A stretch of 64,000 nt of DNA from positions 1 through 64,000 of the forward strand of contig JAFSLV010000019.1 in the NCBI GenBank assembly GCA_017448245.1. The letters run 5' to 3'. The notes below the pieces were generated by a model, which saw only the letters and a list, made by a program, of their open reading frames with translations, ran no database searches and was not told where the DNA came from. A program made the position numbers and the translations under genes. The stretch is from Lachnospiraceae bacterium (GTDB lineage: Bacteria; Bacillota; Clostridia; Lachnospirales; Lachnospiraceae). Position 1 is the stretch's first letter; each line of letters opens with the position of its first letter. Of the stretch, positions 1 to 64,000 are shown piece after piece.

Positions 1-262
<262 letters not shown>

Positions 263-303
263 TTTGTCTGTTTTGATCTTCTGTATTGAGTTTTTAAGGT
301 CAT

Positions 304-333
304 AAAAAGAGCCGTGTGTATGGCTCTTTTTTT
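304..333. terminator. Bidirectional intrinsic terminator after the rRNA operon
   Basis: AAAAAGAGCC, an 8-base loop and GGCTCTTTTTTT form a GC-containing stem with a run of T on both strands. It can end rRNA transcription on the plus strand and the esterase transcript coming from the right on the minus strand. Confidence 0.85.
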
Positions 334-376
334 ATTCTTACCGGTGATGAATGCCTGCACGGCGTTGCGGGAGAAT

Positions 377-1534
377 TCATGGTTGTACGTCAGGCGCCTC
401 CTTCAGCCACGCGGTATAAGCTTCCTCATAAACACTGTAATGATAGGCATGACCGTAGTCTGTTGCGACATGCATGGTCAGATCACAGCCGGCGGCCAAA
501 GCTGCCTGCTCATAGCGGAGCGCTGTTTCGGTGCCTACGACAGAGTCGGCAGTTCCGTAGCTGACAAATTGCCGGACACTTGCGGAACGAAAGTTTTCAG
601 ACAGATCCGTATCCTTAAGGATCTGCGTGCGGATGTCCTCGTTGCGCAGATCGTCGGCGTCAAACAGGGCAAACAGCATCGGTACGTTATGGTAGAAATC
701 CAGCAGCGGATAGATCATGGCGGCATGCTGTACCGTGTCGTCTTCGGCGTCGATTTCATCCGGCATATACGAATCGGGAAACAGGTTGTTGCCCATGACG
801 AGATTGATGTAGCTGCCTGTCTGGTAGGCGCCCGCGGAAAAGCCGATCAGTCCGATGTTATCCGCGGGAAAACCGTAATCGTCCGCAAAATGCCGGATAA
901 ATCGCACGGAACGCTGTACATCGAGCTGCGGCAGGGGATATTCGTAGGGGTTGGAGCGGTAGTGCAGCACAAAGGCATCGTAGCCCGCCTCATTACACAG
1001 CAGTGCCACGTCTTTGCTTTCGCCGGTTCCTCCGTCCATCGACTTGTAGACGTAGCCGCCGCCGGGCAGGATAATGATGGCGCCCAGCGGATTTTCGACG
1101 AGATAGGGAATCAGATACGGCGCATCCTCAAAGGTCGCTTTTTCATAGCCCTGTACGATTTCATAAAAGTAAGTCAGCGTATCGACGATCTGCTCCGCAT
1201 CCTCGTAAGTGTCGCGGCACAGATGCCCCGTCAGCGAAAAGGCGTCATCCTGATTGCTGCCCAGATCCACATTCATGAAATCAAGCTTATTTTCCCTGCT
1301 GCTCCCGGGGATCTGCCCCCACACGGTAAAGTGGTTTTCGTAATCCGCAACACGCGAAAAGATGGAGGGATCCTGCACGGGAAGCGGATCTTCAGCGGTT
1401 GTTTGTGCATCATTTGGCGGATCCGTGACGGTTGCGGCAGGCGAGTACTCCACGGCGCAGCCCGTAAAAAAAAGTACGGCAGAACAGGTGAGTACGAGGA
1501 GATTGCGTATAAGGAGTGAGAGTTGTCTTTTCAT
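377..1534 (-). CDS. Secreted alpha/beta-hydrolase (esterase/lipase-like) lipoprotein
   Basis: The 385-residue product starts with a lipoprotein signal peptide (MKRQLS, hydrophobic stretch, lipobox FFTGC), so it should be anchored outside the membrane. The body is an alpha/beta-hydrolase of the BD-FAE/acetyl-esterase type. A GGG oxyanion motif follows the strand IIILP, the nucleophile elbow is GFSAG, and the likely acid and base are in YGTADS and DYGHAYH. The substrate cannot be told; acyl esters on plant or host glycans are an inference. A longer reading frame starts at 1603, but the Met at 1534 begins a proper signal peptide. No strong ribosome binding site is visible. It is a single gene convergent with the rRNA operon. 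Confidence 0.8.
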   Translation of the reverse strand: MKRQLSLLIRNLLVLTCSAVLFFTGCAVEYSPAATVTDPPNDAQTTAEDPLPVQDPSIFSRVADYENHFTVWGQIPGSSRENKLDFMNVDLGSNQDDAFSLTGHLCRDTYEDAEQIVDTLTYFYEIVQGYEKATFEDAPYLIPYLVENPLGAIIILPGGGYVYKSMDGGTGESKDVALLCNEAGYDAFVLHYRSNPYEYPLPQLDVQRSVRFIRHFADDYGFPADNIGLIGFSAGAYQTGSYINLVMGNNLFPDSYMPDEIDAEDDTVQHAAMIYPLLDFYHNVPMLFALFDADDLRNEDIRTQILKDTDLSENFRSASVRQFVSYGTADSVVGTETALRYEQAALAAGCDLTMHVATDYGHAYHYSVYEEAYTAWLKEAPDVQP

Positions 1535-1662
1535 GGTAATAATGTACCATATATTTTTGAAAAAATCATTTTTTTCGCCATAAATGTGTGGTATAATGTT
1601 CAAAAGAAGACGGTTGTGCGGCGCTTTTTTCCGAAATTAGGGAAAAAGTTTGAATTGTCTAT

Positions 1663-1689
1663 TAAATTTATACAGTTTTTAACCGATAA
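1663..1689 (+). promoter_or_regulatory. Sigma-28 (SigD/FliA) type promoter for cheV
   Basis: TAAATTTA at 1663-1670 and ACCGATAA at 1682-1689 match the flagellar/chemotaxis sigma factor pattern TAAA-N15-GCCGATAA with correct spacing and one mismatch in the -10 element. It lies 63 bases before the cheV start, in an AT-rich gap without a good sigma-A promoter. Confidence 0.7.
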
Positions 1690-1752
1690 CATTTTAGAAC
1701 TATGTGGCGATGGCGGGAGACCGCCGACTAATCTGACAGAGAGGTGGGCATA

Positions 1753-2685
1753 GTGGATTCTAACATTTTAATGGAAAGCGGCACCAATGAACTCGAGATA
1801 CTGGAGTTTATGATCGATGATCATTGCTACGGTATCAATGTGGCCAAGATCAAGGAGATCATCACATTTCAGGAGGTGACGCCGGTTCCCAACGCGCACC
1901 CGTCAATCGAAGGCATTTTTATGCCGCGTGACATGATGATCACCGCAATCGACCTGCGCAACTGTCTGCAGCGCGGTGCGTCAGCGCCGGGAGGACTCTT
2001 CATCATCACCAACTTCAACAAGCTGGATATTGCCTTCCATGTGGATTCGGTGACGGGCATTCATCGTTTCAACTGGGCGGATATCATCAAACCGGATGCG
2101 ACCATGTCGACGGTGGAAAAGAGTGTCACGACCGGTATCATCAAGTTTGATGACAGGCTTATCATCATTCTCGACTTTGAAAAGATCGTCTCGGATATCA
2201 ATCCGAATACCGGTCTTAATATGGATCAGCTCAAGATGTTCAAAGCGCGCCCGAGGAACGAGATCCCGATCATCCTTGCGGAGGACTCGCAGTTGCTCAA
2301 CAAACTGATCGTGGATTCGCTGCATAAGTCCGGCTACAACAACGTCAAGAATTTTGAGAACGGCAAGCTTGCCTATGACTTTGTACAGCAGTGCAAGGAT
2401 GCCGGCGTTCTCGATGAAAAGGTGCGTTGCATCATCACGGATATTGAGATGCCGCTGATGGACGGCCATCGTCTGACCAAGATGATTAAAACCGACGATG
2501 CGACCAAACATATACCGGTGGTGATTTTCTCCTCTCTGGTCAATGAGGAGATGCGGAAAAAGGGTGAATCGCTCGGTGCGGACAGACAGTTGTCCAAACC
2601 CGAGATCGGACATCTGGTTGCCACCATCGACGAGCTGGTTAACGGTCTTGCACCAAAGGAAATTGAAGCTGCGGAAGAAGCGTGA
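1753..2685 (+). CDS. cheV: Chemotaxis coupling protein CheV (CheW-receiver fusion)
   Basis: The 310-residue protein has a CheW-like domain (about residues 10-155, with FMIDDHCYGINVAKIKEI) and a response-regulator receiver domain (about 175-295). The receiver shows the acidic pocket LAEDS, the phosphorylatable Asp in TDIEMPLMDG (about D230) and the conserved Lys in LSKPE (about K282). CheV couples chemoreceptors to CheA and adapts signalling when phosphorylated; it is cytoplasmic at receptor arrays. I chose the GTG at 1753 because GAGAGGTG sits six bases ahead; a GTG at 1744 would lie inside that site. A sigma-28 type promoter precedes it. No other che genes are in the window, so this is a detached chemotaxis locus with the repeat protein that follows. 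Confidence 0.95.
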   Translation: MDSNILMESGTNELEILEFMIDDHCYGINVAKIKEIITFQEVTPVPNAHPSIEGIFMPRDMMITAIDLRNCLQRGASAPGGLFIITNFNKLDIAFHVDSVTGIHRFNWADIIKPDATMSTVEKSVTTGIIKFDDRLIIILDFEKIVSDINPNTGLNMDQLKMFKARPRNEIPIILAEDSQLLNKLIVDSLHKSGYNNVKNFENGKLAYDFVQQCKDAGVLDEKVRCIITDIEMPLMDGHRLTKMIKTDDATKHIPVVIFSSLVNEEMRKKGESLGADRQLSKPEIGHLVATIDELVNGLAPKEIEAAEEA

Positions 2686-2714
2686 TGACCGCATAACGCT
2701 ATGAGGTAGAAAGG

Positions 2715-2765
2715 GGACGCACAATGGAACGCAAAGCGCGGTCCGGTGCGTCCTTTATACTTTTT
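2715..2765 (+). terminator. Hairpin with T-rich tail between cheV and the repeat protein gene
   Basis: GGACGCAC (2715-2722) and GTGCGTCC (2746-2753) form a perfect 8-bp stem with a 23-base loop, followed by TTTATACTTTTT. The loop is long, so this may be a partial terminator that lowers readthrough from cheV into the downstream gene. A 30-codon open frame with a good ribosome binding site starts inside it at 2724; I do not call it as a gene. Confidence 0.5.
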
Positions 2766-2785
2766 AAGTACGGCCGGGGATGCAT

Positions 2786-5700
2786 ATGGACGAGAAGTAT
2801 CTGGATTCCCTGATGGAATCGGTTTCCAAAACAAAATCTCAAACGAACGGCGCCTCCATGAATATGGAGATGGAGGCGGCTGAGCGTGAGCTTGCGCGTC
2901 TTGACGAATTGCTCAAGATGGCGGATCAGAGCATTCTCGTCGACCAGAGTCTGGAGCAGAGACTGCAGGCATTTGAGGCTGCGGCAGAAAAAGCGAAGCA
3001 GGCACCGCCGCCGGTGATGCATGTCAGCGAGGAAGCTCAGACCTTTGAGGAAGCGCCGGATCTGCGTGATGAGGAAGAAATCGCACTGGATGCGGCGATC
3101 TCGGATGCAGAGCATGTGATGGAAGAAGCGGCACCGGAGCCGGAACCTGAGCCGGAGATGGAAATGCCGGCAGTGGAAGAGCCGCTGCCGGAGGAGCCGT
3201 TGCCGGAGCCGGAGATGGAGATGCCGGCTGCGGAAGAGCCGTTACCGGAGCCGGAGATCGAGATGCCGTTGCCGGAGGAGTCGTTACCGGAGCCCGAGCC
3301 GGAGATGGAGATGCTGGTGCCGGAAGAGCCGCTGCCGGAGTTTGACGCAGACAGTGGTCTGAGCCCGGAGCAGCTGGAGATCCTGGCGGCCGAGACGGGC
3401 GGCCTTGAGATGCCTGTGACGGAAGAACCGTTGTCGGAGCCTGAGATGGAGATGCCGGCGATGGAGGAACCCTTGCCGGAGCCTGAGATCGAAATGTCGG
3501 CGATGGAGGAACCCTTGCCGGAGCCTGAGATCGAAATGCCGGCGATGGAAGAGCCGTTACCGGAGCCCGAGCCTGAGATCGAGATGCCGGCGATGGAAGA
3601 TCCCTTGCCGGAGCCCGAGATCGAAATGCCGGCAGTGGAAGAGCCGCTGCCGGAGTTTGACGCAGACAGTGGTCTGAGCCCGGAGCAACTGGAGATCCTG
3701 GCGGCCGAGACAGGCGGCCTTGATATGCCTGTGGCGGAAGAACCGTTGCCGGAGCCGGAGATGGAGATGCCGGTGATGGAAGAGTCGTTACCGGAGCCCG
3801 AGCCGGAGATCGAAATGCCGGCAGTGGAAGAGCCGGTGCCTGAGCCGGAGATGGAGATGCCGGCTGCGGAAGAGCCGTTACCGGAACCCGAGCCGGAGAT
3901 TGAGATGCCGGTGATGGAAGAGCCGCTGCCTGAGCCGGAGATGGAGATGCCGACTGCGGAAGAGCCGTTACCGGAGCCTGAGATCGAGATGCCGCTGCCG
4001 GAGTTTGACGCAGACAGTGGTCTGAGTCCGGAGCAGCTGGAGATCCTGGCGGCCGAGACGGGCGGCCTTGATATGCCTGTGGCGGAAGAACCGTTGCCGG
4101 AGCCTGAGATGGAGATGCCGGTGATGGAAGAGCCGCTGCCTGAGCCGGAGATGGAGATGCCGGTGATGGAAGTGCCGTTACCGGAGCCTGAGATGGAGAT
4201 GCCGGTGATGGAAGAGCCGCTGCCGGAGTTTGACGCAGACAGTGGTCTGAGTCCGGAGCAGCTGGAGATCCTGGCGGCCGAGACGGGCGGCCTTGATATG
4301 CCTGTGGCGGAGGACCCGTTGCCGGAGCCGGAGATCGAGATGCCGGCGATGGAGGAACCCTTGCCGGAGCCGGAGATCGAAATGCCGGCGATAGAAGAGC
4401 CGCTGCCGGAACCGGAGATCGAGATGCCGGCGATGGAAGATCCCTTGCCGGAGCCCGAGATCGAAATGCCGGCAGTGGAAGAGCCGTTGCCGGAGTTTGA
4501 CGCAGACAGTGGTCTGAGTCCGGAGCAGCTGGAGATCCTGGCGGCCGAGACAGGCGACCTTGATATGCCTGTGGCGGAGGAACCGTTGCCGGAGCCTGAG
4601 ATGGAGATGCCGGCGATGGAGGAGCCGTTGCCGGAGCCGGAGGTCGAGATGCCGGCGATAGAAGAGCCGCTGCCGGAACCTGAGATCGAGATGCCGGCTG
4701 CGGAAGAGCCGTTGCCGGAGCCCGAGCAGGAGATTGAGATGCCGGCTGCAGAAGAGCCGTTGCCGGAGCTGGAACCCGTACCTGAGCCGGAGCCTGCGCC
4801 TGCGGTCGAACTGCCGGATGATCCGAATGCAATCCTGACGCCGGAGCAGATCGCGGCCCTCGCGGCGGCGGCGGAAGCACCTGCGGCGGAGCCCGAACCC
4901 GCTCCCGAGCCTGCGCCGGAACCGGAACCTGCACCTGCGCCGGATCTTGCGGCTGCGGTCGAACTGCCGGATGACCCGAATGCGATCCTGACGCCGGAGC
5001 AGATCGCGGCCCTCGCGGCGGCAGCGGAAGCACCCGCGGCGGAGCCCGAACCCGCTCCCGAGCCTGCGCCGGAACCCGCACCTGAGCCGGAGCCTGCGCC
5101 TGCAGTCGAACTGCCGGATGACCCGAATGCGATCCTGACGCCGGAGCAGATCGCGGCCCTCGCGGCGGCGGCGGAAGCCCCCGCGGCGGAGTCCGAACCC
5201 GCACCCGAACCCACACCGGAGCCGGAATCCGCACCTGCGCCGGATCTTGCGCCTGCGGTCGAACTGCCGGATGATCCGAATGCAATCCTGACGCCGGAGC
5301 AGATCGCGGCCCTTGCGGCGGCGGCGGAAGCCCCCGCGGCGGAGCCCGAACCCGCACCCGAGCCTGAGCCGGAACCTGCACCTGCGCCGGAGCCTGCGCC
5401 TGCGGTCGAGCTGCCGGATGATCCGAATGCAATCCTGACGCCGGAGCAGATCGCGGCCCTCGCGGCGGCGGCGGAAGCGCCCGCGGCGGAGCCCGAACCC
5501 GCACCCGAACCCACACCTGCGCCGGATCTTGCGGCTGCGGTCGAACTGCCGGATGACCCGAATGCGATCCTGACGCCGGAGCAGATCGCGGCCCTCGCGG
5601 CGGCGGCGGAAGCCCCCGCGGCGGAGCCCGAACCCGCGCCCGAACCCACACCGGAGCCGGAACCCGCACCTGCGCCGGATCTTGCGCCTGCGGTCGAACT

Positions 5701-7165
5701 GCCGAATGACCCGAATGCGATCCTGACGCCGGAGCAGATCGCGGCCCTCGCGGCGGCGGCGGAAGCCCCCGCGGCGGAGCCCGAACCTGCGCCCGAAGCC
5801 TCCGATGAACCGGATATAGGTGCTGCGCTGAGCGCGCTGGGTGACGTGGATCCGAATGCCACACTGAGCGCGGAGGACATCGAGAAGATGTTTGATGCGG
5901 CTGGCCGGACAACGCCCGCACAGGAAGCGGAAGCGTCCGAAGAGGCACCGGCAGACGAACTCGACCTGACGGCGCTTGCGGAAGGCGAGGGTCTGGATAT
6001 TCCCGAAATCAACATCGGCGAAGCGATTTCCGCTGAGAATGCCGAAGCGTTACTGGATACCGACGCGGATCTTGCGGAACTCGATGCACTGATGAATTCG
6101 CTCAAGACGGATGATATCGAGGATCTGGAGACGGAAGAAGACATCCGGGATATCGATGTCGAGCCCCAGGTGGCTGACCGGTCCGGTGACGATGCCGCGG
6201 AAGAAGCGGCGGTATATCTTGCGGGTCTGTCCGAGGATGACGAGATTCCGGAGGCCGGAAAGAAAAAGGGACTCTTCGGAAAACGCAAAAAGAAAAAAGC
6301 AAAAGCTCCCGCAGAAGAAGGCGCAGAGGGTGAAAAGAAGCCCGGCCTTCTGGCACGGATTCTGAATCTTTTGACGGAGGAAGAAGAGGACGGCGCACCG
6401 GAGGCCGGTGCGGCGGCAGCACTCGCCGAGGGAGAAGACGCGTCTCTTGCTTCACTGACCGATGAAAACCAGCAGGTTTTAAATGAGCTTGCCGAGGAAG
6501 ACAGCGGCAAGAAGAAGAAAGAAAAGAAGAAGAAAGAAAAGAAAGAAAAGCCGAAGAAGGAAAAGAAAGAAAAACCGAAGAAAGAAAAGAAGCCCAAGAA
6601 AGAAAAGCCGAAGAAGGAAAAGCCGGTTCCTACGGGACCGCCGCAAAAGCGTGTGCCGCCCAAACGGGTGGCGGTGGCAGCGCTCTTTGCCGCAACGCTC
6701 GGTGTACTCTGTATCCTGCCCGCGATGCTTTTGCCGCAGCGGATCGCCATCGGTCATGCGGTTTCAAGCTATTACCAGGGAGATTACACAACGGCCTTTA
6801 AGGAACTGCACGGAAAGGAAAAACTCTCTTCCGAGGCACAGGCAGTGTATGACAAGGCAAGAATCATCGTAAACATGAAGTATTACTATGATTCCTATAA
6901 TAACTACAAACAGGCCGGCATGACGGTGGAGGCGCTCAACGAACTGGTCAAGGGCGTTGTCAGCTATACGCCGCTGCAGGAACAGGCGGCAGCCCTGCAG
7001 GACATCTCGGTCGAAAACGAGCTGCGTGTTTCCTACAACAGCGTGGTAGGTGCCCTGCAGGTGGATTACGGACTTACACCGGAACAGGCGCTGGAGCTCT
7101 ATGCGATCAGCGACCGTCTGCTCTATACCATGCGCCTGCAGCAGATTGCGGGACTCAGGCCGTAA
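2786..7165 (+). CDS. Giant Pro/Glu-repeat membrane protein with FliM-like peptide repeats
   Basis: I know no named family for this 1459-residue protein. In order it shows: a helical N-terminus (about 1-110); an acidic region of EMPxxEEPLPEPE units with five copies of FDADSGLSPEQLEILAAE (starting near residues 186, 291, 407, 482 and 571); seven copies of ELPDDPNAILTPEQIAALAA (about 674-1000); two degenerate copies (TLSAEDIEKMF, AISAENAEALL); a Lys-rich tract (about 1150-1290, KKEKKEKPKK type); one membrane helix (about 1295-1314); and a helical, TPR-like C-terminus of about 145 residues. The basic tract before the helix predicts a cytoplasmic repeat region and an external C-terminus. The SPEQLEIL and TPEQIAAL peptides resemble the CheY-binding N-terminus of FliM (LSQxEIDALL), which fits its place behind cheV. 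The Met at 2786 has GGGGA five bases upstream, better spaced than the Met at 2780. The function is unknown. Confidence 0.85.
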   Translation: MDEKYLDSLMESVSKTKSQTNGASMNMEMEAAERELARLDELLKMADQSILVDQSLEQRLQAFEAAAEKAKQAPPPVMHVSEEAQTFEEAPDLRDEEEIALDAAISDAEHVMEEAAPEPEPEPEMEMPAVEEPLPEEPLPEPEMEMPAAEEPLPEPEIEMPLPEESLPEPEPEMEMLVPEEPLPEFDADSGLSPEQLEILAAETGGLEMPVTEEPLSEPEMEMPAMEEPLPEPEIEMSAMEEPLPEPEIEMPAMEEPLPEPEPEIEMPAMEDPLPEPEIEMPAVEEPLPEFDADSGLSPEQLEILAAETGGLDMPVAEEPLPEPEMEMPVMEESLPEPEPEIEMPAVEEPVPEPEMEMPAAEEPLPEPEPEIEMPVMEEPLPEPEMEMPTAEEPLPEPEIEMPLPEFDADSGLSPEQLEILAAETGGLDMPVAEEPLPEPEMEMPVMEEPLPEPEMEMPVMEVPLPEPEMEMPVMEEPLPEFDADSGLSPEQLEILAAETGGLDMPVAEDPLPEPEIEMPAMEEPLPEPEIEMPAIEEPLPEPEIEMPAMEDPLPEPEIEMPAVEEPLPEFDADSGLSPEQLEILAAETGDLDMPVAEEPLPEPEMEMPAMEEPLPEPEVEMPAIEEPLPEPEIEMPAAEEPLPEPEQEIEMPAAEEPLPELEPVPEPEPAPAVELPDDPNAILTPEQIAALAAAAEAPAAEPEPAPEPAPEPEPAPAPDLAAAVELPDDPNAILTPEQIAALAAAAEAPAAEPEPAPEPAPEPAPEPEPAPAVELPDDPNAILTPEQIAALAAAAEAPAAESEPAPEPTPEPESAPAPDLAPAVELPDDPNAILTPEQIAALAAAAEAPAAEPEPAPEPEPEPAPAPEPAPAVELPDDPNAILTPEQIAALAAAAEAPAAEPEPAPEPTPAPDLAAAVELPDDPNAILTPEQIAALAAAAEAPAAEPEPAPEPTPEPEPAPAPDLAPAVELPNDPNAILTPEQIAALAAAAEAPAAEPEPAPEASDEPDIGAALSALGDVDPNATLSAEDIEKMFDAAGRTTPAQEAEASEEAPADELDLTALAEGEGLDIPEINIGEAISAENAEALLDTDADLAELDALMNSLKTDDIEDLETEEDIRDIDVEPQVADRSGDDAAEEAAVYLAGLSEDDEIPEAGKKKGLFGKRKKKKAKAPAEEGAEGEKKPGLLARILNLLTEEEEDGAPEAGAAAALAEGEDASLASLTDENQQVLNELAEEDSGKKKKEKKKKEKKEKPKKEKKEKPKKEKKPKKEKPKKEKPVPTGPPQKRVPPKRVAVAALFAATLGVLCILPAMLLPQRIAIGHAVSSYYQGDYTTAFKELHGKEKLSSEAQAVYDKARIIVNMKYYYDSYNNYKQAGMTVEALNELVKGVVSYTPLQEQAAALQDISVENELRVSYNSVVGALQVDYGLTPEQALELYAISDRLLYTMRLQQIAGLRP
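3145..5810 (+). repeat. Coding tandem repeats, two unit types
   Basis: 3145-4790 is built from short EMPxxEEPLPEPE-coding units, broken by five copies of a conserved block starting near 3340, 3656, 4004, 4229 and 4496. 4805-5800 holds seven longer units whose GTC-GAA (Val-Glu) marker recurs near 4805, 4958, 5105, 5258, 5405, 5540 and 5693, a period of 135-153 bases. Copies are almost identical in DNA, so recent duplication or gene conversion is likely and copy number may vary between strains or be misassembled. Confidence 0.95.
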
Positions 7166-7187
7166 GGAGGACAGTCAAAAGAACCAC

Positions 7188-7793
7188 ATGACAGCCATCA
7201 TCGATTATGACGCAGGCAATATCAAAAGTGTCGAAAATGCGCTGCGTACACTCGGAGAAGAGGTCATTGTAACAAGGGACGCCGATCAGTTACTGAAAGC
7301 GTCCCGTGTTATTTTGCCGGGTGTCGGCGCCTTTGGCGATGCCATGGATCAGCTGAATGCATTCGGTCTGTGTGGCGTGATACGCCGGATTGCGGATAAC
7401 GGCACACCGTTTTTAGGCATCTGTCTGGGGATGCAGCTCTTATTTGAGTCAAGCGAAGAATCGCCCGGTGTGCGCGGGCTGTCTCTTTTGCGCGGCAGAA
7501 TCCGGCGCTTTCCGGAAAAAAAGGACCTGAAAATCCCGCATATCGGATGGAATGACCTCCGTTTTCCCGTGCGCAAGCGTCTGTTCCACGATATTCCGCA
7601 GAGCTCTTACGTCTATTTTGTACATTCGTATTTTTTGCATGCCGATGATCCGACCATCGTTTCCGCACAGGCGCTCTACGGTCTGATGTTTGATGCCGGC
7701 ATCGAAAAGGACAATCTGTTTGCCTGCCAGTTTCATCCGGAAAAAAGCGCGGATGTCGGGATGCGGATTCTTGAAAACTTTCTTTCCGTATAA
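7188..7793 (+). CDS. hisH: Imidazole glycerol phosphate synthase, glutamine amidotransferase subunit
   Basis: HisH (201 residues) releases ammonia from glutamine and passes it to HisF in histidine synthesis. The class I amidotransferase triad is visible: the Cys in GICLGMQLLF and His-x-Glu in CQFHPEKS. The oxyanion region LPGVGAFGDAM is also present. Length is normal. The ribosome binding site aaggagg at 7164-7170 lies 17 bases before the ATG, which is long, but no other start gives the family N-terminus MTAIIDYDAGN. It follows the repeat protein gene closely. Its partner hisF is not adjacent but 1.5 kb downstream, after a serpin gene. Confidence 0.95.
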   Translation: MTAIIDYDAGNIKSVENALRTLGEEVIVTRDADQLLKASRVILPGVGAFGDAMDQLNAFGLCGVIRRIADNGTPFLGICLGMQLLFESSEESPGVRGLSLLRGRIRRFPEKKDLKIPHIGWNDLRFPVRKRLFHDIPQSSYVYFVHSYFLHADDPTIVSAQALYGLMFDAGIEKDNLFACQFHPEKSADVGMRILENFLSV

Positions 7794-7823
7794 TGCAACA
7801 TGACTGTAAGATTTGCCGGACGA

Positions 7824-7851
7824 TTCTGTCTGTAAGGACAGAAGAGTTTTT
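7824..7851 (+). terminator. Hairpin between hisH and the serpin gene
   Basis: TTCTGTC and GACAGAA form a 7-bp stem with a 6-base loop, followed after three bases by TTTTT. It may be a weak intrinsic terminator that reduces transcription from hisH into the serpin and hisF. Confidence 0.5.
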
Positions 7852-7886
7852 GCGGCGGATTGCGCAAAAGGAAAGCGAGGCAAGGA

Positions 7887-9272
7887 ATGAGAAGAAGTGT
7901 GAGAAACGGAATGAAAAAGATGTACGCTGTCGTGTTGCTTGCGGCGATGCTCGCAGGATGTACGGCTTCCCCCGCGGGCAATCAAACGCCTGCAGGAAGC
8001 GGGCAGCCAGGCCGGACCGCGAACGGAATCGAAGCGGTGGTTGCGCAGTATCCCGATACAGGCATCCCCGGGAACATGGACGCACAGGCCTTTATGGAAT
8101 CGGATGCGCACTGGGAGTGGTGGGACGAATACCGCCCGAAAATGGAAGCTTCTCTCGAAGTACAGGACGGGATGGAGTCTTATTACAATGCCGTGATGCG
8201 TGAACTGCTCGTCACGGACGAGACGGAGAATACGGTCTGCTCCCCGATCAATATCTATGTCGCACTGGCGATGCTTGCGGAATGTACGGACGGTAATACC
8301 AGGGCACAGATCCTTGACGTTCTGGGGGCAGACAGTGTCGAAACGCTGCGCGCCCGGATCAAAACCCTGTGGGAAGCCAATTACATCGATACACCGGTAC
8401 TGACCTCACTGCTTGCGGATTCCGTCTGGATGCGTGACGGCGTTACGTACAATGAGGAGACGATGCAGCGCCTTGCGGAACTCTATTATGCCTCCTCCTT
8501 TTCCGGGCCCATGGGGACGGAGGAGATGGACGCTGCCCTGCAGGGCTGGATGAATGAGAACACCGGAGGCCTTTTGGAAGACGCCGTCAAAGATATCCAT
8601 ACAACGCCGGAGACCGTGCTGGCTCTTGTTTCGACCATCTATTACAAAGCGGGCTGGGTCGACAAATTCCATGAGGGTGCGACGGACAAACAGACCTTCC
8701 ACGGCGCGGCTGCTGACACGGAAGTCGACATGATGCACCTGACGGATATGATGAGTTATTACGCGGGAGACAAATTCGGTGCCGTGCAGCTCGCCCTTAC
8801 CGACAGCGGTACGATGTCCTTCTTTTTGCCGGACGAGGGTGTGGATGTGAAAGACCTTGTGACCGATGAACAGGTGATGCAGGTGATCCGCGGTACATAC
8901 GGGAATGTGTCCTGGCCGATGGTACATCTGTCCGTCCCGAAATTCCGGACGGAGGCCAAAACCGATCTGATGGAGGCTTTTGAGCGACTCGGCATGACGG
9001 ACGTGATGACGGCGGGCGTTGCTGACTTTTCTCCTCTGACAGGGGATGCCTCGCTCGGTGATCTTTCCCTGAGCAGCGCCGAACACGCGGCGGTCGTGGA
9101 AGTGGATGAAGAGGGCGTGACCGGTGCGGCCTACACGATCATGATGGTGGCGGAGGGCGCCGCGGAAGGCGGCGATGAAATCGATTTTGTCCTGGACCGC
9201 CCCTTCTTCTTTACCGTGACGGCCCGCGACGGATCCATCCTCTTTGCGGGTGTCGTGCAAAACGTGTTATAA
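7887..9272 (+). CDS. Serpin-family protease inhibitor, lipoprotein
   Basis: The 461-residue protein has a signal peptide with lipobox AAMLAGC, so it should sit on the outer face of the membrane. The rest is a serpin: the helical start has [18 protein letters not shown], and the C-terminal signature is [24 protein letters not shown]. The reactive-centre hinge reads [10 protein letters not shown], close to the inhibitory consensus with small residues at most hinge positions but Val at P14 and Tyr at P9. By counting from the hinge the scissile region falls near MMVAEGAAE, with a small residue at P1, which hints at an elastase-like target (inference). Serpins of gut bacteria are known to inhibit host and microbial serine proteases. 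The ATG at 7887 has GCGAGG six bases ahead; another start is at 7911. It stands between hisH and hisF. Confidence 0.92.
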
Positions 9273-9273
9273 T
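9265..9273 (+). promoter_or_regulatory. Extended -10 element directly before hisF
   Basis: TGTTATAAT is a perfect extended -10 box, partly formed by the last codons of the serpin gene. Its expected start point is about base 9280-9281, the first base of the hisF ATG, and no ribosome binding site precedes that ATG. A weak -35 (TTGCGG at 9244) stands 18 bases upstream. A chance match inside the stop codon is possible. Confidence 0.4.
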
Positions 9274-9280
9274 TGTTGCT

Positions 9281-10042
9281 ATGTTCACGAAGCGCATCAT
9301 CCCCTGCCTGGACATCAAGGACGGCAGGGTGGTCAAGGGAATCAATTTTATCAACCTCAGGGACGCGGGAGATCCGGTGGAGGCGGGAGCGGCGTATTCC
9401 GACGCGGGTGCGGACGAGCTGGTCTTTCTGGACATCACCGCGACATCGGACGCACGGGAAACGGTGACGGATCTGGTGCGTCGCGTTGCGGAAAAGGTCT
9501 TTATTCCCTTCACGGTCGGCGGCGGCATCCGCACGGTGGACGATATGCGCGCCGTCCTTCGCGAGGGGGCGGACAAATGCTCCGTCAATTCCGCCGCGAT
9601 CAACACCCCGGAACTTATCAATGAAAGCGCGGACAAATTCGGTTCGCAGTGTGTTGTGCTGGCGGTCGACTGCAGGAAGCGCAAAGACTCTTCCGGATGG
9701 AATGTGTATCAAAACGGCGGCCGCATCGATACGGGCCTGGATGCACTGAAATGGATCGAGGAAGGCGTAAAGCGCGGCGCGGGGGAGATCCTTCTGACCA
9801 GTATGGATGCGGACGGTACAAAAGAGGGCTTTGATGTCGCACTCACGAGAGCCGTCGCGGACCTCGTACCGGTACCCGTCATCGCCTCCGGCGGAGCCGG
9901 TGCAAAGGAACACTTTTACGAGATACTTACGGAAGGAAGGGCGGATGCCGCGCTTGCGGCCAGTCTCTTTCATTTTCAGGAACTGACGATTGCCGATGTC
10001 AAGCAGTATCTGCTGGACAAGGGTGTGGCGGTGCGCAGATGA
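9281..10042 (+). CDS. hisF: Imidazole glycerol phosphate synthase, cyclase subunit
   Basis: HisF (253 residues, normal length) is a TIM-barrel enzyme. It joins the ammonia from HisH with PRFAR to give imidazole glycerol phosphate and AICAR. The N-terminal catalytic Asp is in [15 protein letters not shown], and the phosphate-binding loops VGGGIRT and ASGGAGA are present, as is [10 protein letters not shown] with the second catalytic Asp. It starts nine bases after the serpin stop, with no ribosome binding site in front. It must therefore be translated by coupling to the serpin gene or from a leaderless transcript. Confidence 0.97.
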
Positions 10043-10061
10043 GGCGTAAGGAGATCCGAAG

Positions 10062-10223
10062 ATGCTGCTCATGATACTGGCCGTGGTACTGGTCCTTGCG
10101 GGAATCCTGCTGATCGTGCTGGGGATCGTGTCCCCGCTTCCTTTGATCGCTGGCGCCACGGTCGGTGCGTTGCTGGTGCTTGCGGGGCTCGTCATCACAA
10201 TGGAAATGGCGGGGAAAAAGTAA
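10062..10223 (+). CDS. Small two-helix membrane protein
   Basis: This 53-codon gene lies in the gap between hisF and ung. It begins with ATG eight bases after aaggag (10048-10053) and ends one base before the ung start. The product, starting [18 protein letters not shown] and ending MEMAGKK, has two hydrophobic helices joined by a short SPLPLIAG turn and a short charged tail. The good ribosome binding site, tight spacing and purely hydrophobic content support a real gene. I recognise no family and can give no function. Confidence 0.7.
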
Positions 10224-10224
10224 A

Positions 10225-10890
10225 GTGGCAGCCATTACCGGGAGCTGGCAGGCGGCACTTGCGCAGGAATTCCAAAAGCCCTATTATAAGGAGCTTTTTC
10301 GTTTTGTGCGTGAGGAATATGCCACACAGGTGATATATCCGCCTGCGGATGATCTCTTCAATGCCCTGCATCTGACGCCGCTCGAGCAGGTCAAGGTACT
10401 GATCCTCGGACAGGATCCCTATCACGAGCCGGGGCAGGCGCACGGTCTTTGTTTTTCCGTCAGGAAGGGAGTTCCCTGCCCGCCGTCTTTGCAAAATATC
10501 TATCGGGAGCTGCAGGACGATCTGGGGATCGAAATACCGGACCACGGCTGTCTCGAGAAGTGGGCGTCCCGGGGAGTATTGCTGCTCAATACGGTGCTTA
10601 CGGTACGCGCCCACCGGGCCTATTCCCACAGGGGCAGGGGCTGGGAGCAGTTTACGGACGCGATTATCCGGATCGTCAATGACAAGAAGGAACCCGTGGT
10701 CTGTATGCTCTGGGGAAGACCCGCACAGGAAAAAGAAACGATACTGGACAATCCGGCGCATCTCGTGCTGAAGGCGCCGCATCCGAGCCCGCTGTCTGCT
10801 TACAGGGGATTTTTCGGATGTAAGCATTTCAGCCGGTGCAATGACTTTTTGACCGCGCACGGCGTGGATGCCGTCGACTGGCGACCCTGA
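10225..10890 (+). CDS. ung: Uracil-DNA glycosylase (family 1)
   Basis: Ung (221 residues, normal length) removes uracil from DNA at the start of base excision repair. The water-activating loop [13 protein letters not shown], the uracil-binding Asn in [12 protein letters not shown] and the minor-groove loop [13 protein letters not shown] are all present. I chose the GTG at 10225 because the protein then begins just before the conserved TGSWQ; an upstream extension to 10165 would overlap the small membrane protein gene. It is probably co-transcribed with hisF and lysA. Confidence 0.96.
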
Positions 10891-10933
10891 GCGTTTCATA
10901 AGGAAATGCGCTTTGGATCATGAAAGGATGGAA

Positions 10934-12223
10934 ATGAAAGACGCGTTTTTAACCAAAGAGCTGGCGGAGGCGATCGCCTCCGAGTATCCGACGCCGTTTT
11001 ATATCTATGACGAAAAGGGCATCCGGGACAACGCACGCAGGGTGCGGGAGGCCTTTCGCTGGAACAGGGGCTTTCATGAGTTCTTTGCCGTCAAGGCGCT
11101 GCCGAATCCCGTGATCATGCAGATCCTGAAGGAAGAGGGATGCGGCTTTGACTGTTCCTCACAGACGGAACTGATGCTTGCGGAGGCACTCGGGAGCACA
11201 GGAGAGGAGATCATGTTTTCCTCCAATGACACCCCGCCGGAGGAATTTGCGTATGTCAACCGCCTCGGCGGCGTGATCAATCTCGATGATATCACGCATA
11301 TCGATACGCTGCTTTCGGTATGCCCGGGAGACGATAAAGCGCCGGGCGGGGTCCGTTTTCCCGAAACGGTCAGCTGCCGGTACAATCCGGGCGGTGTCTT
11401 TGAGATGGCCAACGGCATCATGGACAATCCGGGCGATTCCAAATACGGCATGACAAAGGTGCAGCTGATGGAAGCATACCAGCGGCTGAAGTCACTGGGT
11501 GTCAGCCGCTTTGGCCTGCATGCCTTTCTGGCCTCCAATACCGTTTCCAATGACTATTATCCGCATCTGGCTTCCAGGCTCTTTCAGCTGGCCACAGAGA
11601 TTCGCAGGGAAACCGGCATTGCGCTTTCCTTTATCAATCTCTCCGGCGGGGTCGGCATTCCGTATCGCCCGGAGGAGATGCCCAATGATATCCGAAAGAT
11701 CGGAGAGGGCGTAAAGGAACAGTACCGCAGGATCCTCGTGCCGGAGGGGCTCGATGAGGTCGCCGTCTGTACGGAGATGGGACGTTTCATGACGGGACCG
11801 TACGGTGCGCTCGTCACCAGGGCAGTACATGAAAAGCATATTTACAAGGAATACATCGGTGTGGATGCCTGTGCGGTGCATCTGATCCGGCCTGCCATGT
11901 ACGGTGCCTATCATCATATCACGGTGCTCGGCAAGGAGCATGCGCCGCATGACCATATCTATGATGTCGTGGGGTCTTTATGCGAAAATAACGACAAGTT
12001 TGCGATCGACCGTCATCTGCCAAGGATCGACAAGGGAGATCTGCTCTATATCCATGATGCAGGTGCACACAGCTTTTCGATGGGATACAATTACAACGGA
12101 AAACTCAAGTGTGCGGAGCTCCTCCTCAGGGAAGACGGGAGCGTGCGGCTGATCAGAAGGGCGGAGACACCCGCGGATTACTTTGCCACACTGGATGTGT
12201 GTAATATCAAGGGGCTGCCGTGA
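10934..12223 (+). CDS. lysA: Diaminopimelate decarboxylase
   Basis: A 429-residue fold-type III PLP enzyme that decarboxylates meso-diaminopimelate to lysine. The Schiff-base Lys is in FFAVKALPNP, the Cys-bearing substrate motif is in VDACAVHLIRP, and the phosphate-binding glycine run is INLSGGVGIPY. DAGAHSFSMGYNYNG near the end is typical of the decarboxylase C-terminal barrel. Of several near Met codons I chose 10934, which has AAGG six bases ahead. The 5' region overlaps the ung end in the reading frame only if an earlier start is used. A terminator overlaps its stop codon. Related carboxynorspermidine decarboxylases are a less likely alternative. Confidence 0.85.
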   Translation: MKDAFLTKELAEAIASEYPTPFYIYDEKGIRDNARRVREAFRWNRGFHEFFAVKALPNPVIMQILKEEGCGFDCSSQTELMLAEALGSTGEEIMFSSNDTPPEEFAYVNRLGGVINLDDITHIDTLLSVCPGDDKAPGGVRFPETVSCRYNPGGVFEMANGIMDNPGDSKYGMTKVQLMEAYQRLKSLGVSRFGLHAFLASNTVSNDYYPHLASRLFQLATEIRRETGIALSFINLSGGVGIPYRPEEMPNDIRKIGEGVKEQYRRILVPEGLDEVAVCTEMGRFMTGPYGALVTRAVHEKHIYKEYIGVDACAVHLIRPAMYGAYHHITVLGKEHAPHDHIYDVVGSLCENNDKFAIDRHLPRIDKGDLLYIHDAGAHSFSMGYNYNGKLKCAELLLREDGSVRLIRRAETPADYFATLDVCNIKGLP

Positions 12224-12235
12224 GGCAGCCCCTTT
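12211..12235. terminator. Intrinsic terminator at the lysA/atoA convergence
   Basis: GGGGCTGCC, loop GTGA, GGCAGCCCC and TTT form a perfect 9-bp GC-rich stem. The loop contains the lysA stop codon. It can also stop the atoA transcript from the other strand, although the T run is short on both sides. Confidence 0.75.
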
Positions 12236-12256
12236 GAGAATAAGGTGAAAAAGCGT

Positions 12257-12907
12257 TTATTCCATGTTCTTGATGTCCGCAGCAAAGGTCAGCTTGCAGC
12301 CGGTTGCTTCCTGCATCTGCTCCTGCGTAAACTCGGGATTGATCTCGGTCACGACCAGGCCCTTATCCGTCACTTCCATCACGCCCATCTCGGTGATGAT
12401 CTTGGTGACGCAGGTCTGGGCCGTCAGAGGCAGTGTGCAGGCCTCTAAGATCTTGTGCGCACCCTTCTGGGTGTGCTCCATGGCGACGATGACGTTGGGC
12501 GCACCGACGACCAAGTCCATCGCACCGCCCATGCCGGGCACCATCTTGCCGGGAATGATCCAGTTGGCGAGATTGCCTTTTTCATCGACCTGCAGGGCGC
12601 CTAAGACCGTTGCGTCGACGTGACCGCCGCGGATGATGCCAAAGCTCGTGGCGGAGTCGATGAACGCACCGCCGGGAGCGATCGAAGAGGGCTGTCCGCC
12701 CGCATCGGAGACGCACTTGTCCGGTACTTCGGGCTTGGCACCCGCGCCGACCATGCCGTTCTCCGCTTCCAGGATGACCTTGACATCCGGAGGAAGGAAG
12801 GAGGGCACCATCGTCGGGAGACCGATGCCCAGATTGACGACGTCGCCGTCGTGAAATTCTTTTGCCACACGTTTCGCGATAAATGCCTTGATTTCGTTTT
12901 TATCCAT
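12257..12907 (-). CDS. atoA: Acetate/acetoacetate CoA-transferase, beta subunit
   Basis: The 216-residue beta subunit of a class I 3-oxoacid CoA-transferase. The catalytic Glu that forms the glutamyl-CoA intermediate is in LEAENGMVGAG, and the family pattern VNLGIGLPTMVP is near the N-terminus. With AtoD it moves CoA between acetate, butyrate and acetoacetate. Its start codon shares one base with the atoD stop, so the two subunits are translationally coupled. It is the last gene of the operon and ends at the shared terminator. Confidence 0.92.
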   Translation of the reverse strand: MDKNEIKAFIAKRVAKEFHDGDVVNLGIGLPTMVPSFLPPDVKVILEAENGMVGAGAKPEVPDKCVSDAGGQPSSIAPGGAFIDSATSFGIIRGGHVDATVLGALQVDEKGNLANWIIPGKMVPGMGGAMDLVVGAPNVIVAMEHTQKGAHKILEACTLPLTAQTCVTKIITEMGVMEVTDKGLVVTEINPEFTQEQMQEATGCKLTFAADIKNME

Positions 12908-13569
12908 TATTTTGCACCTCCGTCCACAATATAATCGACCAGGATCCCCTGTACGACCACGTCGTCGGGATCGATCATGTCGACGATCTCGTCCGCCTGT
13001 ACGACGACGGTATCCGCGGCGGAAGCCATGACCACGTTAAAGTTGCGGGTCGTGCCGTGATAGCGGATGTTGCCGTACTTGTCGACCTGTGTGCCGTAGA
13101 TGATTGCGATGTCCGCGTGGAGCGGCTCCTCCAGAAGGAATTTCTTGCCGTTGACTTCCACGAGCTTCTTGCCGGCTTCCTCACCGACCGGTGTGCCGAT
13201 ACCGGTGGGGGTTAAGACGCCGCCGAGGCCGTAGCCGCCTGCACGGATCTTTTCCGCCATCGAGCCCTGGGGAACGAGCGTGACCTTCATGGTGCCCTCG
13301 TTCATCATCTGGCCGACTTCCGGATTGATGCCGATGTGGGTTGCATACATCTCCTTGAACTGTCCGTTGTGGATCATCTCGTGGACCCCGTGTTCAAGGG
13401 CAGGCTGACCGCCGTCGTTGCAGATGAGCGTGAGGTTCTTGACGCCCGTCTCCGCAATCGCGTGGAGCAGCTCGTTGGCGCCGCCGACACTCAAGAATCC
13501 GCCGACCATTACGGTCATGCCGTCCTTGACGAGAGCGGCAGCTTCCTGCATGGAAACTTGTTTTGCCAT
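12907..13569 (-). CDS. atoD: Acetate/acetoacetate CoA-transferase, alpha subunit
   Basis: The 220-residue alpha subunit of the CoA-transferase. The N-terminal KDGMTVMVGGFLSVGGANELL carries the GGF glycine motif of the CoA-binding loop, and LTPTGIGTPVGE is typical of this subunit. A strong ribosome binding site (cggaggtga on the minus strand) stands before the ATG. It lies downstream of the short-chain fatty acid permease gene, with a long hairpin between them. This suggests import and activation of short-chain acids or acetoacetate as one unit. Confidence 0.92.
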   Translation of the reverse strand: MAKQVSMQEAAALVKDGMTVMVGGFLSVGGANELLHAIAETGVKNLTLICNDGGQPALEHGVHEMIHNGQFKEMYATHIGINPEVGQMMNEGTMKVTLVPQGSMAEKIRAGGYGLGGVLTPTGIGTPVGEEAGKKLVEVNGKKFLLEEPLHADIAIIYGTQVDKYGNIRYHGTTRNFNVVMASAADTVVVQADEIVDMIDPDDVVVQGILVDYIVDGGAK

Positions 13570-13637
13570 AGTGTGTCACCTCCGTTTATATGATATTTTT
13601 ATTGATCATTCATCATTCGATAATAAAGACTCTGTTA

Positions 13638-13667
13638 CGTACAGGGTGCCCGGGGGCACCCTGTACG
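13638..13667 (-). other. Perfect hairpin between atoE and atoD
   Basis: CGTACAGGGTGCC (13638-13650), a 4-base loop and GGCACCCTGTACG (13655-13667) form a perfect 13-bp stem inside the atoE-atoD intergenic gap. No T run follows on the minus strand, so it is not an ordinary terminator. It may protect the atoE message from 3' exonucleases, be a processing site, or bind a regulator. Confidence 0.8.
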
Positions 13668-13705
13668 AGAAAAAACTGTTTGATTGAACCGGATGGTACC
13701 ATGAA

Positions 13706-15196
13706 CTACATCGTCATCGCACCGACAATCAGGAAGCCTACGATGGCGACGACCGCCATGACGAGCAGCGTCAGCACGCAGTAGCCCATGATGTCCTTTG
13801 CGCCGAGGCCCGCGGCACCGAGTGCCGGCAGCGCCCAGAACGGCTGCACCATGTTGGTCCACTGGTCACCCCAGGCAATCGCCATACCGGTAACGGCCGG
13901 ATGGACATTGAGGCGTAAGCCCGCGGGCATCATGATCGGTCCCTGCACCGTCCACTGTCCGCCGCCCGAAGGGACGAAGAAGTTGACGATACCTGCCGCG
14001 AGGAAGGTCCACAGCGGGAAGGTCATGTGGTTGGAGATCGATACGAAGAAGTTGGAGATGACCGCCGCAAGGCTGGTGCCCGTGGAACCGCCCGCAAAGA
14101 CCATCAGCGCCTGGATACCGGCATAGAACGGGAACTGCAGGATAACGCCCGCCGCGCCCTTGGCCGCATCTTCCATCGCATGCACATAGCGGATTGGCGT
14201 GCCGTGGCAGAGCATACCGAGGATCAGGAAGATGAAGTTAACGATATTGAGGTTGAGGCCGTTGATACCGGCTTTGGCAAAGTACATGACCAGATAGATC
14301 AGACCGCCGACCACGATGATCCAGGAAAGGATCGGGCTGTTCTCGATCTTCTGTGCGGGTGTCTCCGCCTTCGGATACTCACGCTCGACATCCTCAAGGA
14401 GCTTGGGATCGACCACGAAGGTGTCCTCTTCCTTCGGATGGGAAGCACCGAAGATGAGTGCCGTCAGAATGATACAGGCAGCGATCATCAGCAGGTTCCA
14501 GGGAGCAAAGATCGTTGCGGTCGTCGGGATCAGTTCCGTGACCGCACCGCCGGTGCTCGCAACCGCGTCAAAGGTATACTCGACCGCCGAACCGCCGTCC
14601 GCAAGTTCCACGGTCGCTTCCGTATACTCCACCGCCTTGCCGAAATAATTCTGCAGGGTCTCGATCAGGGAGAAGTCTCTCGTGGTGTAGGCACCGATCT
14701 GACCGGGGGTGTTGATGTTGAGCGGGATGGAACCGGAGATACCCGCGTGCCAGATCGCAAAGCCCGAATAACCGGCAGCGATCAGCATACGGTAGTCCAC
14801 GTTCTTGAGCTGTCTGGCAACCGCGCGTCCGAGAAGCGCACCGACGACCAGACCGAAGCCCCAGTTGATAAAGGAAGCGATGGAGCCGACGACGACGACC
14901 AGAACAACGCCCTGTACCGGGGTCTTGGCCAGCTTCGCGATCGCTTCGAGCGCCTTCTTGATCGGCGGCGCCGTCGCAAATGCGGTACCCGTCACAACGA
15001 CGAGAGCCATCTGCATGGAGAATGCAAGCAGATTCCAAACACCGCCGCCCCATGCGTTGATGAGCGCGATCGGCGTGGCGCCTGCTGCGGGCATCGCGAA
15101 GATAAAGACGACGATGGTCAGAATCACCGCGAAGATGAATGCGTCAGGCAGGAACTTCTGCATGAAATTGACGCATGCGTTGGTAAATTTTTTCAT
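13706..15196 (-). CDS. atoE: Short-chain fatty acid transporter AtoE
   Basis: A 496-residue integral membrane protein of the AtoE/short-chain fatty acid transporter family. It has about a dozen hydrophobic helices, and the family stretch FFVPSGGGQWTVQGPI stands in the C-terminal half. It should carry acetate, butyrate or acetoacetate across the membrane. The gene has a consensus promoter and a strong ribosome binding site (agaggagggag) and heads the operon with the CoA-transferase subunits. Length is slightly above the E. coli protein because of a larger central loop (about residues 175-270), which holds an acidic, probably external, segment. Confidence 0.93.
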   Translation of the reverse strand: MKKFTNACVNFMQKFLPDAFIFAVILTIVVFIFAMPAAGATPIALINAWGGGVWNLLAFSMQMALVVVTGTAFATAPPIKKALEAIAKLAKTPVQGVVLVVVVGSIASFINWGFGLVVGALLGRAVARQLKNVDYRMLIAAGYSGFAIWHAGISGSIPLNINTPGQIGAYTTRDFSLIETLQNYFGKAVEYTEATVELADGGSAVEYTFDAVASTGGAVTELIPTTATIFAPWNLLMIAACIILTALIFGASHPKEEDTFVVDPKLLEDVEREYPKAETPAQKIENSPILSWIIVVGGLIYLVMYFAKAGINGLNLNIVNFIFLILGMLCHGTPIRYVHAMEDAAKGAAGVILQFPFYAGIQALMVFAGGSTGTSLAAVISNFFVSISNHMTFPLWTFLAAGIVNFFVPSGGGQWTVQGPIMMPAGLRLNVHPAVTGMAIAWGDQWTNMVQPFWALPALGAAGLGAKDIMGYCVLTLLVMAVVAIVGFLIVGAMTM

Positions 15197-15248
15197 TTAC
15201 ACTCCCTCCTCTTTAGAAATTGTTAGTTATAATTCACATATACATAAA

Positions 15249-15277
15249 ATTATAAAATCCATATAAAGACTTGTCAA
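15249..15277 (-). promoter_or_regulatory. Consensus sigma-A promoter of atoE-atoD-atoA
   Basis: Read on the minus strand, TTGACA (15277-15272), a 17-base spacer and TATAAT (15254-15249) match the consensus at all 12 positions. It stands about 52 bases before the atoE start and predicts strong expression. Confidence 0.92.
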
Positions 15278-15316
15278 GCGATATTAATAAAACAGGAATA
15301 TTTACTGATATCCCTA

Positions 15317-16309
15317 TTATGCAAGCGCGGCAGTGACGATCGCCATCGAGTAGACCTCCTGTCCGTTGCAGCCGCGGGACAAATCGTTGATCGGGGCATT
15401 GAGACCCAGCAAAATCGGGCCGTAGGCGTCAAAGCCGCCGAGTCGCTGCGCGATTTTATAGCCGATATTGCCTGCATTGATATCGGGGAAGATAAAGGTA
15501 TTGCAGTGTCCCGCGATCTCGTTGCCGGGGAACTTGGTCTCCGCGACCTTGGGAGAAACGGCGGCGTCAAACTGTACCTCGGCCTCGAGGACGCGCAGCT
15601 CCGGATGCTGCTCGATCGTCTTTTTTACGGCATTGCGCATTTTGTCGACGTCTTCGCCGGCGCCCGACCCCTTGGTGGAATAACTCAAAAAGCCGATGCG
15701 GGGCTCGATCCCGAAATGTGTGGCACATTCCGCGGTTTCCCTTGCGATCTCGACGAGCTCGTCCTCCGTCGGGTCGATGCAGATCGCACAGTCGCCCATC
15801 GCCAGCACCTCGTCCTCCCCGAGACCCGTGGGCCGTACCAGAATAAAGCAGGAAGAAACGATTTTGTTGCCGGGCTTGGTCTTGATCAGCTGCAGGGCGG
15901 GGCGTACCGTATCCGCCGTGGAGTACGTCGCGCCGCCAAGGAGCGCATCCGCAATCCCCATCTTGACGAGCATCGTGCCAAAGTAATTGGCGCCCTTTAA
16001 GATCTCACGCGCCTGCTCTTTTGTCACGCCCTTGCTCTTTCTGAGCTCACAAAACTGCCCGACCATCTCGTCCATCCGGTCGAAGTGTTCCGGATCATAC
16101 ATCTCCGCGCCGCGGATGTTGTAGCCGGCCTCCTCCGAAGCCTTCAGGATCTCGTCTTCTTTTCCAACGAGCACCGGATGCAAAAAGTTTCCGGCCAGAA
16201 GACGCGAGGCCGCTTCGAGAATGCGCGGATCCGTGCCCTCCGTGAAGACGATCTTTTTCGGATTCTGTTTTAATTTTTCGATCATGGAACCGAAACCGCC
16301 AGATGCCAT
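15317..16309 (-). CDS. pta: Phosphate acetyltransferase
   Basis: Pta (330 residues) interconverts acetyl-CoA and acetyl phosphate. The N-terminus KKIVFTEGTDPRIL, the central GGATYSTADTVRPALQ and the C-terminal GFDAYGPILLGLNAPINDLSRG are hallmarks of the short, single-domain Pta. Phosphate butyryltransferases lack these patterns and are shorter. No acetate kinase gene is nearby, so ackA must be elsewhere. It has its own promoter (16364-16392) and stands upstream of atoE on the same strand, linking acetate formation and short-chain acid exchange. Confidence 0.95.
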   Translation of the reverse strand: MASGGFGSMIEKLKQNPKKIVFTEGTDPRILEAASRLLAGNFLHPVLVGKEDEILKASEEAGYNIRGAEMYDPEHFDRMDEMVGQFCELRKSKGVTKEQAREILKGANYFGTMLVKMGIADALLGGATYSTADTVRPALQLIKTKPGNKIVSSCFILVRPTGLGEDEVLAMGDCAICIDPTEDELVEIARETAECATHFGIEPRIGFLSYSTKGSGAGEDVDKMRNAVKKTIEQHPELRVLEAEVQFDAAVSPKVAETKFPGNEIAGHCNTFIFPDINAGNIGYKIAQRLGGFDAYGPILLGLNAPINDLSRGCNGQEVYSMAIVTAALA

Positions 16310-16363
16310 ACCTGTGTAACCCTCCTTCGATATTAGTGAATTTGAATAAAAACATCAAAAATC

Positions 16364-16392
16364 ATTATAGGAAAAACGGCAATAATATACAA
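16364..16392 (-). promoter_or_regulatory. Sigma-A promoter of pta
   Basis: On the minus strand TTGTAT (16392-16387), a 17-base spacer and a perfect TATAAT (16369-16364) precede the pta start by about 55 bases. Confidence 0.7.
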
Positions 16393-16464
16393 GATGTAAA
16401 ATCTGTAAAACATTTCACCGGTTTTCTATGAAAAATAACAACTGCACCTTACCGGCCCAAAGTG

Positions 16465-16473
16465 TGTTATACT
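16465..16473 (+). promoter_or_regulatory. Extended -10 promoter of proA
   Basis: TGTTATACT is an extended -10 element 38 bases before the proA ATG. The -35 region is weak (CTGCAC at 16442). It is divergent from the pta promoter, about 75 bases away. Confidence 0.6.
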
Positions 16474-16511
16474 ATTTTACTGTATTTAAAATGTCGGAAA
16501 CGGGGTGACCT

Positions 16512-17759
16512 ATGACGGATTTCAGGGACATGGGAGAGCGCGCGCAAAGGGCACGTACCTTTGCGGGCAAACTCGGACCGGAAGAAAAAAACAAGGCGCT
16601 TTTGCAGGTGGCCTCGGCACTCACCGGACGCGCGGAGGAGATACTTAAAGAAAACGAAAAGGATCTTGCAGCGGGCAGGGCAAACGGCATGCACGAGGGA
16701 CTCCTCGACCGGTTGCAGCTGAACGGCAAAAGGATCGAAGCGATGGCGGAGGGCATCCGTCAGGTGGCCGCACTCGAAGACCCGGTGGGAGAGATCCTCG
16801 ACACCTTTACGAGACCGAACGGCCTCCTCATCCGCAAGGTACGCGTGCCGTTAGGTGTCATCGGCATCATCTACGAGTCGAGACCCAATGTGACGGCGGA
16901 TGCGTTTTCCCTTTGCTTTAAGGCGGGCAATGCCACCATATTAAAGGGAGGAAGCGACGCGATCCGTTCCAATCTCGCGATTACCGCCATCATCCGCGAA
17001 GCGCTCGCCAGTGCGGGTTTAAGTCCCGACTGTGTGCAGATCATAGAGGATACGGACCGCGCGGTCACGACACAGTTCATGAAGCAGAAGGCGTATGTCG
17101 ATGTGCTGATTCCCAGAGGCAGCGCCTCGCTCATCCGCTCCGTTGTCGAAAACGCACAGATCCCGGTGATCGAAACGGGCACGGGCAACTGTCATATCTA
17201 TGTCGACAGGGAGGCCGACATCGATGAGGCGCTGCCGATCATCGTCAATGCCAAGACCCAGCGCATCGGCGTATGCAATGCGTGCGAATCGCTTGTCGTG
17301 CATGAGGAGATCGCAAAAGCCTTTTATCCCCGATTCCGTGAGGCAATGGAACAGGCACACGTCGAGATCCGCGCGGACAAAAAGGCGCTCCCTTATCTTC
17401 CCGGGGCAAAGGAGGCGACCGAAGAGGACTATCGGACGGAATATCTCGATTACATACTCTCCGTCAAAACCGTACAGAGTCTCGACGAAGCCATCGCGCA
17501 TATCAACCGCTGCAATACAAAGCACTCCGATGCGATCCTCACGCGCGACAAGAAAAGCGCAGACAGATTTCTCAGGGAAGTCGATGCGGCCTGTGTCTAT
17601 GTCAATGCGTCGACGAGATTTACGGACGGCTTTGAATTCGGCTTTGGCGCGGAGATCGGGATCAGTACGCAGATGCTGCACGCAAGAGGACCGATGGGAC
17701 TAAAGGAACTGACAAGTTACAAGTATCAGATCGAAGGAACGGGGCAGATCAGACGCTAA
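16512..17759 (+). CDS. proA: Gamma-glutamyl phosphate reductase
   Basis: ProA (415 residues, normal length) reduces gamma-glutamyl phosphate to glutamate semialdehyde with NADPH in proline synthesis. The aldehyde dehydrogenase-type fold shows GVIGIIYESRPNVTADA in the cofactor domain and the catalytic Cys in RIGVCNACESL. The C-terminal DGFEFGFGAEIGIST is characteristic. The ribosome binding site is ggggtga. The partner kinase proB is not in the window. It is followed after one base by the class II aldolase gene, so the two are probably co-transcribed. Confidence 0.97.
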   Translation: MTDFRDMGERAQRARTFAGKLGPEEKNKALLQVASALTGRAEEILKENEKDLAAGRANGMHEGLLDRLQLNGKRIEAMAEGIRQVAALEDPVGEILDTFTRPNGLLIRKVRVPLGVIGIIYESRPNVTADAFSLCFKAGNATILKGGSDAIRSNLAITAIIREALASAGLSPDCVQIIEDTDRAVTTQFMKQKAYVDVLIPRGSASLIRSVVENAQIPVIETGTGNCHIYVDREADIDEALPIIVNAKTQRIGVCNACESLVVHEEIAKAFYPRFREAMEQAHVEIRADKKALPYLPGAKEATEEDYRTEYLDYILSVKTVQSLDEAIAHINRCNTKHSDAILTRDKKSADRFLREVDAACVYVNASTRFTDGFEFGFGAEIGISTQMLHARGPMGLKELTSYKYQIEGTGQIRR

Positions 17760-17760
17760 G

Positions 17761-18945
17761 ATGGCAATCAGAAAACGCAAAAGAGAAAAGGAAGCCGCAC
17801 AGGAAGGCCAAAAGGAGGCCTCCTCCGCCAAAAAACTCGACGCCGAAACGCTCAGGGAGCAGAAGATGGCGGTCATCCGCGTTGCCCACATGCTGGTGGA
17901 GCGCGGGCTCATGATCCATACCTTCGGCAACGTGTCGAGACGCTCCGACCGGGATCACTTTGTCGTGACGCCGAGCGGTGTCCGGTACGAGGATCTGTCG
18001 GTGGACAAGATCGTGCGCGTCAATATCCGCTCGCTTTCTTATAAAGGAAGTGTTCTGCCGTCAAGCGAAGCGGCCATGCATGCTGCGGTCTACCAGGTCC
18101 GGGAGGACGCGGGATTTATCATCCATACACACCAGCCCTACGCGTCCTGCGCAAGCGCCCTCGGGGAGGAAGAGATCTATCTGCCGCACACGGAAATCGA
18201 GGCGATGGAAAAGATTACGAGACTTCCGATCGCGTCTTACGCGGCGCCCGGTTCCGCCAATCTGGCCACCAATGTTACCGATACGATCGCGCGCTTTCCC
18301 GACTGTTACGGGCTGCTCATCGAAAACCACGGCGTGCTGTGCTGGGGCAGAAACGAGAGACAGGCAAGGGCCAGGGCCGAGTCCATCGAGATCTTATGCT
18401 ATACGTATCTGGCGGAATACTGCAATACACTGCTGCAGTACGGGATTACCGAACGCTTTTCGAGTGTGCGGAATAACGGGGAGATTACGTTTGCCGATCC
18501 CTCGACGCCGGAAAGGGTGCGCCGCATCCATCGTGCCATTTACGCAAAAAGACCGGACATCCGTGAGATCCTGCATACGGACGGCGAGCCGGAGCATATC
18601 GTTTCGGCGCGGTATACGGAGCTGAAGCCCCTCTTTGACGACTTTGCACAGATCGTGGGGACCAGGGTGCCGATCCCCGGAAACGACAGGGAGGCCAATA
18701 CCGGCGTGATTGCGGTCAAAGAACATGTCAATGCGGTGATGACGCCGGGCGACGGGGCTTTCTGCATGGGAAGAACGAGACAGGAGGCGGAGGCCTGCGC
18801 AAGAATCCTCAATAAAAACTGTATCGCGAGGATCGCACTGACGAGATGCGACAAGGACGGCGCACTGCCGTATCTGCACTGTGTCAGAATGAACCGGGAC
18901 TACCGGAAGCGGTATTCGCAAATTGCGGCGCAGTATGCGGATTGA
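17761..18945 (+). CDS. Class II aldolase/adducin-like protein with a second, metal-less domain
   Basis: The 394-residue protein has a Lys/Glu-rich N-terminal tail (1-35) and two class II aldolase/adducin-type domains. The first (about 36-230) has the zinc ligands in IIHTHQPY and LLIENHGVL and the catalytic-type Glu in PSSEAAMHAAVY. The second (about 250-375) keeps the fold signature but lacks the HTH motif (EILHTDGEP) and reads MTPGDGAFCMG where the third His is expected, so it probably binds no metal. Substrates may be sugar phosphates such as fuculose or ribulose phosphate. The specific reaction cannot be assigned. It overlaps the convergent EAL gene by 62 bases. Confidence 0.8.
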   Translation: MAIRKRKREKEAAQEGQKEASSAKKLDAETLREQKMAVIRVAHMLVERGLMIHTFGNVSRRSDRDHFVVTPSGVRYEDLSVDKIVRVNIRSLSYKGSVLPSSEAAMHAAVYQVREDAGFIIHTHQPYASCASALGEEEIYLPHTEIEAMEKITRLPIASYAAPGSANLATNVTDTIARFPDCYGLLIENHGVLCWGRNERQARARAESIEILCYTYLAEYCNTLLQYGITERFSSVRNNGEITFADPSTPERVRRIHRAIYAKRPDIREILHTDGEPEHIVSARYTELKPLFDDFAQIVGTRVPIPGNDREANTGVIAVKEHVNAVMTPGDGAFCMGRTRQEAEACARILNKNCIARIALTRCDKDGALPYLHCVRMNRDYRKRYSQIAAQYAD

Positions 18946-21241
18946 GCTTCTTTTGCGCGTGCGCCGGATAATAGATTTGTTCAAATTCCCGAACGGGAAT
19001 CGGTCTTGAAAAAAGAAATCCCTGAAAACAATTACATCCGAGACTGCCGAGATAGTCGAGCTGCGCCTGGTTTTCCACGCCCTCGGTGATGACGGGCATG
19101 TGCAGTTCGTGGGACATGGTGACGATGTTTCTGAGAATCGTGCGTGCGCGGGACTTGTTTTCCGTTTCCCTTAAAAATTCCATGTCGATCTTTAAGGCAT
19201 CGACCTGCAGATCCTTGAGCATGGAAAGAGAAGAGTAGCCCGATCCGAAATCGTCGATCTCCACGCGGAAGCCGTAGTCCCTGAGCCTCTTTACGAGTGC
19301 GTGCTGTACCTGGAAATCATTCATCAGGGCGCTCTCGATGATCTCGAGATGGAGCCTGGACGGATCCACGCCGTATCTGGTAACGAGATCCGTGAAGGAT
19401 GCAAAGATATCGATGTAGTAGAAATCGCGCGGAGAGATATTGACGGACAGATAAAGATCCTCCATGTCCGTGCCCTGCCAGGCGCGCAGCTGTTTGCAGG
19501 CCATCTCCCAGACCGCGAGGTCGAGCTGGTAGATCAGTCCCGCATCCTCGAGCACGGAGATAAAGCGGCCCGGCATGATGACGCCCTGCTCCGTATGGAT
19601 CCAGCGCACCAGCGCCTCCGCCCCCTGTACGATTCCCTGCCGGTCGACCTGCGGCTGCAGATAGATCCGGAGTGCGCCGTTTAAGATGGACTCCTCGAGT
19701 TCGTCGATGATCCGGCGCTCCCTGCGCGACCGCTGCATCATCTGCGGGGAATAGTAGACGATACGGCTCGAACTCTCGTCTCTCAGCGAAGTGATCGCGA
19801 CCTTGGCGCGGTCGTACATGCTCGGGATGCTCATCGTCAGATCGTCGATCGCGTAGACACCGATCTGGATACGCAGGCGGTAGGAGGAGGACCGGATGAG
19901 GGAGGCCACCTCGTCCATGCCGCGTTTAAAGTCTTCTTCATGAAAATCGGAACGGCGGATCAGCACGACAAACTGGTCGGCACCCACACGGCCGCAGACC
20001 GTATTTGCGGAGCACTGTTCCTGCAAAAGATCCGCAATCCGCACGAGGATCTCGTCGCCCTTTTCGAGTCCGAACAGATCGTTGACGAGCTTGAAATCGC
20101 GGATATTGCTCGAGAGCATAAAACGCGGCGTGTCGGGATCGTTTTTCAGCATTTCCTGGGCGTGCTCGATAAAGCCGTCCGTATTGTAGAGACCGGTCAG
20201 CGAATCGTGCGTGGCGCGTGTTTTCTCCCTGTCAAAGGCAATGGTTTCCTCGGTCTTGTCACGGATCGCAAAATAGTAGCCGATCCTGTGCCCGGTATCG
20301 TCTTCGATGATCTGATAGTCATAGCCGTACCAGCGCACGCCGTCCGGCGTCGTAAAGCGGTCCGTCCATTCGAGGCAGTCCTTTTCGTCGAGCTCCCGGT
20401 CGCGGTACATCGCACCGAGAATCTGTTCCAGATGCGGATCGTGTATTTTGAGGCACATCAGGCGGTAGGCTTCGGGATTGGCGTACACCATGCGCATATT
20501 CTCGTCAAAGCATACGAGGGCATTCTGCACCGAGGAGGAGGCATAGGTGAGCAGGCGCAGGATGATGTCTCTCGGAATATAGGAGCCCACGAAATAGCTC
20601 AGCATCAGCTGCATGATGATATACGTGAAGAGATTGAGATCGAGCGGCAGTCCGAACAGCATAAAGAAGGCATCGATGAGCAGCATGGACACAAAGATCC
20701 CCAAAAGGATGACGTAGCGTCTGCGGTAGATGCCCTTTAAGTGGATCATGTTATAGACAAGGATCCCCGCCACCAGGACGGAGAGTATGTAGGCAAAGAG
20801 CATGTGGGCGGCATAAAACGGCGTATTTGTATTGTAATAATGGTAGGAGAGACCGTCGATGAAGGTTTCTTCGTATACGGTGAAGGCATGCCGCGTATAG
20901 GTATTGATCAGGAAAGAAGCGGTGTTGGCGATCGTCAGCACAAAGATCACCATGCGCATGGGCCGGGTGATGATGCGGGAACCGGAATACTGTGTGATAA
21001 ACCGGAGGAAAAAGGCAACCATCCAGACATAGCAGGCACAGTAAATGCCGTGACCGAAGAGGATGAGCGTCTCCGATGTCGCATAGACCCCGGTCACATA
21101 GCTGACGACCATGACGAGCGTCACGATCGTGAGATGCCACAGGAGGCGCAGATTATGATTCTTTTTTTTCAGTCCGAGTGCGGAGACCACGGTAAGGGCC
21201 ACCGTCATGCCGGTCAGAAGGAGAACATACCAGAATTTCAT
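18884..21241 (-). CDS. Membrane PAS-GGDEF-EAL protein, probable c-di-GMP phosphodiesterase
   Basis: The 785-residue protein starts with about seven membrane helices (residues 1-230, like the 7TM sensor of some histidine kinases). A PAS domain (about 240-345), a degenerate GGDEF domain (about 350-500, GADQF in place of GGDEF) and an EAL domain (about 520-770) follow. The EAL active site looks complete: AEALVRW, VNISP, LEIIES, IDDFGSGYSS (Asp663-Asp664), ALKID and TEGVE. It should therefore hydrolyse c-di-GMP in response to a membrane or PAS signal, with the GGDEF domain as a regulatory GTP site. It is 12 bases downstream of a second EAL gene and shares its promoter. Confidence 0.92.
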   Translation of the reverse strand: MKFWYVLLLTGMTVALTVVSALGLKKKNHNLRLLWHLTIVTLVMVVSYVTGVYATSETLILFGHGIYCACYVWMVAFFLRFITQYSGSRIITRPMRMVIFVLTIANTASFLINTYTRHAFTVYEETFIDGLSYHYYNTNTPFYAAHMLFAYILSVLVAGILVYNMIHLKGIYRRRYVILLGIFVSMLLIDAFFMLFGLPLDLNLFTYIIMQLMLSYFVGSYIPRDIILRLLTYASSSVQNALVCFDENMRMVYANPEAYRLMCLKIHDPHLEQILGAMYRDRELDEKDCLEWTDRFTTPDGVRWYGYDYQIIEDDTGHRIGYYFAIRDKTEETIAFDREKTRATHDSLTGLYNTDGFIEHAQEMLKNDPDTPRFMLSSNIRDFKLVNDLFGLEKGDEILVRIADLLQEQCSANTVCGRVGADQFVVLIRRSDFHEEDFKRGMDEVASLIRSSSYRLRIQIGVYAIDDLTMSIPSMYDRAKVAITSLRDESSSRIVYYSPQMMQRSRRERRIIDELEESILNGALRIYLQPQVDRQGIVQGAEALVRWIHTEQGVIMPGRFISVLEDAGLIYQLDLAVWEMACKQLRAWQGTDMEDLYLSVNISPRDFYYIDIFASFTDLVTRYGVDPSRLHLEIIESALMNDFQVQHALVKRLRDYGFRVEIDDFGSGYSSLSMLKDLQVDALKIDMEFLRETENKSRARTILRNIVTMSHELHMPVITEGVENQAQLDYLGSLGCNCFQGFLFSRPIPVREFEQIYYPAHAQKKLNPHTAPQFANTASGSPGSF

Positions 21242-21253
21242 ATACGCAAATCG

Positions 21254-22531
21254 TCAGTCCCTGAAGTATTTGTCCTCGAAGTCCAGTACCGTCATCGGCT
21301 TGTCGAAATAGTAGCCCTGGAAGGCGTCCACCCCCTGCTCCATCAGATGATCGAGCTGTGCGGGCGTTTCGATGCCTTCCGCGACGACAATCATGTCGAG
21401 CTGCTTGCACATGCGGATCACGGCTTCGAGAAGGATACGGCTGCGGCGCCTTTCGTCGCTCTCGCGCACCAGCTCCGTGTCGATCTTGATCGCATCGATC
21501 GAAACGTCTTTTAAGAGTTTCAGGGAAGAGGAACCGGAGCCGAACTTGTCGATCGCCACCATAAAGCCCTGGGCCTTAAGACGGTCGATCATGTGGCGGT
21601 TGGCGCCGATGACAAAGGCATCCTCCGTGATCTCCAGGCGCAGCCTCGAGGGATCGATGCGGTACTGCTGTACCAGATCCGTAAAAATGGTATAGATATC
21701 GAGATAATAAAAGTCCTTTTGCGAGATATTGACCGTGATAAAGAGATCGTTGTGCGCGGTGCCCTTCCAGGCCTCGAGCTGCGAAGCCGCAAGCTCCCAT
21801 ACATAGCGGTCGATCAGATAGATGAGACCGGCGTCCTCGAGGATCCCGACGAAGCGTCCGGGCGGGATGATGCCGTCCTCCGGATGGTTCCAGCGTACGA
21901 GCGATTCCGCACCGACGAGTGTTCCCTGACGGTCGAGGAGCGGCTGCAGAAAGATCTGGAAATGCTCCTTGTCGAGCGCATCCTCCACCTCCCTTATGAC
22001 CTTGCGCTTGAGGCCCGCGTGGTCGGTCTGGGATTCGCTGTAATAGGCAAAGGTGTTGCCCTTTTCCTCCGCAATGTGATCGAGTGCGATGGAGGCACGG
22101 TTACAGATCGCAACGGCGGAGGCCGAAGGGTCCTTGATCTCGTAGATACCGACATGTAAAAAGATATGGTTGGGGGAGGAGGTCTCCTGGAATTCCTGCA
22201 GGATCTCCCTGATTTCCAGTTCGTTGAACCGGTCGCTTCTGACAAGCGCGGAAAACTCGTCGCGTTTGACGCGGCCGACCACGGTGGATTCGGACCTGTG
22301 CGTCATCAGCATCGTTGCCGTGCGATAGAGGATATCCTTTGCGATGTCGCGGCCGTACAGCTCGCTGATCAAAGGAAAGTCTTCGATGGCAAAGGAGAGC
22401 ATGTACCAGCGATCTGCGGATGTGCGCAATACCTGTTGCACTTTTTCGTAAAAATCCGCCTGTGAATAGAGTCCTTCGATGTTGTCCACCGGGTCGTCCG
22501 TGATTTTCGGGACCACTATGCTACCGCTCAT
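21254..22531 (-). CDS. Soluble GGDEF-EAL protein with a damaged EAL active site
   Basis: The 425-residue protein has no membrane segment. Its GGDEF domain (about 15-170) is degenerate (GRVKRDEF). Its EAL domain (about 180-420) keeps AESLVRW, VNISQKD, EITED, IKID and AEGIE, but the metal-binding Asp pair is Asp-Lys (IDKFGSGSSS, D328-K329). Loss of the second Asp is expected to weaken or abolish phosphodiesterase activity. It is more likely a c-di-GMP-binding or regulatory partner of the intact paralogue encoded just downstream. The spacing of 12 bases indicates one operon. Confidence 0.88.
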   Translation of the reverse strand: MSGSIVVPKITDDPVDNIEGLYSQADFYEKVQQVLRTSADRWYMLSFAIEDFPLISELYGRDIAKDILYRTATMLMTHRSESTVVGRVKRDEFSALVRSDRFNELEIREILQEFQETSSPNHIFLHVGIYEIKDPSASAVAICNRASIALDHIAEEKGNTFAYYSESQTDHAGLKRKVIREVEDALDKEHFQIFLQPLLDRQGTLVGAESLVRWNHPEDGIIPPGRFVGILEDAGLIYLIDRYVWELAASQLEAWKGTAHNDLFITVNISQKDFYYLDIYTIFTDLVQQYRIDPSRLRLEITEDAFVIGANRHMIDRLKAQGFMVAIDKFGSGSSSLKLLKDVSIDAIKIDTELVRESDERRRSRILLEAVIRMCKQLDMIVVAEGIETPAQLDHLMEQGVDAFQGYYFDKPMTVLDFEDKYFRD

Positions 22532-22572
22532 AGAATCCGTTCCTCCTTAGGGCAAGACTGACTCATATATGT

Positions 22573-22616
22573 ATATCGGACGAAAATATTATACGCTTTA
22601 TGACGCGTCGGGTCAA
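22573..22616 (-). promoter_or_regulatory. Overlapping sigma-A and sigma-28-like promoters of the EAL operon
   Basis: On the minus strand TTGACC (22616-22611), a 17-base spacer and TATAAT (22593-22588) form a sigma-A promoter. In the same stretch TAAA (22600-22597) and CCGATAT (22579-22573) form a sigma-28-like pair, with 17 bases between, one more than at cheV. This could tie c-di-GMP turnover to the motility regulon. Confidence 0.6.
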
Positions 22617-22688
22617 TTTTTTTTCGTTCTAAAATGTTCTGTATTTCGTCTGAAAACTGCACAAAACATGGAATCTGTGCAAAGGATG

Positions 22689-22743
22689 TGCTATAGTAGA
22701 TGCAAAGAAAAGGATGTATCGGGCGCGGGAATCGTGGTATACT
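22689..22743 (+). promoter_or_regulatory. Two extended -10 elements before the lactonase gene
   Basis: TGCTATAGT (22689-22697) and TGGTATACT (22735-22743) are both extended -10 motifs. The second is 24 bases before the ATG and would leave a very short leader. No convincing -35 boxes are visible. Confidence 0.45.
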
Positions 22744-22767
22744 GTGCATACCGGAGGAAATGATTCT

Positions 22768-23904
22768 ATGGCAGGAGCAAAGAGCGGAGAAAAGACAAAG
22801 ACGGCGGCAAAGACAACCGCAAAGACAGTTGCGAAGAAAGCGCCGGCGGCAAAGGATGCGACTTATGTCGCCTATGTATCGAGTTATACCCGGGGCACCG
22901 GTGACAAGTACGGCATCCGGGTCTATGATGTCGACATGGACAAGGGGCGGATGACGGAAAAGGAAAAGGTGCATATCACCAATTCCTCTTATATCACGCA
23001 GTCCCGCAGCGGGAAATATCTCTATTCCATTACGGACCGGGGTGTCGAGGCGTACCGCATTGAAAAGGGCGGACATCTGCAGCAGCTCGACGAAACGTCG
23101 ATCAACGGGATGCGCGGCTGCTATCTTTCGACGGATTTTGAGGACAGACTCCTCTTTGTTGCCGGCTATCATGACGGGAAGCTGACGGTTCTTCGGCTCA
23201 ATGAGGACGGGACCTTCGGCAGGATCACGGACGAGATCTATCACAAGGGACTGGGGCTCGGATCGGGACGCGCCAACATGCCGCATGTCGAATGTGCCAA
23301 GCTCACGAGGGACAACAAATACGTCTGTGCCTGCGATTCGGGAATGGACCGCACGATCGTCTACCGGATCCAGCACGCAACGGGCAAGCTCACCCAGGCG
23401 GATATCATCCATGCGGAGCCGGGAAGCGCCCCGCGTCACATCAAGTTTTCGAAGGACGGACGTTTTATGTATATCGTCTGCGAGCAGAAGGCGCAGATCG
23501 ATGTCTATTCCTATGAGGAACAAAACGGGGAGCCGGTGTTTGAACGTCTCTACCAGATTCCTACGGGGGATGAGGACGATCCGGTCGGCACGGCGGCAAG
23601 CGCGCTCAATTTTTCCCATGATTTCCGTTACATGATCAGCTCCGACATGACGACCAACGAGGTGGTGGTCTTCAAGGCCGATCCGAAGAACGGCAATCTC
23701 TCAAGGATTCTGAGTCTTCCGATCGCCGGCACCTACCCGAAGGACGCCATCCTGTTTCCGGACAACCGCCATCTGGTATCCCTCAATCATGAGTCGGATT
23801 CCATGACGTTTTTTAAATTCAGCGAAGAGAACAGGACGCTCATCATGAACGGGAAGGAGCTCAGCGTCGCAAGACCCAACTGCATCGTCTTTCACCGTCT
23901 GTAA
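22768..23904 (+). CDS. Beta-propeller lactonase (6-phosphogluconolactonase-like)
   Basis: The 378-residue protein belongs to the seven-bladed propeller lactonase family (YbhE-type 6-phosphogluconolactonase). Blade repeats are visible as AYVSSYTRG, GKYLYSITDR, NKYVCACDSG, APRHIKFSKDGRFMYIVCE, ALNFSHDFRYMISSD and YPKDAILFPDNRHLVSLNHESDSM. The first 30 residues are a Lys/Ala/Thr-rich tail not needed by the fold. The likely role is hydrolysis of a sugar lactone. Members of this fold have other functions, so the reaction is not certain. GGAGG stands 10 bases before the ATG. Its 3' end overlaps aroC by 13 bases. Confidence 0.78.
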   Translation: MAGAKSGEKTKTAAKTTAKTVAKKAPAAKDATYVAYVSSYTRGTGDKYGIRVYDVDMDKGRMTEKEKVHITNSSYITQSRSGKYLYSITDRGVEAYRIEKGGHLQQLDETSINGMRGCYLSTDFEDRLLFVAGYHDGKLTVLRLNEDGTFGRITDEIYHKGLGLGSGRANMPHVECAKLTRDNKYVCACDSGMDRTIVYRIQHATGKLTQADIIHAEPGSAPRHIKFSKDGRFMYIVCEQKAQIDVYSYEEQNGEPVFERLYQIPTGDEDDPVGTAASALNFSHDFRYMISSDMTTNEVVVFKADPKNGNLSRILSLPIAGTYPKDAILFPDNRHLVSLNHESDSMTFFKFSEENRTLIMNGKELSVARPNCIVFHRL

Positions 23905-24992
23905 TGCGCAAGCACCGCGTCTTTTTGTGCGGGCATGCCGCCAAGCAGGGCATCCGTCAGGACAAAGGCGCACATGCACTCGATGACCACCACGGCGCGC
24001 GGTACGATCACGGGATCGTGCCGCCCCTTTATGTGTAAGGACACCTCTTTTTTGTCTTTTGTCACGGTCTGTTGCCCGGAGGCAATCGAGGGCGTCGGCT
24101 TGATGTGTGCGCGCAGCACGATATCGGAGCCGTCGCTGATCCCGCCGAGGATCCCGCCCGCATGATTGCTTTTTTTGGTGACGGAGCCCATGGAGACAGC
24201 AAACGCGTCGTTGTGGGAAGAACCCTGCGCGGTCGCCGCGAGGATGCCGTCGCCGATCTCCACGGCCTTGACGGCGCCGATGCTCATCACGGCATGGGAG
24301 AGAAGGGCATCGAGCTTGTCAAAGACGGGATCGCCAAGCCCCGCGGGAACGCCGCGCATGATGCATTCCGCGACACCGCCCGCGGAGTCGCCCTTTGCCC
24401 GCAGGGCTTCGATACAGGCGACGGCCTTTTCGTCCGCTTCCCTGTCCGGCATGGCGGTACGGCTTTCGAGGATCGCGGCTCTCTCAAAACGCGCGGGGTC
24501 CGCTTCGATCTCCCCGATCGAGCGGGTATAGGCAAAGACATCGACGGAAAGCTCCTTCAGAAGCTGCATGCAGACGGCACCGCACAGAACACGGCCGATC
24601 GTTTCGCGGCCGCTGGCGCGTCCGCCGCCCCGGTAATCCCGGATGCCGTATTTGGCCTCATACGTATAGTCGGCATGTCCCGGCCGGTAGAGGTCTTTGA
24701 GCGCCTCATAATCTCCGGGGTGCGCATCCTGGTTATATACCAGCATGGCGATCGGTGTGCCCGTGGTGCGGCCCTCAAACACACCGGACAGAATCTCCGC
24801 ACGGTCACTCTCCCCGCGTGCGGTCGAAAGATAGTGTCCGCCCGGTTTTCTGCGCGCAAGATACGGGGCAAGATCCTCTTCGGAAAGAGGCACCCCCGCG
24901 GGAAACCCGTCGAGCACGGCGCCGAGCGCCCTGCCGTGGGATTCGCCGAATGTCGTCATGGTCAGTATGCGGCCGAAAGAATTGGAACCCAT
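23892..24992 (-). CDS. aroC: Chorismate synthase
   Basis: AroC (366 residues) converts EPSP to chorismate using reduced FMN, the last common step to aromatic amino acids. The three family signatures are clear: FGESHGRALGAVLDGFPAG at the N-terminus, RGGGRASGRETIGRV in the middle, and SDGSDIVLRAHIKPTPSI near the C-terminus. The start at 24992 follows CTTACGGAGG with correct spacing. The reading frame could extend to 25055, but that part has no family match. The gene is divergent from tgt. Confidence 0.97.
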   Translation of the reverse strand: MGSNSFGRILTMTTFGESHGRALGAVLDGFPAGVPLSEEDLAPYLARRKPGGHYLSTARGESDRAEILSGVFEGRTTGTPIAMLVYNQDAHPGDYEALKDLYRPGHADYTYEAKYGIRDYRGGGRASGRETIGRVLCGAVCMQLLKELSVDVFAYTRSIGEIEADPARFERAAILESRTAMPDREADEKAVACIEALRAKGDSAGGVAECIMRGVPAGLGDPVFDKLDALLSHAVMSIGAVKAVEIGDGILAATAQGSSHNDAFAVSMGSVTKKSNHAGGILGGISDGSDIVLRAHIKPTPSIASGQQTVTKDKKEVSLHIKGRHDPVIVPRAVVVIECMCAFVLTDALLGGMPAQKDAVLAHYRR

Positions 24993-25028
24993 GCGTACAC
25001 CTCCGTAAGGCTGTTGAACCCTGTATCT

Positions 25029-25037
25029 ATCATAGCA
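25029..25037 (-). promoter_or_regulatory. Extended -10 promoter of aroC
   Basis: On the minus strand TGCTATGAT is an extended -10 element 37 bases before the aroC start. The -35 region is poor. It lies inside the spacer region shared with the divergent tgt promoter. Confidence 0.5.
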
Positions 25038-25039
25038 CA

Positions 25040-25068
25040 TTGAAGAATACCGCACGAGTGATTATAAT
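25040..25068 (+). promoter_or_regulatory. Sigma-A promoter of tgt
   Basis: TTGAAG (25040-25045), a 17-base spacer and a perfect TATAAT (25063-25068) stand 42 bases before the tgt ATG. Confidence 0.8.
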
Positions 25069-25109
25069 GAGGGCGGTGACGGACGACGGAAAAAAAGAAG
25101 GAATGAGAC

Positions 25110-26237
25110 ATGTATCAGATCATCGCAACCGAGAACAGAGCCAAAAGAGCGCGCTTCACGACGGTCCACGGCGTGGTGGAGACCCCCGTCTTTATGAATG
25201 TCGCAACGGCGGGGGCGATCAAGGGGGGCGTCAGCGCAAAAGACCTTGCGGGCATCGGCACGCAGATGGTACTCGGCAATACCTATCATCTGCGCTTACG
25301 ACCCGGGGATGACGTGGTCTACCGCATGGGGGGGCTGCGCCGCATGATGCACTGGGACGGCCCCGTTCTGACCGACTCCGGCGGATTTCAGGTCTTTTCG
25401 CTTGCGGCGAGAAGGAAGATCACGGAAGCGGGGGTGCATTTCAGGTCCCATATCGACGGACGTCCGCTCTTTATCGGCCCCGAGGAGAGCATGCGGATCC
25501 AGTCACATCTGGGCTCCACCGTCGCCATGGCCTTTGACGAATGTCCGGATGCGAGATCGGACCGGGCCTATACCGAACAGAGCGTTGCAAGGACCACGCG
25601 GTGGCTTGTGCGCTGCGTGGCGGAGATGAAGCGCCTGAACGGGCTTTCGCAGACAGTCAATCCGGGACAGCTCCTCTTCGGAATCAACCAGGGGGCGGTC
25701 TTTGACGATCTGCGCATCGCGCACGCAAAGGAGATCGCCGCCATGAACCTCGACGGCTATGCCGTCGGGGGACTCGCCGTCGGGGAGACGCATGAGGAGA
25801 TGTATCATATCCTCGATGTCACCGTGCCGCATCTGCCCAAGGACAGGCCCGTCTATCTGATGGGCGTGGGAACGCCCGAAAACATCCTCGAAGGGGTGGA
25901 GAGAGGCGTCGATTTCTTTGACTGTGTCTATCCTTCGCGGAACGGGCGCCACGGGCATCTCTATACGGGAAAGGGACGCCTCAATATCAAAAACAGGCGC
26001 TTTGAAACGGATCCCCGTCCCATCGAGGAGGGATGTGACTGCGAGGCCTGCCGCAATTACAGCAGGGCCTATGTGCGGCATCTGATCCGGTCGGGAGAGG
26101 CACTGGGGCTCAGGCTCGCGGTGATGCACAATCTCCGGTTTTATAACCGTCTGATGGAGGAAATCCGTACTGCCATCGAAGAAAACCGTTTTGCCGCGTA
26201 CAAGAAACAAAAAATCGAAGAGATGCGGGAATTGTGA
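25110..26237 (+). CDS. tgt: tRNA-guanine transglycosylase
   Basis: Tgt (375 residues) swaps guanine 34 for preQ1 in tRNAs for Asp, Asn, His and Tyr. The general-base Asp lies in LTDSGGFQVFSL, the nucleophile region is FDCVYPSRNGRHGHLYT, and the zinc site CDCEACRNYSRAYVRHL shows the CxCx2C-plus-His pattern. Length is normal. It is followed by yajC, the usual arrangement in many bacteria. No queuosine synthesis genes are in the window. Confidence 0.98.
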   Translation: MYQIIATENRAKRARFTTVHGVVETPVFMNVATAGAIKGGVSAKDLAGIGTQMVLGNTYHLRLRPGDDVVYRMGGLRRMMHWDGPVLTDSGGFQVFSLAARRKITEAGVHFRSHIDGRPLFIGPEESMRIQSHLGSTVAMAFDECPDARSDRAYTEQSVARTTRWLVRCVAEMKRLNGLSQTVNPGQLLFGINQGAVFDDLRIAHAKEIAAMNLDGYAVGGLAVGETHEEMYHILDVTVPHLPKDRPVYLMGVGTPENILEGVERGVDFFDCVYPSRNGRHGHLYTGKGRLNIKNRRFETDPRPIEEGCDCEACRNYSRAYVRHLIRSGEALGLRLAVMHNLRFYNRLMEEIRTAIEENRFAAYKKQKIEEMREL

Positions 26238-26315
26238 CTTGTTTTTTTGGTGATGATCTTGTATGATTGATTATTGAAATTTTATTATGGCAACAGTGGG
26301 GAGGTAAGACGTTTT

Positions 26316-26669
26316 ATGATGATGAGACTTGCAGGGGAGGCCGCCGGCGGGCTCGGCTCCTACGGAATGATTATCTATCTGGTTGCGATTGTGGCGGTAT
26401 TCTATTTTATCCTGATCCGTCCGCAGCGCAAGGAGCAGAAAAACCAGGCGGCACGCCTGGCGTCTTTGGAGATCGGGGATTCCATCCGTACTTCCAGCGG
26501 CTTTTTCGGTACGATTATCGATATCAGCGAGGAGGGCAACACCGTGATTGTCGAGTTCGGTAACAACAAAAACTGCCGGATTCCGATGCTCAAGGAAGCC
26601 ATCGTCGAGGTCGAAAAGCCCGAGGATGCGGTGAAGCCCGTGGAAGAGGACAGCAAGAAAAAGAAGTAA
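26316..26669 (+). CDS. yajC: Preprotein translocase accessory subunit YajC
   Basis: The 117-residue protein has a single N-terminal membrane helix (IIYLVAIVAVFYFILI) followed by the hallmark RPQRKEQKN and a small cytoplasmic domain with LEIGDSIRTSSGFFGTI. YajC binds the SecDF part of the Sec translocon. I chose the ATG at 26316, 11 bases after GGGGAGG; two further Met codons follow at once. The Lys/Asp-rich tail is unremarkable. A terminator follows. Confidence 0.95.
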   Translation: MMMRLAGEAAGGLGSYGMIIYLVAIVAVFYFILIRPQRKEQKNQAARLASLEIGDSIRTSSGFFGTIIDISEEGNTVIVEFGNNKNCRIPMLKEAIVEVEKPEDAVKPVEEDSKKKK

Positions 26670-26692
26670 AGGCACAGATGGATTGTCGGTGG

Positions 26693-26727
26693 AAAAGCCG
26701 GGCGTATTCATGCCTCCGGCTTTTTCT
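26693..26727 (+). terminator. Intrinsic terminator after yajC
   Basis: AAAAGCCGG (26693-26701) and CCGGCTTTT (26716-26724) pair with a 14-base loop and are followed by a T-rich tract. It separates tgt-yajC from the leuB-ilvD-ilvB block. Confidence 0.8.
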
Positions 26728-26765
26728 TCTATATATGCAAATCACACAGACAGGAGCAACCGGCC

Positions 26766-27866
26766 ATGAACATGAATATTGCGTGCATTGCGGGAGACGG
26801 GATCGGTCCGGAGATTACAAGGGAGGCCTTAAAGGTGCTCGGACAGACGGCAGCCGTCTGCGGGCATACCATACAGAGGGAGGATCTGCTGATGGGCGGT
26901 GCGTCGATCGACGCTTACGGGGTACCGCTGACGCAGGAGACCGTTGAGAGATGTCAGGCAGCGGATGCCGTGCTGATGGGATCGATCGGGGGCGACGCCA
27001 AGACGTCCCCGTGGTACAGGCTTTCGCCGGACAAAAGACCGGAGGCGGGACTCCTCGGACTGAGGAAGGCGCTGCGCCTGTTTGCCAATCTGCGTCCTGC
27101 CTTCCTGTATCCGGAGCTTGCGGAAGCCTGTCCTTTGCGGGAAGAGACCGCGAAAAAAGGCTTTGATCTGATGCTGGTCAGGGAACTGACGGGCGGATTG
27201 TATTTCGGGGACCGGAAGACGCAGGAGGTGGACGGTGTGCGTATTGCGACCGATACGCTCGTCTATTCCGAAGAGGAGATCCGGCGCGTCGCACGAAGGG
27301 CCTTTGATATTGCGATGACGCGCAGGAAAAAGGTCACGAGCGTCGACAAGGCCAACGTGCTCGACAGCTCCCGTCTGTGGCGTACCGTCACGGAGGAGGT
27401 CGCAAAGGACTATCCCGATATCACGCTCGAACATATGCTGGTCGATAACTGCGCCATGCAGATCGTTCTCGATCCCGCACAGTTTGACGTGATCCTGACG
27501 GAGAACATGTTTGGCGATATTCTCTCGGACGAGGCCAGCATGATCACGGGATCGATCGGGATGCTGCCGAGCGCATCCCTCAATGAGTCAAAATTCGGAC
27601 TGTACGAACCGAGCGGCGGCAGCGCCCCGGACATCGCGGGCAAGGATGTCGCCAATCCGCTCGCAACGATCCTCTCCGCCGCACTTATGCTGCGTACGAC
27701 CTTTGGTCTGGAAAAGGAAGCGGATGCGGTGGAGCGGGCGGTCAGGGAGACGCTTGCGGAGGGGTATCGTACACGGGATATCGCATCGGCAACGACAGAT
27801 AAGGAAAAGATCCTTGGTTGCGCCGCCATGGGCGACAAGGTCGCGGAACACGTGAAGGGAGAATGA
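26766..27866 (+). CDS. leuB: 3-isopropylmalate dehydrogenase
   Basis: LeuB (366 residues) oxidises and decarboxylates 3-isopropylmalate in leucine synthesis with NAD. Visible are [10 protein letters not shown] at the N-terminus, the substrate loop [15 protein letters not shown], the catalytic Tyr and Lys regions ([21 protein letters not shown]), the metal-binding Asp in [12 protein letters not shown] and the nucleotide loop [12 protein letters not shown]. The ribosome binding site is caggag. No promoter stands out in the 40 bases after the terminator, and no T-box leader is present. It forms a tight operon with ilvD and ilvB. Confidence 0.97.
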
Positions 27867-27868
27867 CC

Positions 27869-29542
27869 ATGAATAGTGAAGCTGTCACAAAGGGAATCGG
27901 CCGTGCGCCGCACCGCAGTCTTTTGAACGCACTGGGATGGACCGAGGAGGAGATGAAAAAGCCCGTGATCGGTGTCGTATGCTCCCAGTCGGAGGTCGTG
28001 CCCGGTCATATGAATCTGGACAAGCTCTGCGAGGCGGTCAAACTCGGGGTCGCGGAGAGTGGCGGCATGCCCGTGATGGTGCCCGCAATCGCCGTCTGCG
28101 ACGGCATCGCGATGGGACATACCGGGATGAAATATTCGCTGGTCACGAGAGACCTGATCGCGGATTCGACGGAGTGCCTCGCGCTTGCGCATGCCTTTGA
28201 CGGCATGGTGATGATCCCCAACTGCGACAAAAACGTCCCCGGCCTTCTGATGGCGGCGGCCAGGGTTAATATCCCCACGATCTTTGTGTCGGGCGGACCG
28301 ATGCTGGCCGGTCATATCGACGGACGGAAGCGTTCGCTTTCCTCGATCTTTGAAGCGGTCGGCGAGGTCACGGCCGGACGCATGACGGAGGACAAGCTCC
28401 GGGAATACGAAGAAAACGTCTGCCCGTCCTGCGGCTCCTGCTCCGGCATGTATACGGCCAATTCGATGAACTGCCTCACCGAGGCGATCGGCATGGGTTT
28501 ACGGGGCAACGGCACCATCCCCGCGGTCTACTCCGCAAGGATCCGCCTCGCCAAGCATGCGGGCAATCAGATCATGACCCTGATCGAAAAAAATATCCGT
28601 CCGCGCGACATCATGACGGAGGATGCCTTTATGAATGCCCTGGCGGTCGACATGGCGCTGGGCTGCTCCACCAATACGATGCTGCATCTGCCGGCGATTG
28701 CGCGTGAGGCGGGCGTGACGATCGACATGGAGATCGCCAATGCCGTTTCCGAAAAGACCCCCAACCTCTGTCACCTGGCACCGGCCGGTCCGACCTATAT
28801 GGAAGATCTCGAGGAGGCAGGCGGTGTCTATGCCGTGATGAAGGAACTGACAAAGCGCGATATTCTGAAAACGGATCTGATCACCGTCACGGGAAAAACC
28901 GTCGCGGAAAATCTGCAGCATGCCGTCAACCGGAATGAGAATGTCATCCGCCCGATCGACAATCCGTATCTGGAAAAGGGCGGAATTGCCGTGCTGAGGG
29001 GCAATCTTGCGCCCGATACCGGCGTCGTCAAGGCGGCAGCAGTCGTTCCCGAGATGATGGTGCACGAGGGACCGGCCAGGGTCTTTGACTGCGAGGACGA
29101 TGCGATCTCGGCGATCCTCGGCGGCAGGATCAAAGAGGGCGATGTGGTCATCATCCGTTATGTCGGCCCTAAGGGAGGACCGGGGATGCCGGAGATGCTC
29201 TCCCCGACGTCCGCCATTGCCGGCATGGGGCTGGGCTCGAGCGTCGCCCTGATCACGGACGGCCGGTTTTCCGGTGCGTCCAGAGGCGCCTCGATCGGGC
29301 ATGTCTCTCCGGAAGCCGCGGTCGGCGGACCGATCGCGCTGGTCGAAGAGGGCGATATCATCTCGGTCAATATCCCGGAACACCGGCTGGACGTACGGAT
29401 CTCCGACGAGGAGATGGCGAGGAGAAGGGCGGCATGGCAGCCCAGAGAGGCAGACATACAGACAGGCTATCTCAGAAGGTATACGCATCTGGTGACGAGC
29501 GGCAACCGCGGCGCGGTGCTGGAACTGAAGGGAGACGAATGA
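27869..29542 (+). CDS. ilvD: Dihydroxyacid dehydratase
   Basis: IlvD (557 residues) dehydrates dihydroxy-isovalerate and dihydroxy-methylvalerate in valine and isoleucine synthesis. The iron-sulfur Cys residues are in NCDKNVPG and [16 protein letters not shown], and the C-terminal [19 protein letters not shown] is characteristic. The Met at 27869 has GGGAG seven bases ahead and begins two bases after the leuB stop. Its cluster is oxygen-sensitive, in keeping with an anaerobe. Confidence 0.97.
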
Positions 29543-29543
29543 T

Positions 29544-31226
29544 ATGCGGATGAAGGGAGCTGAAATCGTCGTCCGTTGTCTGCTGGAGCAGGGCGTGGAC
29601 TGTGTCTTCGGATATCCCGGCGGAACGATCCTGGATATTTACGATGCGCTCTATCATCATAAAAAGGAGATCCGTCATATCCGGACGAGCCACGAGCAGG
29701 GCGCCGCGCATGCGGCGGACGGCTATGCGAGGGCAAGCGGCAGGGTCGGCGTGTGCCTTGCGACATCCGGCCCCGGCTCCACCAATCTGGTCACCGGCCT
29801 TGCGACCGCCTATATGGATTCGGTGCCGGTGGTTGCGATCACCTGCAATGTCACCAACCAGCTGCTCGGCAAGGACAGCTTCCAGGAGGTGGATATCACG
29901 GGCGTCACCATGCCGATCACCAAGCACAGCTTTATCGTCAAGGATACATCGCTCCTTGCGGATGCGATCCGCAAGGCATTTGAAATCGCCGGGAGCGGAA
30001 GACCGGGGCCCGTGCTCGTCGACATCACCAAGGACACCACGCAGAAGACGGGAGAGTATGAGCCGGCCGGAAAAAAGACGTCCGCTTCCGCAAAGAAGAC
30101 CTTTACGGAAGAGGAGATCGAAAGAGCCGCGTCGATGATCAAAAAGGCCAAAAAGCCCTATATCTATGTCGGCGGCGGGGCGGTATCCGCCGGCTGTGCA
30201 AAGGAGCTCGGGACCTTTGTCGAAAAGGTCCATGCGCCGGTCTGTACGTCGCTCATGGGAAAGGGCGCCTTTGACGAGCGCAATCCCCTCTTCAGCGGCA
30301 TGATCGGAATGCACGGCACCAAGGCGTCCAATCTCGGCGTGTCCGCCTGTGATCTGGTGATTGCACTGGGGGCCAGATTCAGCGACCGTGTGACCGGAAA
30401 TCCCGCGACCTTTGCGCAGGGGGCAAAGATATTGCATGTCGATATCGATCCCGCGGAAATCAACAAGAATATCCGCGCCGACCACCATATCAACGGGGAT
30501 CTGAAGCAGGTACTCAAAGCGCTCAATGCGCACCTTTCGCCCATGCGTCATACCGCGTTTGTACGGGAGGTGGAGACACTTAAAAAGAGGTATCCGCTGC
30601 GCACGGAGAAAAAGAGACTCACCGGACCCGCGGTGATACGGGCACTGCAGTCGCATATGCGGGAAGGCGACATCCTCACCACCGACGTCGGACAGCACCA
30701 GATGTGGAGTGCACAGTTTTTTGAAGCGCACCGTCCGCGCACGTTTCTGAGCTCCGGGGGGCTGGGGACGATGGGCTTTGGCCTGGGGGCCGCGATCGGC
30801 GCCAAATGCGCGCATCCCGCAAAGCGGATCGTGAATGTCACGGGAGACGGCTGCTTTCGCATGAACTGCAACGAGCTTGCGACGTCCACCGCTTACGGGC
30901 TGCCCGTGATCGAGGTGATCTTTGACAACCGGACGCTCGGAATGGTCAGACAGTGGCAGACGCTCTTTTATGACCGGGCCTACAGCGCAACCGACATCAC
31001 GGATCCCGTGGATTATTGCAGGATTGCGGAGGGCTTCGGATGCGAGGCATACCGCGTGACCACGATGGCGGAGCTGGAAGACGCGCTTGCGCTGGCCTTC
31101 CGGGCAAAGAAAACGGTCGTCCTCGACTGCGTGATCGATACGGACGATGCCGTTTTTCCGATGGTACCCGCGGGCAGGTCGATTGCGGATGCCTTTGATG
31201 CCGCGGACCTTGCAAGAAGAAAATGA
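29544..31226 (+). CDS. ilvB: Acetolactate synthase large subunit (first copy)
   Basis: A 560-residue thiamin-diphosphate enzyme that joins two oxoacids to acetolactate or acetohydroxybutyrate. The catalytic Glu is in SHEQGAAHAADGYAR, the Gln loop in FQEVDITG, the metal motif is GDGCFRMNCNE and the substrate Trp is in LGMVRQWQTLFY. These mark a standard anabolic acetohydroxyacid synthase. It starts one base after the ilvD stop, with AAGGGAGA nine bases ahead. No small subunit follows directly; the two ilvN genes stand with the second copy 4 kb downstream. Confidence 0.95.
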   Translation: MRMKGAEIVVRCLLEQGVDCVFGYPGGTILDIYDALYHHKKEIRHIRTSHEQGAAHAADGYARASGRVGVCLATSGPGSTNLVTGLATAYMDSVPVVAITCNVTNQLLGKDSFQEVDITGVTMPITKHSFIVKDTSLLADAIRKAFEIAGSGRPGPVLVDITKDTTQKTGEYEPAGKKTSASAKKTFTEEEIERAASMIKKAKKPYIYVGGGAVSAGCAKELGTFVEKVHAPVCTSLMGKGAFDERNPLFSGMIGMHGTKASNLGVSACDLVIALGARFSDRVTGNPATFAQGAKILHVDIDPAEINKNIRADHHINGDLKQVLKALNAHLSPMRHTAFVREVETLKKRYPLRTEKKRLTGPAVIRALQSHMREGDILTTDVGQHQMWSAQFFEAHRPRTFLSSGGLGTMGFGLGAAIGAKCAHPAKRIVNVTGDGCFRMNCNELATSTAYGLPVIEVIFDNRTLGMVRQWQTLFYDRAYSATDITDPVDYCRIAEGFGCEAYRVTTMAELEDALALAFRAKKTVVLDCVIDTDDAVFPMVPAGRSIADAFDAADLARRK

Positions 31227-31238
31227 AAAGGAAACTAA

Positions 31239-32636
31239 ATGCCGGATAATAAAATGGGCGTGATGCCCGTCAAAAAACTGATCGTATCGATGTCGCTGCC
31301 CATGATGGTCTCCATGCTGGTGCAGGCGCTCTACAATGTCGTGGACTCGATCTTCGTCGCGAGACTGAGCATGGATGCGCTGACGGCGGTGACGCTGGCG
31401 TTTCCGATGCAGAATCTCATGATCGCGCTCGGCGCCGGCACGGGCGTGGGTGTCAACGCGCTTTTGTCGCGCTCGCTCGGGGAGAAAAAGCAGGACAGGG
31501 CGGATGCCGCGGCCTGTAACGGTGTATTTCTTGCGGGATGCAGCGCGGTACTCTTTTTCCTGATCGGGGCGGTGGCTTCGGGCCCCTTTATCCGCACACA
31601 GACCGCGGATGCGCAGATCGCCGCTTACGGCACGACCTATCTGTCGATTGTCGCCATGTGCTCGGTCGGACTCTTTTTCCAGGTGATGCTGGAGAGACTC
31701 CTGCAGTCCACGGGGCGTACGTTTTACAGCATGATCTCCCAGATGACGGGCGCAATCATCAATATCATCCTCGATCCGGTCATGATCTTCGGCCTGCTCG
31801 GCTGTCCCGCCTTCGGGGTGGCCGGCGCCGCCTATGCGACGGTGATCGGACAATGCGTGGCTGCCGTGACGGGGCTGTTTCTCAATCTGAGGAAAAATGA
31901 CGATGTGCATCTGCGAATGGCGCACATCCTGCGGCCGGACAAAGAAGTCATCGGACAGATCTTTTTTGTCGGCGTGCCCTCGATCCTGATGATGTCGATC
32001 GGTTCGCTCATGACCTATCTGCTCAACCGGATTCTGGGGAGCTTTGGCGCGGTCACCGGGGCAGTCGCCATCGCCGTGTTCGGCGCCTATTTCAAGCTGC
32101 AGAGCTTTTTCTTCATGCCGGTCTTCGGACTCAACAACGGGCTCATCCCGGTGCTTGCCTTCAATTACGGCGCAAGGAAGAAAGAGAGAATGAAGGAGGC
32201 GCTGACCTTTTCCCTGATGCTTGCGATCGCCGTCATGGCGACGGGCACCGTCGTGATGGAGCTGTTTCCCGCGGGATTACTGTCTTTATTTGCGGATGAG
32301 GGGACCAATCCGGACAATTACCGCGCGATGATGGAGATGGGGATCCCGGCGCTCCGCAGGATTGCGATCCATTTTCCGATTGCCGCCCTGTGCATCATCA
32401 TGGGGTCCATCTTCCAGGCGCTGTCAAAGAGCTATTATTCCCTGGTGATTTCGATTATGCGTCAGCTCGTAGCCCTGATTCCCGCGGCCTATCTTCTGGC
32501 ACGGACAGGGGACGTGGGCAATGTCTGGTGGGCCTTTCTGATTGCGGAGACGGTATCTCTGGTATTCTCGCTCGTCTTTTTCCGAAGGGTCTACAAGACC
32601 ACGGTGGAGGTAATGCCGGACAGTGTCAGTACGTGA
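31239..32636 (+). CDS. MATE family efflux transporter
   Basis: A 465-residue membrane protein of the multidrug and toxic compound extrusion family, with about 12 helices. The N-terminal pattern MSLPMMVSMLVQALYNVVDSIFVARL and the duplicated half (LPMMVS in half one, VGVPSILMMSIGS in half two) are typical. It may export drugs, or a metabolite of the pathway given its place behind ilvB; the latter is only an inference. It starts 12 bases after ilvB with AAAAGGA ahead. Its end overlaps the convergent lipoprotein gene by 11 bases. Confidence 0.9.
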   Translation: MPDNKMGVMPVKKLIVSMSLPMMVSMLVQALYNVVDSIFVARLSMDALTAVTLAFPMQNLMIALGAGTGVGVNALLSRSLGEKKQDRADAAACNGVFLAGCSAVLFFLIGAVASGPFIRTQTADAQIAAYGTTYLSIVAMCSVGLFFQVMLERLLQSTGRTFYSMISQMTGAIINIILDPVMIFGLLGCPAFGVAGAAYATVIGQCVAAVTGLFLNLRKNDDVHLRMAHILRPDKEVIGQIFFVGVPSILMMSIGSLMTYLLNRILGSFGAVTGAVAIAVFGAYFKLQSFFFMPVFGLNNGLIPVLAFNYGARKKERMKEALTFSLMLAIAVMATGTVVMELFPAGLLSLFADEGTNPDNYRAMMEMGIPALRRIAIHFPIAALCIIMGSIFQALSKSYYSLVISIMRQLVALIPAAYLLARTGDVGNVWWAFLIAETVSLVFSLVFFRRVYKTTVEVMPDSVST

Positions 32637-33096
32637 TGCGGATGTCGTCGCCCGTCGGCTCTTCCCCGTGCAGGACCTGTAAGATGATCTGGATGCAGCG
32701 GTTGGCGCGGTCATACCAGACCCTCGCTTCGTCGACCCTGGCGGCCTGATAGCCGTCGTCGTAGGCTTCGTGGTAGAGACGCACCGCGTTTTCCATGGAG
32801 TCGGCGGCATCCGTGGTGAGATTGCTGATGGAGTGAAACTCCTCGGGGATTTCGTACGAGCGCAGCAGCCGGAACTCTTCGTTGAGACCGTCGAGGTTCT
32901 GCAACAGATCGGCGACCGCGCTGTCCGAGGAGGCGTCGATTTCGTTGATGCGTGTATTGTACGCGTTGACATTGTCATAAAAACGCGTCATGTTGTCCCG
33001 GTAGGTTTCGAGCTTGCGGGTTCTGGCGTCGGTACATCCGCACAGAAGGATCGCAAGAATCACCGCCGGCAACAGTTTTCTGATCATTTTTAACAT
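32626..33096 (-). CDS. Small lipoprotein of unknown function
   Basis: The 156-residue product has a signal peptide with lipobox ILLCGC (Cys near position 21), so it should be lipid-anchored outside the cell. The mature part is acidic and almost wholly helical, with a probable coiled coil (TRKLETYRDNMTRFYDNVNA onward). I recognise no family. It lies alone on the minus strand, breaking the ilv block in two. No clear ribosome binding site precedes the ATG. A second Met three codons later is an alternative start. Confidence 0.75.
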   Translation of the reverse strand: MLKMIRKLLPAVILAILLCGCTDARTRKLETYRDNMTRFYDNVNAYNTRINEIDASSDSAVADLLQNLDGLNEEFRLLRSYEIPEEFHSISNLTTDAADSMENAVRLYHEAYDDGYQAARVDEARVWYDRANRCIQIILQVLHGEEPTGDDIRITY

Positions 33097-33121
33097 AATA
33101 CCAAATGTACCATACTACGAT

Positions 33122-33151
33122 TTGCAATGCAAGGAATGATTATGCTATGCT
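33122..33151 (+). promoter_or_regulatory. Promoter of the ilvB2-ilvN-ilvC operon
   Basis: TTGCAA (33122-33127), an 18-base spacer and TATGCT (33146-33151) with an extended TG form a sigma-A promoter, about 40 bases before the ilvB2 start. The gap is too short for a T-box or leader peptide attenuator. Confidence 0.65.
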
Positions 33152-33193
33152 AATAAAATCTATGTACCGGAAGGCTTTGGGAGGTTGATGCGG

Positions 33194-34819
33194 ATGAATG
33201 GCGCACAGGCAATGGTAAAATGTCTCGAAGCGGAGGGTGTGGAGCGGCTCTACGGGTATTCCGGTGCCGCGATCTGCCCTTTTTATGACGCGCTGCTGTC
33301 GTCAAAGATCACGCCCGTGCTGGTCAGACAGGAGCAGAATGCGGCCCACATGGCGAGCGGCTATGCGCGCATGAAGGGGAGAGCCGGGGTCTGTGTCGTG
33401 ACGAGCGGTCCCGGTGCGACCAATCTGATCACCGGTATCGCCACGGCGTTTGCCGATTCGATTCCGCTTGTCTGCATCACGGGACAGGTCGTCAGCTCCA
33501 TGATCGGCTCCGATGTCTTCCAGGAGGCCGATATCACGGGGGCCGTGGAGTCCTTTGTCAAGTACTCGTATCTGGTCCGCGATGCACAGGACCTTCCCCG
33601 CATCATGAAGGAAGCGTTCTATATCGCGGAGAGCGGACGCCGGGGGCCGGTGCTCATCGATGTGCCGACCGACGTCATGGCGTGTGAGATCAAAAAATAC
33701 GTCTATCCGGACAAGGTGCAGATGCGCACCTACAAGCCGACCGTCGAAGGCAACGGCGCGCAGATCGCCAAGGTTATCCGCGAGCTCGAAAAGGCGGAAA
33801 GGCCGATCATGTGTGTGGGCGGCGGCGTCGCGCTGTCCGGCGCGATCGACGAGATCCGCGCGTTTGTCAGAAAGTACCAGATCCCCGTGGTGAGCACGAT
33901 GATGGGGATCGGTGCGATGCCCTCCGGGGACAATCTCTATTTCGGAATGGTGGGTAATAACGGAAGGCCCTATGCCAACCGTGCGGTGGGAGAATCGGAC
34001 CTGTTGCTGGTGGTAGGAGCAAGGGTCGCCGACCGGGCGGTCAACCGGCCGGATCTGATCACGGAAAACAAGGTCCTCATCCATATCGACGTGGATCCCG
34101 CCGAGATCGGCAAAAACGTGGGTCCGACGATCCCGCTCGTTGGGGATATCCGGCATGTGTTCCGGCAGATCGACAAGTCGGAGATCCACATGAAGGATCA
34201 TGCGGCATGGATCAATACCTTATGCGAATACCGTCTCAGGACGCAGGAGGTGCGCGCAAAAGCCGGCAAGGCCTATGTCGACGTCAGGGCGTTTCTGGAG
34301 ACGCTTTCTCTCCGGATGGACAAAAACGCGGTCTTTGTGTGTGACGTCGGACAGAACCAGATCTGGTCCACGCACTATTTCAAGGTATCCGAGAAGGGAC
34401 GGTTTATGACCTCCGGCGGCATGGGAACGATGGGCTACGCGATCCCCGCGGCGTTCGGCGCGTCACAGGCCAGACCCGACCGGCAGACGATTGCACTGTG
34501 CGGCGACGGCGGCTTCCAGATGTCGATGTGCGAGCTGGGAACCATCGCGCAGTACGGCGGAGACATCGGCATCGTGATTCTGAGAAACAATACGCTCGGC
34601 ATGGTGATGGAGACAATCCATTCGCTCTATGACAGCCGTGCCACCATGGTCGATCTCGGAAAGGATACTCCGGATTACAAAAAAATCGCCGAAGCCTACG
34701 GCATGGGATATGAGATGCTCGACGGCAAAGGCGACATGGAGCAGGCACTGTATTCCTTTTTGCATGCGGACGGCGCAAGGATCCTCGAGGTATCCGTGGA
34801 TCCGCGCGACCGGGTATAA
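33194..34819 (+). CDS. ilvB: Acetolactate synthase large subunit-like ThDP enzyme (second copy)
   Basis: The 541-residue enzyme has the acetohydroxyacid synthase architecture: catalytic Glu in RQEQNAAHMASGYAR, Gln in FQEADITG and the metal motif GDGGFQMSMCE. It differs from the first copy in two places. The N-terminal loop is GYSGAAICPFYD instead of GYPGG, and the substrate segment reads LGMVMETIHSLY, lacking the Trp that favours 2-oxobutyrate. The two small-subunit genes that follow mark it as a regulated synthase. Its substrate preference may differ (inference). I chose the Met at 33194, nine bases after GGGAGG, so that the N-terminus MNGAQAM aligns with the first copy. Confidence 0.9.
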   Translation: MNGAQAMVKCLEAEGVERLYGYSGAAICPFYDALLSSKITPVLVRQEQNAAHMASGYARMKGRAGVCVVTSGPGATNLITGIATAFADSIPLVCITGQVVSSMIGSDVFQEADITGAVESFVKYSYLVRDAQDLPRIMKEAFYIAESGRRGPVLIDVPTDVMACEIKKYVYPDKVQMRTYKPTVEGNGAQIAKVIRELEKAERPIMCVGGGVALSGAIDEIRAFVRKYQIPVVSTMMGIGAMPSGDNLYFGMVGNNGRPYANRAVGESDLLLVVGARVADRAVNRPDLITENKVLIHIDVDPAEIGKNVGPTIPLVGDIRHVFRQIDKSEIHMKDHAAWINTLCEYRLRTQEVRAKAGKAYVDVRAFLETLSLRMDKNAVFVCDVGQNQIWSTHYFKVSEKGRFMTSGGMGTMGYAIPAAFGASQARPDRQTIALCGDGGFQMSMCELGTIAQYGGDIGIVILRNNTLGMVMETIHSLYDSRATMVDLGKDTPDYKKIAEAYGMGYEMLDGKGDMEQALYSFLHADGARILEVSVDPRDRV

Positions 34820-34833
34820 GGAGGGATCCGCCC

Positions 34834-35322
34834 ATGAAGAAAATCTACTCCGTACTCGTGGAAAACCGCGCCGGCGTCCTGGCCAAGGTCGCGGGATTGT
34901 TCTCCCGCAGAAATTTCAACATCGATTCCCTCGTGGTGGGGGAGACGGACGCGCATGACGTCTCCTGCATGACGATCGTCTCGAGCGGCGACGAGCGGAC
35001 CATCGAGCAGATCGAAAAGCAGCTCAACAAAAAACTCGACGTCATCAAGGTCAAGACCTTCCGGGAGGCGGACGCGATCGACCGCGAGCTCATGCTCGTC
35101 AAGGTCAAATACAACAAAACCAACCGCCGCGACATCATGGAGAACTGCGAGATCTGCCATGCGCGGATCGTGGATATGTCCAGGGGGTATATGATGATCC
35201 AGATCTGTGACACGACGGAAAAGGTGGAGCTGTTCCTCCAGGTATTAAAGGGTATCAGCATCGTGGAGGTGGCACGCACCGGCACGGTCGCGCTGCAAAA
35301 GTGCAGGGAAAATGAAAGGTAG
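34834..35322 (+). CDS. ilvN: Acetolactate synthase small subunit (first of two)
   Basis: A 162-residue regulatory subunit with an N-terminal ACT domain (SVLVENRAGVLAKVAGLFSRR, then IDSLVVGETD) and a C-terminal IlvN-type domain ending in LELARTG-like EVARTGTVAL. ACT domains bind valine at the subunit interface and give feedback control of the large subunit. The ribosome binding site is taaggaggg. It is followed after five bases by a second small-subunit gene. Confidence 0.95.
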   Translation: MKKIYSVLVENRAGVLAKVAGLFSRRNFNIDSLVVGETDAHDVSCMTIVSSGDERTIEQIEKQLNKKLDVIKVKTFREADAIDRELMLVKVKYNKTNRRDIMENCEICHARIVDMSRGYMMIQICDTTEKVELFLQVLKGISIVEVARTGTVALQKCRENER

Positions 35323-35327
35323 GAAGG

Positions 35328-36913
<1,586 letters not shown>

Positions 36914-36915
36914 GC

Positions 36916-39444
36916 ATGAACCGTGTACGCAGCTTTAATGAAATAGCAGCGGAAGAAGGGCGGAAAAGAAACCGCCCTTTTTCCGCTTTTCCAAAGGGGA
37001 AGGGACCGTTTTCCTTTCTTTCCGCGCACCTGTTTCCCTATACGGGTCTTCCGGGCCCCCTTGTCCTGTTTGTTCTGGCCTTTTGCATGTACCTGCTTGC
37101 GGTACTGCCGGTGCTCATCATGCACAAGGGACTTTTTTTCTACTACGGCGACTACAATGTGCAGCAGGTTCCCTTTTATATCCTGGCCCACCGTCTGATC
37201 CGCAGCGGCCGTTTCTTTTATACCCTGCAGCTCGATCTCGGAGGCACTGTTGCCGGGGACTTTGCGTTTTATCTGACGGGGAGTCCGTTTTTCTGGCTGA
37301 CGCTGCCGTTTCCGGAGCGTGTGCTGCCGTATCTGATGCCGTATCTGATGGGGCTCAAATACGCGTGCTCCGCACTTACGTCGTACCTCTGGATCCGGCG
37401 CCACACCGGGACGGAGAGCAGCGCGCGCCTCGGTGCGCTTTTGTATGCGTTTTCCGGTTTTGCCGCCGTCAATATCGTCTTTCATCATTTTACGGATGCG
37501 ACCTGCTTTTTTCCGCTGCTCATCCTTACCTTTGACGATCTGATGGCCGTCAGCGAAAAGGAACACATGGAGGACCGGTTCCGGGAAGCGTTTTTACCGT
37601 GGCTCAAATTTGCGCTGACGGTCACGCTGCTTGCCGTGATCAATTATTATTTCTTTTTCGGCATGGTGCTGTTTTTGCTGCTGTATGCGGTGCTGCGCCA
37701 TGTCAGAAAACATACCCTGCGTCTTTTGCCGAAAAAGATCGGAAGCGCGTTGTCCGCGGGTGTGACGGGGATGCTTCTGGCTGCGGGATATCTCGTGATC
37801 GCGATGACGGGGGTTGCGGGAAATACAAGGCTCGACAACCTCTTAAGCGGCTACGAGCTGCTGGTCTATCCCGATGCAAAGATGTATTTTGACATCCTCA
37901 AAAACATGGTGATGACGCCGGATATCATCGGGCGGGGGACGATCTTTTACTCGACGGCCGTCAAGAATTCGTCGCTGGCCGGATATCTGCCTATGTTCGG
38001 GATTGCGGGCGGCGCGGTCTTTCTGCACATGAAGCGGAGAAAGATCCGGTGGCTCAGCCGGATCCTCGGGGCCTCCGTTGTCTGTGCCGCACTCCCCGTA
38101 CTCAACGGCGCGTTTTCCATGCTGAATACGCACTACTATGCCAGATGGTATTATATGCCGCTGTTGTTTCTTGCGCTTGCGACGTCGCTGGCGATAGAGC
38201 GAGCGCAAAAAAAGGATATGCGGTTCGGGGTACTGTTGCAGACGGGATGCTTTCTCTTCATGGTGCTCGTATTTTTCCTGCCTTCGAAGGACGCGGAGGG
38301 ACAGTGGGAGTGGCTCCATATGTCGGAGAATCCGGAATACTTTATTCTGGATGCGATCGTGTCTGCGGTTCTTACGCTGCTGCTGATCGTGGCAGTCTTT
38401 CTGATCCGCAGGAGGGGGGCAAGGATCCGGGTCCTGTATGCGCTTTCGGTCATCGCGTCCGTCACGCTGACGATGAATGTCGTCGCCAAGGGAAAGACCC
38501 TGATCAGCAATTACGGGATGGAGATGTGGAAGCTGCAGATGCTCGATACGAGGCCCTCACTTCCGGAGGATGCCGGTGTCTTTTACCGCGTGGATACCGA
38601 CGATACCGCCACCAATTACGAAATGGTCTGGGGCTATCCCACGGTGCATTGCTTTTTGTCGACGGTGCCCGGAGAGATCTTTACCTTTTACGAAGGCGCG
38701 GCCGGCATCACGAGACTCGTGGAATCGGAGCTGCCGCTTGTAAGAGACGGAATCCGCGCGCTGCTTTCGGTCAGATATTACATCTGGAACAGCGAGATCT
38801 ACGAGGAGGGCGAGTTCGGAAAGGGAGAGGGAATCTACGGCTTTGACGAAACCGTGTTCGAGGGTAACGGCCTGACCGTCTTTGAAAACAAAAACTATAT
38901 TCCCCCCGGGACCACTTTCGAGTATTATATAAGGGAGTCCGATTTTGACGGACTCGACAAGAAAAACAACGACAGGCTGCTGGTGCGTGCGCTGATCCTC
39001 AGTGACGAGGATGCGGACCGGTACGGTCATCTGATGGAGGAGCTGCCGGTGTCCTACCGCTCCGCCTATGTCAGCGATCCGGTCTTTGACGCCCTGTGCA
39101 GGGAGCGCGCAAGAAGTGCCTGTACGTATTTTGCGGAGACGGACAGCGGGTATCGTGCGCGGACGTCGTATCTGGAAAAAGAGACGCTCGTCTTTTTTCC
39201 GATCCCCGCATCCGGGGGATTTACGATCACGGTGGACGGGGAGGAGGTGCCCGTCATCCGGGCGGATTACGGACTGACAGCCGTTCCGGTGCCGGCGGGT
39301 ATCCATGAGATCGAGGCGCGTTTTGTGCCGCCGTATCTCGAGCAGGGGGCGATGTGCTCCTTTGCGGGCGTCATGATCTGTATGCTGTACGGTCTCTACC
39401 ATATGGGAAGAACCGCAAAAAAAGAAAAGAGGGAGACAATATGA
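36916..39444 (+). CDS. YfhO-family polytopic membrane protein
   Basis: The 842-residue protein has about a dozen or more hydrophobic helices in its first 520 residues, followed by a 300-residue soluble, probably external, domain and a final helix. The first loop motif [14 protein letters not shown] and the long second loop match the YfhO family of GT-C-type glycosyltransferase-like proteins, which modify wall polymers in Gram-positives. It lies between ilvC and leuC and overlaps leuC by ATGA, so it is translated with the leucine genes despite its unrelated role. No ribosome binding site precedes the ATG at 36916, and a terminator hairpin lies within its first 25 codons. No alternative start was found before the first helix. 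Confidence 0.8.
36956..36982 (+). terminator. Terminator hairpin after ilvC, inside the start of the yfhO-like gene
   Basis: AAGGGCGG (36956-36963), an 8-base loop and CCGCCCTT (36972-36979) followed by TTT form a strong intrinsic terminator 43 bases after ilvC. It falls in codons 14-23 of the downstream gene, so readthrough or translation-dependent anti-termination would be needed to express yfhO-leuC-leuD. Confidence 0.7.
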
Positions 39445-40706
39445 GCCATATGACCATGAGCCAGAAGATCCTTGCCCGTCATGCGGGGCTTGACCGGGTC
39501 GAAGCGGGACAGCTGATCGAAGCTGATCTTGATCTGGTGCTCGGCAATGACATCACGTCACCGGTCGCCATCGCGGAGATGGACAAATTCCGCACAAAGG
39601 GTGTCTTTGACAGGGACAAGGTCGCACTGGTGCTCGATCATTTTGTACCGGCCAAGGATATTAAATCCGCGGAAAACTGCAAATGTGTCAGAAGCTTTGC
39701 GGCGGAACATGACATCACGCATTTTTACGATGTCGGAGAGATGGGGATCGAGCATGCGCTGGTGCCGGAAAAAGGACTTGCGCTGCCGGGCAATCTCATC
39801 ATCGGCGCGGACAGCCATACCTGCACGTACGGTGCGCTCGGCGCCTTTTCGACGGGCGTGGGTTCGACCGACATGGCGGCCGGCATGGCGACGGGAAAGA
39901 GCTGGTTCAAGGTGCCTGCGGCGATCCGGTTTCATCTGACGGGAAAGCCCTCGCCCCATGTCTGCGGCAAGGACGTGATCCTGCACATCATCGGCAGGAT
40001 CGGCGTGGACGGTGCCCTGTACAAGTCGATGGAATTTACGGGAGACGGGATCGCCCATCTTTCGATCGACGACCGGATGACCATCGCCAACATGGCGATC
40101 GAGGCGGGGGCCAAGAACGGGATCTTTCCGGTCGACGACATCACAAAAGAATATCTCGGTGAGCACGCTCCGGGAAAGGACTATGAGGTCTTTACGGCGG
40201 ATGAGGATGCCGTCTACGATGAGGTATATGAAATCGATCTTGGCGCGCTCACGCCCACGGTCGCCTTTCCGCATCTGCCGGAGAATACCAGAACCTTTGA
40301 CGAGATCGGGGATATCACGATCGACCAGGTCGTGATCGGCAGCTGCACCAACGGACACATCTCGGACATGCGGATGGCTGCATCCGTCCTGCAGGGCAAA
40401 AAGGTCGCAAAGGGCGTGCGCTGCATCGTGATTCCCGCCACCCAGAAGATTTTTTCGCAGTGTCTGGAGGAGGGGCTTATCCGGACCTTCATCGAGGCCG
40501 GCTGTGTGGTCTCCACGCCGACGTGCGGGCCTTGTCTGGGCGGCTACATGGGGATCCTTGCGAGTAAGGAGCGCTGTGTATCGACGACGAACCGCAATTT
40601 TGTCGGCCGCATGGGGGCGGTGGATTCCGAGATCTATCTAGCGTCGCCGGCGGTGGCGGCGGCCAGTGCGGTAGCGGGAAGGCTTGCGGCACCGGAAGGG
40701 GGCTGA
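39441..40706 (+). CDS. leuC: 3-isopropylmalate dehydratase large subunit
   Basis: LeuC (421 residues, the shorter archaeal/clostridial type) isomerises 2- to 3-isopropylmalate with LeuD. The 4Fe-4S ligands are the Cys in VIGSCTNGH and the pair in PTCGPCLGG, and the substrate motif is [23 protein letters not shown] stands four bases before the ATG, which overlaps the yfhO-like stop (ATGA). It belongs to the ilv-leu operon. Confidence 0.97.
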
Positions 40707-40776
40707 TTTTTGGCCTGCATGGCCGTACGGTGACATACAAAAGGGCCGTGGCGCCCGGTGGTACAGGAGGAAACGG

Positions 40777-41265
40777 ATGAAAGCTGCAAAGGGTAAGGTA
40801 TTTAAATACGGCGACAATGTCGACACCGATGTCATCATCCCCGCGAGATATCTCGCGGAGACGAGCGCGCAGGGACTCGCCGCGCACTGCATGGAGGATA
40901 TTGACGGGGATTTTGTCAAAAATGTGCGGGAGGGCGACATTATCGTCGCGGACAAAAACTTTGGCTGCGGTTCCTCCAGGGAGCATGCGCCGATCGCCAT
41001 CAAGGCAAGCGGTATCTCCGTCGTGATCGCCGAGACCTTTGCCAGGATCTTTTACCGCAACGCAATCAATATCGGGCTTCCGATCATCGAGTGTGCGGAT
41101 GCCGCACAAAAGATCAAAGCCGGAGATACGGTCCTTGTCGATTTTGACACGGGCCTGATCACCGACGAGACGACGGGAGAGACCTTTCAGGGTCAGGCGT
41201 TTCCGCCGTTCATGCAAAAGATCATCGATGCGGAAGGCCTGATCAATTATATCAATCAGTCATAA
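40777..41265 (+). CDS. leuD: 3-isopropylmalate dehydratase small subunit
   Basis: LeuD (162 residues) carries the swivelling substrate domain. Visible are [16 protein letters not shown] at the N-terminus and the active-site loop [17 protein letters not shown] lies six bases before the ATG. The 70-base gap after leuC holds no obvious gene or terminator. The short form pairs with the short LeuC upstream. Confidence 0.97.
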
Positions 41266-41289
41266 GAAACCCGAAAAGGAGGATACAGT

Positions 41290-42021
41290 ATGGGTAAGGA
41301 ATCGATTTCTGCAAGCATTTCCATGAAGGAGGGGGCACAGATCGCAAAGGTCGTCCTGATGCCGGGGGATCCGCTCCGTGCCAAATATGTCGCGGAAAAC
41401 TTTCTTGAGGATCCGGTACTTTTTTCCGACGTGCGCAACATGCTCGGATATACCGGCACCTACAGGGGCAGAAAGATCTCCGTCATGGGAAGCGGCATGG
41501 GTGTGCCCTCGATCGGGATCTATGCGACGGAGCTCTACAGCCAGTTTGACGTGAATGCGATCATCCGCATCGGCTCCGCGGGCGCGATCGGCGAAGGTAT
41601 CCGGGTACGCGACGTCGTGATTGCGATGGGGGCGTCGACCAACAGCAATTATATCAACCAGTATGACATGGTCGGACAGATCGCACCGGTTGCGGATTAC
41701 GGGATGCTCGCCAATGCCGTAAAAGCCGCCGAAGAACTCAAGGTGGGCGTCAAGGTCGGCAATATCTATACCTCCGACTTTTTCTACCATCCGGATAAGG
41801 ACATCAATACAAAGCTCAAAAACCTGGGCCATCTGTGTGTCGAGATGGAGGCCGCGGGCCTCTATGTGACGGCGATGTCGCTGCGGAAAAAGGCGCTGGC
41901 GATCCTCACGATCTCCGACGAGATCTTCACGGGGGTTGCGCTCTCCGCAAAGGACCGTGAGCAGTCCTTCAAAGAGATGATGCAGATTGCGCTCGAAACC
42001 GCATGGCACGAGGCTGAATAA
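41290..42021 (+). CDS. deoD: Purine nucleoside phosphorylase, DeoD type
   Basis: DeoD (243 residues) splits purine (deoxy)nucleosides with phosphate for salvage. The phosphate-binding motif [16 protein letters not shown], the [16 protein letters not shown] loop, the EMEAAGLY ribose site and the Asp in ISDEIFTG are present. It follows leuD by 24 bases with aaaggagg ahead and is probably part of the same transcript, although its job is unrelated to leucine synthesis. Confidence 0.96.
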
Positions 42022-42022
42022 T

Positions 42023-43225
42023 ATGGGAAAGATCAGGATGAGCGTCCCGCTCGTGGAAATGGACGGAGACGAAATGACACGCATCATCTGGCAGATGATC
42101 AAGGACAAGCTGCTGTTGCCCTACATCGATCTCAATACCGAGTATTACGATCTCGGCCTCAAAAAACGCGACGAGACCGGTGACCAGATCACGTCTTTGA
42201 GCGCCCATGCGACCAAAAAGTACGGCGTGGCCGTCAAATGCGCGACCATCACGCCCAATCACGCGCGCATGGAGGAGTATCACTTAAAGCAGATGTGGAA
42301 ATCCCCGAACGGCACGATCCGGGCGATCCTCGACGGTACGGTGTTCCGTGCGCCGATCGTCGTGAAGGGGATCCGCCCCTGTGTGAAAAACTGGAAAAAG
42401 CCGATCACGATCGCGCGCCACGCGTACGGCGACGTGTATAAAAACACCGAAATCCGCGTGACGGGGGCGGGGGATGCCGCGCTTTCCTTTGCGGAAAAGG
42501 GAGGAAAAAGCCGCGCGGAGGAAATCCACCGGTTTGACGGCCCCGGGGTCATCCAGGGCATCCATAACACCGACCGATCGATCGAGAGCTTTGCCAAGGC
42601 CTGCTTTACGTATGCGCTCGACAAGAAGCAGGACGTGTGGTTCGGCGCCAAGGACACGATCTCCAAGATCTATGACGCCCGGTTTAAGGCGATCTTTGAG
42701 GAGGTCTACGAGCGGTCCTTCCGGGAGGCGTTTGAACAAAAGGGCATCACGTATTTTTACTCCCTGATCGACGATATCGTCGCGCGTATCATGAAATCCG
42801 AGGGAGGCATGATCTGGGCCTGCAAGAATTACGACGGCGACGTGATGAGCGATATGGTGTCGAGCGCCTTCGGCTCGCTCGCCATGATGACGAGCGTCCT
42901 CGTGTCTCCGGACGGGGTCTTTGAGTACGAGGCGGCGCACGGTACGGTGCAGCGCCATTATTACCAGCACCTCGAGGGGAAGGAGACGAGCACCAATTCG
43001 GTCGCGACGATCTTTGCCTGGACGGGGGCCCTCGCAAAACGGGGGGAACTCGACGGCAACAAGGCGCTGATACAGTTTGCCAAAAAGCTCGAAAAGGCGA
43101 CGCTTTCGACCATCGCCTCCGGCCGCATGACCAAGGATCTGGCGCTGATTACGAGTCTCAAACAGGTCAAAATCCTGTCCACCGAAGCATTTCTCGATGA
43201 AATCGCCGGGGAGCTGTCTTCCTGA
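42023..43225 (+). CDS. icd: NADP-dependent isocitrate dehydrogenase
   Basis: The 400-residue enzyme is of the dimeric, eukaryote-like type: [13 protein letters not shown] at the N-terminus, the substrate loop [17 protein letters not shown], the metal Asp in YDGDVMSD, and [11 protein letters not shown] with [11 protein letters not shown] in the cofactor site. It makes 2-oxoglutarate for glutamate synthesis, which an anaerobe with an incomplete TCA cycle needs. It starts one base after the deoD stop with GAGG nine bases ahead. Two small hairpins (43234-43262) and a likely terminator follow. Confidence 0.96.
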
Positions 43226-43342
43226 CAGCGCCCGGCGCTTTCGCGCCCTCCGGTTCCGGAGGCATATCACAAAAAATAGCACAAAATTTTACGTTAAAAT
43301 GTGTGAAAAATATCATAAAAACGCCCCAACCCCAGTAAAATC

Positions 43343-43372
43343 AAGGGTTTTGAGATACCCCTGGTTTTTTTT
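43343..43372 (+). terminator. Probable terminator after icd
   Basis: AAGGGT and ACCCCT can pair across an 8-9 base loop with one bulge, followed shortly by eight T (43365-43372). The stem is imperfect. It stands between the GC-rich hairpins at 43234-43262 and the nrdG promoter. Confidence 0.45.
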
Positions 43373-43378
43373 ATAATT

Positions 43379-43394
43379 CCACAAGATATTGGGA
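43379..43394 (+). promoter_or_regulatory. NrdR box candidate upstream of nrdG-nrdD
   Basis: CCACAAGATATTGGGA matches the NrdR box (ACACWAGATATWGTGT in this orientation) at 13 of 16 positions. NrdR represses ribonucleotide reductase genes. It ends eight bases before the -35 element. A possible second site 31 bases upstream shares only the AGATA core. Confidence 0.6.
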
Positions 43395-43401
43395 TACCCC
43401 C

Positions 43402-43429
43402 TTGACGAAACCACAAAACCTGCTATAAT
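43402..43429 (+). promoter_or_regulatory. Sigma-A promoter of nrdG-nrdD
   Basis: TTGACG (43402-43407), a 16-base spacer and TATAAT (43424-43429) with an extended TG form a strong promoter 47 bases before the nrdG ATG. Confidence 0.88.
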
Positions 43430-43476
43430 GGTGGTTAGGGTTTTTTACGGAATTAGGTATAGGGATATTCGTAATA

Positions 43477-44049
43477 ATGTCAATCATCCACACGGCGGGA
43501 ATTCAAAAGCATTCGTTTGTTGACGGGGAGGGGATCCGGTTTGTGATTTTCACGCAGGGCTGCATCCACGCGTGCCCGTCCTGTCACAATCCGGAGACCT
43601 GGGCGTGCGAAGGAGGTACGGCACTGGATACGTCCGAGCTGATCGCCGAGATGCTGGCGACCAGATTCCTGGACGGGATCACGCTTTCGGGCGGCGATCC
43701 GCTGCTGCAGGCAGAGGCCTCTTTTGAAATCGCAAGAGCCGCCAGGGAAGCGGGGCTCAATGTGTGGATGTATACCGGCTGGACATGGGAGGCACTGCTG
43801 CAGGGGAAGGTGCCGCATGTCAGCGCGGAGGAGGCAAGGGAAGGTCTTTCCTTTATCGACGTCCTGGTCGACGGACGGTTTATTGCCTCCCGCGCCTACG
43901 AACATCCCGCGGACGAGGCGGGCGTACCGTATTGGAGGGGCTCCTCCAACCAGCGTCTCATCGATGTTCCGAAGAGCCTTCGTGCCGGACAGATTGTGGG
44001 GTATGTACCGGATACACAGGACAGGGAAAGCGTACCGCAGGTTTCATGA
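43477..44049 (+). CDS. nrdG: Anaerobic ribonucleotide reductase activating enzyme
   Basis: NrdG (190 residues) is a radical SAM enzyme that makes the glycyl radical on NrdD. The cluster motif CIHACPSC (CX3CX2C) follows FTQGC, and GGDPLLQ is the SAM-binding GGE-like motif. The ribosome binding site is weak (tagggata). Here nrdG precedes nrdD, the reverse of the E. coli order. It is followed by nrdD after 12 bases. Confidence 0.95.
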   Translation: MSIIHTAGIQKHSFVDGEGIRFVIFTQGCIHACPSCHNPETWACEGGTALDTSELIAEMLATRFLDGITLSGGDPLLQAEASFEIARAAREAGLNVWMYTGWTWEALLQGKVPHVSAEEAREGLSFIDVLVDGRFIASRAYEHPADEAGVPYWRGSSNQRLIDVPKSLRAGQIVGYVPDTQDRESVPQVS

Positions 44050-44061
44050 GAGGAGTCACGT

Positions 44062-46758
44062 ATGAGTGCATTTAAGGCAGTGGTCAAGCGCAGCGGCGAA
44101 GAAGCAAAGTTTGACGGAAAAAAAATCGAAAACGCAGTGGCAAAGGCGTTTGTCGCGACCGGGGAAGTGGAGGCAAGAGACGTATCCACAATGTCGCGCG
44201 CCATCACACTGATTGTCGATACTTCGCTTCGGGAATCGGGACTGAGCAAGCCGTCCGTGGAACAGATCCAGGACGCCGTGGAGCTGGCACTGATGAAGTG
44301 CGGCTACCAGCGCACCGCCAAGGCCTATATTCTGTATCGTTCGCAGCATGCCAAGGTACGCGAGACCAAGAATACCCTGCTGGATTACAAGATGCTCGTC
44401 AACGGCTACATTGGTGAGGAAAAGGACTGGCGCGTCAAGGAAAACTCCACCGTGACGATGTCGGTCGGCGGCCTCATTCTGTCCAATTCCGGTGCGATCA
44501 CCGCCAATTACTGGCTGACGGAGGTCTATGACGACGAGGTTGCGGAGGCACACAGAAAATGCTTTATCCATCTGCACGATCTCTCCATGCTGACCGGCTA
44601 TTGTGCCGGCTGGAGTCTGAAACAGCTGATCGAGGTAGGACTGGGCGGCGTCACGGGACGCATGACGAGTGCCCCGGCAAAGCACCTGTCCACGCTCTGC
44701 AACCAGATGGTCAATTTCCTCGGCATCATGCAGAACGAATGGGCCGGCGCGCAGGCATTTTCCTCCTTTGACACGTATCTGGCGCCCTTTGTCAAAATCG
44801 ACCGTCTCAGTTATACGGATGTCAAGCAGTGCATCCAGAGTTTTATCTACGGGGTCAATACGCCTTCGAGATGGGGCACGCAGGCACCGTTTACCAATGT
44901 GACGCTCGACTGGACCGTCCCCGAGGACATGAAGGACATGCCCGCGATCATCGGCGGCGAGGCGCAGGATTTTACCTACGGGGACTGCAAGGCGGAGATG
45001 GACATGATCAACAAGGCCTTCATCGAGACCATGATCGAGGGCGACGCCAACGGCCGCGGCTTCCAGTATCCGATCCCGACCTATTCCATCACCAAGGATT
45101 TTGACTGGTCGGAGACGGAGAATAACCGGCTGCTCTTTGAAATGACCGCCAAGTACGGCACCCCGTATTTTTCCAATTACATCAATTCCGACATGAAGCC
45201 GTCGGATGTCCGCTCGATGTGCTGCAGACTGCGTCTGGACTTGAGAGAGCTGCGCAAGAAGGGCGGCGGGTTCTTCGGCTCCGGCGAATCCACCGGCTCG
45301 ATCGGTGTGGTGACGCTCAATCTTCCGAGGATCGCCTATCTCTCCAGGGACAAAAAGGACTTCTACGCGATGCTCGACAAGTACATGGATATCGCGGCGC
45401 GCTCGCTTTCCGTCAAACGCAAGGTCGTCACAAGACTTCTTGACGAAGGTCTCTATCCGTATACGAAACGTTATCTGGGCGGCTTTGACAACCACTTTTC
45501 GACGATCGGTCTCGTCGGCATGAACGAGGCGATCCTGAACGCCCGGTGGATGACGGGGGATATCACCACGACGCAGGGACATGCCTTTGCGAAAGAGACC
45601 CTCGAACACATGAGAGAGCGTCTGTCCGATTATCAGGAACAGTACGGCGATCTCTACAATCTGGAAGCGACGCCGGCCGAATCCACGACCTATCGTTTTG
45701 CCAGACACGATGTCGAGGAATTCCCGGACATCATCACGGCATCGACCGACCTGAGTGCCCCCGCGAAGAACGGCGGCGTGATCAGCAAAGGGGTGGAAGC
45801 GCCGTATTATACCAATTCCACGCACCTGCCGGTCGGATACACCTCGGACATCTTTGACGCGCTTGAGCAGGAAGATGATCTGCAGACACTCTATACCTCC
45901 GGTACGGTCTTCCACGGCTTTATCGGCGAGAGGCTGCCCGACTGGCGCAGTGCCGCGACACTGGTGCGCAAGATTGCGGAAAACTTCCGTCTGCCGTATT
46001 ATACGATGTCACCGACCTACTCGGTCTGCCGAACGCACGGATATATCAGCGGCGAGCACTTTAGCTGCCCGACCTGCGGCGAGGATGCCGAGGTCTATTC
46101 GAGGATCACGGGCTATTACCGGCCGGTCCGCAACTGGAATGACGGCAAGACCGCGGAATTCCATGCCAGAAAGACCTATGAGCCCGAATATGCACGCGCA
46201 CAGATGCTGCCCAGGACCTTTGAGATGAAGGAACAGAAGGGAAAGGCACCGGAGATGAAGGCGCCGGAGGCGCAGGCAGCGGAGACGAAGACGCCGGAGG
46301 TGACAAAGGAGACGCTCAAGGACGCGATGCAGACGATCCTCGTGGATACCGCGCTTCCGGAAAAGGAAGAAACCAGAGAAACGGCGGTACAGTCCTTCAG
46401 GATGCCCAAGATCATCATCCAGAATTTTGCGGCCGGATTTGAGGAGGTCGCCGCCGATCCTTCCCTGATCGAGGGGGCCATCAAGGAGGCGGAGATGATG
46501 TCGCTCGGGACCGTTGAGACACCGGTTCTGATCGTGACGAGTACCTGCCCCAACTGCAAGATCGCCAAAAAGGTACTGACGGATGCCGGTATCGAATATC
46601 GTGTGCTCAACGCGGAGGAAGACGCGGGTGCGGAGATGGCAAGAAAATACGACATCGTCAGCGCACCGTCCCTCATCGTGATGGAGGGAGACAACTGCCG
46701 CGTGTTTACGGGCGTAGGCCAGATCAGAAATTATGCGGGAGAAGCGGTGTACGCCTGA
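44062..46758 (+). CDS. nrdD: Anaerobic ribonucleoside-triphosphate reductase with C-terminal redoxin domain
   Basis: The 898-residue class III reductase has an ATP-cone (about 1-95, KRSGEEAKFDGKKIENAVAKAF), the catalytic barrel with SMCCRLRLDL and GSIGVVTLNLPRI, a zinc-binding CRTHG...CPTCG segment, and the glycyl radical site RITGYY (Gly684). A charged Ala/Pro/Lys linker (about 715-780) leads to an extra domain of about 110 residues. This reads as a thioredoxin/glutaredoxin-like module with a CPNC pair (Cys829, Cys832) and the cis-Pro motif SAPSL. Such a fused redoxin could reduce the active site instead of formate or a separate redoxin (inference). gaggagt precedes the ATG. Confidence 0.95.
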   Translation: MSAFKAVVKRSGEEAKFDGKKIENAVAKAFVATGEVEARDVSTMSRAITLIVDTSLRESGLSKPSVEQIQDAVELALMKCGYQRTAKAYILYRSQHAKVRETKNTLLDYKMLVNGYIGEEKDWRVKENSTVTMSVGGLILSNSGAITANYWLTEVYDDEVAEAHRKCFIHLHDLSMLTGYCAGWSLKQLIEVGLGGVTGRMTSAPAKHLSTLCNQMVNFLGIMQNEWAGAQAFSSFDTYLAPFVKIDRLSYTDVKQCIQSFIYGVNTPSRWGTQAPFTNVTLDWTVPEDMKDMPAIIGGEAQDFTYGDCKAEMDMINKAFIETMIEGDANGRGFQYPIPTYSITKDFDWSETENNRLLFEMTAKYGTPYFSNYINSDMKPSDVRSMCCRLRLDLRELRKKGGGFFGSGESTGSIGVVTLNLPRIAYLSRDKKDFYAMLDKYMDIAARSLSVKRKVVTRLLDEGLYPYTKRYLGGFDNHFSTIGLVGMNEAILNARWMTGDITTTQGHAFAKETLEHMRERLSDYQEQYGDLYNLEATPAESTTYRFARHDVEEFPDIITASTDLSAPAKNGGVISKGVEAPYYTNSTHLPVGYTSDIFDALEQEDDLQTLYTSGTVFHGFIGERLPDWRSAATLVRKIAENFRLPYYTMSPTYSVCRTHGYISGEHFSCPTCGEDAEVYSRITGYYRPVRNWNDGKTAEFHARKTYEPEYARAQMLPRTFEMKEQKGKAPEMKAPEAQAAETKTPEVTKETLKDAMQTILVDTALPEKEETRETAVQSFRMPKIIIQNFAAGFEEVAADPSLIEGAIKEAEMMSLGTVETPVLIVTSTCPNCKIAKKVLTDAGIEYRVLNAEEDAGAEMARKYDIVSAPSLIVMEGDNCRVFTGVGQIRNYAGEAVYA

Positions 46759-46760
46759 GA

Positions 46761-48746
46761 CTACGGCGTCAGATGTAACAGCGTATTGATCTCGTCCTCA
46801 TACAGCGTATCTTTGACCAGAAGCTCCTCAGCGAGCGTTTCGAGAAGCGTTATGTTCTCCTCCATCAGGTCGACGGTACGCTGTTTTAACTGCTCGGACA
46901 TCTCCACGATATAACGTGTCGAGGTCTCTCCGGTCTCGGAGGTGAGCATGCCCATGTTGACGAGCCCGTTTTCGGACATGCCATAGGCATCGACCATGTT
47001 TTTGAGGATCTCCGTTGCCTTCCGGATGTCGTTGGCACAGCCCTGCGAGGTCTTGTCCCAGTCACGGCCGTGGACGAGATATTCGGCGACCTTGCCGCCG
47101 TAGAGCTCCATGACCTTGTGCTCCATCATCGTCTTGGTATGGAGCTTTTTTTCAAACGGCTGGATAAAGGTAACGCCGCCGGCACCGGACGTCGAGGGCA
47201 TGATCGTCACCTTGGTTACGCGGGAGCCGGTGAGCCTTGCAATGAGCGTATGTCCCGCCTCGTGGTAGGCGATGGTCCTGAGATCGTCGGGATCGGTCTC
47301 GTCGTGGTCCGTCTGATGCCCGTGCATGAGCCTTTTGTAAAAGGCAATTTCGACGCATTCCTTGTTGATATAATCAAGGCCCCTCTGGACAGAGATGATG
47401 GCGGCCTCGTTTAAGATATCCTTGATCTCCGCGGGGGAGCGGCCCATCATCTCCCTGGCAAAGGCGCGCCTGTCAAAATCCTCGGCAAATTTCTTGTTCT
47501 TCATGTAGATATCGATGACCTCGAGACGCTCCTCGACGGTCTCGGGGATCGGGACGGTATAGATCTCCGTAAAACGGCCGGGCCGTAAGGCCGCCTCGTC
47601 GATGTCCTCGACGCGGTTGGTCGCACCGATGACCAGAAGATTGTCCGATTTGCGAAAGCCGTCCATCTCGGTGAGCAGTGCGGTGAGGGCCTTGCGGTCC
47701 TCCGCGTTCATGTCCTTTCCGCGCTTTCCGCACAGTGTATCGACCTCGTCGATAAAGACGATGCAGGGCGTATCCTTTCTGGCCTTTTTGAAGAGCGAAC
47801 GGATCCTTGCCGCACCGGTGCCGACGTATTTTTCGACAAAGTCGGATGCGTTGGCATAGAGAAAGTTGACCCTGGCCTCGTTGGCCATGACCTGTGCGAT
47901 CAGGGTCTTTCCGGTACCGGGAGGGCCGACCAGGAGCAGCCCCCTGGGGAGATCCGCACCCGCCGCGTGGTATTTGTCCGGCGTCTTCAAAAAGTCGACG
48001 ACGACCTGCAGGTCTTCTTTCAGGGGCTTGAGGCCGCCGATGTCCCTGAAGGTCTTTTTTTCTCCTTCCCGGAGATGATCGCTGACATAGGAGGAGCCGG
48101 CGGGCTCCGTCGCGTGCGCCCTTCCGCCGCGGAAAAAGGTCACAAACATCATGATGATGATGAGAGGGCCGGACAAAAGAAACGGCAACAGATACCAGGG
48201 CATGGCGGCCGGCGCCGTTTCCAGCGGTGCGCCGGGAATCTGCGTCTCGTAGGAAGGCATGCGCTCAAGCGCATCCGTCGACAGTTCCGCCGAAGCGGGG
48301 GAAGAGAAGTCCCGGATAAAGACCATATAGATGACCATGGCCAGCAGCGCAACGGCAAAAAAGATAAAATATCCCTTGTGGGCGCGTACCATGCCGAGGA
48401 AGGTGTCCTCCGGATCCTTTTTCCGTGAGATTTTTTCTTTTTCGGGAGAGGGCGCGGTCTTGTGCACATAGGGGACATAGTCCGGCACCAGACGCAGAAC
48501 GATTTCGGAGGCCGGGTCGGCGTCTTCCGCACGCACGCGGATCGTATAGATCTTGCGGTCGATCCGTCCTTTTTTTCCGAAATCCCTGGGATCGAGCGGA
48601 TAGACATACAGCATCGGGTCATCCTCCCAGAAGGAGGCGCGCAGCTTTCCTACACCGGCTTCCCGGAAGGCTTTTTGCAGCGCCTTCCATTGCGCCTTCT
48701 GTCCCTGTGCTTCATAGACGACTACATATCTGCCAGATTCCGACAT
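46761..48746 (-). CDS. FtsH-like membrane AAA zinc protease with extended N-terminus
   Basis: The 661-residue protein has the FtsH core: Walker A GPPGTGKT (about 270), Walker B IVFIDEVD, the second region of homology DEAALRPGRF, the pore loop DFVEKYVGTG and the zinc site HEAGH (about 495-499). It differs at the N-terminus. Standard FtsH begins with a helix, but here about 120 soluble residues come before the first membrane helix (about 125-145), and a second helix follows at about 187-208. It is probably a second, specialised FtsH paralogue for membrane protein quality control. It has its own promoter overlapped by an inverted repeat. Confidence 0.88.
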   Translation of the reverse strand: MSESGRYVVVYEAQGQKAQWKALQKAFREAGVGKLRASFWEDDPMLYVYPLDPRDFGKKGRIDRKIYTIRVRAEDADPASEIVLRLVPDYVPYVHKTAPSPEKEKISRKKDPEDTFLGMVRAHKGYFIFFAVALLAMVIYMVFIRDFSSPASAELSTDALERMPSYETQIPGAPLETAPAAMPWYLLPFLLSGPLIIIMMFVTFFRGGRAHATEPAGSSYVSDHLREGEKKTFRDIGGLKPLKEDLQVVVDFLKTPDKYHAAGADLPRGLLLVGPPGTGKTLIAQVMANEARVNFLYANASDFVEKYVGTGAARIRSLFKKARKDTPCIVFIDEVDTLCGKRGKDMNAEDRKALTALLTEMDGFRKSDNLLVIGATNRVEDIDEAALRPGRFTEIYTVPIPETVEERLEVIDIYMKNKKFAEDFDRRAFAREMMGRSPAEIKDILNEAAIISVQRGLDYINKECVEIAFYKRLMHGHQTDHDETDPDDLRTIAYHEAGHTLIARLTGSRVTKVTIMPSTSGAGGVTFIQPFEKKLHTKTMMEHKVMELYGGKVAEYLVHGRDWDKTSQGCANDIRKATEILKNMVDAYGMSENGLVNMGMLTSETGETSTRYIVEMSEQLKQRTVDLMEENITLLETLAEELLVKDTLYEDEINTLLHLTP

Positions 48747-48785
48747 ACACCGCTCCTTGATGGAGTAAATGACCGTGTGACAATC

Positions 48786-48813
48786 ATTATATCACTCCCG
48801 AACGCATTATCAA
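48786..48813 (-). promoter_or_regulatory. Promoter of the FtsH-like gene
   Basis: On the minus strand TTGATA (48813-48808), a 16-base spacer and TATAAT (48791-48786) lie about 40 bases before the start codon. Its -35 is one half of the inverted repeat at 48808-48830. Confidence 0.75.
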
Positions 48814-48830
48814 AGAAGAAATCTTTGATA
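48808..48830. promoter_or_regulatory. Perfect inverted repeat, operator candidate
   Basis: TATCAAAGA (48808-48816), five bases and TCTTTGATA (48822-48830) form a perfect 9-bp dyad between the divergent ftsH-like and rimP promoters, overlapping the -35 of the former. It matches neither CIRCE nor the CtsR operator. Confidence 0.7.
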
Positions 48831-48846
48831 TAAAAGTGAAAAAACC

Positions 48847-48875
48847 TTGACGCGGCGCGGCAAACGTGCTAATGT
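48847..48875 (+). promoter_or_regulatory. Promoter of the rimP-nusA-infB operon
   Basis: TTGACG (48847-48852), a 17-base spacer and TAATGT (48870-48875) with an extended TG stand about 68 bases before rimP. Confidence 0.75.
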
Positions 48876-48893
48876 ATCTAAGGATTATGTTGT

Positions 48894-48925
48894 AAGTGGG
48901 CTCGCAAAAAGCCCGCTTTCTTTTT
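48894..48925 (+). terminator. Leader attenuator hairpin before rimP
   Basis: AAGTGGGCT (48894-48902), a 7-base loop and AGCCCGCTT (48910-48918) with one G-U pair, followed by TCTTTTT, form an intrinsic terminator between promoter and rimP start. The operon encodes NusA, so termination here could give feedback control. Confidence 0.75.
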
Positions 48926-48943
48926 GGGGTGAGGACGATCACG

Positions 48944-49405
48944 ATGAAAAAACGCGAGATCGAACAGCGCGCGGAGATGCTGCTTACGGCAATCGCCATC
49001 GAAAACGGTGTCTCGGTCTATGACGTCGAGTATGTCAGGGAAGCCGGCGAATACTTCCTGCGCTGCTTCATCGACCGGGAGGGCGGCGTGACGATCGATC
49101 ACTGCGTGGCCGTCAACCATGCGATGAGCAAGGCCCTGGACGAGGAGGATTTTATCGACGAAGCCTATACGCTCGAGGTCTCATCGCCGGGACTGGGCAG
49201 GTCGCTGACCAAGGACAGGCATCTGGAGCACGAGATCGGCAGCGAGATCGACGTCAAGCTGTATCAGGCGAAAGACGGACAGAAGGTCTTTTGCGGGATT
49301 CTCACCGCGTTTGACAGGGATTCGATTACCATTGCGGTCGATGACGCACCCGTCACGTTCCGCAGAAAAGATATTGCAAGTATCAAGCTGACCATTGACT
49401 TTTAG
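48944..49405 (+). CDS. rimP: Ribosome maturation factor RimP
   Basis: RimP (153 residues) helps mature the 30S subunit. The N-terminal domain has VYDVEYVREAGEYFLRCFIDREGGVTIDHC, then LEVSSPGLGRSLTKDRH, and a small SH3-like C-terminal domain ends in DIASIKLTIDF. GGTGAGG stands nine bases before the ATG at 48944. It is the first gene of the translation operon. Confidence 0.95.
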   Translation: MKKREIEQRAEMLLTAIAIENGVSVYDVEYVREAGEYFLRCFIDREGGVTIDHCVAVNHAMSKALDEEDFIDEAYTLEVSSPGLGRSLTKDRHLEHEIGSEIDVKLYQAKDGQKVFCGILTAFDRDSITIAVDDAPVTFRRKDIASIKLTIDF

Positions 49406-49423
49406 AGGAGGATACCGAAAAAA

Positions 49424-50761
49424 ATGAGCAAAGAAATGATGGACGCCCTCGACATGCTCGAGAAGGAGAAAAACATCAGCAAGGAGTCTCTCTTTGAGGC
49501 CATCGAAAATTCGCTGGTGACGGCCTGCCGCAATCATTTCGGCAAGGCGGACAATGTCAGGGTGGAAATCGACCCGGAGACCTGTGATTTTCATCTGTAT
49601 GTGGACAAGGTGGTCATCCCGGACGGGGAAAAGATCGAAGACAAAATGACGGAGATCTGTCTGGCCGACGCCAGGGCCATCGATCCCGACGCCGAGGTGG
49701 ACGGTACGGTTTCCGAGGAACTCGACTCCAAGGATTTTACACGCATCGCGACGCAGAATGCCAAAAACGTGATTCTGCAGAAGATCCGCGAGGAGGAGCG
49801 CGGTGCGGTCTACAGGGAATACCACGACAAGGAGCACAACATCGTCACGGGTGTCGTGCAGCGCTTTATCGGACGCAATATCTCGGTCAATCTGGGACGT
49901 ACCGATGCGATTCTTTCGGAAAAGGAACAGATCCATACGCGCAACGAGCATTACCGGCTGCGCGACCGGTTGAAGGTCTATATCCTGGAGGTCAGGGACG
50001 GCAACAAGGGACCGAGGATTCTGGTGAGCCGGACACATCCCGATCTCGTAAAAAGGCTGTTTGAGCAGGAGGTGACGGAGATCCGTGAGGGTGTGGTCGA
50101 GATCATGGCGATCGCGAGGGAGCCGGGAAGCCGTACCAAGATCGCGGTATATTCCAACAATCCGAACGTGGATCCCGTCGGTGCCTGTGTCGGCGTCAAC
50201 GGCTCGCGCGTCAATTTGATCGTCGACGAGCTCAACGGGGAAAAGATCGACGTCATTCCCTGGGACGACAATCCCGGTAATCTCATCCAGAACGCGCTGT
50301 CTCCCGCAAAAATCGTTGCGGTCTTTGCGGATCCGGATGAAAAGACGGCCAAGGTCGTCGTGCCGGATTACCAGCTCTCCCTTGCCATCGGCAAGGAGGG
50401 TCAGAATGCGAGGCTTGCCGCCAGGCTGACCGGCTACAAGATCGATATCAAGTCCGAGACGCAGGCCAAGGATACGCCCGGCTTCCGTTACGAGGACTAT
50501 CTCGACGACGAATACGACGACGAGGAAGGCTATTATGACGAGGACGGCGAGTTTATCGCCTACGAGGACGGCGAGTACGAAGAGGCGGAAGAAGAGGAAT
50601 ACGCGGAAGACGATGCCGCCGGTGAGGATGCCGTACAGGAGTTGACGGAAGAAGAGGACGCGGCGGAAGAAGCAGAAGAAGAGGCAGAAGAAACGGAAGA
50701 AGAGGCTGAAGAAACGGAAGAGACCGATGACGCAGACGACGAAGAAGAAGCCGCAACGTAA
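49424..50761 (+). CDS. nusA: Transcription termination/antitermination factor NusA
   Basis: NusA (445 residues) binds RNA polymerase and controls pausing, termination and antitermination. It has the N-terminal polymerase-binding domain, an S1 domain (about 135-200), and two KH domains with PVGACVGVNGSRV and LAIGKEGQNARLAARLTGY. The C-terminal 90 residues are an extremely acidic tail of Asp, Glu, Tyr and Ala, which replaces the acidic repeats of proteobacterial NusA. Its 3' end overlaps ylxR by 35 bases. gaggaggat precedes the ATG. Confidence 0.97.
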   Translation: MSKEMMDALDMLEKEKNISKESLFEAIENSLVTACRNHFGKADNVRVEIDPETCDFHLYVDKVVIPDGEKIEDKMTEICLADARAIDPDAEVDGTVSEELDSKDFTRIATQNAKNVILQKIREEERGAVYREYHDKEHNIVTGVVQRFIGRNISVNLGRTDAILSEKEQIHTRNEHYRLRDRLKVYILEVRDGNKGPRILVSRTHPDLVKRLFEQEVTEIREGVVEIMAIAREPGSRTKIAVYSNNPNVDPVGACVGVNGSRVNLIVDELNGEKIDVIPWDDNPGNLIQNALSPAKIVAVFADPDEKTAKVVVPDYQLSLAIGKEGQNARLAARLTGYKIDIKSETQAKDTPGFRYEDYLDDEYDDEEGYYDEDGEFIAYEDGEYEEAEEEEYAEDDAAGEDAVQELTEEEDAAEEAEEEAEETEEEAEETEETDDADDEEEAAT

Positions 50762-50996
50762 ATGCGTCGGATGCGGTATGGTGCGGGAACAGTCACTGCT
50801 CGTGCGGGTGGTGAGGATGCCGGACCGTTCCTTTGCGATCGAGCGGAACATGAAGCTGAACGGGCGCGGCGCGTATCTGTGTGACAACGTCGCCTGCCTG
50901 GAGAAGGCGGTCAAAAAGCGCGGACTCGACCGCTCCTTCCGGGAAAAGATCGACGCTGCGGTCTACGAACAGCTGGCGCAGGAGATCGGTCATTGA
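50727..50996 (+). CDS. ylxR: YlxR family RNA-binding protein (RnpM)
   Basis: The 89-residue protein has the family motif RKCVGCGMVREQSLLVRVVR and the later GRGAYLCDNVACLEKAVKK. YlxR is a small nucleic-acid binding protein reported to modulate RNase P and sits between nusA and infB in most Firmicutes. It starts within the acidic tail-coding part of nusA, so it is translationally coupled. Its stop overlaps the ylxQ start by one base. Confidence 0.95.
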   Translation: MTQTTKKKPQRKCVGCGMVREQSLLVRVVRMPDRSFAIERNMKLNGRGAYLCDNVACLEKAVKKRGLDRSFREKIDAAVYEQLAQEIGH

Positions 50997-51313
50997 TGAA
51001 GGATAACGCATTGCGCTTTCTGGGCATTTGCCGGAAGGCCCAAAAACTGGTATCGGGAGATACGGCGGTGTTTAAGGCCGTACAGAGCGGGGACGCGGAG
51101 CTTGTGATCATTGCGTCCGACGCCTCCGACAATACAAAAAAGCGTTTTCAGGATAAATGCAGCACGTATGGTATTACGGCAGTGACAGCCTTTACGGTCG
51201 CAGATCTCGGAAGCGTGACGGGACACGAGGTGCGCGCGGTATGCGCCGTAACGGATGAAGGATTGGCAAAGGCGGTCCTGGAGAGGACAGAGGTATGGCA
51301 AAGATCAGAGTAA
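50996..51313 (+). CDS. ylxQ: L7Ae-family ribosomal protein YlxQ
   Basis: The 105-residue protein is of the L7Ae/L30e kink-turn binding family: LRFLGICRKAQKLVSGDTAVFKAV, then ELVIIASDASDNTKKRF. The role is probably binding of a structured RNA on or near the ribosome. I chose the ATG at 50996; a TTG one codon earlier at 50993 is also possible given AGGAG at 50980. It overlaps infB by 19 bases. Confidence 0.93.
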   Translation: MKDNALRFLGICRKAQKLVSGDTAVFKAVQSGDAELVIIASDASDNTKKRFQDKCSTYGITAVTAFTVADLGSVTGHEVRAVCAVTDEGLAKAVLERTEVWQRSE

Positions 51314-54159
51314 AAGACATTGCGGATGAACTGGGACTCAAATCAAAAGACGTGATCGCATTCCTGCAGGAGCAGGGCGTGGAATCGGCCAAGAGCTATA
51401 ACAGCGCGGTCGAGGAAGCGGACGCGGATAAGGCAAAAAAGCATTTTGCCAAGGCGTCTCCTGAAGAAAAGCCCGCAAAAAAGACGGTGAAAAAGGCGTC
51501 CGCAGCGGAAGAAAAGACAGAAAAAGCCGCAAAGACGGAAAAGAAGGCGGATGCGGAGTCCGCGGAAAAGAAAACGGCCAAAAAGACAAAAACCGCCAGG
51601 GGAAAAGAGGCCGTTGCCGCGGAGAACGAAACGGTGCAGAAGGGTGCGGTGCAGGCAGCCGTCTCCACCGAAAACTTAAGCGCCTCCGAGGATGCAAATA
51701 ACGCGGGCAATGCGCCGGTCAAGCGCAAAAAGAAGATTATCTTTGTCTCCAATCCGAACAATTCCAAGATGGGAGGCTTTAAGGACAGCGGCACCGGAAG
51801 GGGCACAAGAGGCGGTGCGCGCTCGGGATTCAGCGTGTCGCAAAACGCGTATCATCCGATCAAGCCTCTCACGATGCCTTCCCAGCCCGAGTCTTATCAG
51901 GGCGATATCAAAAAGCCGCAGCCGAAGGTGCCGCCAAGGAAGGCGGTTGTCGAAAAGCCTTCGGTCAAGCGTCCTGCCGCGGAGTCGAGAGATGCCGTCA
52001 CCGCGGAAAACGCGCAGGCCACCGCACAGGCCATGGGCGCCGCCAAGGAAGGCATCAAGGCACCGGTGGCAAAGACCGCGGACAGCGTGCGCCAGGATGC
52101 CAAACGCGTCAAACGCCCGGATGCTGCGCGCGTTGCGCCGAAGGCGCAGGAGGAAGCCGCACAGCGTCCCGCGCAGGATGCCGCGACCGGAAAAGGCGGC
52201 CGCCGCATCAAGGGAGACAAACGCGATGCGCAAAAGGGCACCAGGGAACGGCAGGAGACCGACAAGCGCAGGATTTCGCAGGAGAAGGAGCGCCGCGGCA
52301 ACAAGAATCTGATCAATTATACCGAAGAGACCCAGATGACGCGTCAGAAAAAGGTCGGACGCTTTATCAAACCGGTCGTCGTCAAGGAAGAGGTCGAGGA
52401 GCAGATCAAGATGATCTCCGTTCCGGAGAAACTCACGATCAAGGAGCTCGCGGACAAGATGCGGGTCCAGCCGTCCGCCATCATCAAAAAGCTCTTCATG
52501 GCGGGGCAGATCGTGACGGTCAATTCGGAACTGACCTATGAAGAAGCGGAAAATATCGCGATCGATTATGACATCATCTGTGAAAAGGAGATCCCGGTCG
52601 ACGTGATCGAAGAGCTCCTCAAGGAAGAGGAGGACGCGCCGGAGACCCTCAAGAGGAGACCGCCGGTTGTGGTTGTCATGGGGCATGTCGATCACGGTAA
52701 GACCTCGCTCCTCGACAAGATCCGCCAGACCAATGTCATCGACAAGGAGGCCGGCGGCATTACACAGAAGATCGGTGCCTATTCCGTCGATATCAAGGGC
52801 CGCTCGATCACCTTTCTCGATACGCCCGGCCACGAGGCGTTTACCGCGATGCGTATGCGCGGTGCCAATTCGACGGATATCGCCATCCTCGTGGTGGCCG
52901 CGGATGACGGTGTCATGCCGCAGACGATCGAGGCGATCAATCATGCCAAGGCGGCGGGGGTTGAGATCGTCGTTGCGATCAACAAGATCGACAAGGAAGG
53001 TGCCAATGTCAACCGTGTCAAGCAGGAGCTGACGGAGCATGACCTGGTGGCGACCGACTGGGGCGGCACCACGGAATTTGTCGAGGTTTCCGCCAAGACC
53101 GGCGAAGGGATCGAGACGCTGCTCGAGACGATTCTTTTGACGGCGGATATCCTCGAACTCAAGGCCAATCCGGACAGAGAGGCGAGAGGTCTGGTGCTCG
53201 AAGCCGAGCTTGACAAGGGCAGAGGCCCGGTGGCCAATGTACTGATCCAGAAGGGAACACTGCATGTCGGTGATTTTATCTCCGCGGGTGCCTGCTCCGG
53301 CAAGGTGCGTGCGATGATGGACGACAAGGGACGGCGTGTCACAAAGGCGCTTCCTTCGCAGCCGGTGGAGATCCTTGGTCTGTCCGATGTGCCGGCCGCG
53401 GGTGAGATCCTGGTCGGTCACAAGAGCGACAAGGAAGCCAAGCAGTATGCCAATACCTATCTGCAGCAGCATAAAAAAGATCTCATCGAGGAAACAAAAG
53501 CCAAGATGTCTCTCGACGATCTGTATTCCAAGATCGAAGAGGGCAAGCTCAAGGAACTCGATATCATCATCAAGGCGGACGTACAGGGCAGTGCGGAGGC
53601 GCTCAAAACAAGCCTCTTAAAGCTCTCCGGAGACGAGGTCGTCATCAAGGTGATCCACTCCGGTGTCGGCCAGATCAACGAGTCGGACGTGACACTGGCC
53701 GCAACCTCCAATGCGATCATCATCGGTTTTGATGTCAAGCCCGATGCGCAGGCCAAGTCCCTTGCGGAGGCGGAGGGCGTCGAGATCAAACTCTACCGTG
53801 TCATCTATCAGGCGATCGATGACGTGGAGGCCGCCATGAAGGGGATGCTTGCACCCGTCTACGAGGAGCGCGTCATCGGCCATGCGGAGGTGCGTCAGAT
53901 CTTTAAGGCCAGCGCGATCGGTAATATCGCGGGCTCCTATGTGCTCGACGGGCAGGTGTCGAGAGGCTGCAGGGTACGCATCCGCAGGGACGACGAGATG
54001 ATTTTTGAGGGCGATCTCAAATCCTTAAAGCGCTTCAAGGATGATGTCAAGGAAGTCAGGGAAGGGTATGAGTGCGGTCTGGTCTTTGACGGTTTTGACC
54101 AGATGAATGTCGGGGATACCGTGGAGGCGTATACCATGGTCGAGGTCCCCAGATCATAA
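51295..54159 (+). CDS. infB: Translation initiation factor IF-2
   Basis: IF-2 (954 residues) brings initiator tRNA to the 30S subunit with GTP. An N-terminal IF2N domain ([21 protein letters not shown]) is followed by a long Lys/Ala/Glu-rich disordered stretch (about 60-350) and a second IF2N domain. The G domain has GHVDHGKT (about 463), DTPGHE and NKIDKEG, and the beta-barrel domains and the tRNA-binding C-terminus follow. The disordered part is longer than average but normal for Lachnospiraceae-type genomes. Confidence 0.98.
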
Positions 54160-54171
54160 GAGAGCCGGACA

Positions 54172-54576
54172 GTGAGAAAGAACAGTATCAAAAACTTAAG
54201 AATCAACGGCGAAGTATTGCGTGTGATTGCGGAAGCGGTGCGTTCCTCCAAGGATCCGCGCATCTCGAAGCTTGCAAGCGTTACGGATGTTTCGGTTGCG
54301 CCGGACTTAAAGACCTGTAAGGTCAAGGTCAGTGTGCTCGGAAGCGAGGAAGAAAAGCAGCGGACGTTTGAAGGGCTGCAAAGCGCAAACGGGTATATCC
54401 GCTCCGTGGTGGCGGACCGGCTCAACATGCGGCGCACGCCGGAGCTGGTCTTTCTGGAGGATGATAATACGGCCTACGCGATTCATATGAGCGCAAAGAT
54501 CGATGAGGTCATGGCCAGGGACGAGGAAGCGCGCAAAGCGCGAAAGGAGACGGATGGAAACGTTGCGGGTGGATGA
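54172..54576 (+). CDS. rbfA: Ribosome-binding factor A
   Basis: RbfA (134 residues) is a small KH-type protein that assists 16S rRNA maturation. Visible are RINGEVLRVIAEAVRSSKDPRI, then VTDVSVAPDLKTCKVKVSVLG and LNMRRTPELVFLEDD. It starts with GTG at 54172, 12 bases after infB. Its end overlaps nrnA by 23 bases. Confidence 0.95.
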   Translation: MRKNSIKNLRINGEVLRVIAEAVRSSKDPRISKLASVTDVSVAPDLKTCKVKVSVLGSEEEKQRTFEGLQSANGYIRSVVADRLNMRRTPELVFLEDDNTAYAIHMSAKIDEVMARDEEARKARKETDGNVAGG

Positions 54577-55519
54577 TCTGATCACGGACGAGGTCCGTAC
54601 CGTCGGCATCAGCGGACATATTTCGCCGGACGGGGACTGTGTGGGCTCCTGTCTCGGCTTATATCATTATCTCAAAAAAAACCATCCGCAGGTACGTGCG
54701 GATATCTTTTTGGAATTTGTTCCGGAGGAACTGAAGATCCTGCCGGGTGCGGAGGCGATCCGCACCGCGTTTACGTCCGATGTGGAGACGTATGACGTGT
54801 TCTTTATTCTGGATTCGGAAAAGGCAAGGACGGCCGGCGCGGAGGCGATGTTTGACCGTGCGCGCTTAAGGGTCAATATCGATCACCACGTGTCCAATCC
54901 GGGCAGCGGAGAGATCAATTACATCGTACCGGACGCCTCGAGCGTGTGTGAGCTGATGACGGATGTGCTCGATTTTGACAGGATGGACGTATCGTGCGCA
55001 ATGGCGCTCTACACCGGGATCGTGACGGATACGGGACTGTTCCGTTATTCCGCGACGAGTCCGAAAACGATGCGCGTGGCGGCAAGGCTTCTGGAATTCC
55101 CGTTTGATTTCAGCGCGCTCATCGAGCATGTGGAGCTCGAGCGTACCTTTTCGCAGAACCGTACGCTCGGCATGATGCTTGCGGACAGCCGCCTGGAGCT
55201 GGACGGGCGCTGTATCGTCTGCACACTGGATCACGCACGCATGCAGAAGGAAAAGATCAGCCATGCGGACACGGATCCCGTGGTATCGCAGATGAATCTG
55301 ACGACGGGAATCGAGTGCGCTCTTTTTGCCTACGAGCCGGAGGAGGGCACGGTCAAGGTATCCCTTCGTTCCAAGAAAACCGTGGATGTTTCCGAGATCG
55401 CAAAAGCCTTTGGCGGAGGCGGACATATCCGTGCCGCAGGCTGCACGACAAAGGGACGCGCCACGGAGATCATTGCGCAGATGCTGCCTTATGTCGAGGC
55501 CCAGTTGAAAAACGGTTGA
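54554..55519 (+). CDS. nrnA: Bifunctional oligoribonuclease/PAP phosphatase NrnA
   Basis: The 321-residue DHH-family phosphoesterase degrades nano-RNAs and pAp. The metal motifs are GHISPDGDCVGS, FILDSEK, the DHH signature NIDHHVSNP, and the DHHA1 domain with FGGGGHIRAAGC. Its position between rbfA and truB is the normal Firmicute context. I chose the ATG at 54554, directly after AAGGAGA. Because it cleaves short RNAs and also pGpG-like dinucleotides, it may complete c-di-GMP breakdown begun by the EAL proteins in this window (inference). Confidence 0.95.
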   Translation: METLRVDDLITDEVRTVGISGHISPDGDCVGSCLGLYHYLKKNHPQVRADIFLEFVPEELKILPGAEAIRTAFTSDVETYDVFFILDSEKARTAGAEAMFDRARLRVNIDHHVSNPGSGEINYIVPDASSVCELMTDVLDFDRMDVSCAMALYTGIVTDTGLFRYSATSPKTMRVAARLLEFPFDFSALIEHVELERTFSQNRTLGMMLADSRLELDGRCIVCTLDHARMQKEKISHADTDPVVSQMNLTTGIECALFAYEPEEGTVKVSLRSKKTVDVSEIAKAFGGGGHIRAAGCTTKGRATEIIAQMLPYVEAQLKNG

Positions 55520-55534
55520 GTGTTCCGGTAAGCG

Positions 55535-56272
55535 ATGACGGAAGGTGTGATCAATGTATATAAGGAGCCGGGCTGGACATCGATGGATGTCTGCGCCAGA
55601 TTGCGGAGGCTCTTAGAGACAAAGAAAGTCGGACATACGGGGACACTCGATCCCGATGCGGAGGGTGTGCTTGTGGTGTGTGCGGGGCGTGCAACGAGGC
55701 TGGTGAGCCGCCTCACGGAGCATGACAAGACCTACATCGCACGTTGTAAGCTCGGTATCAAAACGGATACGGGCGATATGAGCGGCCGTATCCTCCTGGA
55801 AAAAGACGTGCATACCGACGCAGACGCCGTACGCGCGGCGCTGGAACGGTTTCTCGGAGATTACGCACAGATCCCGCCGATGTATTCCGCCCTCAAGGTC
55901 AACGGAAAAAGGCTCTATGATATCGCGCGAAAGGGCGGTGAAGTGGAAAGAAAACCGCGCATGGTGCGGATCGAAGAGATTTCCCTTCTGGATGCGTCAA
56001 CGCTCGGGGAGGACGGGACTTTTACGATGGAGGTGAGATGCTCCAAGGGCACGTACATCCGCACTTTATGCGAGGATATCGGGGAGGCGCTCGGTACGGC
56101 CGGTACGATGGCGCATCTCGTCAGGACGGCCGTCGGTAACTTCCGGATCGGGGACGCAAAAAAGATCGGAGAGATCGAGGAAGCGGTCAAAGAGGGCAGG
56201 AAGGAAGACTTCGTGCTGCCTGTCGAGCGGGTCCTTGGCGATCTTGAGAGTCTGAATCATAACCACGAATGA
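55535..56272 (+). CDS. truB: tRNA pseudouridine-55 synthase
   Basis: TruB (245 residues) makes pseudouridine 55 in the T loop of tRNAs. The catalytic Asp is in HTGTLDPDAEGVL, and KTYIARCKLGIKTDTGD and CSKGTYIRTLCEDIG are family motifs. The C-terminal PUA-like part is short, as usual in Firmicutes. Its stop overlaps the ribF start (ATGA). Confidence 0.97.
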   Translation: MTEGVINVYKEPGWTSMDVCARLRRLLETKKVGHTGTLDPDAEGVLVVCAGRATRLVSRLTEHDKTYIARCKLGIKTDTGDMSGRILLEKDVHTDADAVRAALERFLGDYAQIPPMYSALKVNGKRLYDIARKGGEVERKPRMVRIEEISLLDASTLGEDGTFTMEVRCSKGTYIRTLCEDIGEALGTAGTMAHLVRTAVGNFRIGDAKKIGEIEEAVKEGRKEDFVLPVERVLGDLESLNHNHE

Positions 56273-57195
56273 AAATCATCAGCGGACAAACCAAACTGCA
56301 TCTTCAGGACGAGAGTGCCGTCGTGATCGGCAAATTTGACGGCATGCACCGCGGACACCAGTTTCTGATTCTGGAGCTGATGCGCTGCGCGGCGCTGCCG
56401 CCGCACACGCTCAGGACAGTGGTTTTTACCTTTGATCCTTCGCCTGCCGTGTTTTTTTCCGGGCAGGAGCAGAGAGAGCTTTTTACCAAAGAGGAAAAGC
56501 GGCGTGTCTTTGCAAAGCTCGGCATCGATCTGCTCATCGAGTATCCGCTCAATGCGGACACCGCGAAAATCCCCGCGGAAGCATTTGTCAGGGACATCCT
56601 GAACAGGGCGCTTCATGCGCGTCTGATTGTCGCGGGAAGCGATCTGACCTTCGGGTACAAGGGGCTTGGTGATGTGGCGCTTCTGGAATCGCTGAAGCGG
56701 GAGCTGCACTATGAGACCAGCATCGTCGAAAAGCTGATGCATGAGGGAAGGGAGATCAGCTCCACCTATGTCCGGGAAACGGTATCCGCGGGACGGATGG
56801 AGGAAGCCGCGCTTCTGCTCGGCGCGCCCTATATCGTAAGCGGCAGAGTACAGCACGGTAAGCGTCTGGGGCATACGATCGGATTTCCCACGGTCAATCT
56901 GCTCCCGCCCGAAGAAAAACTCCTTCCGCCGGACGGCGTCTATTTTACCAAAACCCTGATCGACGGTATGCTCTGTGACGGCATGACCAATATCGGTGTA
57001 CGGCCGACGGTATCCTCGGACGGTTCACGCAGTGTCGAGACGCATCTGTTCGACTGCGACAAGGACCTCTACGGTGCGGAGATCGAAGTGTCCATGATGC
57101 ACTTCCACAGAAAAGAGACCGCGTTTGCGGACATAGCCGCCCTGAAAGCGCAGTTGAAAAAAGACCGCACCGCCGCCGAAGCCTTTTTTGCCTGA
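56269..57195 (+). CDS. ribF: Bifunctional riboflavin kinase/FAD synthetase
   Basis: RibF (308 residues) makes FMN and then FAD from riboflavin. The N-terminal adenylyltransferase domain has VVIGKFDGMHRGHQFL and ISSTYVRE (STxxR). The C-terminal kinase domain has HGKRLGHTIGFPTVNL with the conserved PTxN. It overlaps truB by four bases and closes the rimP-ribF operon. A GC-rich structured repeat follows its stop directly. Confidence 0.96.
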   Translation: MKIISGQTKLHLQDESAVVIGKFDGMHRGHQFLILELMRCAALPPHTLRTVVFTFDPSPAVFFSGQEQRELFTKEEKRRVFAKLGIDLLIEYPLNADTAKIPAEAFVRDILNRALHARLIVAGSDLTFGYKGLGDVALLESLKRELHYETSIVEKLMHEGREISSTYVRETVSAGRMEEAALLLGAPYIVSGRVQHGKRLGHTIGFPTVNLLPPEEKLLPPDGVYFTKTLIDGMLCDGMTNIGVRPTVSSDGSRSVETHLFDCDKDLYGAEIEVSMMHFHRKETAFADIAALKAQLKKDRTAAEAFFA

Positions 57196-57514
57196 GCCAA
57201 GGGTTGCAAAACGTGCCGCCTGACGCGACGCAAGCCGTCCTCCGCCGCGACGCAAACATATCAGGCCGGGGGGGCGCGTCGAGCGGCTTTCTGTTGCGCG
57301 CCGTTCCGCGCCCCTCGCATAAGTGTCTGCAGGGCTTCCGACGGAAAACGTAAAACGCGCCGCGAAATTCCGGAACTCGCACACTGCGTGTGCTCAGACA
57401 GCCGGATTTCGGGCGCTTTCGTTTTCCTTCCCGCAAGCCCGCAGACACTAAGCTCGTTGCTTGGCTAACGCCGGGGAACGGCGCCGCAAAGAAAGTCCGC
57501 CCGACGCGGCATGA
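57196..57514. repeat. Gene-free, GC-rich structured repeat with a 128-base imperfect hairpin
   Basis: No credible gene lies in these 319 bases. 57322-57449 folds on itself: AGTGTCTGC with GCAGACACT, GGGCTT with AAGCCC, GGAAAACG with CGTTTTCC, GCGCC with GGCGC, GAAAT with ATTTC, CCGG with CCGG, and a central GCACAC-TGC-GTGTGC tip. Left of it CGCGACGCAA occurs twice (57224, 57246). Right of it CGCCG-gggaa-CGGCG is a small hairpin. Short open frames cross it on both strands without gene-like content. It looks like a dispersed palindromic element or a structured RNA. Confidence 0.7.
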
Positions 57515-57730
57515 CTACTCGCTACGTTGATTATTATCGGCAGGTTCAATTTCCACAACGGTTCCGGTAACGACAATACCAATTACATCCCGATTAAACG
57601 TTGTGATTGATAACGAGGTTCCGATAATGGCATTACCACCCGCGCGGAAGGCTCGTTTTTTCAAATCTGTAATGGCATACTCCTTGGCTTTCTCCAGTTT
57701 TTCCCTATACCCCTTACTGGAAATCCGCTC
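57515..57730 (-). pseudogene. YbjQ/heavy-metal-binding domain fragment, 5'-truncated
   Basis: On the minus strand, directly after the TGA of the DUF2804 gene and in the same frame, 71 codons read through to TAG. The translation contains EKAKEYAITDLKKRAFRAGG, then GGNAIIGTSLSI, and DVIGIVVTGTVVEIE. This is the C-terminal half of a YbjQ-type (UPF0145) domain, whose core GGNAIIG and V-x-GTxV are conserved. No Met start and no N-terminal half are present, so it is most likely a remnant left by a deletion or insertion. Stop readthrough to give a fusion is possible but less likely. Confidence 0.75.
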
Positions 57731-58765
57731 TCACCAGTTATTTATGGCATGCTCCGCAAAGGCCGGAAGGCCCTCTATCGCGACCGTGCTTCCGTCATCG
57801 AGTACCGCCTGCCCGTAAAAACGTCCGAACACCTGGTGCGTACAGTTATCGACGAATAACACCTTGTCCCGGGTAATACGATCATGCTCCGGCTCCATTG
57901 TGAGGTTTAGCCTGCCTTCTTCGTCCTTTAACATCCAGGGTGCAAGATAATCGGGTTCATGCAGGATACGTACCTGTCCGAGCTTATGTGCCTTCCCTCG
58001 ATAAAAAAGGATATTTTCCGTTGCCTTGCTCGTATCACCGAAACCGCAGCCGAGATTAAAACCAAACAGTTCCCCGTCGATATATCCGGCACCGTTCGAC
58101 CAGAACCATTCGTTGGAAAACGGCCAGACACCGCGTCCCCAGTCAAGAATACCGAGTGCCGGCAACTTCTCCGGAGAGTCCTCTCCGAACAGCAGCGTTT
58201 TTGATTCACCGCCATCCTTATAATGCACTTCTCCCGTGCAGGCCATGCCGTTTCGCTTGTAGTTATAGTAGAACTGTGTCGGCTTTTCCAAAAATGGAAC
58301 GGCAATGCAAAGTGCGTCTGGGATTCCCGGTGAGAGACGGAGCGAACAGGAAAAATCTCCGAAGGTAAACAATAAATCACGGACTCCGTCCTTCGTTCTG
58401 AAATGCACTTTGATACCCTTTTTCTTATCCAGATATCGGATCTCAGAATCTCCCTCGGCCGTACGTGGCAGTTTCATGGAGTCAAACGCAAGAGGAATCA
58501 GTTTGGATTCATTTACGATAAAATGATGTTCCTTGATGTCAAAGAACATGACTCCGACCTGCCCGACATAAGCGGCATGGCCGTAAGTCAGCTGTAAGCA
58601 GTATCTTCCCGCAATATCCTCCACCTGATAGAAATCCCACTCCTTGATGCGCCAGGGCATTGCCTTAATCGCATCTTTGTTATAGTGCAAAAACTCGTGG
58701 GTTGCATATCCCGCGTTTGGAGTTCCGTCTGCATTCAGCAAGGGTTTCTTTTTTGTCGTGTTCAT
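57731..58765 (-). CDS. DUF2804 family protein
   Basis: A 344-residue protein of the DUF2804 family, of unknown function. Family features are the N-terminal LNADGTPNAGYA, the central WDFYQVED, the NEWFWSNGAG and GFNLGCGFGD segments, and the terminal Trp (AEHAINNW). There is no signal peptide or membrane helix. The full length and intact C-terminus argue that its TGA is the true end, although the frame continues into a YbjQ fragment. Base composition is lower in GC than its neighbours, which suggests a transferred gene. Confidence 0.88.
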   Translation of the reverse strand: MNTTKKKPLLNADGTPNAGYATHEFLHYNKDAIKAMPWRIKEWDFYQVEDIAGRYCLQLTYGHAAYVGQVGVMFFDIKEHHFIVNESKLIPLAFDSMKLPRTAEGDSEIRYLDKKKGIKVHFRTKDGVRDLLFTFGDFSCSLRLSPGIPDALCIAVPFLEKPTQFYYNYKRNGMACTGEVHYKDGGESKTLLFGEDSPEKLPALGILDWGRGVWPFSNEWFWSNGAGYIDGELFGFNLGCGFGDTSKATENILFYRGKAHKLGQVRILHEPDYLAPWMLKDEEGRLNLTMEPEHDRITRDKVLFVDNCTHQVFGRFYGQAVLDDGSTVAIEGLPAFAEHAINNW

Positions 58766-58821
58766 TCTTTTATCCCATTTCCGGCAAAACAGGCGTGCGA
58801 ATTCACATCCGTCATGGGACG

Positions 58822-58830
58822 ATTATACCA
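58822..58830 (-). promoter_or_regulatory. Extended -10 promoter of the DUF2804 gene
   Basis: On the minus strand TGGTATAAT is a perfect extended -10 element 57 bases before the start codon. No good -35 is seen. Confidence 0.55.
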
Positions 58831-58890
58831 TATGTTTGAGGTGACGGAACAGAGAAACTGTGCGATACATGCACTTTAACAACACGATTG

Positions 58891-58899
58891 TGGTATACT
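58891..58899 (+). promoter_or_regulatory. Extended -10 promoter of the zinc-ribbon gene
   Basis: TGGTATACT is an extended -10 element about 50 bases before the ATG at 58950. The same nine bases occur before the lactonase gene at 22735. Confidence 0.5.
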
Positions 58900-58949
58900 G
58901 TTGGAGGAATCTTTCCCTCTTGACCGTTTTGTTCATTATGAGGTAAAAA

Positions 58950-59534
58950 ATGGAAAACAATAATAATAGTACAATAATAAGGGAGCTTATCATCATGCAT
59001 AATTTAAATACGTCGATTGTTCTTAATGCACCTAATGATTTAAAGGCTATCGTAGATGCCATTAATGCGAATGATTATTTCAGCACACCTGTTGGTATGC
59101 GGTTTAAAAGAAGAATACAAGACATGTATGAAGTAAAACCATTTGAACCGACCTGTGTTGTATGCGGGAAGCCGTGTGACGGGAGCGTCCCTACAATATG
59201 TAATAAATGCAACCAAGCCATCCAAGCGGCAAAAGATAAACAATCGAACATCAGTCAACAGAATGGAGCACAATCATTCACTGGTCGAGCGAGCGATGCA
59301 ATCAATGGAATGGTTGATCGATGGTTTCAAAAAATGAGTGGACAAAGACCTCAAGACGTAAATTATCTACATAATCAAACAGAGAATCAATTTGATGGAA
59401 AGGCAACGGAATCTGTAAGCGATGTAATATTTGATCTACGGGATTCTATTAAAAGAATTGAGGATACTATTCATTTCTGGAATGTGCTTGTTATATTGGG
59501 AATTATTTTTGCTATTATTTATATCTTTAGCTAA
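58950..59534 (+). CDS. Zinc-ribbon protein with C-terminal membrane anchor, unknown function
   Basis: I recognise no family for this 194-residue protein. It has an N-terminal segment of about 65 residues, a four-Cys zinc ribbon (CVVCGKPCDG...CNKC, about 68-91), a polar linker with a possible helix, and a C-terminal hydrophobic helix (VLVILGIIFAIIYIFS), so it is tail-anchored with the ribbon in the cytoplasm. The gene is strongly AT-rich compared with its surroundings, a sign of transfer. AGGT stands six bases before the ATG at 58950; a second start at 58995 with AAGGGAG is also plausible. Confidence 0.75.
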   Translation: MENNNNSTIIRELIIMHNLNTSIVLNAPNDLKAIVDAINANDYFSTPVGMRFKRRIQDMYEVKPFEPTCVVCGKPCDGSVPTICNKCNQAIQAAKDKQSNISQQNGAQSFTGRASDAINGMVDRWFQKMSGQRPQDVNYLHNQTENQFDGKATESVSDVIFDLRDSIKRIEDTIHFWNVLVILGIIFAIIYIFS

Positions 59535-59595
59535 TTTATAAGTATACTGTAGTTTAGACAATCAAATCAATGCAATGAGAACGGTCTCCGTGGTC

Positions 59596-59624
59596 TTTAC
59601 AGATTGACGGATACGTAGTATAAT
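59596..59624 (+). promoter_or_regulatory. Sigma-A promoter of rpsO
   Basis: TTTACA (59596-59601), a 17-base spacer and TATAAT (59619-59624) give a near-consensus promoter with a 5' leader of about 120 bases. Confidence 0.85.
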
Positions 59625-59637
59625 CAGTAAGTTGTTG

Positions 59638-59721
59638 ACGGGAGGGCAGTATCATCCCGTTCTATTTATGGAAGGACCTGTCACGCGGATATCGGTAACT
59701 CCGGCCATATCTTCGTACAGG
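59638..59721 (+). promoter_or_regulatory. Structured rpsO leader, probable S15 autoregulatory RNA
   Basis: Two helices are visible: ACGGGA (59638-59643) with TCCCGT (59655-59660), and CCTGT (59677-59681) with ACAGG (59717-59721) enclosing GATAT with ATATC. Ribosomal protein S15 represses its own message through structured leaders in many bacteria, in lineage-specific forms. Assignment here rests on position and structure only. Confidence 0.55.
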
Positions 59722-59752
59722 CGACTTGAGATGATAAGGAGGTGTCTTTTTC

Positions 59753-60019
59753 ATGATCTCAAAAGAAAAGAAAACGGAAGTCATCGGAAAGTATGCGCGT
59801 AAGGCCGGCGATACCGGTTCACCGGAGGTGCAGATCGCCATTCTTACGGAGCGTATCAAGGAACTCAACGGGCATCTGAACACGCATCCCAAGGACCATC
59901 ATTCGAGGAGGGGACTTCTCAAGATGGTCGGTAAGCGTCGTTCCCTGCTCGCGTATCTGCGCGACAAGGACATCGAGGCCTATCGTAAGCTGATTGCGGA
60001 GCTCGGACTCAGAAAGTAA
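59753..60019 (+). CDS. rpsO: 30S ribosomal protein S15
   Basis: S15 (88 residues) binds the three-way junction of 16S rRNA early in assembly. [17 protein letters not shown], the [15 protein letters not shown] segment and [12 protein letters not shown] are all standard. A strong ribosome binding site (aaggaggtg) precedes it. pnp follows after 75 bases, the classic arrangement. Confidence 0.99.
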
Positions 60020-60021
60020 AA

Positions 60022-60036
60022 ATCGTCGCGGACGAT
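60022..60036 (+). other. Small hairpin between rpsO and pnp
   Basis: ATCGTC-GCG-GACGAT directly after the rpsO stop forms a 6-bp stem. In enterobacteria the rpsO-pnp gap carries an RNase III processing site; this short hairpin could be a minor counterpart. There is no T run, so it is not a terminator. Confidence 0.35.
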
Positions 60037-60094
60037 CCGACTTTCAAAGAAAACCCGAAGAGAAGAGAAGAAGAGAAGGGAAAGGAAAAACAAC

Positions 60095-62188
60095 ATGACA
60101 AAAATCTATGAAATGGATCTTGCCGGCAGAACACTGCACGTTGAGATCGGCAAGGTAGGAAAACAGGCAAACGGCTGTGCATTCATGCAGTACGGAGAGA
60201 CCACTGTCATCTGCACCGCCACGGCATCCAAGAAACCGCGTGACGGGATCGATTTCTTCCCGCTGTCGGTGGAGTATGAGGAAAAGTTTTATGCGGTCGG
60301 CAAATTCCCCGGCGGATTCAACAAGCGGGAAGGCAGACCCAGCGAAAACGCGGTCCTGACGAGCCGCGTCATTGACCGCCCGATGCGTCCGCTGTTCCCC
60401 AAGGACTATCGCAACGACGTGTCGATCGACGACATCGTGCTGGCGGTTGATCCCGCCTGCAGACCGGAGCTCGTGGCGATGATCGGCTCCTCCATCGCGG
60501 CGTCGATTTCGGACATCCCGTTCGCGGGCCCCTGCGCGATGACGCAGATCGGCATGGAGAACGGCGAGTTTGTGATCAATCCCGGACAGGAGCTGTGGGT
60601 CACCGGTGACATGCGTCTCACGGTCGCGTCGGTCGGTGAAAAGGTCATCATGATCGAGGCCGGCTGCAACGAGATCCCGGAAGAAAAAATGATCGAGGCG
60701 ATCTATCTCGCCCACGAGACCAATTTAAAGGTCATTGAGTTTATCAACGGCATCGTCGCCGAAGTCGGCAAGGAAAAGCACAGCTATACCAGCTGTCTTC
60801 CGCCGCAGGAACTGGTCGACGAGATCCACCGCATCATTCCCGACGACGAGATGGAGCGCGCGGTCTTTGCGGACGAAAAGGAAGTCCGCGACAAGAATAT
60901 CGCGGAGCTGACGGAGCGCGTCAACGCACAGCTTGCGGAAAAAGAAGAGTGGCTGCCGCTTGTCGATGAGGCGATCTACCAGTACGAAAAGAAGACCGTC
61001 CGCAAGATGATCTTAAAGGATAAAAAGCGTCCGGACGGCCGTGACATCAAACAGATCAGACCGTTGGCCGCGGAGATCGATACGGTACCGCGTGTCCACG
61101 GATCCGGTATGTTTACCAGAGGGCAGACGCAGATCTGCGATATCTGCACGCTGGCACCGCTCTCCGACATGCAGCGCGTGGACGGCCTCAATGTCTATGC
61201 GCCCAACAAGCGTTATCTGCACCAGTACAATTTCCCGTCCTATTCCGTGGGCGAGACCAGGATCTCGAGAGGTCCCGGACGCCGTGAAATCGGTCACGGT
61301 GCGCTGGCGGAGACGGCGCTGTTGCCGGTGCTTCCTCCGGAATCGGAATTTCCGTACGCGATCCGTTGCGTCTCCGAGACCTTTGAGTCCAACGGATCGA
61401 CCTCGCAGGCATCGGTCTGTGCATCGACCCTGTCCCTGATGGCGGCGGGCGTGCCGATCAAAAAGCATGTGGCGGGTATCAGCTGCGGCCTGGTCACGGG
61501 AGACAGCGATGACGAATATCTGGTCCTGACCGACATCCAGGGACTCGAGGACTTTTTCGGGGACATGGACTTTAAGGTTGCGGGAACCCATGACGGCATC
61601 ACGGCGATCCAGATGGATATCAAGATCCACGGCCTGACCCGTGCGATCGTGGAGCAGGCGATCCGCCAGTGCAAGGAAGCGCGCGACTACATTATCGACG
61701 AGGTGCTCGTCAAGGCAATCGACAAGCCCCGCGAGGAGGTCAGCAAGTACGCGCCCAAGATCGAGTTCATGCATATCGATCCCGAAAAGATCGGCGATGT
61801 TGTCGGTCAGCGCGGCAAGACCATCAATGAGATCATCGCGCGCACCGGCGTCTCGATCGACATCGAGGATGACGGTTCCGTGTCTGTTGCGGGTCAGGAT
61901 AAGGAGGCCATCGGAAAGGCCATCGAGATGATCCGGATGATCGTGACCGAGTTTGAAAAGGGCCAGATCCTCGACGGCAAGGTCGTGAGCATCAAGGAGT
62001 TTGGTGCGTTCATCGAGTTTGCGCCGGGCAAGGAAGGTATGGTCCATATCTCCAAGATCGCCAAGGGCAGAATCGACCGTGTCGAGGATGTGCTGACACT
62101 GGGAGACAAGGTCCGCGTGGTGTGCCTCGGTAAAGACCGGATGGGCAGGATATCCTTCTCCATGAAGGACGTGGACCAGAACAGCTAA
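60095..62188 (+). CDS. pnp: Polyribonucleotide nucleotidyltransferase
   Basis: PNPase (697 residues, normal length) degrades RNA from the 3' end with phosphate and can add tails. Two RNase PH domains are seen (first with GKFPGGFNKREGRPSE, second with SGMFTRGQTQ, FPSYSVGETR and the catalytic ETFESNGSTSQASVC / GDSDDEY region). A KH domain (GKTINEIIARTGVSIDIED) and an S1 domain (VSIKEFGAFIEFAPGKEGMVHISKI) follow. gaaaggaaaaac precedes the ATG. The gene ends 13 bases from a convergent gene with no clear terminator between. Confidence 0.98.
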   Translation: MTKIYEMDLAGRTLHVEIGKVGKQANGCAFMQYGETTVICTATASKKPRDGIDFFPLSVEYEEKFYAVGKFPGGFNKREGRPSENAVLTSRVIDRPMRPLFPKDYRNDVSIDDIVLAVDPACRPELVAMIGSSIAASISDIPFAGPCAMTQIGMENGEFVINPGQELWVTGDMRLTVASVGEKVIMIEAGCNEIPEEKMIEAIYLAHETNLKVIEFINGIVAEVGKEKHSYTSCLPPQELVDEIHRIIPDDEMERAVFADEKEVRDKNIAELTERVNAQLAEKEEWLPLVDEAIYQYEKKTVRKMILKDKKRPDGRDIKQIRPLAAEIDTVPRVHGSGMFTRGQTQICDICTLAPLSDMQRVDGLNVYAPNKRYLHQYNFPSYSVGETRISRGPGRREIGHGALAETALLPVLPPESEFPYAIRCVSETFESNGSTSQASVCASTLSLMAAGVPIKKHVAGISCGLVTGDSDDEYLVLTDIQGLEDFFGDMDFKVAGTHDGITAIQMDIKIHGLTRAIVEQAIRQCKEARDYIIDEVLVKAIDKPREEVSKYAPKIEFMHIDPEKIGDVVGQRGKTINEIIARTGVSIDIEDDGSVSVAGQDKEAIGKAIEMIRMIVTEFEKGQILDGKVVSIKEFGAFIEFAPGKEGMVHISKIAKGRIDRVEDVLTLGDKVRVVCLGKDRMGRISFSMKDVDQNS

Positions 62189-62201
62189 AGAATCTCAGTA
62201 C

Positions 62202-63365
62202 TCATTCATAATAAGGAAACTGATAACTCGCGGCGCCGCCCAGTACTGTATCGACACCATACAGGAACAGGACGGCGTCGTAGCGTTCCAGGTATTCGGC
62301 GGTCAGAACGTAGGAGTCGTTTCTGTGCACATAGTGCACCTCCTGAAACGAAAGCATCATGAAGGGGATGATCGTGCGGTAAAACGAATCCCCGACGATC
62401 AGGATCTTCTTGTCATTGAGACTCAGGTGGTTGATATAGGTACACTCGGCCACGGCGCTGCCGCCTCCCAACACATAGTCATACGTATAGCGGTTGGTAT
62501 AGTCTTTGGTCATGAGCGGCTCCATATTGATGAAGGCGCCGACCAGAGAGCCGTTCATGCCGCGCTCCGGACACTCCACGGCCGTTTCGAACATCGGCAG
62601 ATAGACGGTAAAATCATCGATTCCAGCGTAGTAGAGGCCGGTGCGCTGCCCGTACGAGCCCAGATGCTGCGCCTCGTAGGTCTCGACCATATAGTTGTCC
62701 GGATCGAGCACGCGGGAATCGTAGTCGCACTGCAGAACTTCGGCAAAGTAAGGGATGACCTTCTGTGCCGTATAGAGTCCTGCCTGTGTCGTCCAGTGAT
62801 GGTCGGTGCGATAGACCATGGAGTAGTGGTCGATGCCTTCTTCGTACATCATGTCACGCAAATCCCAAACATCATATCCGTAGGCACGATAGGCCTCAAC
62901 AAAGCGGTCGCCGTTGTCATTGGCATAATCGAAGGTGCCTGAGGGCAGCTGCGGATCATATTTGGAGATCGAATGCGGAGGAATCATATAGATAAACGGG
63001 ATGCCGCGCGCGGTCAAAAAGGAAGAGATCCTGGACATCTGGAAGGCGCAGTGATCGATGCCTTCCTGATCCGCAGGCATGTGATACATTTTGAGCTTGC
63101 CGTTATTGAGCTTCTGGACATTATTCATTTCACGCTGTCCGATCACGGATCGAACGGCACCGTTGAGATTGACAAATTGGAATTTCTGATAAAAGCTCGA
63201 TGCAATGTCGGTCTCGAGTCTGGATCCGAGATCCGCCGCCCATTCGTTATAGTCGGTTTCGTTGGTGAGCTTGAAGCGGCCGTATTTGTACATACAGACA
63301 ATCCCCAGTACCACGACGAGGAGGAGAAAGATGCCGGTTTGTAAAAAGTGTCTGACCCGTTGCAT
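62202..63365 (-). CDS. AlgJ/DHHW-type SGNH hydrolase-like protein
   Basis: The 387-residue protein has one N-terminal membrane helix (GIFLLLVVVLGIVCMYKYG) and an external domain of the AlgJ/AlgX/DltD-like SGNH fold. It shows the hallmark DHHWT (in YRTDHHWTTQAG) and a Ser block VGDSFY; these would supply the His/Asp and Ser of the active site. Such proteins transfer acetyl or similar groups to exported polysaccharides together with an MBOAT protein, whose gene stands 19 bases upstream. I chose the Met at 63365; a TTG three codons earlier is an alternative. Confidence 0.88.
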   Translation of the reverse strand: MQRVRHFLQTGIFLLLVVVLGIVCMYKYGRFKLTNETDYNEWAADLGSRLETDIASSFYQKFQFVNLNGAVRSVIGQREMNNVQKLNNGKLKMYHMPADQEGIDHCAFQMSRISSFLTARGIPFIYMIPPHSISKYDPQLPSGTFDYANDNGDRFVEAYRAYGYDVWDLRDMMYEEGIDHYSMVYRTDHHWTTQAGLYTAQKVIPYFAEVLQCDYDSRVLDPDNYMVETYEAQHLGSYGQRTGLYYAGIDDFTVYLPMFETAVECPERGMNGSLVGAFINMEPLMTKDYTNRYTYDYVLGGGSAVAECTYINHLSLNDKKILIVGDSFYRTIIPFMMLSFQEVHYVHRNDSYVLTAEYLERYDAVLFLYGVDTVLGGAASYQFPYYE

Positions 63366-63384
63366 AAAGAGCAAAACCTTTCTG

Positions 63385-64000
63385 TTAAAAGTTAAAGTAA
63401 ATAAACGGATTGTGTACGCCGAGGATCAAAAACGACACGGCCCATAAAAACAGGAAGCCGGAAAAAAGAGGCTGCGCAAAGGTCTTGACGTACGAAAGCG
63501 GCCGGATTTTGTCCGCCTGTGCGGAGAACCATCTGAAAACGGGGGTTGCGAGCACGATGGCCATCACAAAGTAAATCCCGAATTCACGGACAAAATAGGA
63601 AAGGTAGAGAGGGTCCGCCGCTTCGAGCGCCGTGTATCCGCCGAACATGCCGCGCATATAGTTCCGGCCGGCCGTAAAGGTCTGCGAATTGAATAAAGCA
63701 AAACACCAGACAATATAGGTGAGAGAAACGATCCGCCACAGGATCCGGAAGGGCAGAGGCCGGGCGGACGGTTTGACGATGAATTTTTCAAGCACCAGCA
63801 TCACAAAATACAAAAGTCCCCAGATAAAGAAGGTCCAGTTGGCGCCGTGCCAGATGCCGGTCAGCGCCCAGACCACCAGCAGATTACGGATCTGTTTTAC
63901 GACCGTACAGCGCGAACCGCCGAGCGGGAAATAGACATAATCACGGAACCAGCTGCCCAGTGAGATATGCCATCTGCGCCAGTAATCCGTCACCGAATCA
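63385..64000 (-). CDS. MBOAT O-acyltransferase (AlgI/DltB-like), 3' part
   Basis: The visible 203 codons are the C-terminal half of a membrane-bound O-acyltransferase; the frame is open to the window edge and the start lies beyond it. The family core DYWRRWHISLGSWFRDYVY with PLGGSR and the catalytic His in GIWHGANWTFFIWG are present, followed by about five helices. It moves an acyl group across the membrane to the AlgJ-like partner encoded next, for acetylation of an exopolysaccharide or wall polymer. Confidence 0.92.
   Translation of the reverse strand, partial: DSVTDYWRRWHISLGSWFRDYVYFPLGGSRCTVVKQIRNLLVVWALTGIWHGANWTFFIWGLLYFVMLVLEKFIVKPSARPLPFRILWRIVSLTYIVWCFALFNSQTFTAGRNYMRGMFGGYTALEAADPLYLSYFVREFGIYFVMAIVLATPVFRWFSAQADKIRPLSYVKTFAQPLFSGFLFLWAVSFLILGVHNPFIYFNF

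Follow-up and report, generated by a model that had tools for sequence, protein, structure and literature searches.

A cheV-linked membrane protein of flagellated Lachnospiraceae as a candidate CheY-docking scaffold

Directly behind cheV in the genome of a Lachnospiraceae bacterium lies a long gene whose product carries repeated peptides on an acidic chain ahead of a membrane helix. The locus raises the question of what such repeats might bind. It was originally predicted that at least a dozen FliM-like peptides occur in the protein and that it may act as a membrane-tethered array of docking sites for phosphorylated CheY (CheY-P) or for the CheV receiver. Here we analyzed the gene within a stretch of 64,000 nucleotides (the window) and compared its product with relatives in other genomes and with the N termini of FliM and FliY.

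The repeat gene, its product, and the cheV promoter

The repeat protein gene (positions 2786 to 7165; this and all other features of the window given below are on the forward strand) encodes 1459 amino acids. The ORF list opens it two codons earlier, at 2780, and the start at 2786 was favored because a GGGG stretch lies six bases upstream of it. From the N terminus, the product consists of MDEKYLDSLMES, an acidic proline-rich chain of about 1200 residues, an amphipathic segment, a lysine tract, a membrane helix, and about 145 further residues. The N-terminal peptide includes YLDSLM (2798 to 2815), the window's form of a peptide of the EEYLDSLL type found across the family. Residues 1 to 1240 contain 18.7% proline and 28.5% aspartate plus glutamate and have a net charge of -326. 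The amphipathic segment KKPGLLARILNLLTEEEEDG (6335 to 6394) is conserved within the genus, and the lysine tract (residues 1241 to 1294; 6506 to 6667) has a charge of +22. The only hydrophobic segment, with windows from residue 1292, places the membrane helix at about residues 1295 to 1316 (6668 to 6733), followed by a C-terminal domain (6734 to 7162) that is conserved across the bacterial family. Under the positive-inside rule, positive charge marks the cytoplasmic side of a membrane helix. Since the lysine tract stands before the helix, the sequence suggests that the repeats lie inside the cell and the C-terminal domain outside.

The chain contains five exact copies of GLSPEQLEILAAE (3356 to 3394, 3671 to 3709, 4019 to 4057, 4244 to 4282, and 4511 to 4549) and seven of AILTPEQIAALAA, each of the latter inside an exact copy of DPNAILTPEQIAALAAAAEAPAAE (4820 to 4891, 4973 to 5044, 5120 to 5191, 5273 to 5344, 5420 to 5491, 5555 to 5626, and 5708 to 5779). 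TLSAEDIEKMF (5861 to 5893), AISAENAEALL (6023 to 6055), and ELDALMNSL (6077 to 6103; DLDALMNSL in relatives of the genus) occur once each. Tandem Repeats Finder reported strong arrays from 3175 to 5801 and further arrays in the lysine tract; the window repeats are therefore not due to chance. The layout that had been described, with five and seven repeats and degenerate ends on an acidic proline-rich chain before a basic tract and one membrane helix, was thus confirmed.

The upstream gene, cheV (1753 to 2685), encodes a CheW domain (E 2.7e-29) and a receiver (E 8.7e-18). The ORF list opens it at 1744; GTG at 1753 was preferred by comparison with relatives. A sigma-28-type match, TAAA-N16-CCGATAA, stands before cheV (1663 to 1689) and fits the consensus given for Butyrivibrio fibrisolvens in the available part of the source (PMC3720852). 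A match to the predicted sigma-28 promoter is thus present in the window, but it is not conserved. Among 77 cheV upstream regions, the strict site was found in 2 (0.2 expected) and the loose form at chance level (8 seen, 7.3 expected), and a search for CGATA agreed. Conserved sigma-28 control was accordingly rejected. By eye, some relatives show sigma-70-like sites before cheV.

The contig opens with the terminal part of a 23S rRNA gene (1 to 263), and the repeat gene lies within a few kilobases of a contig end in many relatives too. Further downstream, between a GATase-type (hisH-like) gene and hisF, is a serpin gene (7914 to 9272; PF00079, E 9.8e-65) with a lipoprotein-like start.

Spread of the family and its co-occurrence with cheV and flagella

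Relatives were searched for in whole genomes with the 170 amino acids from the membrane helix onward. An initial scan of genome contigs with the C-terminal region had given no match. Within the window's genus, 55 of 61 genomes (its own among them) have the region; none of 38 from the order's other families does. One of the six misses (G015) has the N-terminal half of the protein beside cheV at a contig end. Of the 67 genomes with completeness of 90% or higher and contamination of 5% or lower, 35 were positive; these were all 35 of the genus, the other 32 being outsiders. Among 299 Lachnospiraceae genomes, sampled at about one per genus, the region matched in 124 at an E value of 0.01 and in 120 at 0.001, although these genomes are related and such counts are not independent events. 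Judged by homology, the repeat protein is a member of an undescribed membrane-anchored family of Lachnospiraceae. Named relatives identified by cheV were rumen Lachnospiraceae and Butyrivibrio metagenome-assembled genomes, then Roseburia, Agathobacter, and others, and the window's genus is probably Butyrivibrio or a neighbor.

No credible Pfam, NCBIfam, or PDB match was obtained for the repeat protein or its outer domain. The best single-member matches of the outer domain (E 2.5e-4 to 5.5e-4) hit unrelated families, and its PDB matches, an aldolase (0.0099) and GCN4 fusions (0.048), were unconvincing. Two alignments were used in profile work: A1, with 36 sequences from the 41 left of 54 once near copies were removed, and A2, with 57. 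Chain lengths across the family range from 449 to 2100 amino acids, some truncated by contig ends; since assemblies often break inside the repeats, the copy numbers counted in them are minimum values. The short form of Roseburia inulinivorans, 493 amino acids long, lacks the FliM-like motif. Such a protein was not found in titles and abstract openings among the literature matches listed, a scope that left out subscription papers and preprints and leaves absence unproven. CheV is absent from the main text of a paper on the motility genes of Roseburia and Eubacterium.

The predicted link to cheV was borne out across the bacterial family. At the cut used, cheV was present in 113 of the 120 genomes that hold the repeat protein, and in 102 of these 113 the two genes are no more than 7.5 kb apart, start to start; in the other 11 they are far apart on one contig (2 genomes) or on different contigs (9 genomes). 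The outer domain was also found in 31 of 40 named loci fetched by cheV. Of the nine without it, seven reach a contig end 1.0 to 3.3 kb past cheV, one (L189) shows an N-terminal part of some 130 amino acids, which stops about 0.9 kb short of the contig end, and one (L227) is a remote receiver. Counted by eye, 58 of 76 loci with cheV in the region compared (31 of 43 from the genus and 27 of 33 from elsewhere) have a further gene that separates cheV from the repeat gene and whose product starts with a VLVGIGEEW-like sequence. It is absent from the window and from some genus members. Its open frames span 166 to 333 amino acids (for example L137:3068-3856, L138:1341-2123, and L034:1294-2091), and the three products tested had no Pfam match; its cysteine pairs presumably recall a sirtuin-like fold.

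We then compared the distribution of the protein with that of FliM. FliM was ordinary in 126 of the 299 genomes, divergent in 25, and weak or missing in 148, with the threshold that separates ordinary from divergent (1e-45) chosen after the values were seen; ordinary values end at 1.9e-48, the last two being cut by contig ends, and divergent ones begin at 8.9e-43. At an E value of 0.001, the C-terminal domain was found in 116/126 genomes with ordinary FliM, 0/25 with divergent FliM, and 4/148 of the others. These four all carry flagellin genes. Two of them (G140 and G245) have FlhA and CheA as well, a third (G272, 76% complete) has an FlhA fragment only and no CheA match, and the fourth (G332, 96% complete in 200 contigs) has neither. 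Since every positive genome has either ordinary FliM (116 of 120) or flagellin genes (4), none is a clear flagella-free genome. Homologues in nonmotile genomes without che genes, which would have spoken against the original prediction, were not seen, an outcome that favors it.

Within the 126 ordinary-FliM genomes, 110 have both the protein and cheV, 8 have neither, 6 have the protein only, and 2 have cheV only (Fisher p 1e-7). Eight of the ten genomes without the protein at 0.001 thus also lack cheV at the cut used; of the remaining two, the first (G112) carries its cheV at the end of a contig and the other (G382) has a weak match to the protein (E 0.0046). In the divergent-FliM group, cheV is present in 19 of 25 genomes, about 12 kb from fliM in those compared. 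Seven of nine divergent FliM sequences fetched start with LSQ[SN]QIDALL, while the frames of the other two (G144 and G113, both genomes without cheV) have no EIDALL-type start. Loss of the FliM peptide was considered as the cause of the protein's absence from this group; it fits at most these two and fails for the seven that keep the peptide. Because the peptide is kept in seven of nine while the protein occurs in 0/25, CheY docking at FliM does not on its own require the protein.

FliM likeness of the peptides and candidate partners

A profile of the FliM/FliY peptide LSQxEIDxLL was built from 59 N termini, 16 of them distinct, and used to score 95 family proteins, 55 from the genus (the window's included) and 40 from other genera. 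At 14 bits or more, matches were found in 20/95 proteins, 0/95 reversed chains, and 9/950 shuffled chains. The corresponding counts were 25/95, 11/95, and 18/950 at 12 bits and 33/95, 17/95, and 54/950 at 10 bits; since reversed chains also score at these levels, the reversed control was passed at high scores and less clearly at low ones. A strict FliM-like pattern was present in 24/95 proteins (16/40 from other genera and 8/55 from the genus), in 0 reversed chains, and in at most one protein in any of 50 Markov copies per group. In the other genera, 24/40 proteins are without the strict motif and 20/40 without the loose one. The free positions of the loose pattern lean to FliM: among 50 distinct peptides, Gln stands at position 3 in 9 (background 0.02), Ala at position 8 in 30 (0.10), and Asp or Asn at position 7 in 14 (0.14). 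When the best peptide was set against shuffles of its own chain, it was significant at 0.05 in 24/40 other-genus proteins and not in 16/40. Peptides close to FliM include LSQEEMDALL (L173) and MSEEEIDALI (L149). A PDB search with peptides from L173, L144, and the window found no FliM chains; the organism's own FliM peptide finds them only at an E value of 0.31.

The likeness to FliM and FliY N termini thus exceeds chance across the family, whereas the repeats of the window protein stand at chance. Its best peptide reaches 5.4 bits, which 144 of 300 shuffles of its own chain equal, and only LSAEDIEKMF fits the loose pattern; the predicted dozen or more FliM-like peptides in this protein were not upheld. 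DPN followed by an [LM][ST]xEEI-like stretch was found in 20 of 126 proteins, including other genera, ranging from DPNHTMTADEIDALFAEAE through DPNEQLTPEQIAAMFAQAN to DPNAILTPEQIAALAAAAE, and as judged from these forms the window's repeat unit is the same module as in the clear FliM-like cases. The window copies are Ala-rich and have little amphipathic moment, and for that reason they look worn. In a close relative from goat (L188), the chain as far as the contig end holds ten DPNA[IM]LTPEQ units, with IAALAA after eight of them, and neither GLSPEQLEILAAE nor GLSPEQ; the window has seven DPNAILTPEQ and five GLSPEQ. Because these sets differ, the repeats appear to turn over fast between species.

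The N-terminal peptide ranks with the most constant stretches of the inner chain. An EEYLDSLL-type start was found in 70/95 family proteins; of the other 25, 14 are cut or masked, 5 have near variants such as EERLDELL, and 6 differ, including SEIDALS and DLDALLSSID. At the place of FliM's Glu it carries Tyr, Arg, or His, and the forms that were scored gave values between -4.3 and 9.7 on the FliM profile, with 0.8 for that of the window. Two proteins (L174 and L175) begin with a Cys-pair element (CLNCGKEILDDELYCEDC and CKVCGAEIADTEEMCEDC) in place of this start. By eye, a second block like LxEIxxLLxKSDxxExVDxDMLALLE occurs in the inner chain of several members (for example L137, L145, and L147).

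The repeats could also be low-complexity sequence that drifts freely, with the outer C-terminal domain doing the work, for instance in the cell wall around the flagellum, and with the FliM likeness reflecting a capped-helix pattern; [ST]xxE is also a common helix cap. The family is indeed found by its C-terminal domain, the window repeats are at chance, and the helix and outer domain marginally match EssB (hhalign probability 47, E 1.9e-4, one pair). We nevertheless regard free drift as very unlikely, given the enrichment of the motif over reversed and Markov controls, the bias at its free positions, the conserved N-terminal peptide, and the recurrence of the DPN module.

The organism's CheY, the favored candidate partner, closely resembles a CheY solved with a FliM peptide. 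Its gene lies after fliM and fliY, and the product matches Thermotoga maritima CheY at an E value of 2.9e-51, with the last third nearly identical. The T. maritima protein was solved with the FliM peptide MSDVLSQEEINQLIEALMKG (PDB 4IGA, cited in the part of PMC7693769 available). According to excerpts of PMC9126983, the FliM N terminus binds CheY-P through its EIDALL motif in the groove of helices 4 and 5 and is described as a first high-affinity site; the accessible text of PMC7355467 adds that a flexible tether may then present CheY to further sites.

It is also conceivable that the peptides bind another chemotaxis or switch protein, such as the receiver of CheV, a phosphatase of the CheC or FliY type, or another receiver. 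The linkage of the repeat gene to cheV and the joint absence of both from 8/126 genomes would fit such a partner. The CheV receiver, which had been named beside CheY, aligns poorly with CheY over the last third, the region where FliM binds (KDFIVKPF in CheY aligned to DRQLSKPE in CheV), and this makes it the less likely candidate ligand. Moreover, 19/25 divergent-FliM genomes have cheV without the repeat protein. We consider a chemotaxis partner other than CheY improbable.

A possible docking scaffold and its relation to known systems

We propose, at roughly even chances, that the protein is a membrane-tethered, partly multivalent CheY-docking scaffold of flagellated Lachnospiraceae. A membrane-anchored protein would offer docking peptides on a long, probably disordered cytoplasmic tail, with one peptide of the EEYLDSLL type at the N terminus in nearly all members whose N terminus is readable; many members also have one or several FliM-like peptides within the chain, which follow [LM]SxEEIxALF. 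CheY-P would bind these peptides through the groove that it uses for FliM, and a pool of it would be held at the membrane, where the protein would work with CheV and serve as a buffer, a sink, or a relay close to the receptors or the motor. In the window species, the N-terminal peptide and TLSAEDIEKMF may carry the docking, because most internal repeats look worn. A further suggestion, which we regard as possible though somewhat doubtful, is that the family forms an undescribed layer of chemotaxis in which a membrane-tethered array of FliM mimics competes with the switch for CheY-P and the number and quality of repeats set the response range.

Flagellated Lachnospiraceae are common in animal guts. 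If the proposal is true, a widespread FliM-mimic partner of the ordinary flagellar system would give chemotaxis a buffer or relay for CheY-P; the clear prediction is that activated CheY binds the purified peptides. Should the partner be another protein, a family found in 116/126 genomes with ordinary FliM and close to cheV in 102/113 would still deserve a name in motility research.

The closest comparison is with FliM and FliY, whose peptide resembles the internal peptides of the family and stands at the N terminus, as the EEYLDSLL-type peptide does. The family differs in being membrane-anchored and in carrying several peptide copies per chain in some members; in comparison with FliM, its position 7 is often Ala and its position 10 often Phe. 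The window protein has no match to the FliM middle domain (PF02154), and the genome has one separate FliM match.

The helix and outer part also show weak profile similarity to EssB/YukC of type VII secretion. The match is marginal and the cytoplasmic domain of EssB is absent. The EssB model matched the C-terminal regions of 2/57 members (best E 0.0096), and EssB itself was matched in 9/100 genomes (7 strongly), the window genome not among them. We treat this kinship as a lead only.

HubP/FimV resembles the repeat protein in having one membrane helix and a very long, acidic, variable chain, as described in the part of PMC12918733 available. A pole or flagellar-site organizer of this kind would use its acidic disordered chain to place the array or the flagellum, and its short helices would bind clients other than CheY. 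The single membrane helix, the great variation in chain length and repeat number, and the conserved outer domain agree with such a role, and in Pseudomonas putida FimV is needed for normal swimming and for placement of the chemotaxis system (the same excerpt of PMC12918733). The order of parts is opposite, however, with the repeats N-terminal of the helix and probably inside the cell, and the family is tied to cheV and to one flagellar lineage. LysM, the outer domain of HubP/FimV, is not found in the window protein, is absent from the best 25 families for the 57 members, and is at most weakly matched in 2/36 outer domains (best E 0.018). The FimV/TPR C-terminal cytoplasmic domain is likewise absent, only the outer domain following the membrane helix, and each TPR-type family matches one or two of the 57 members (best E 3.4e-4). 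An organizer would also leave the convergence of the internal peptides on FliM residues unexplained, and we judge it unlikely.

The proposed docking of CheY-P outside the switch has a counterpart in CheF, the archaeal CheY-P adaptor, which is likewise a non-FliM protein that receives CheY-P (available passages of PMC9126983); CheF differs in that it is a folded dimer and binds another face of CheY.
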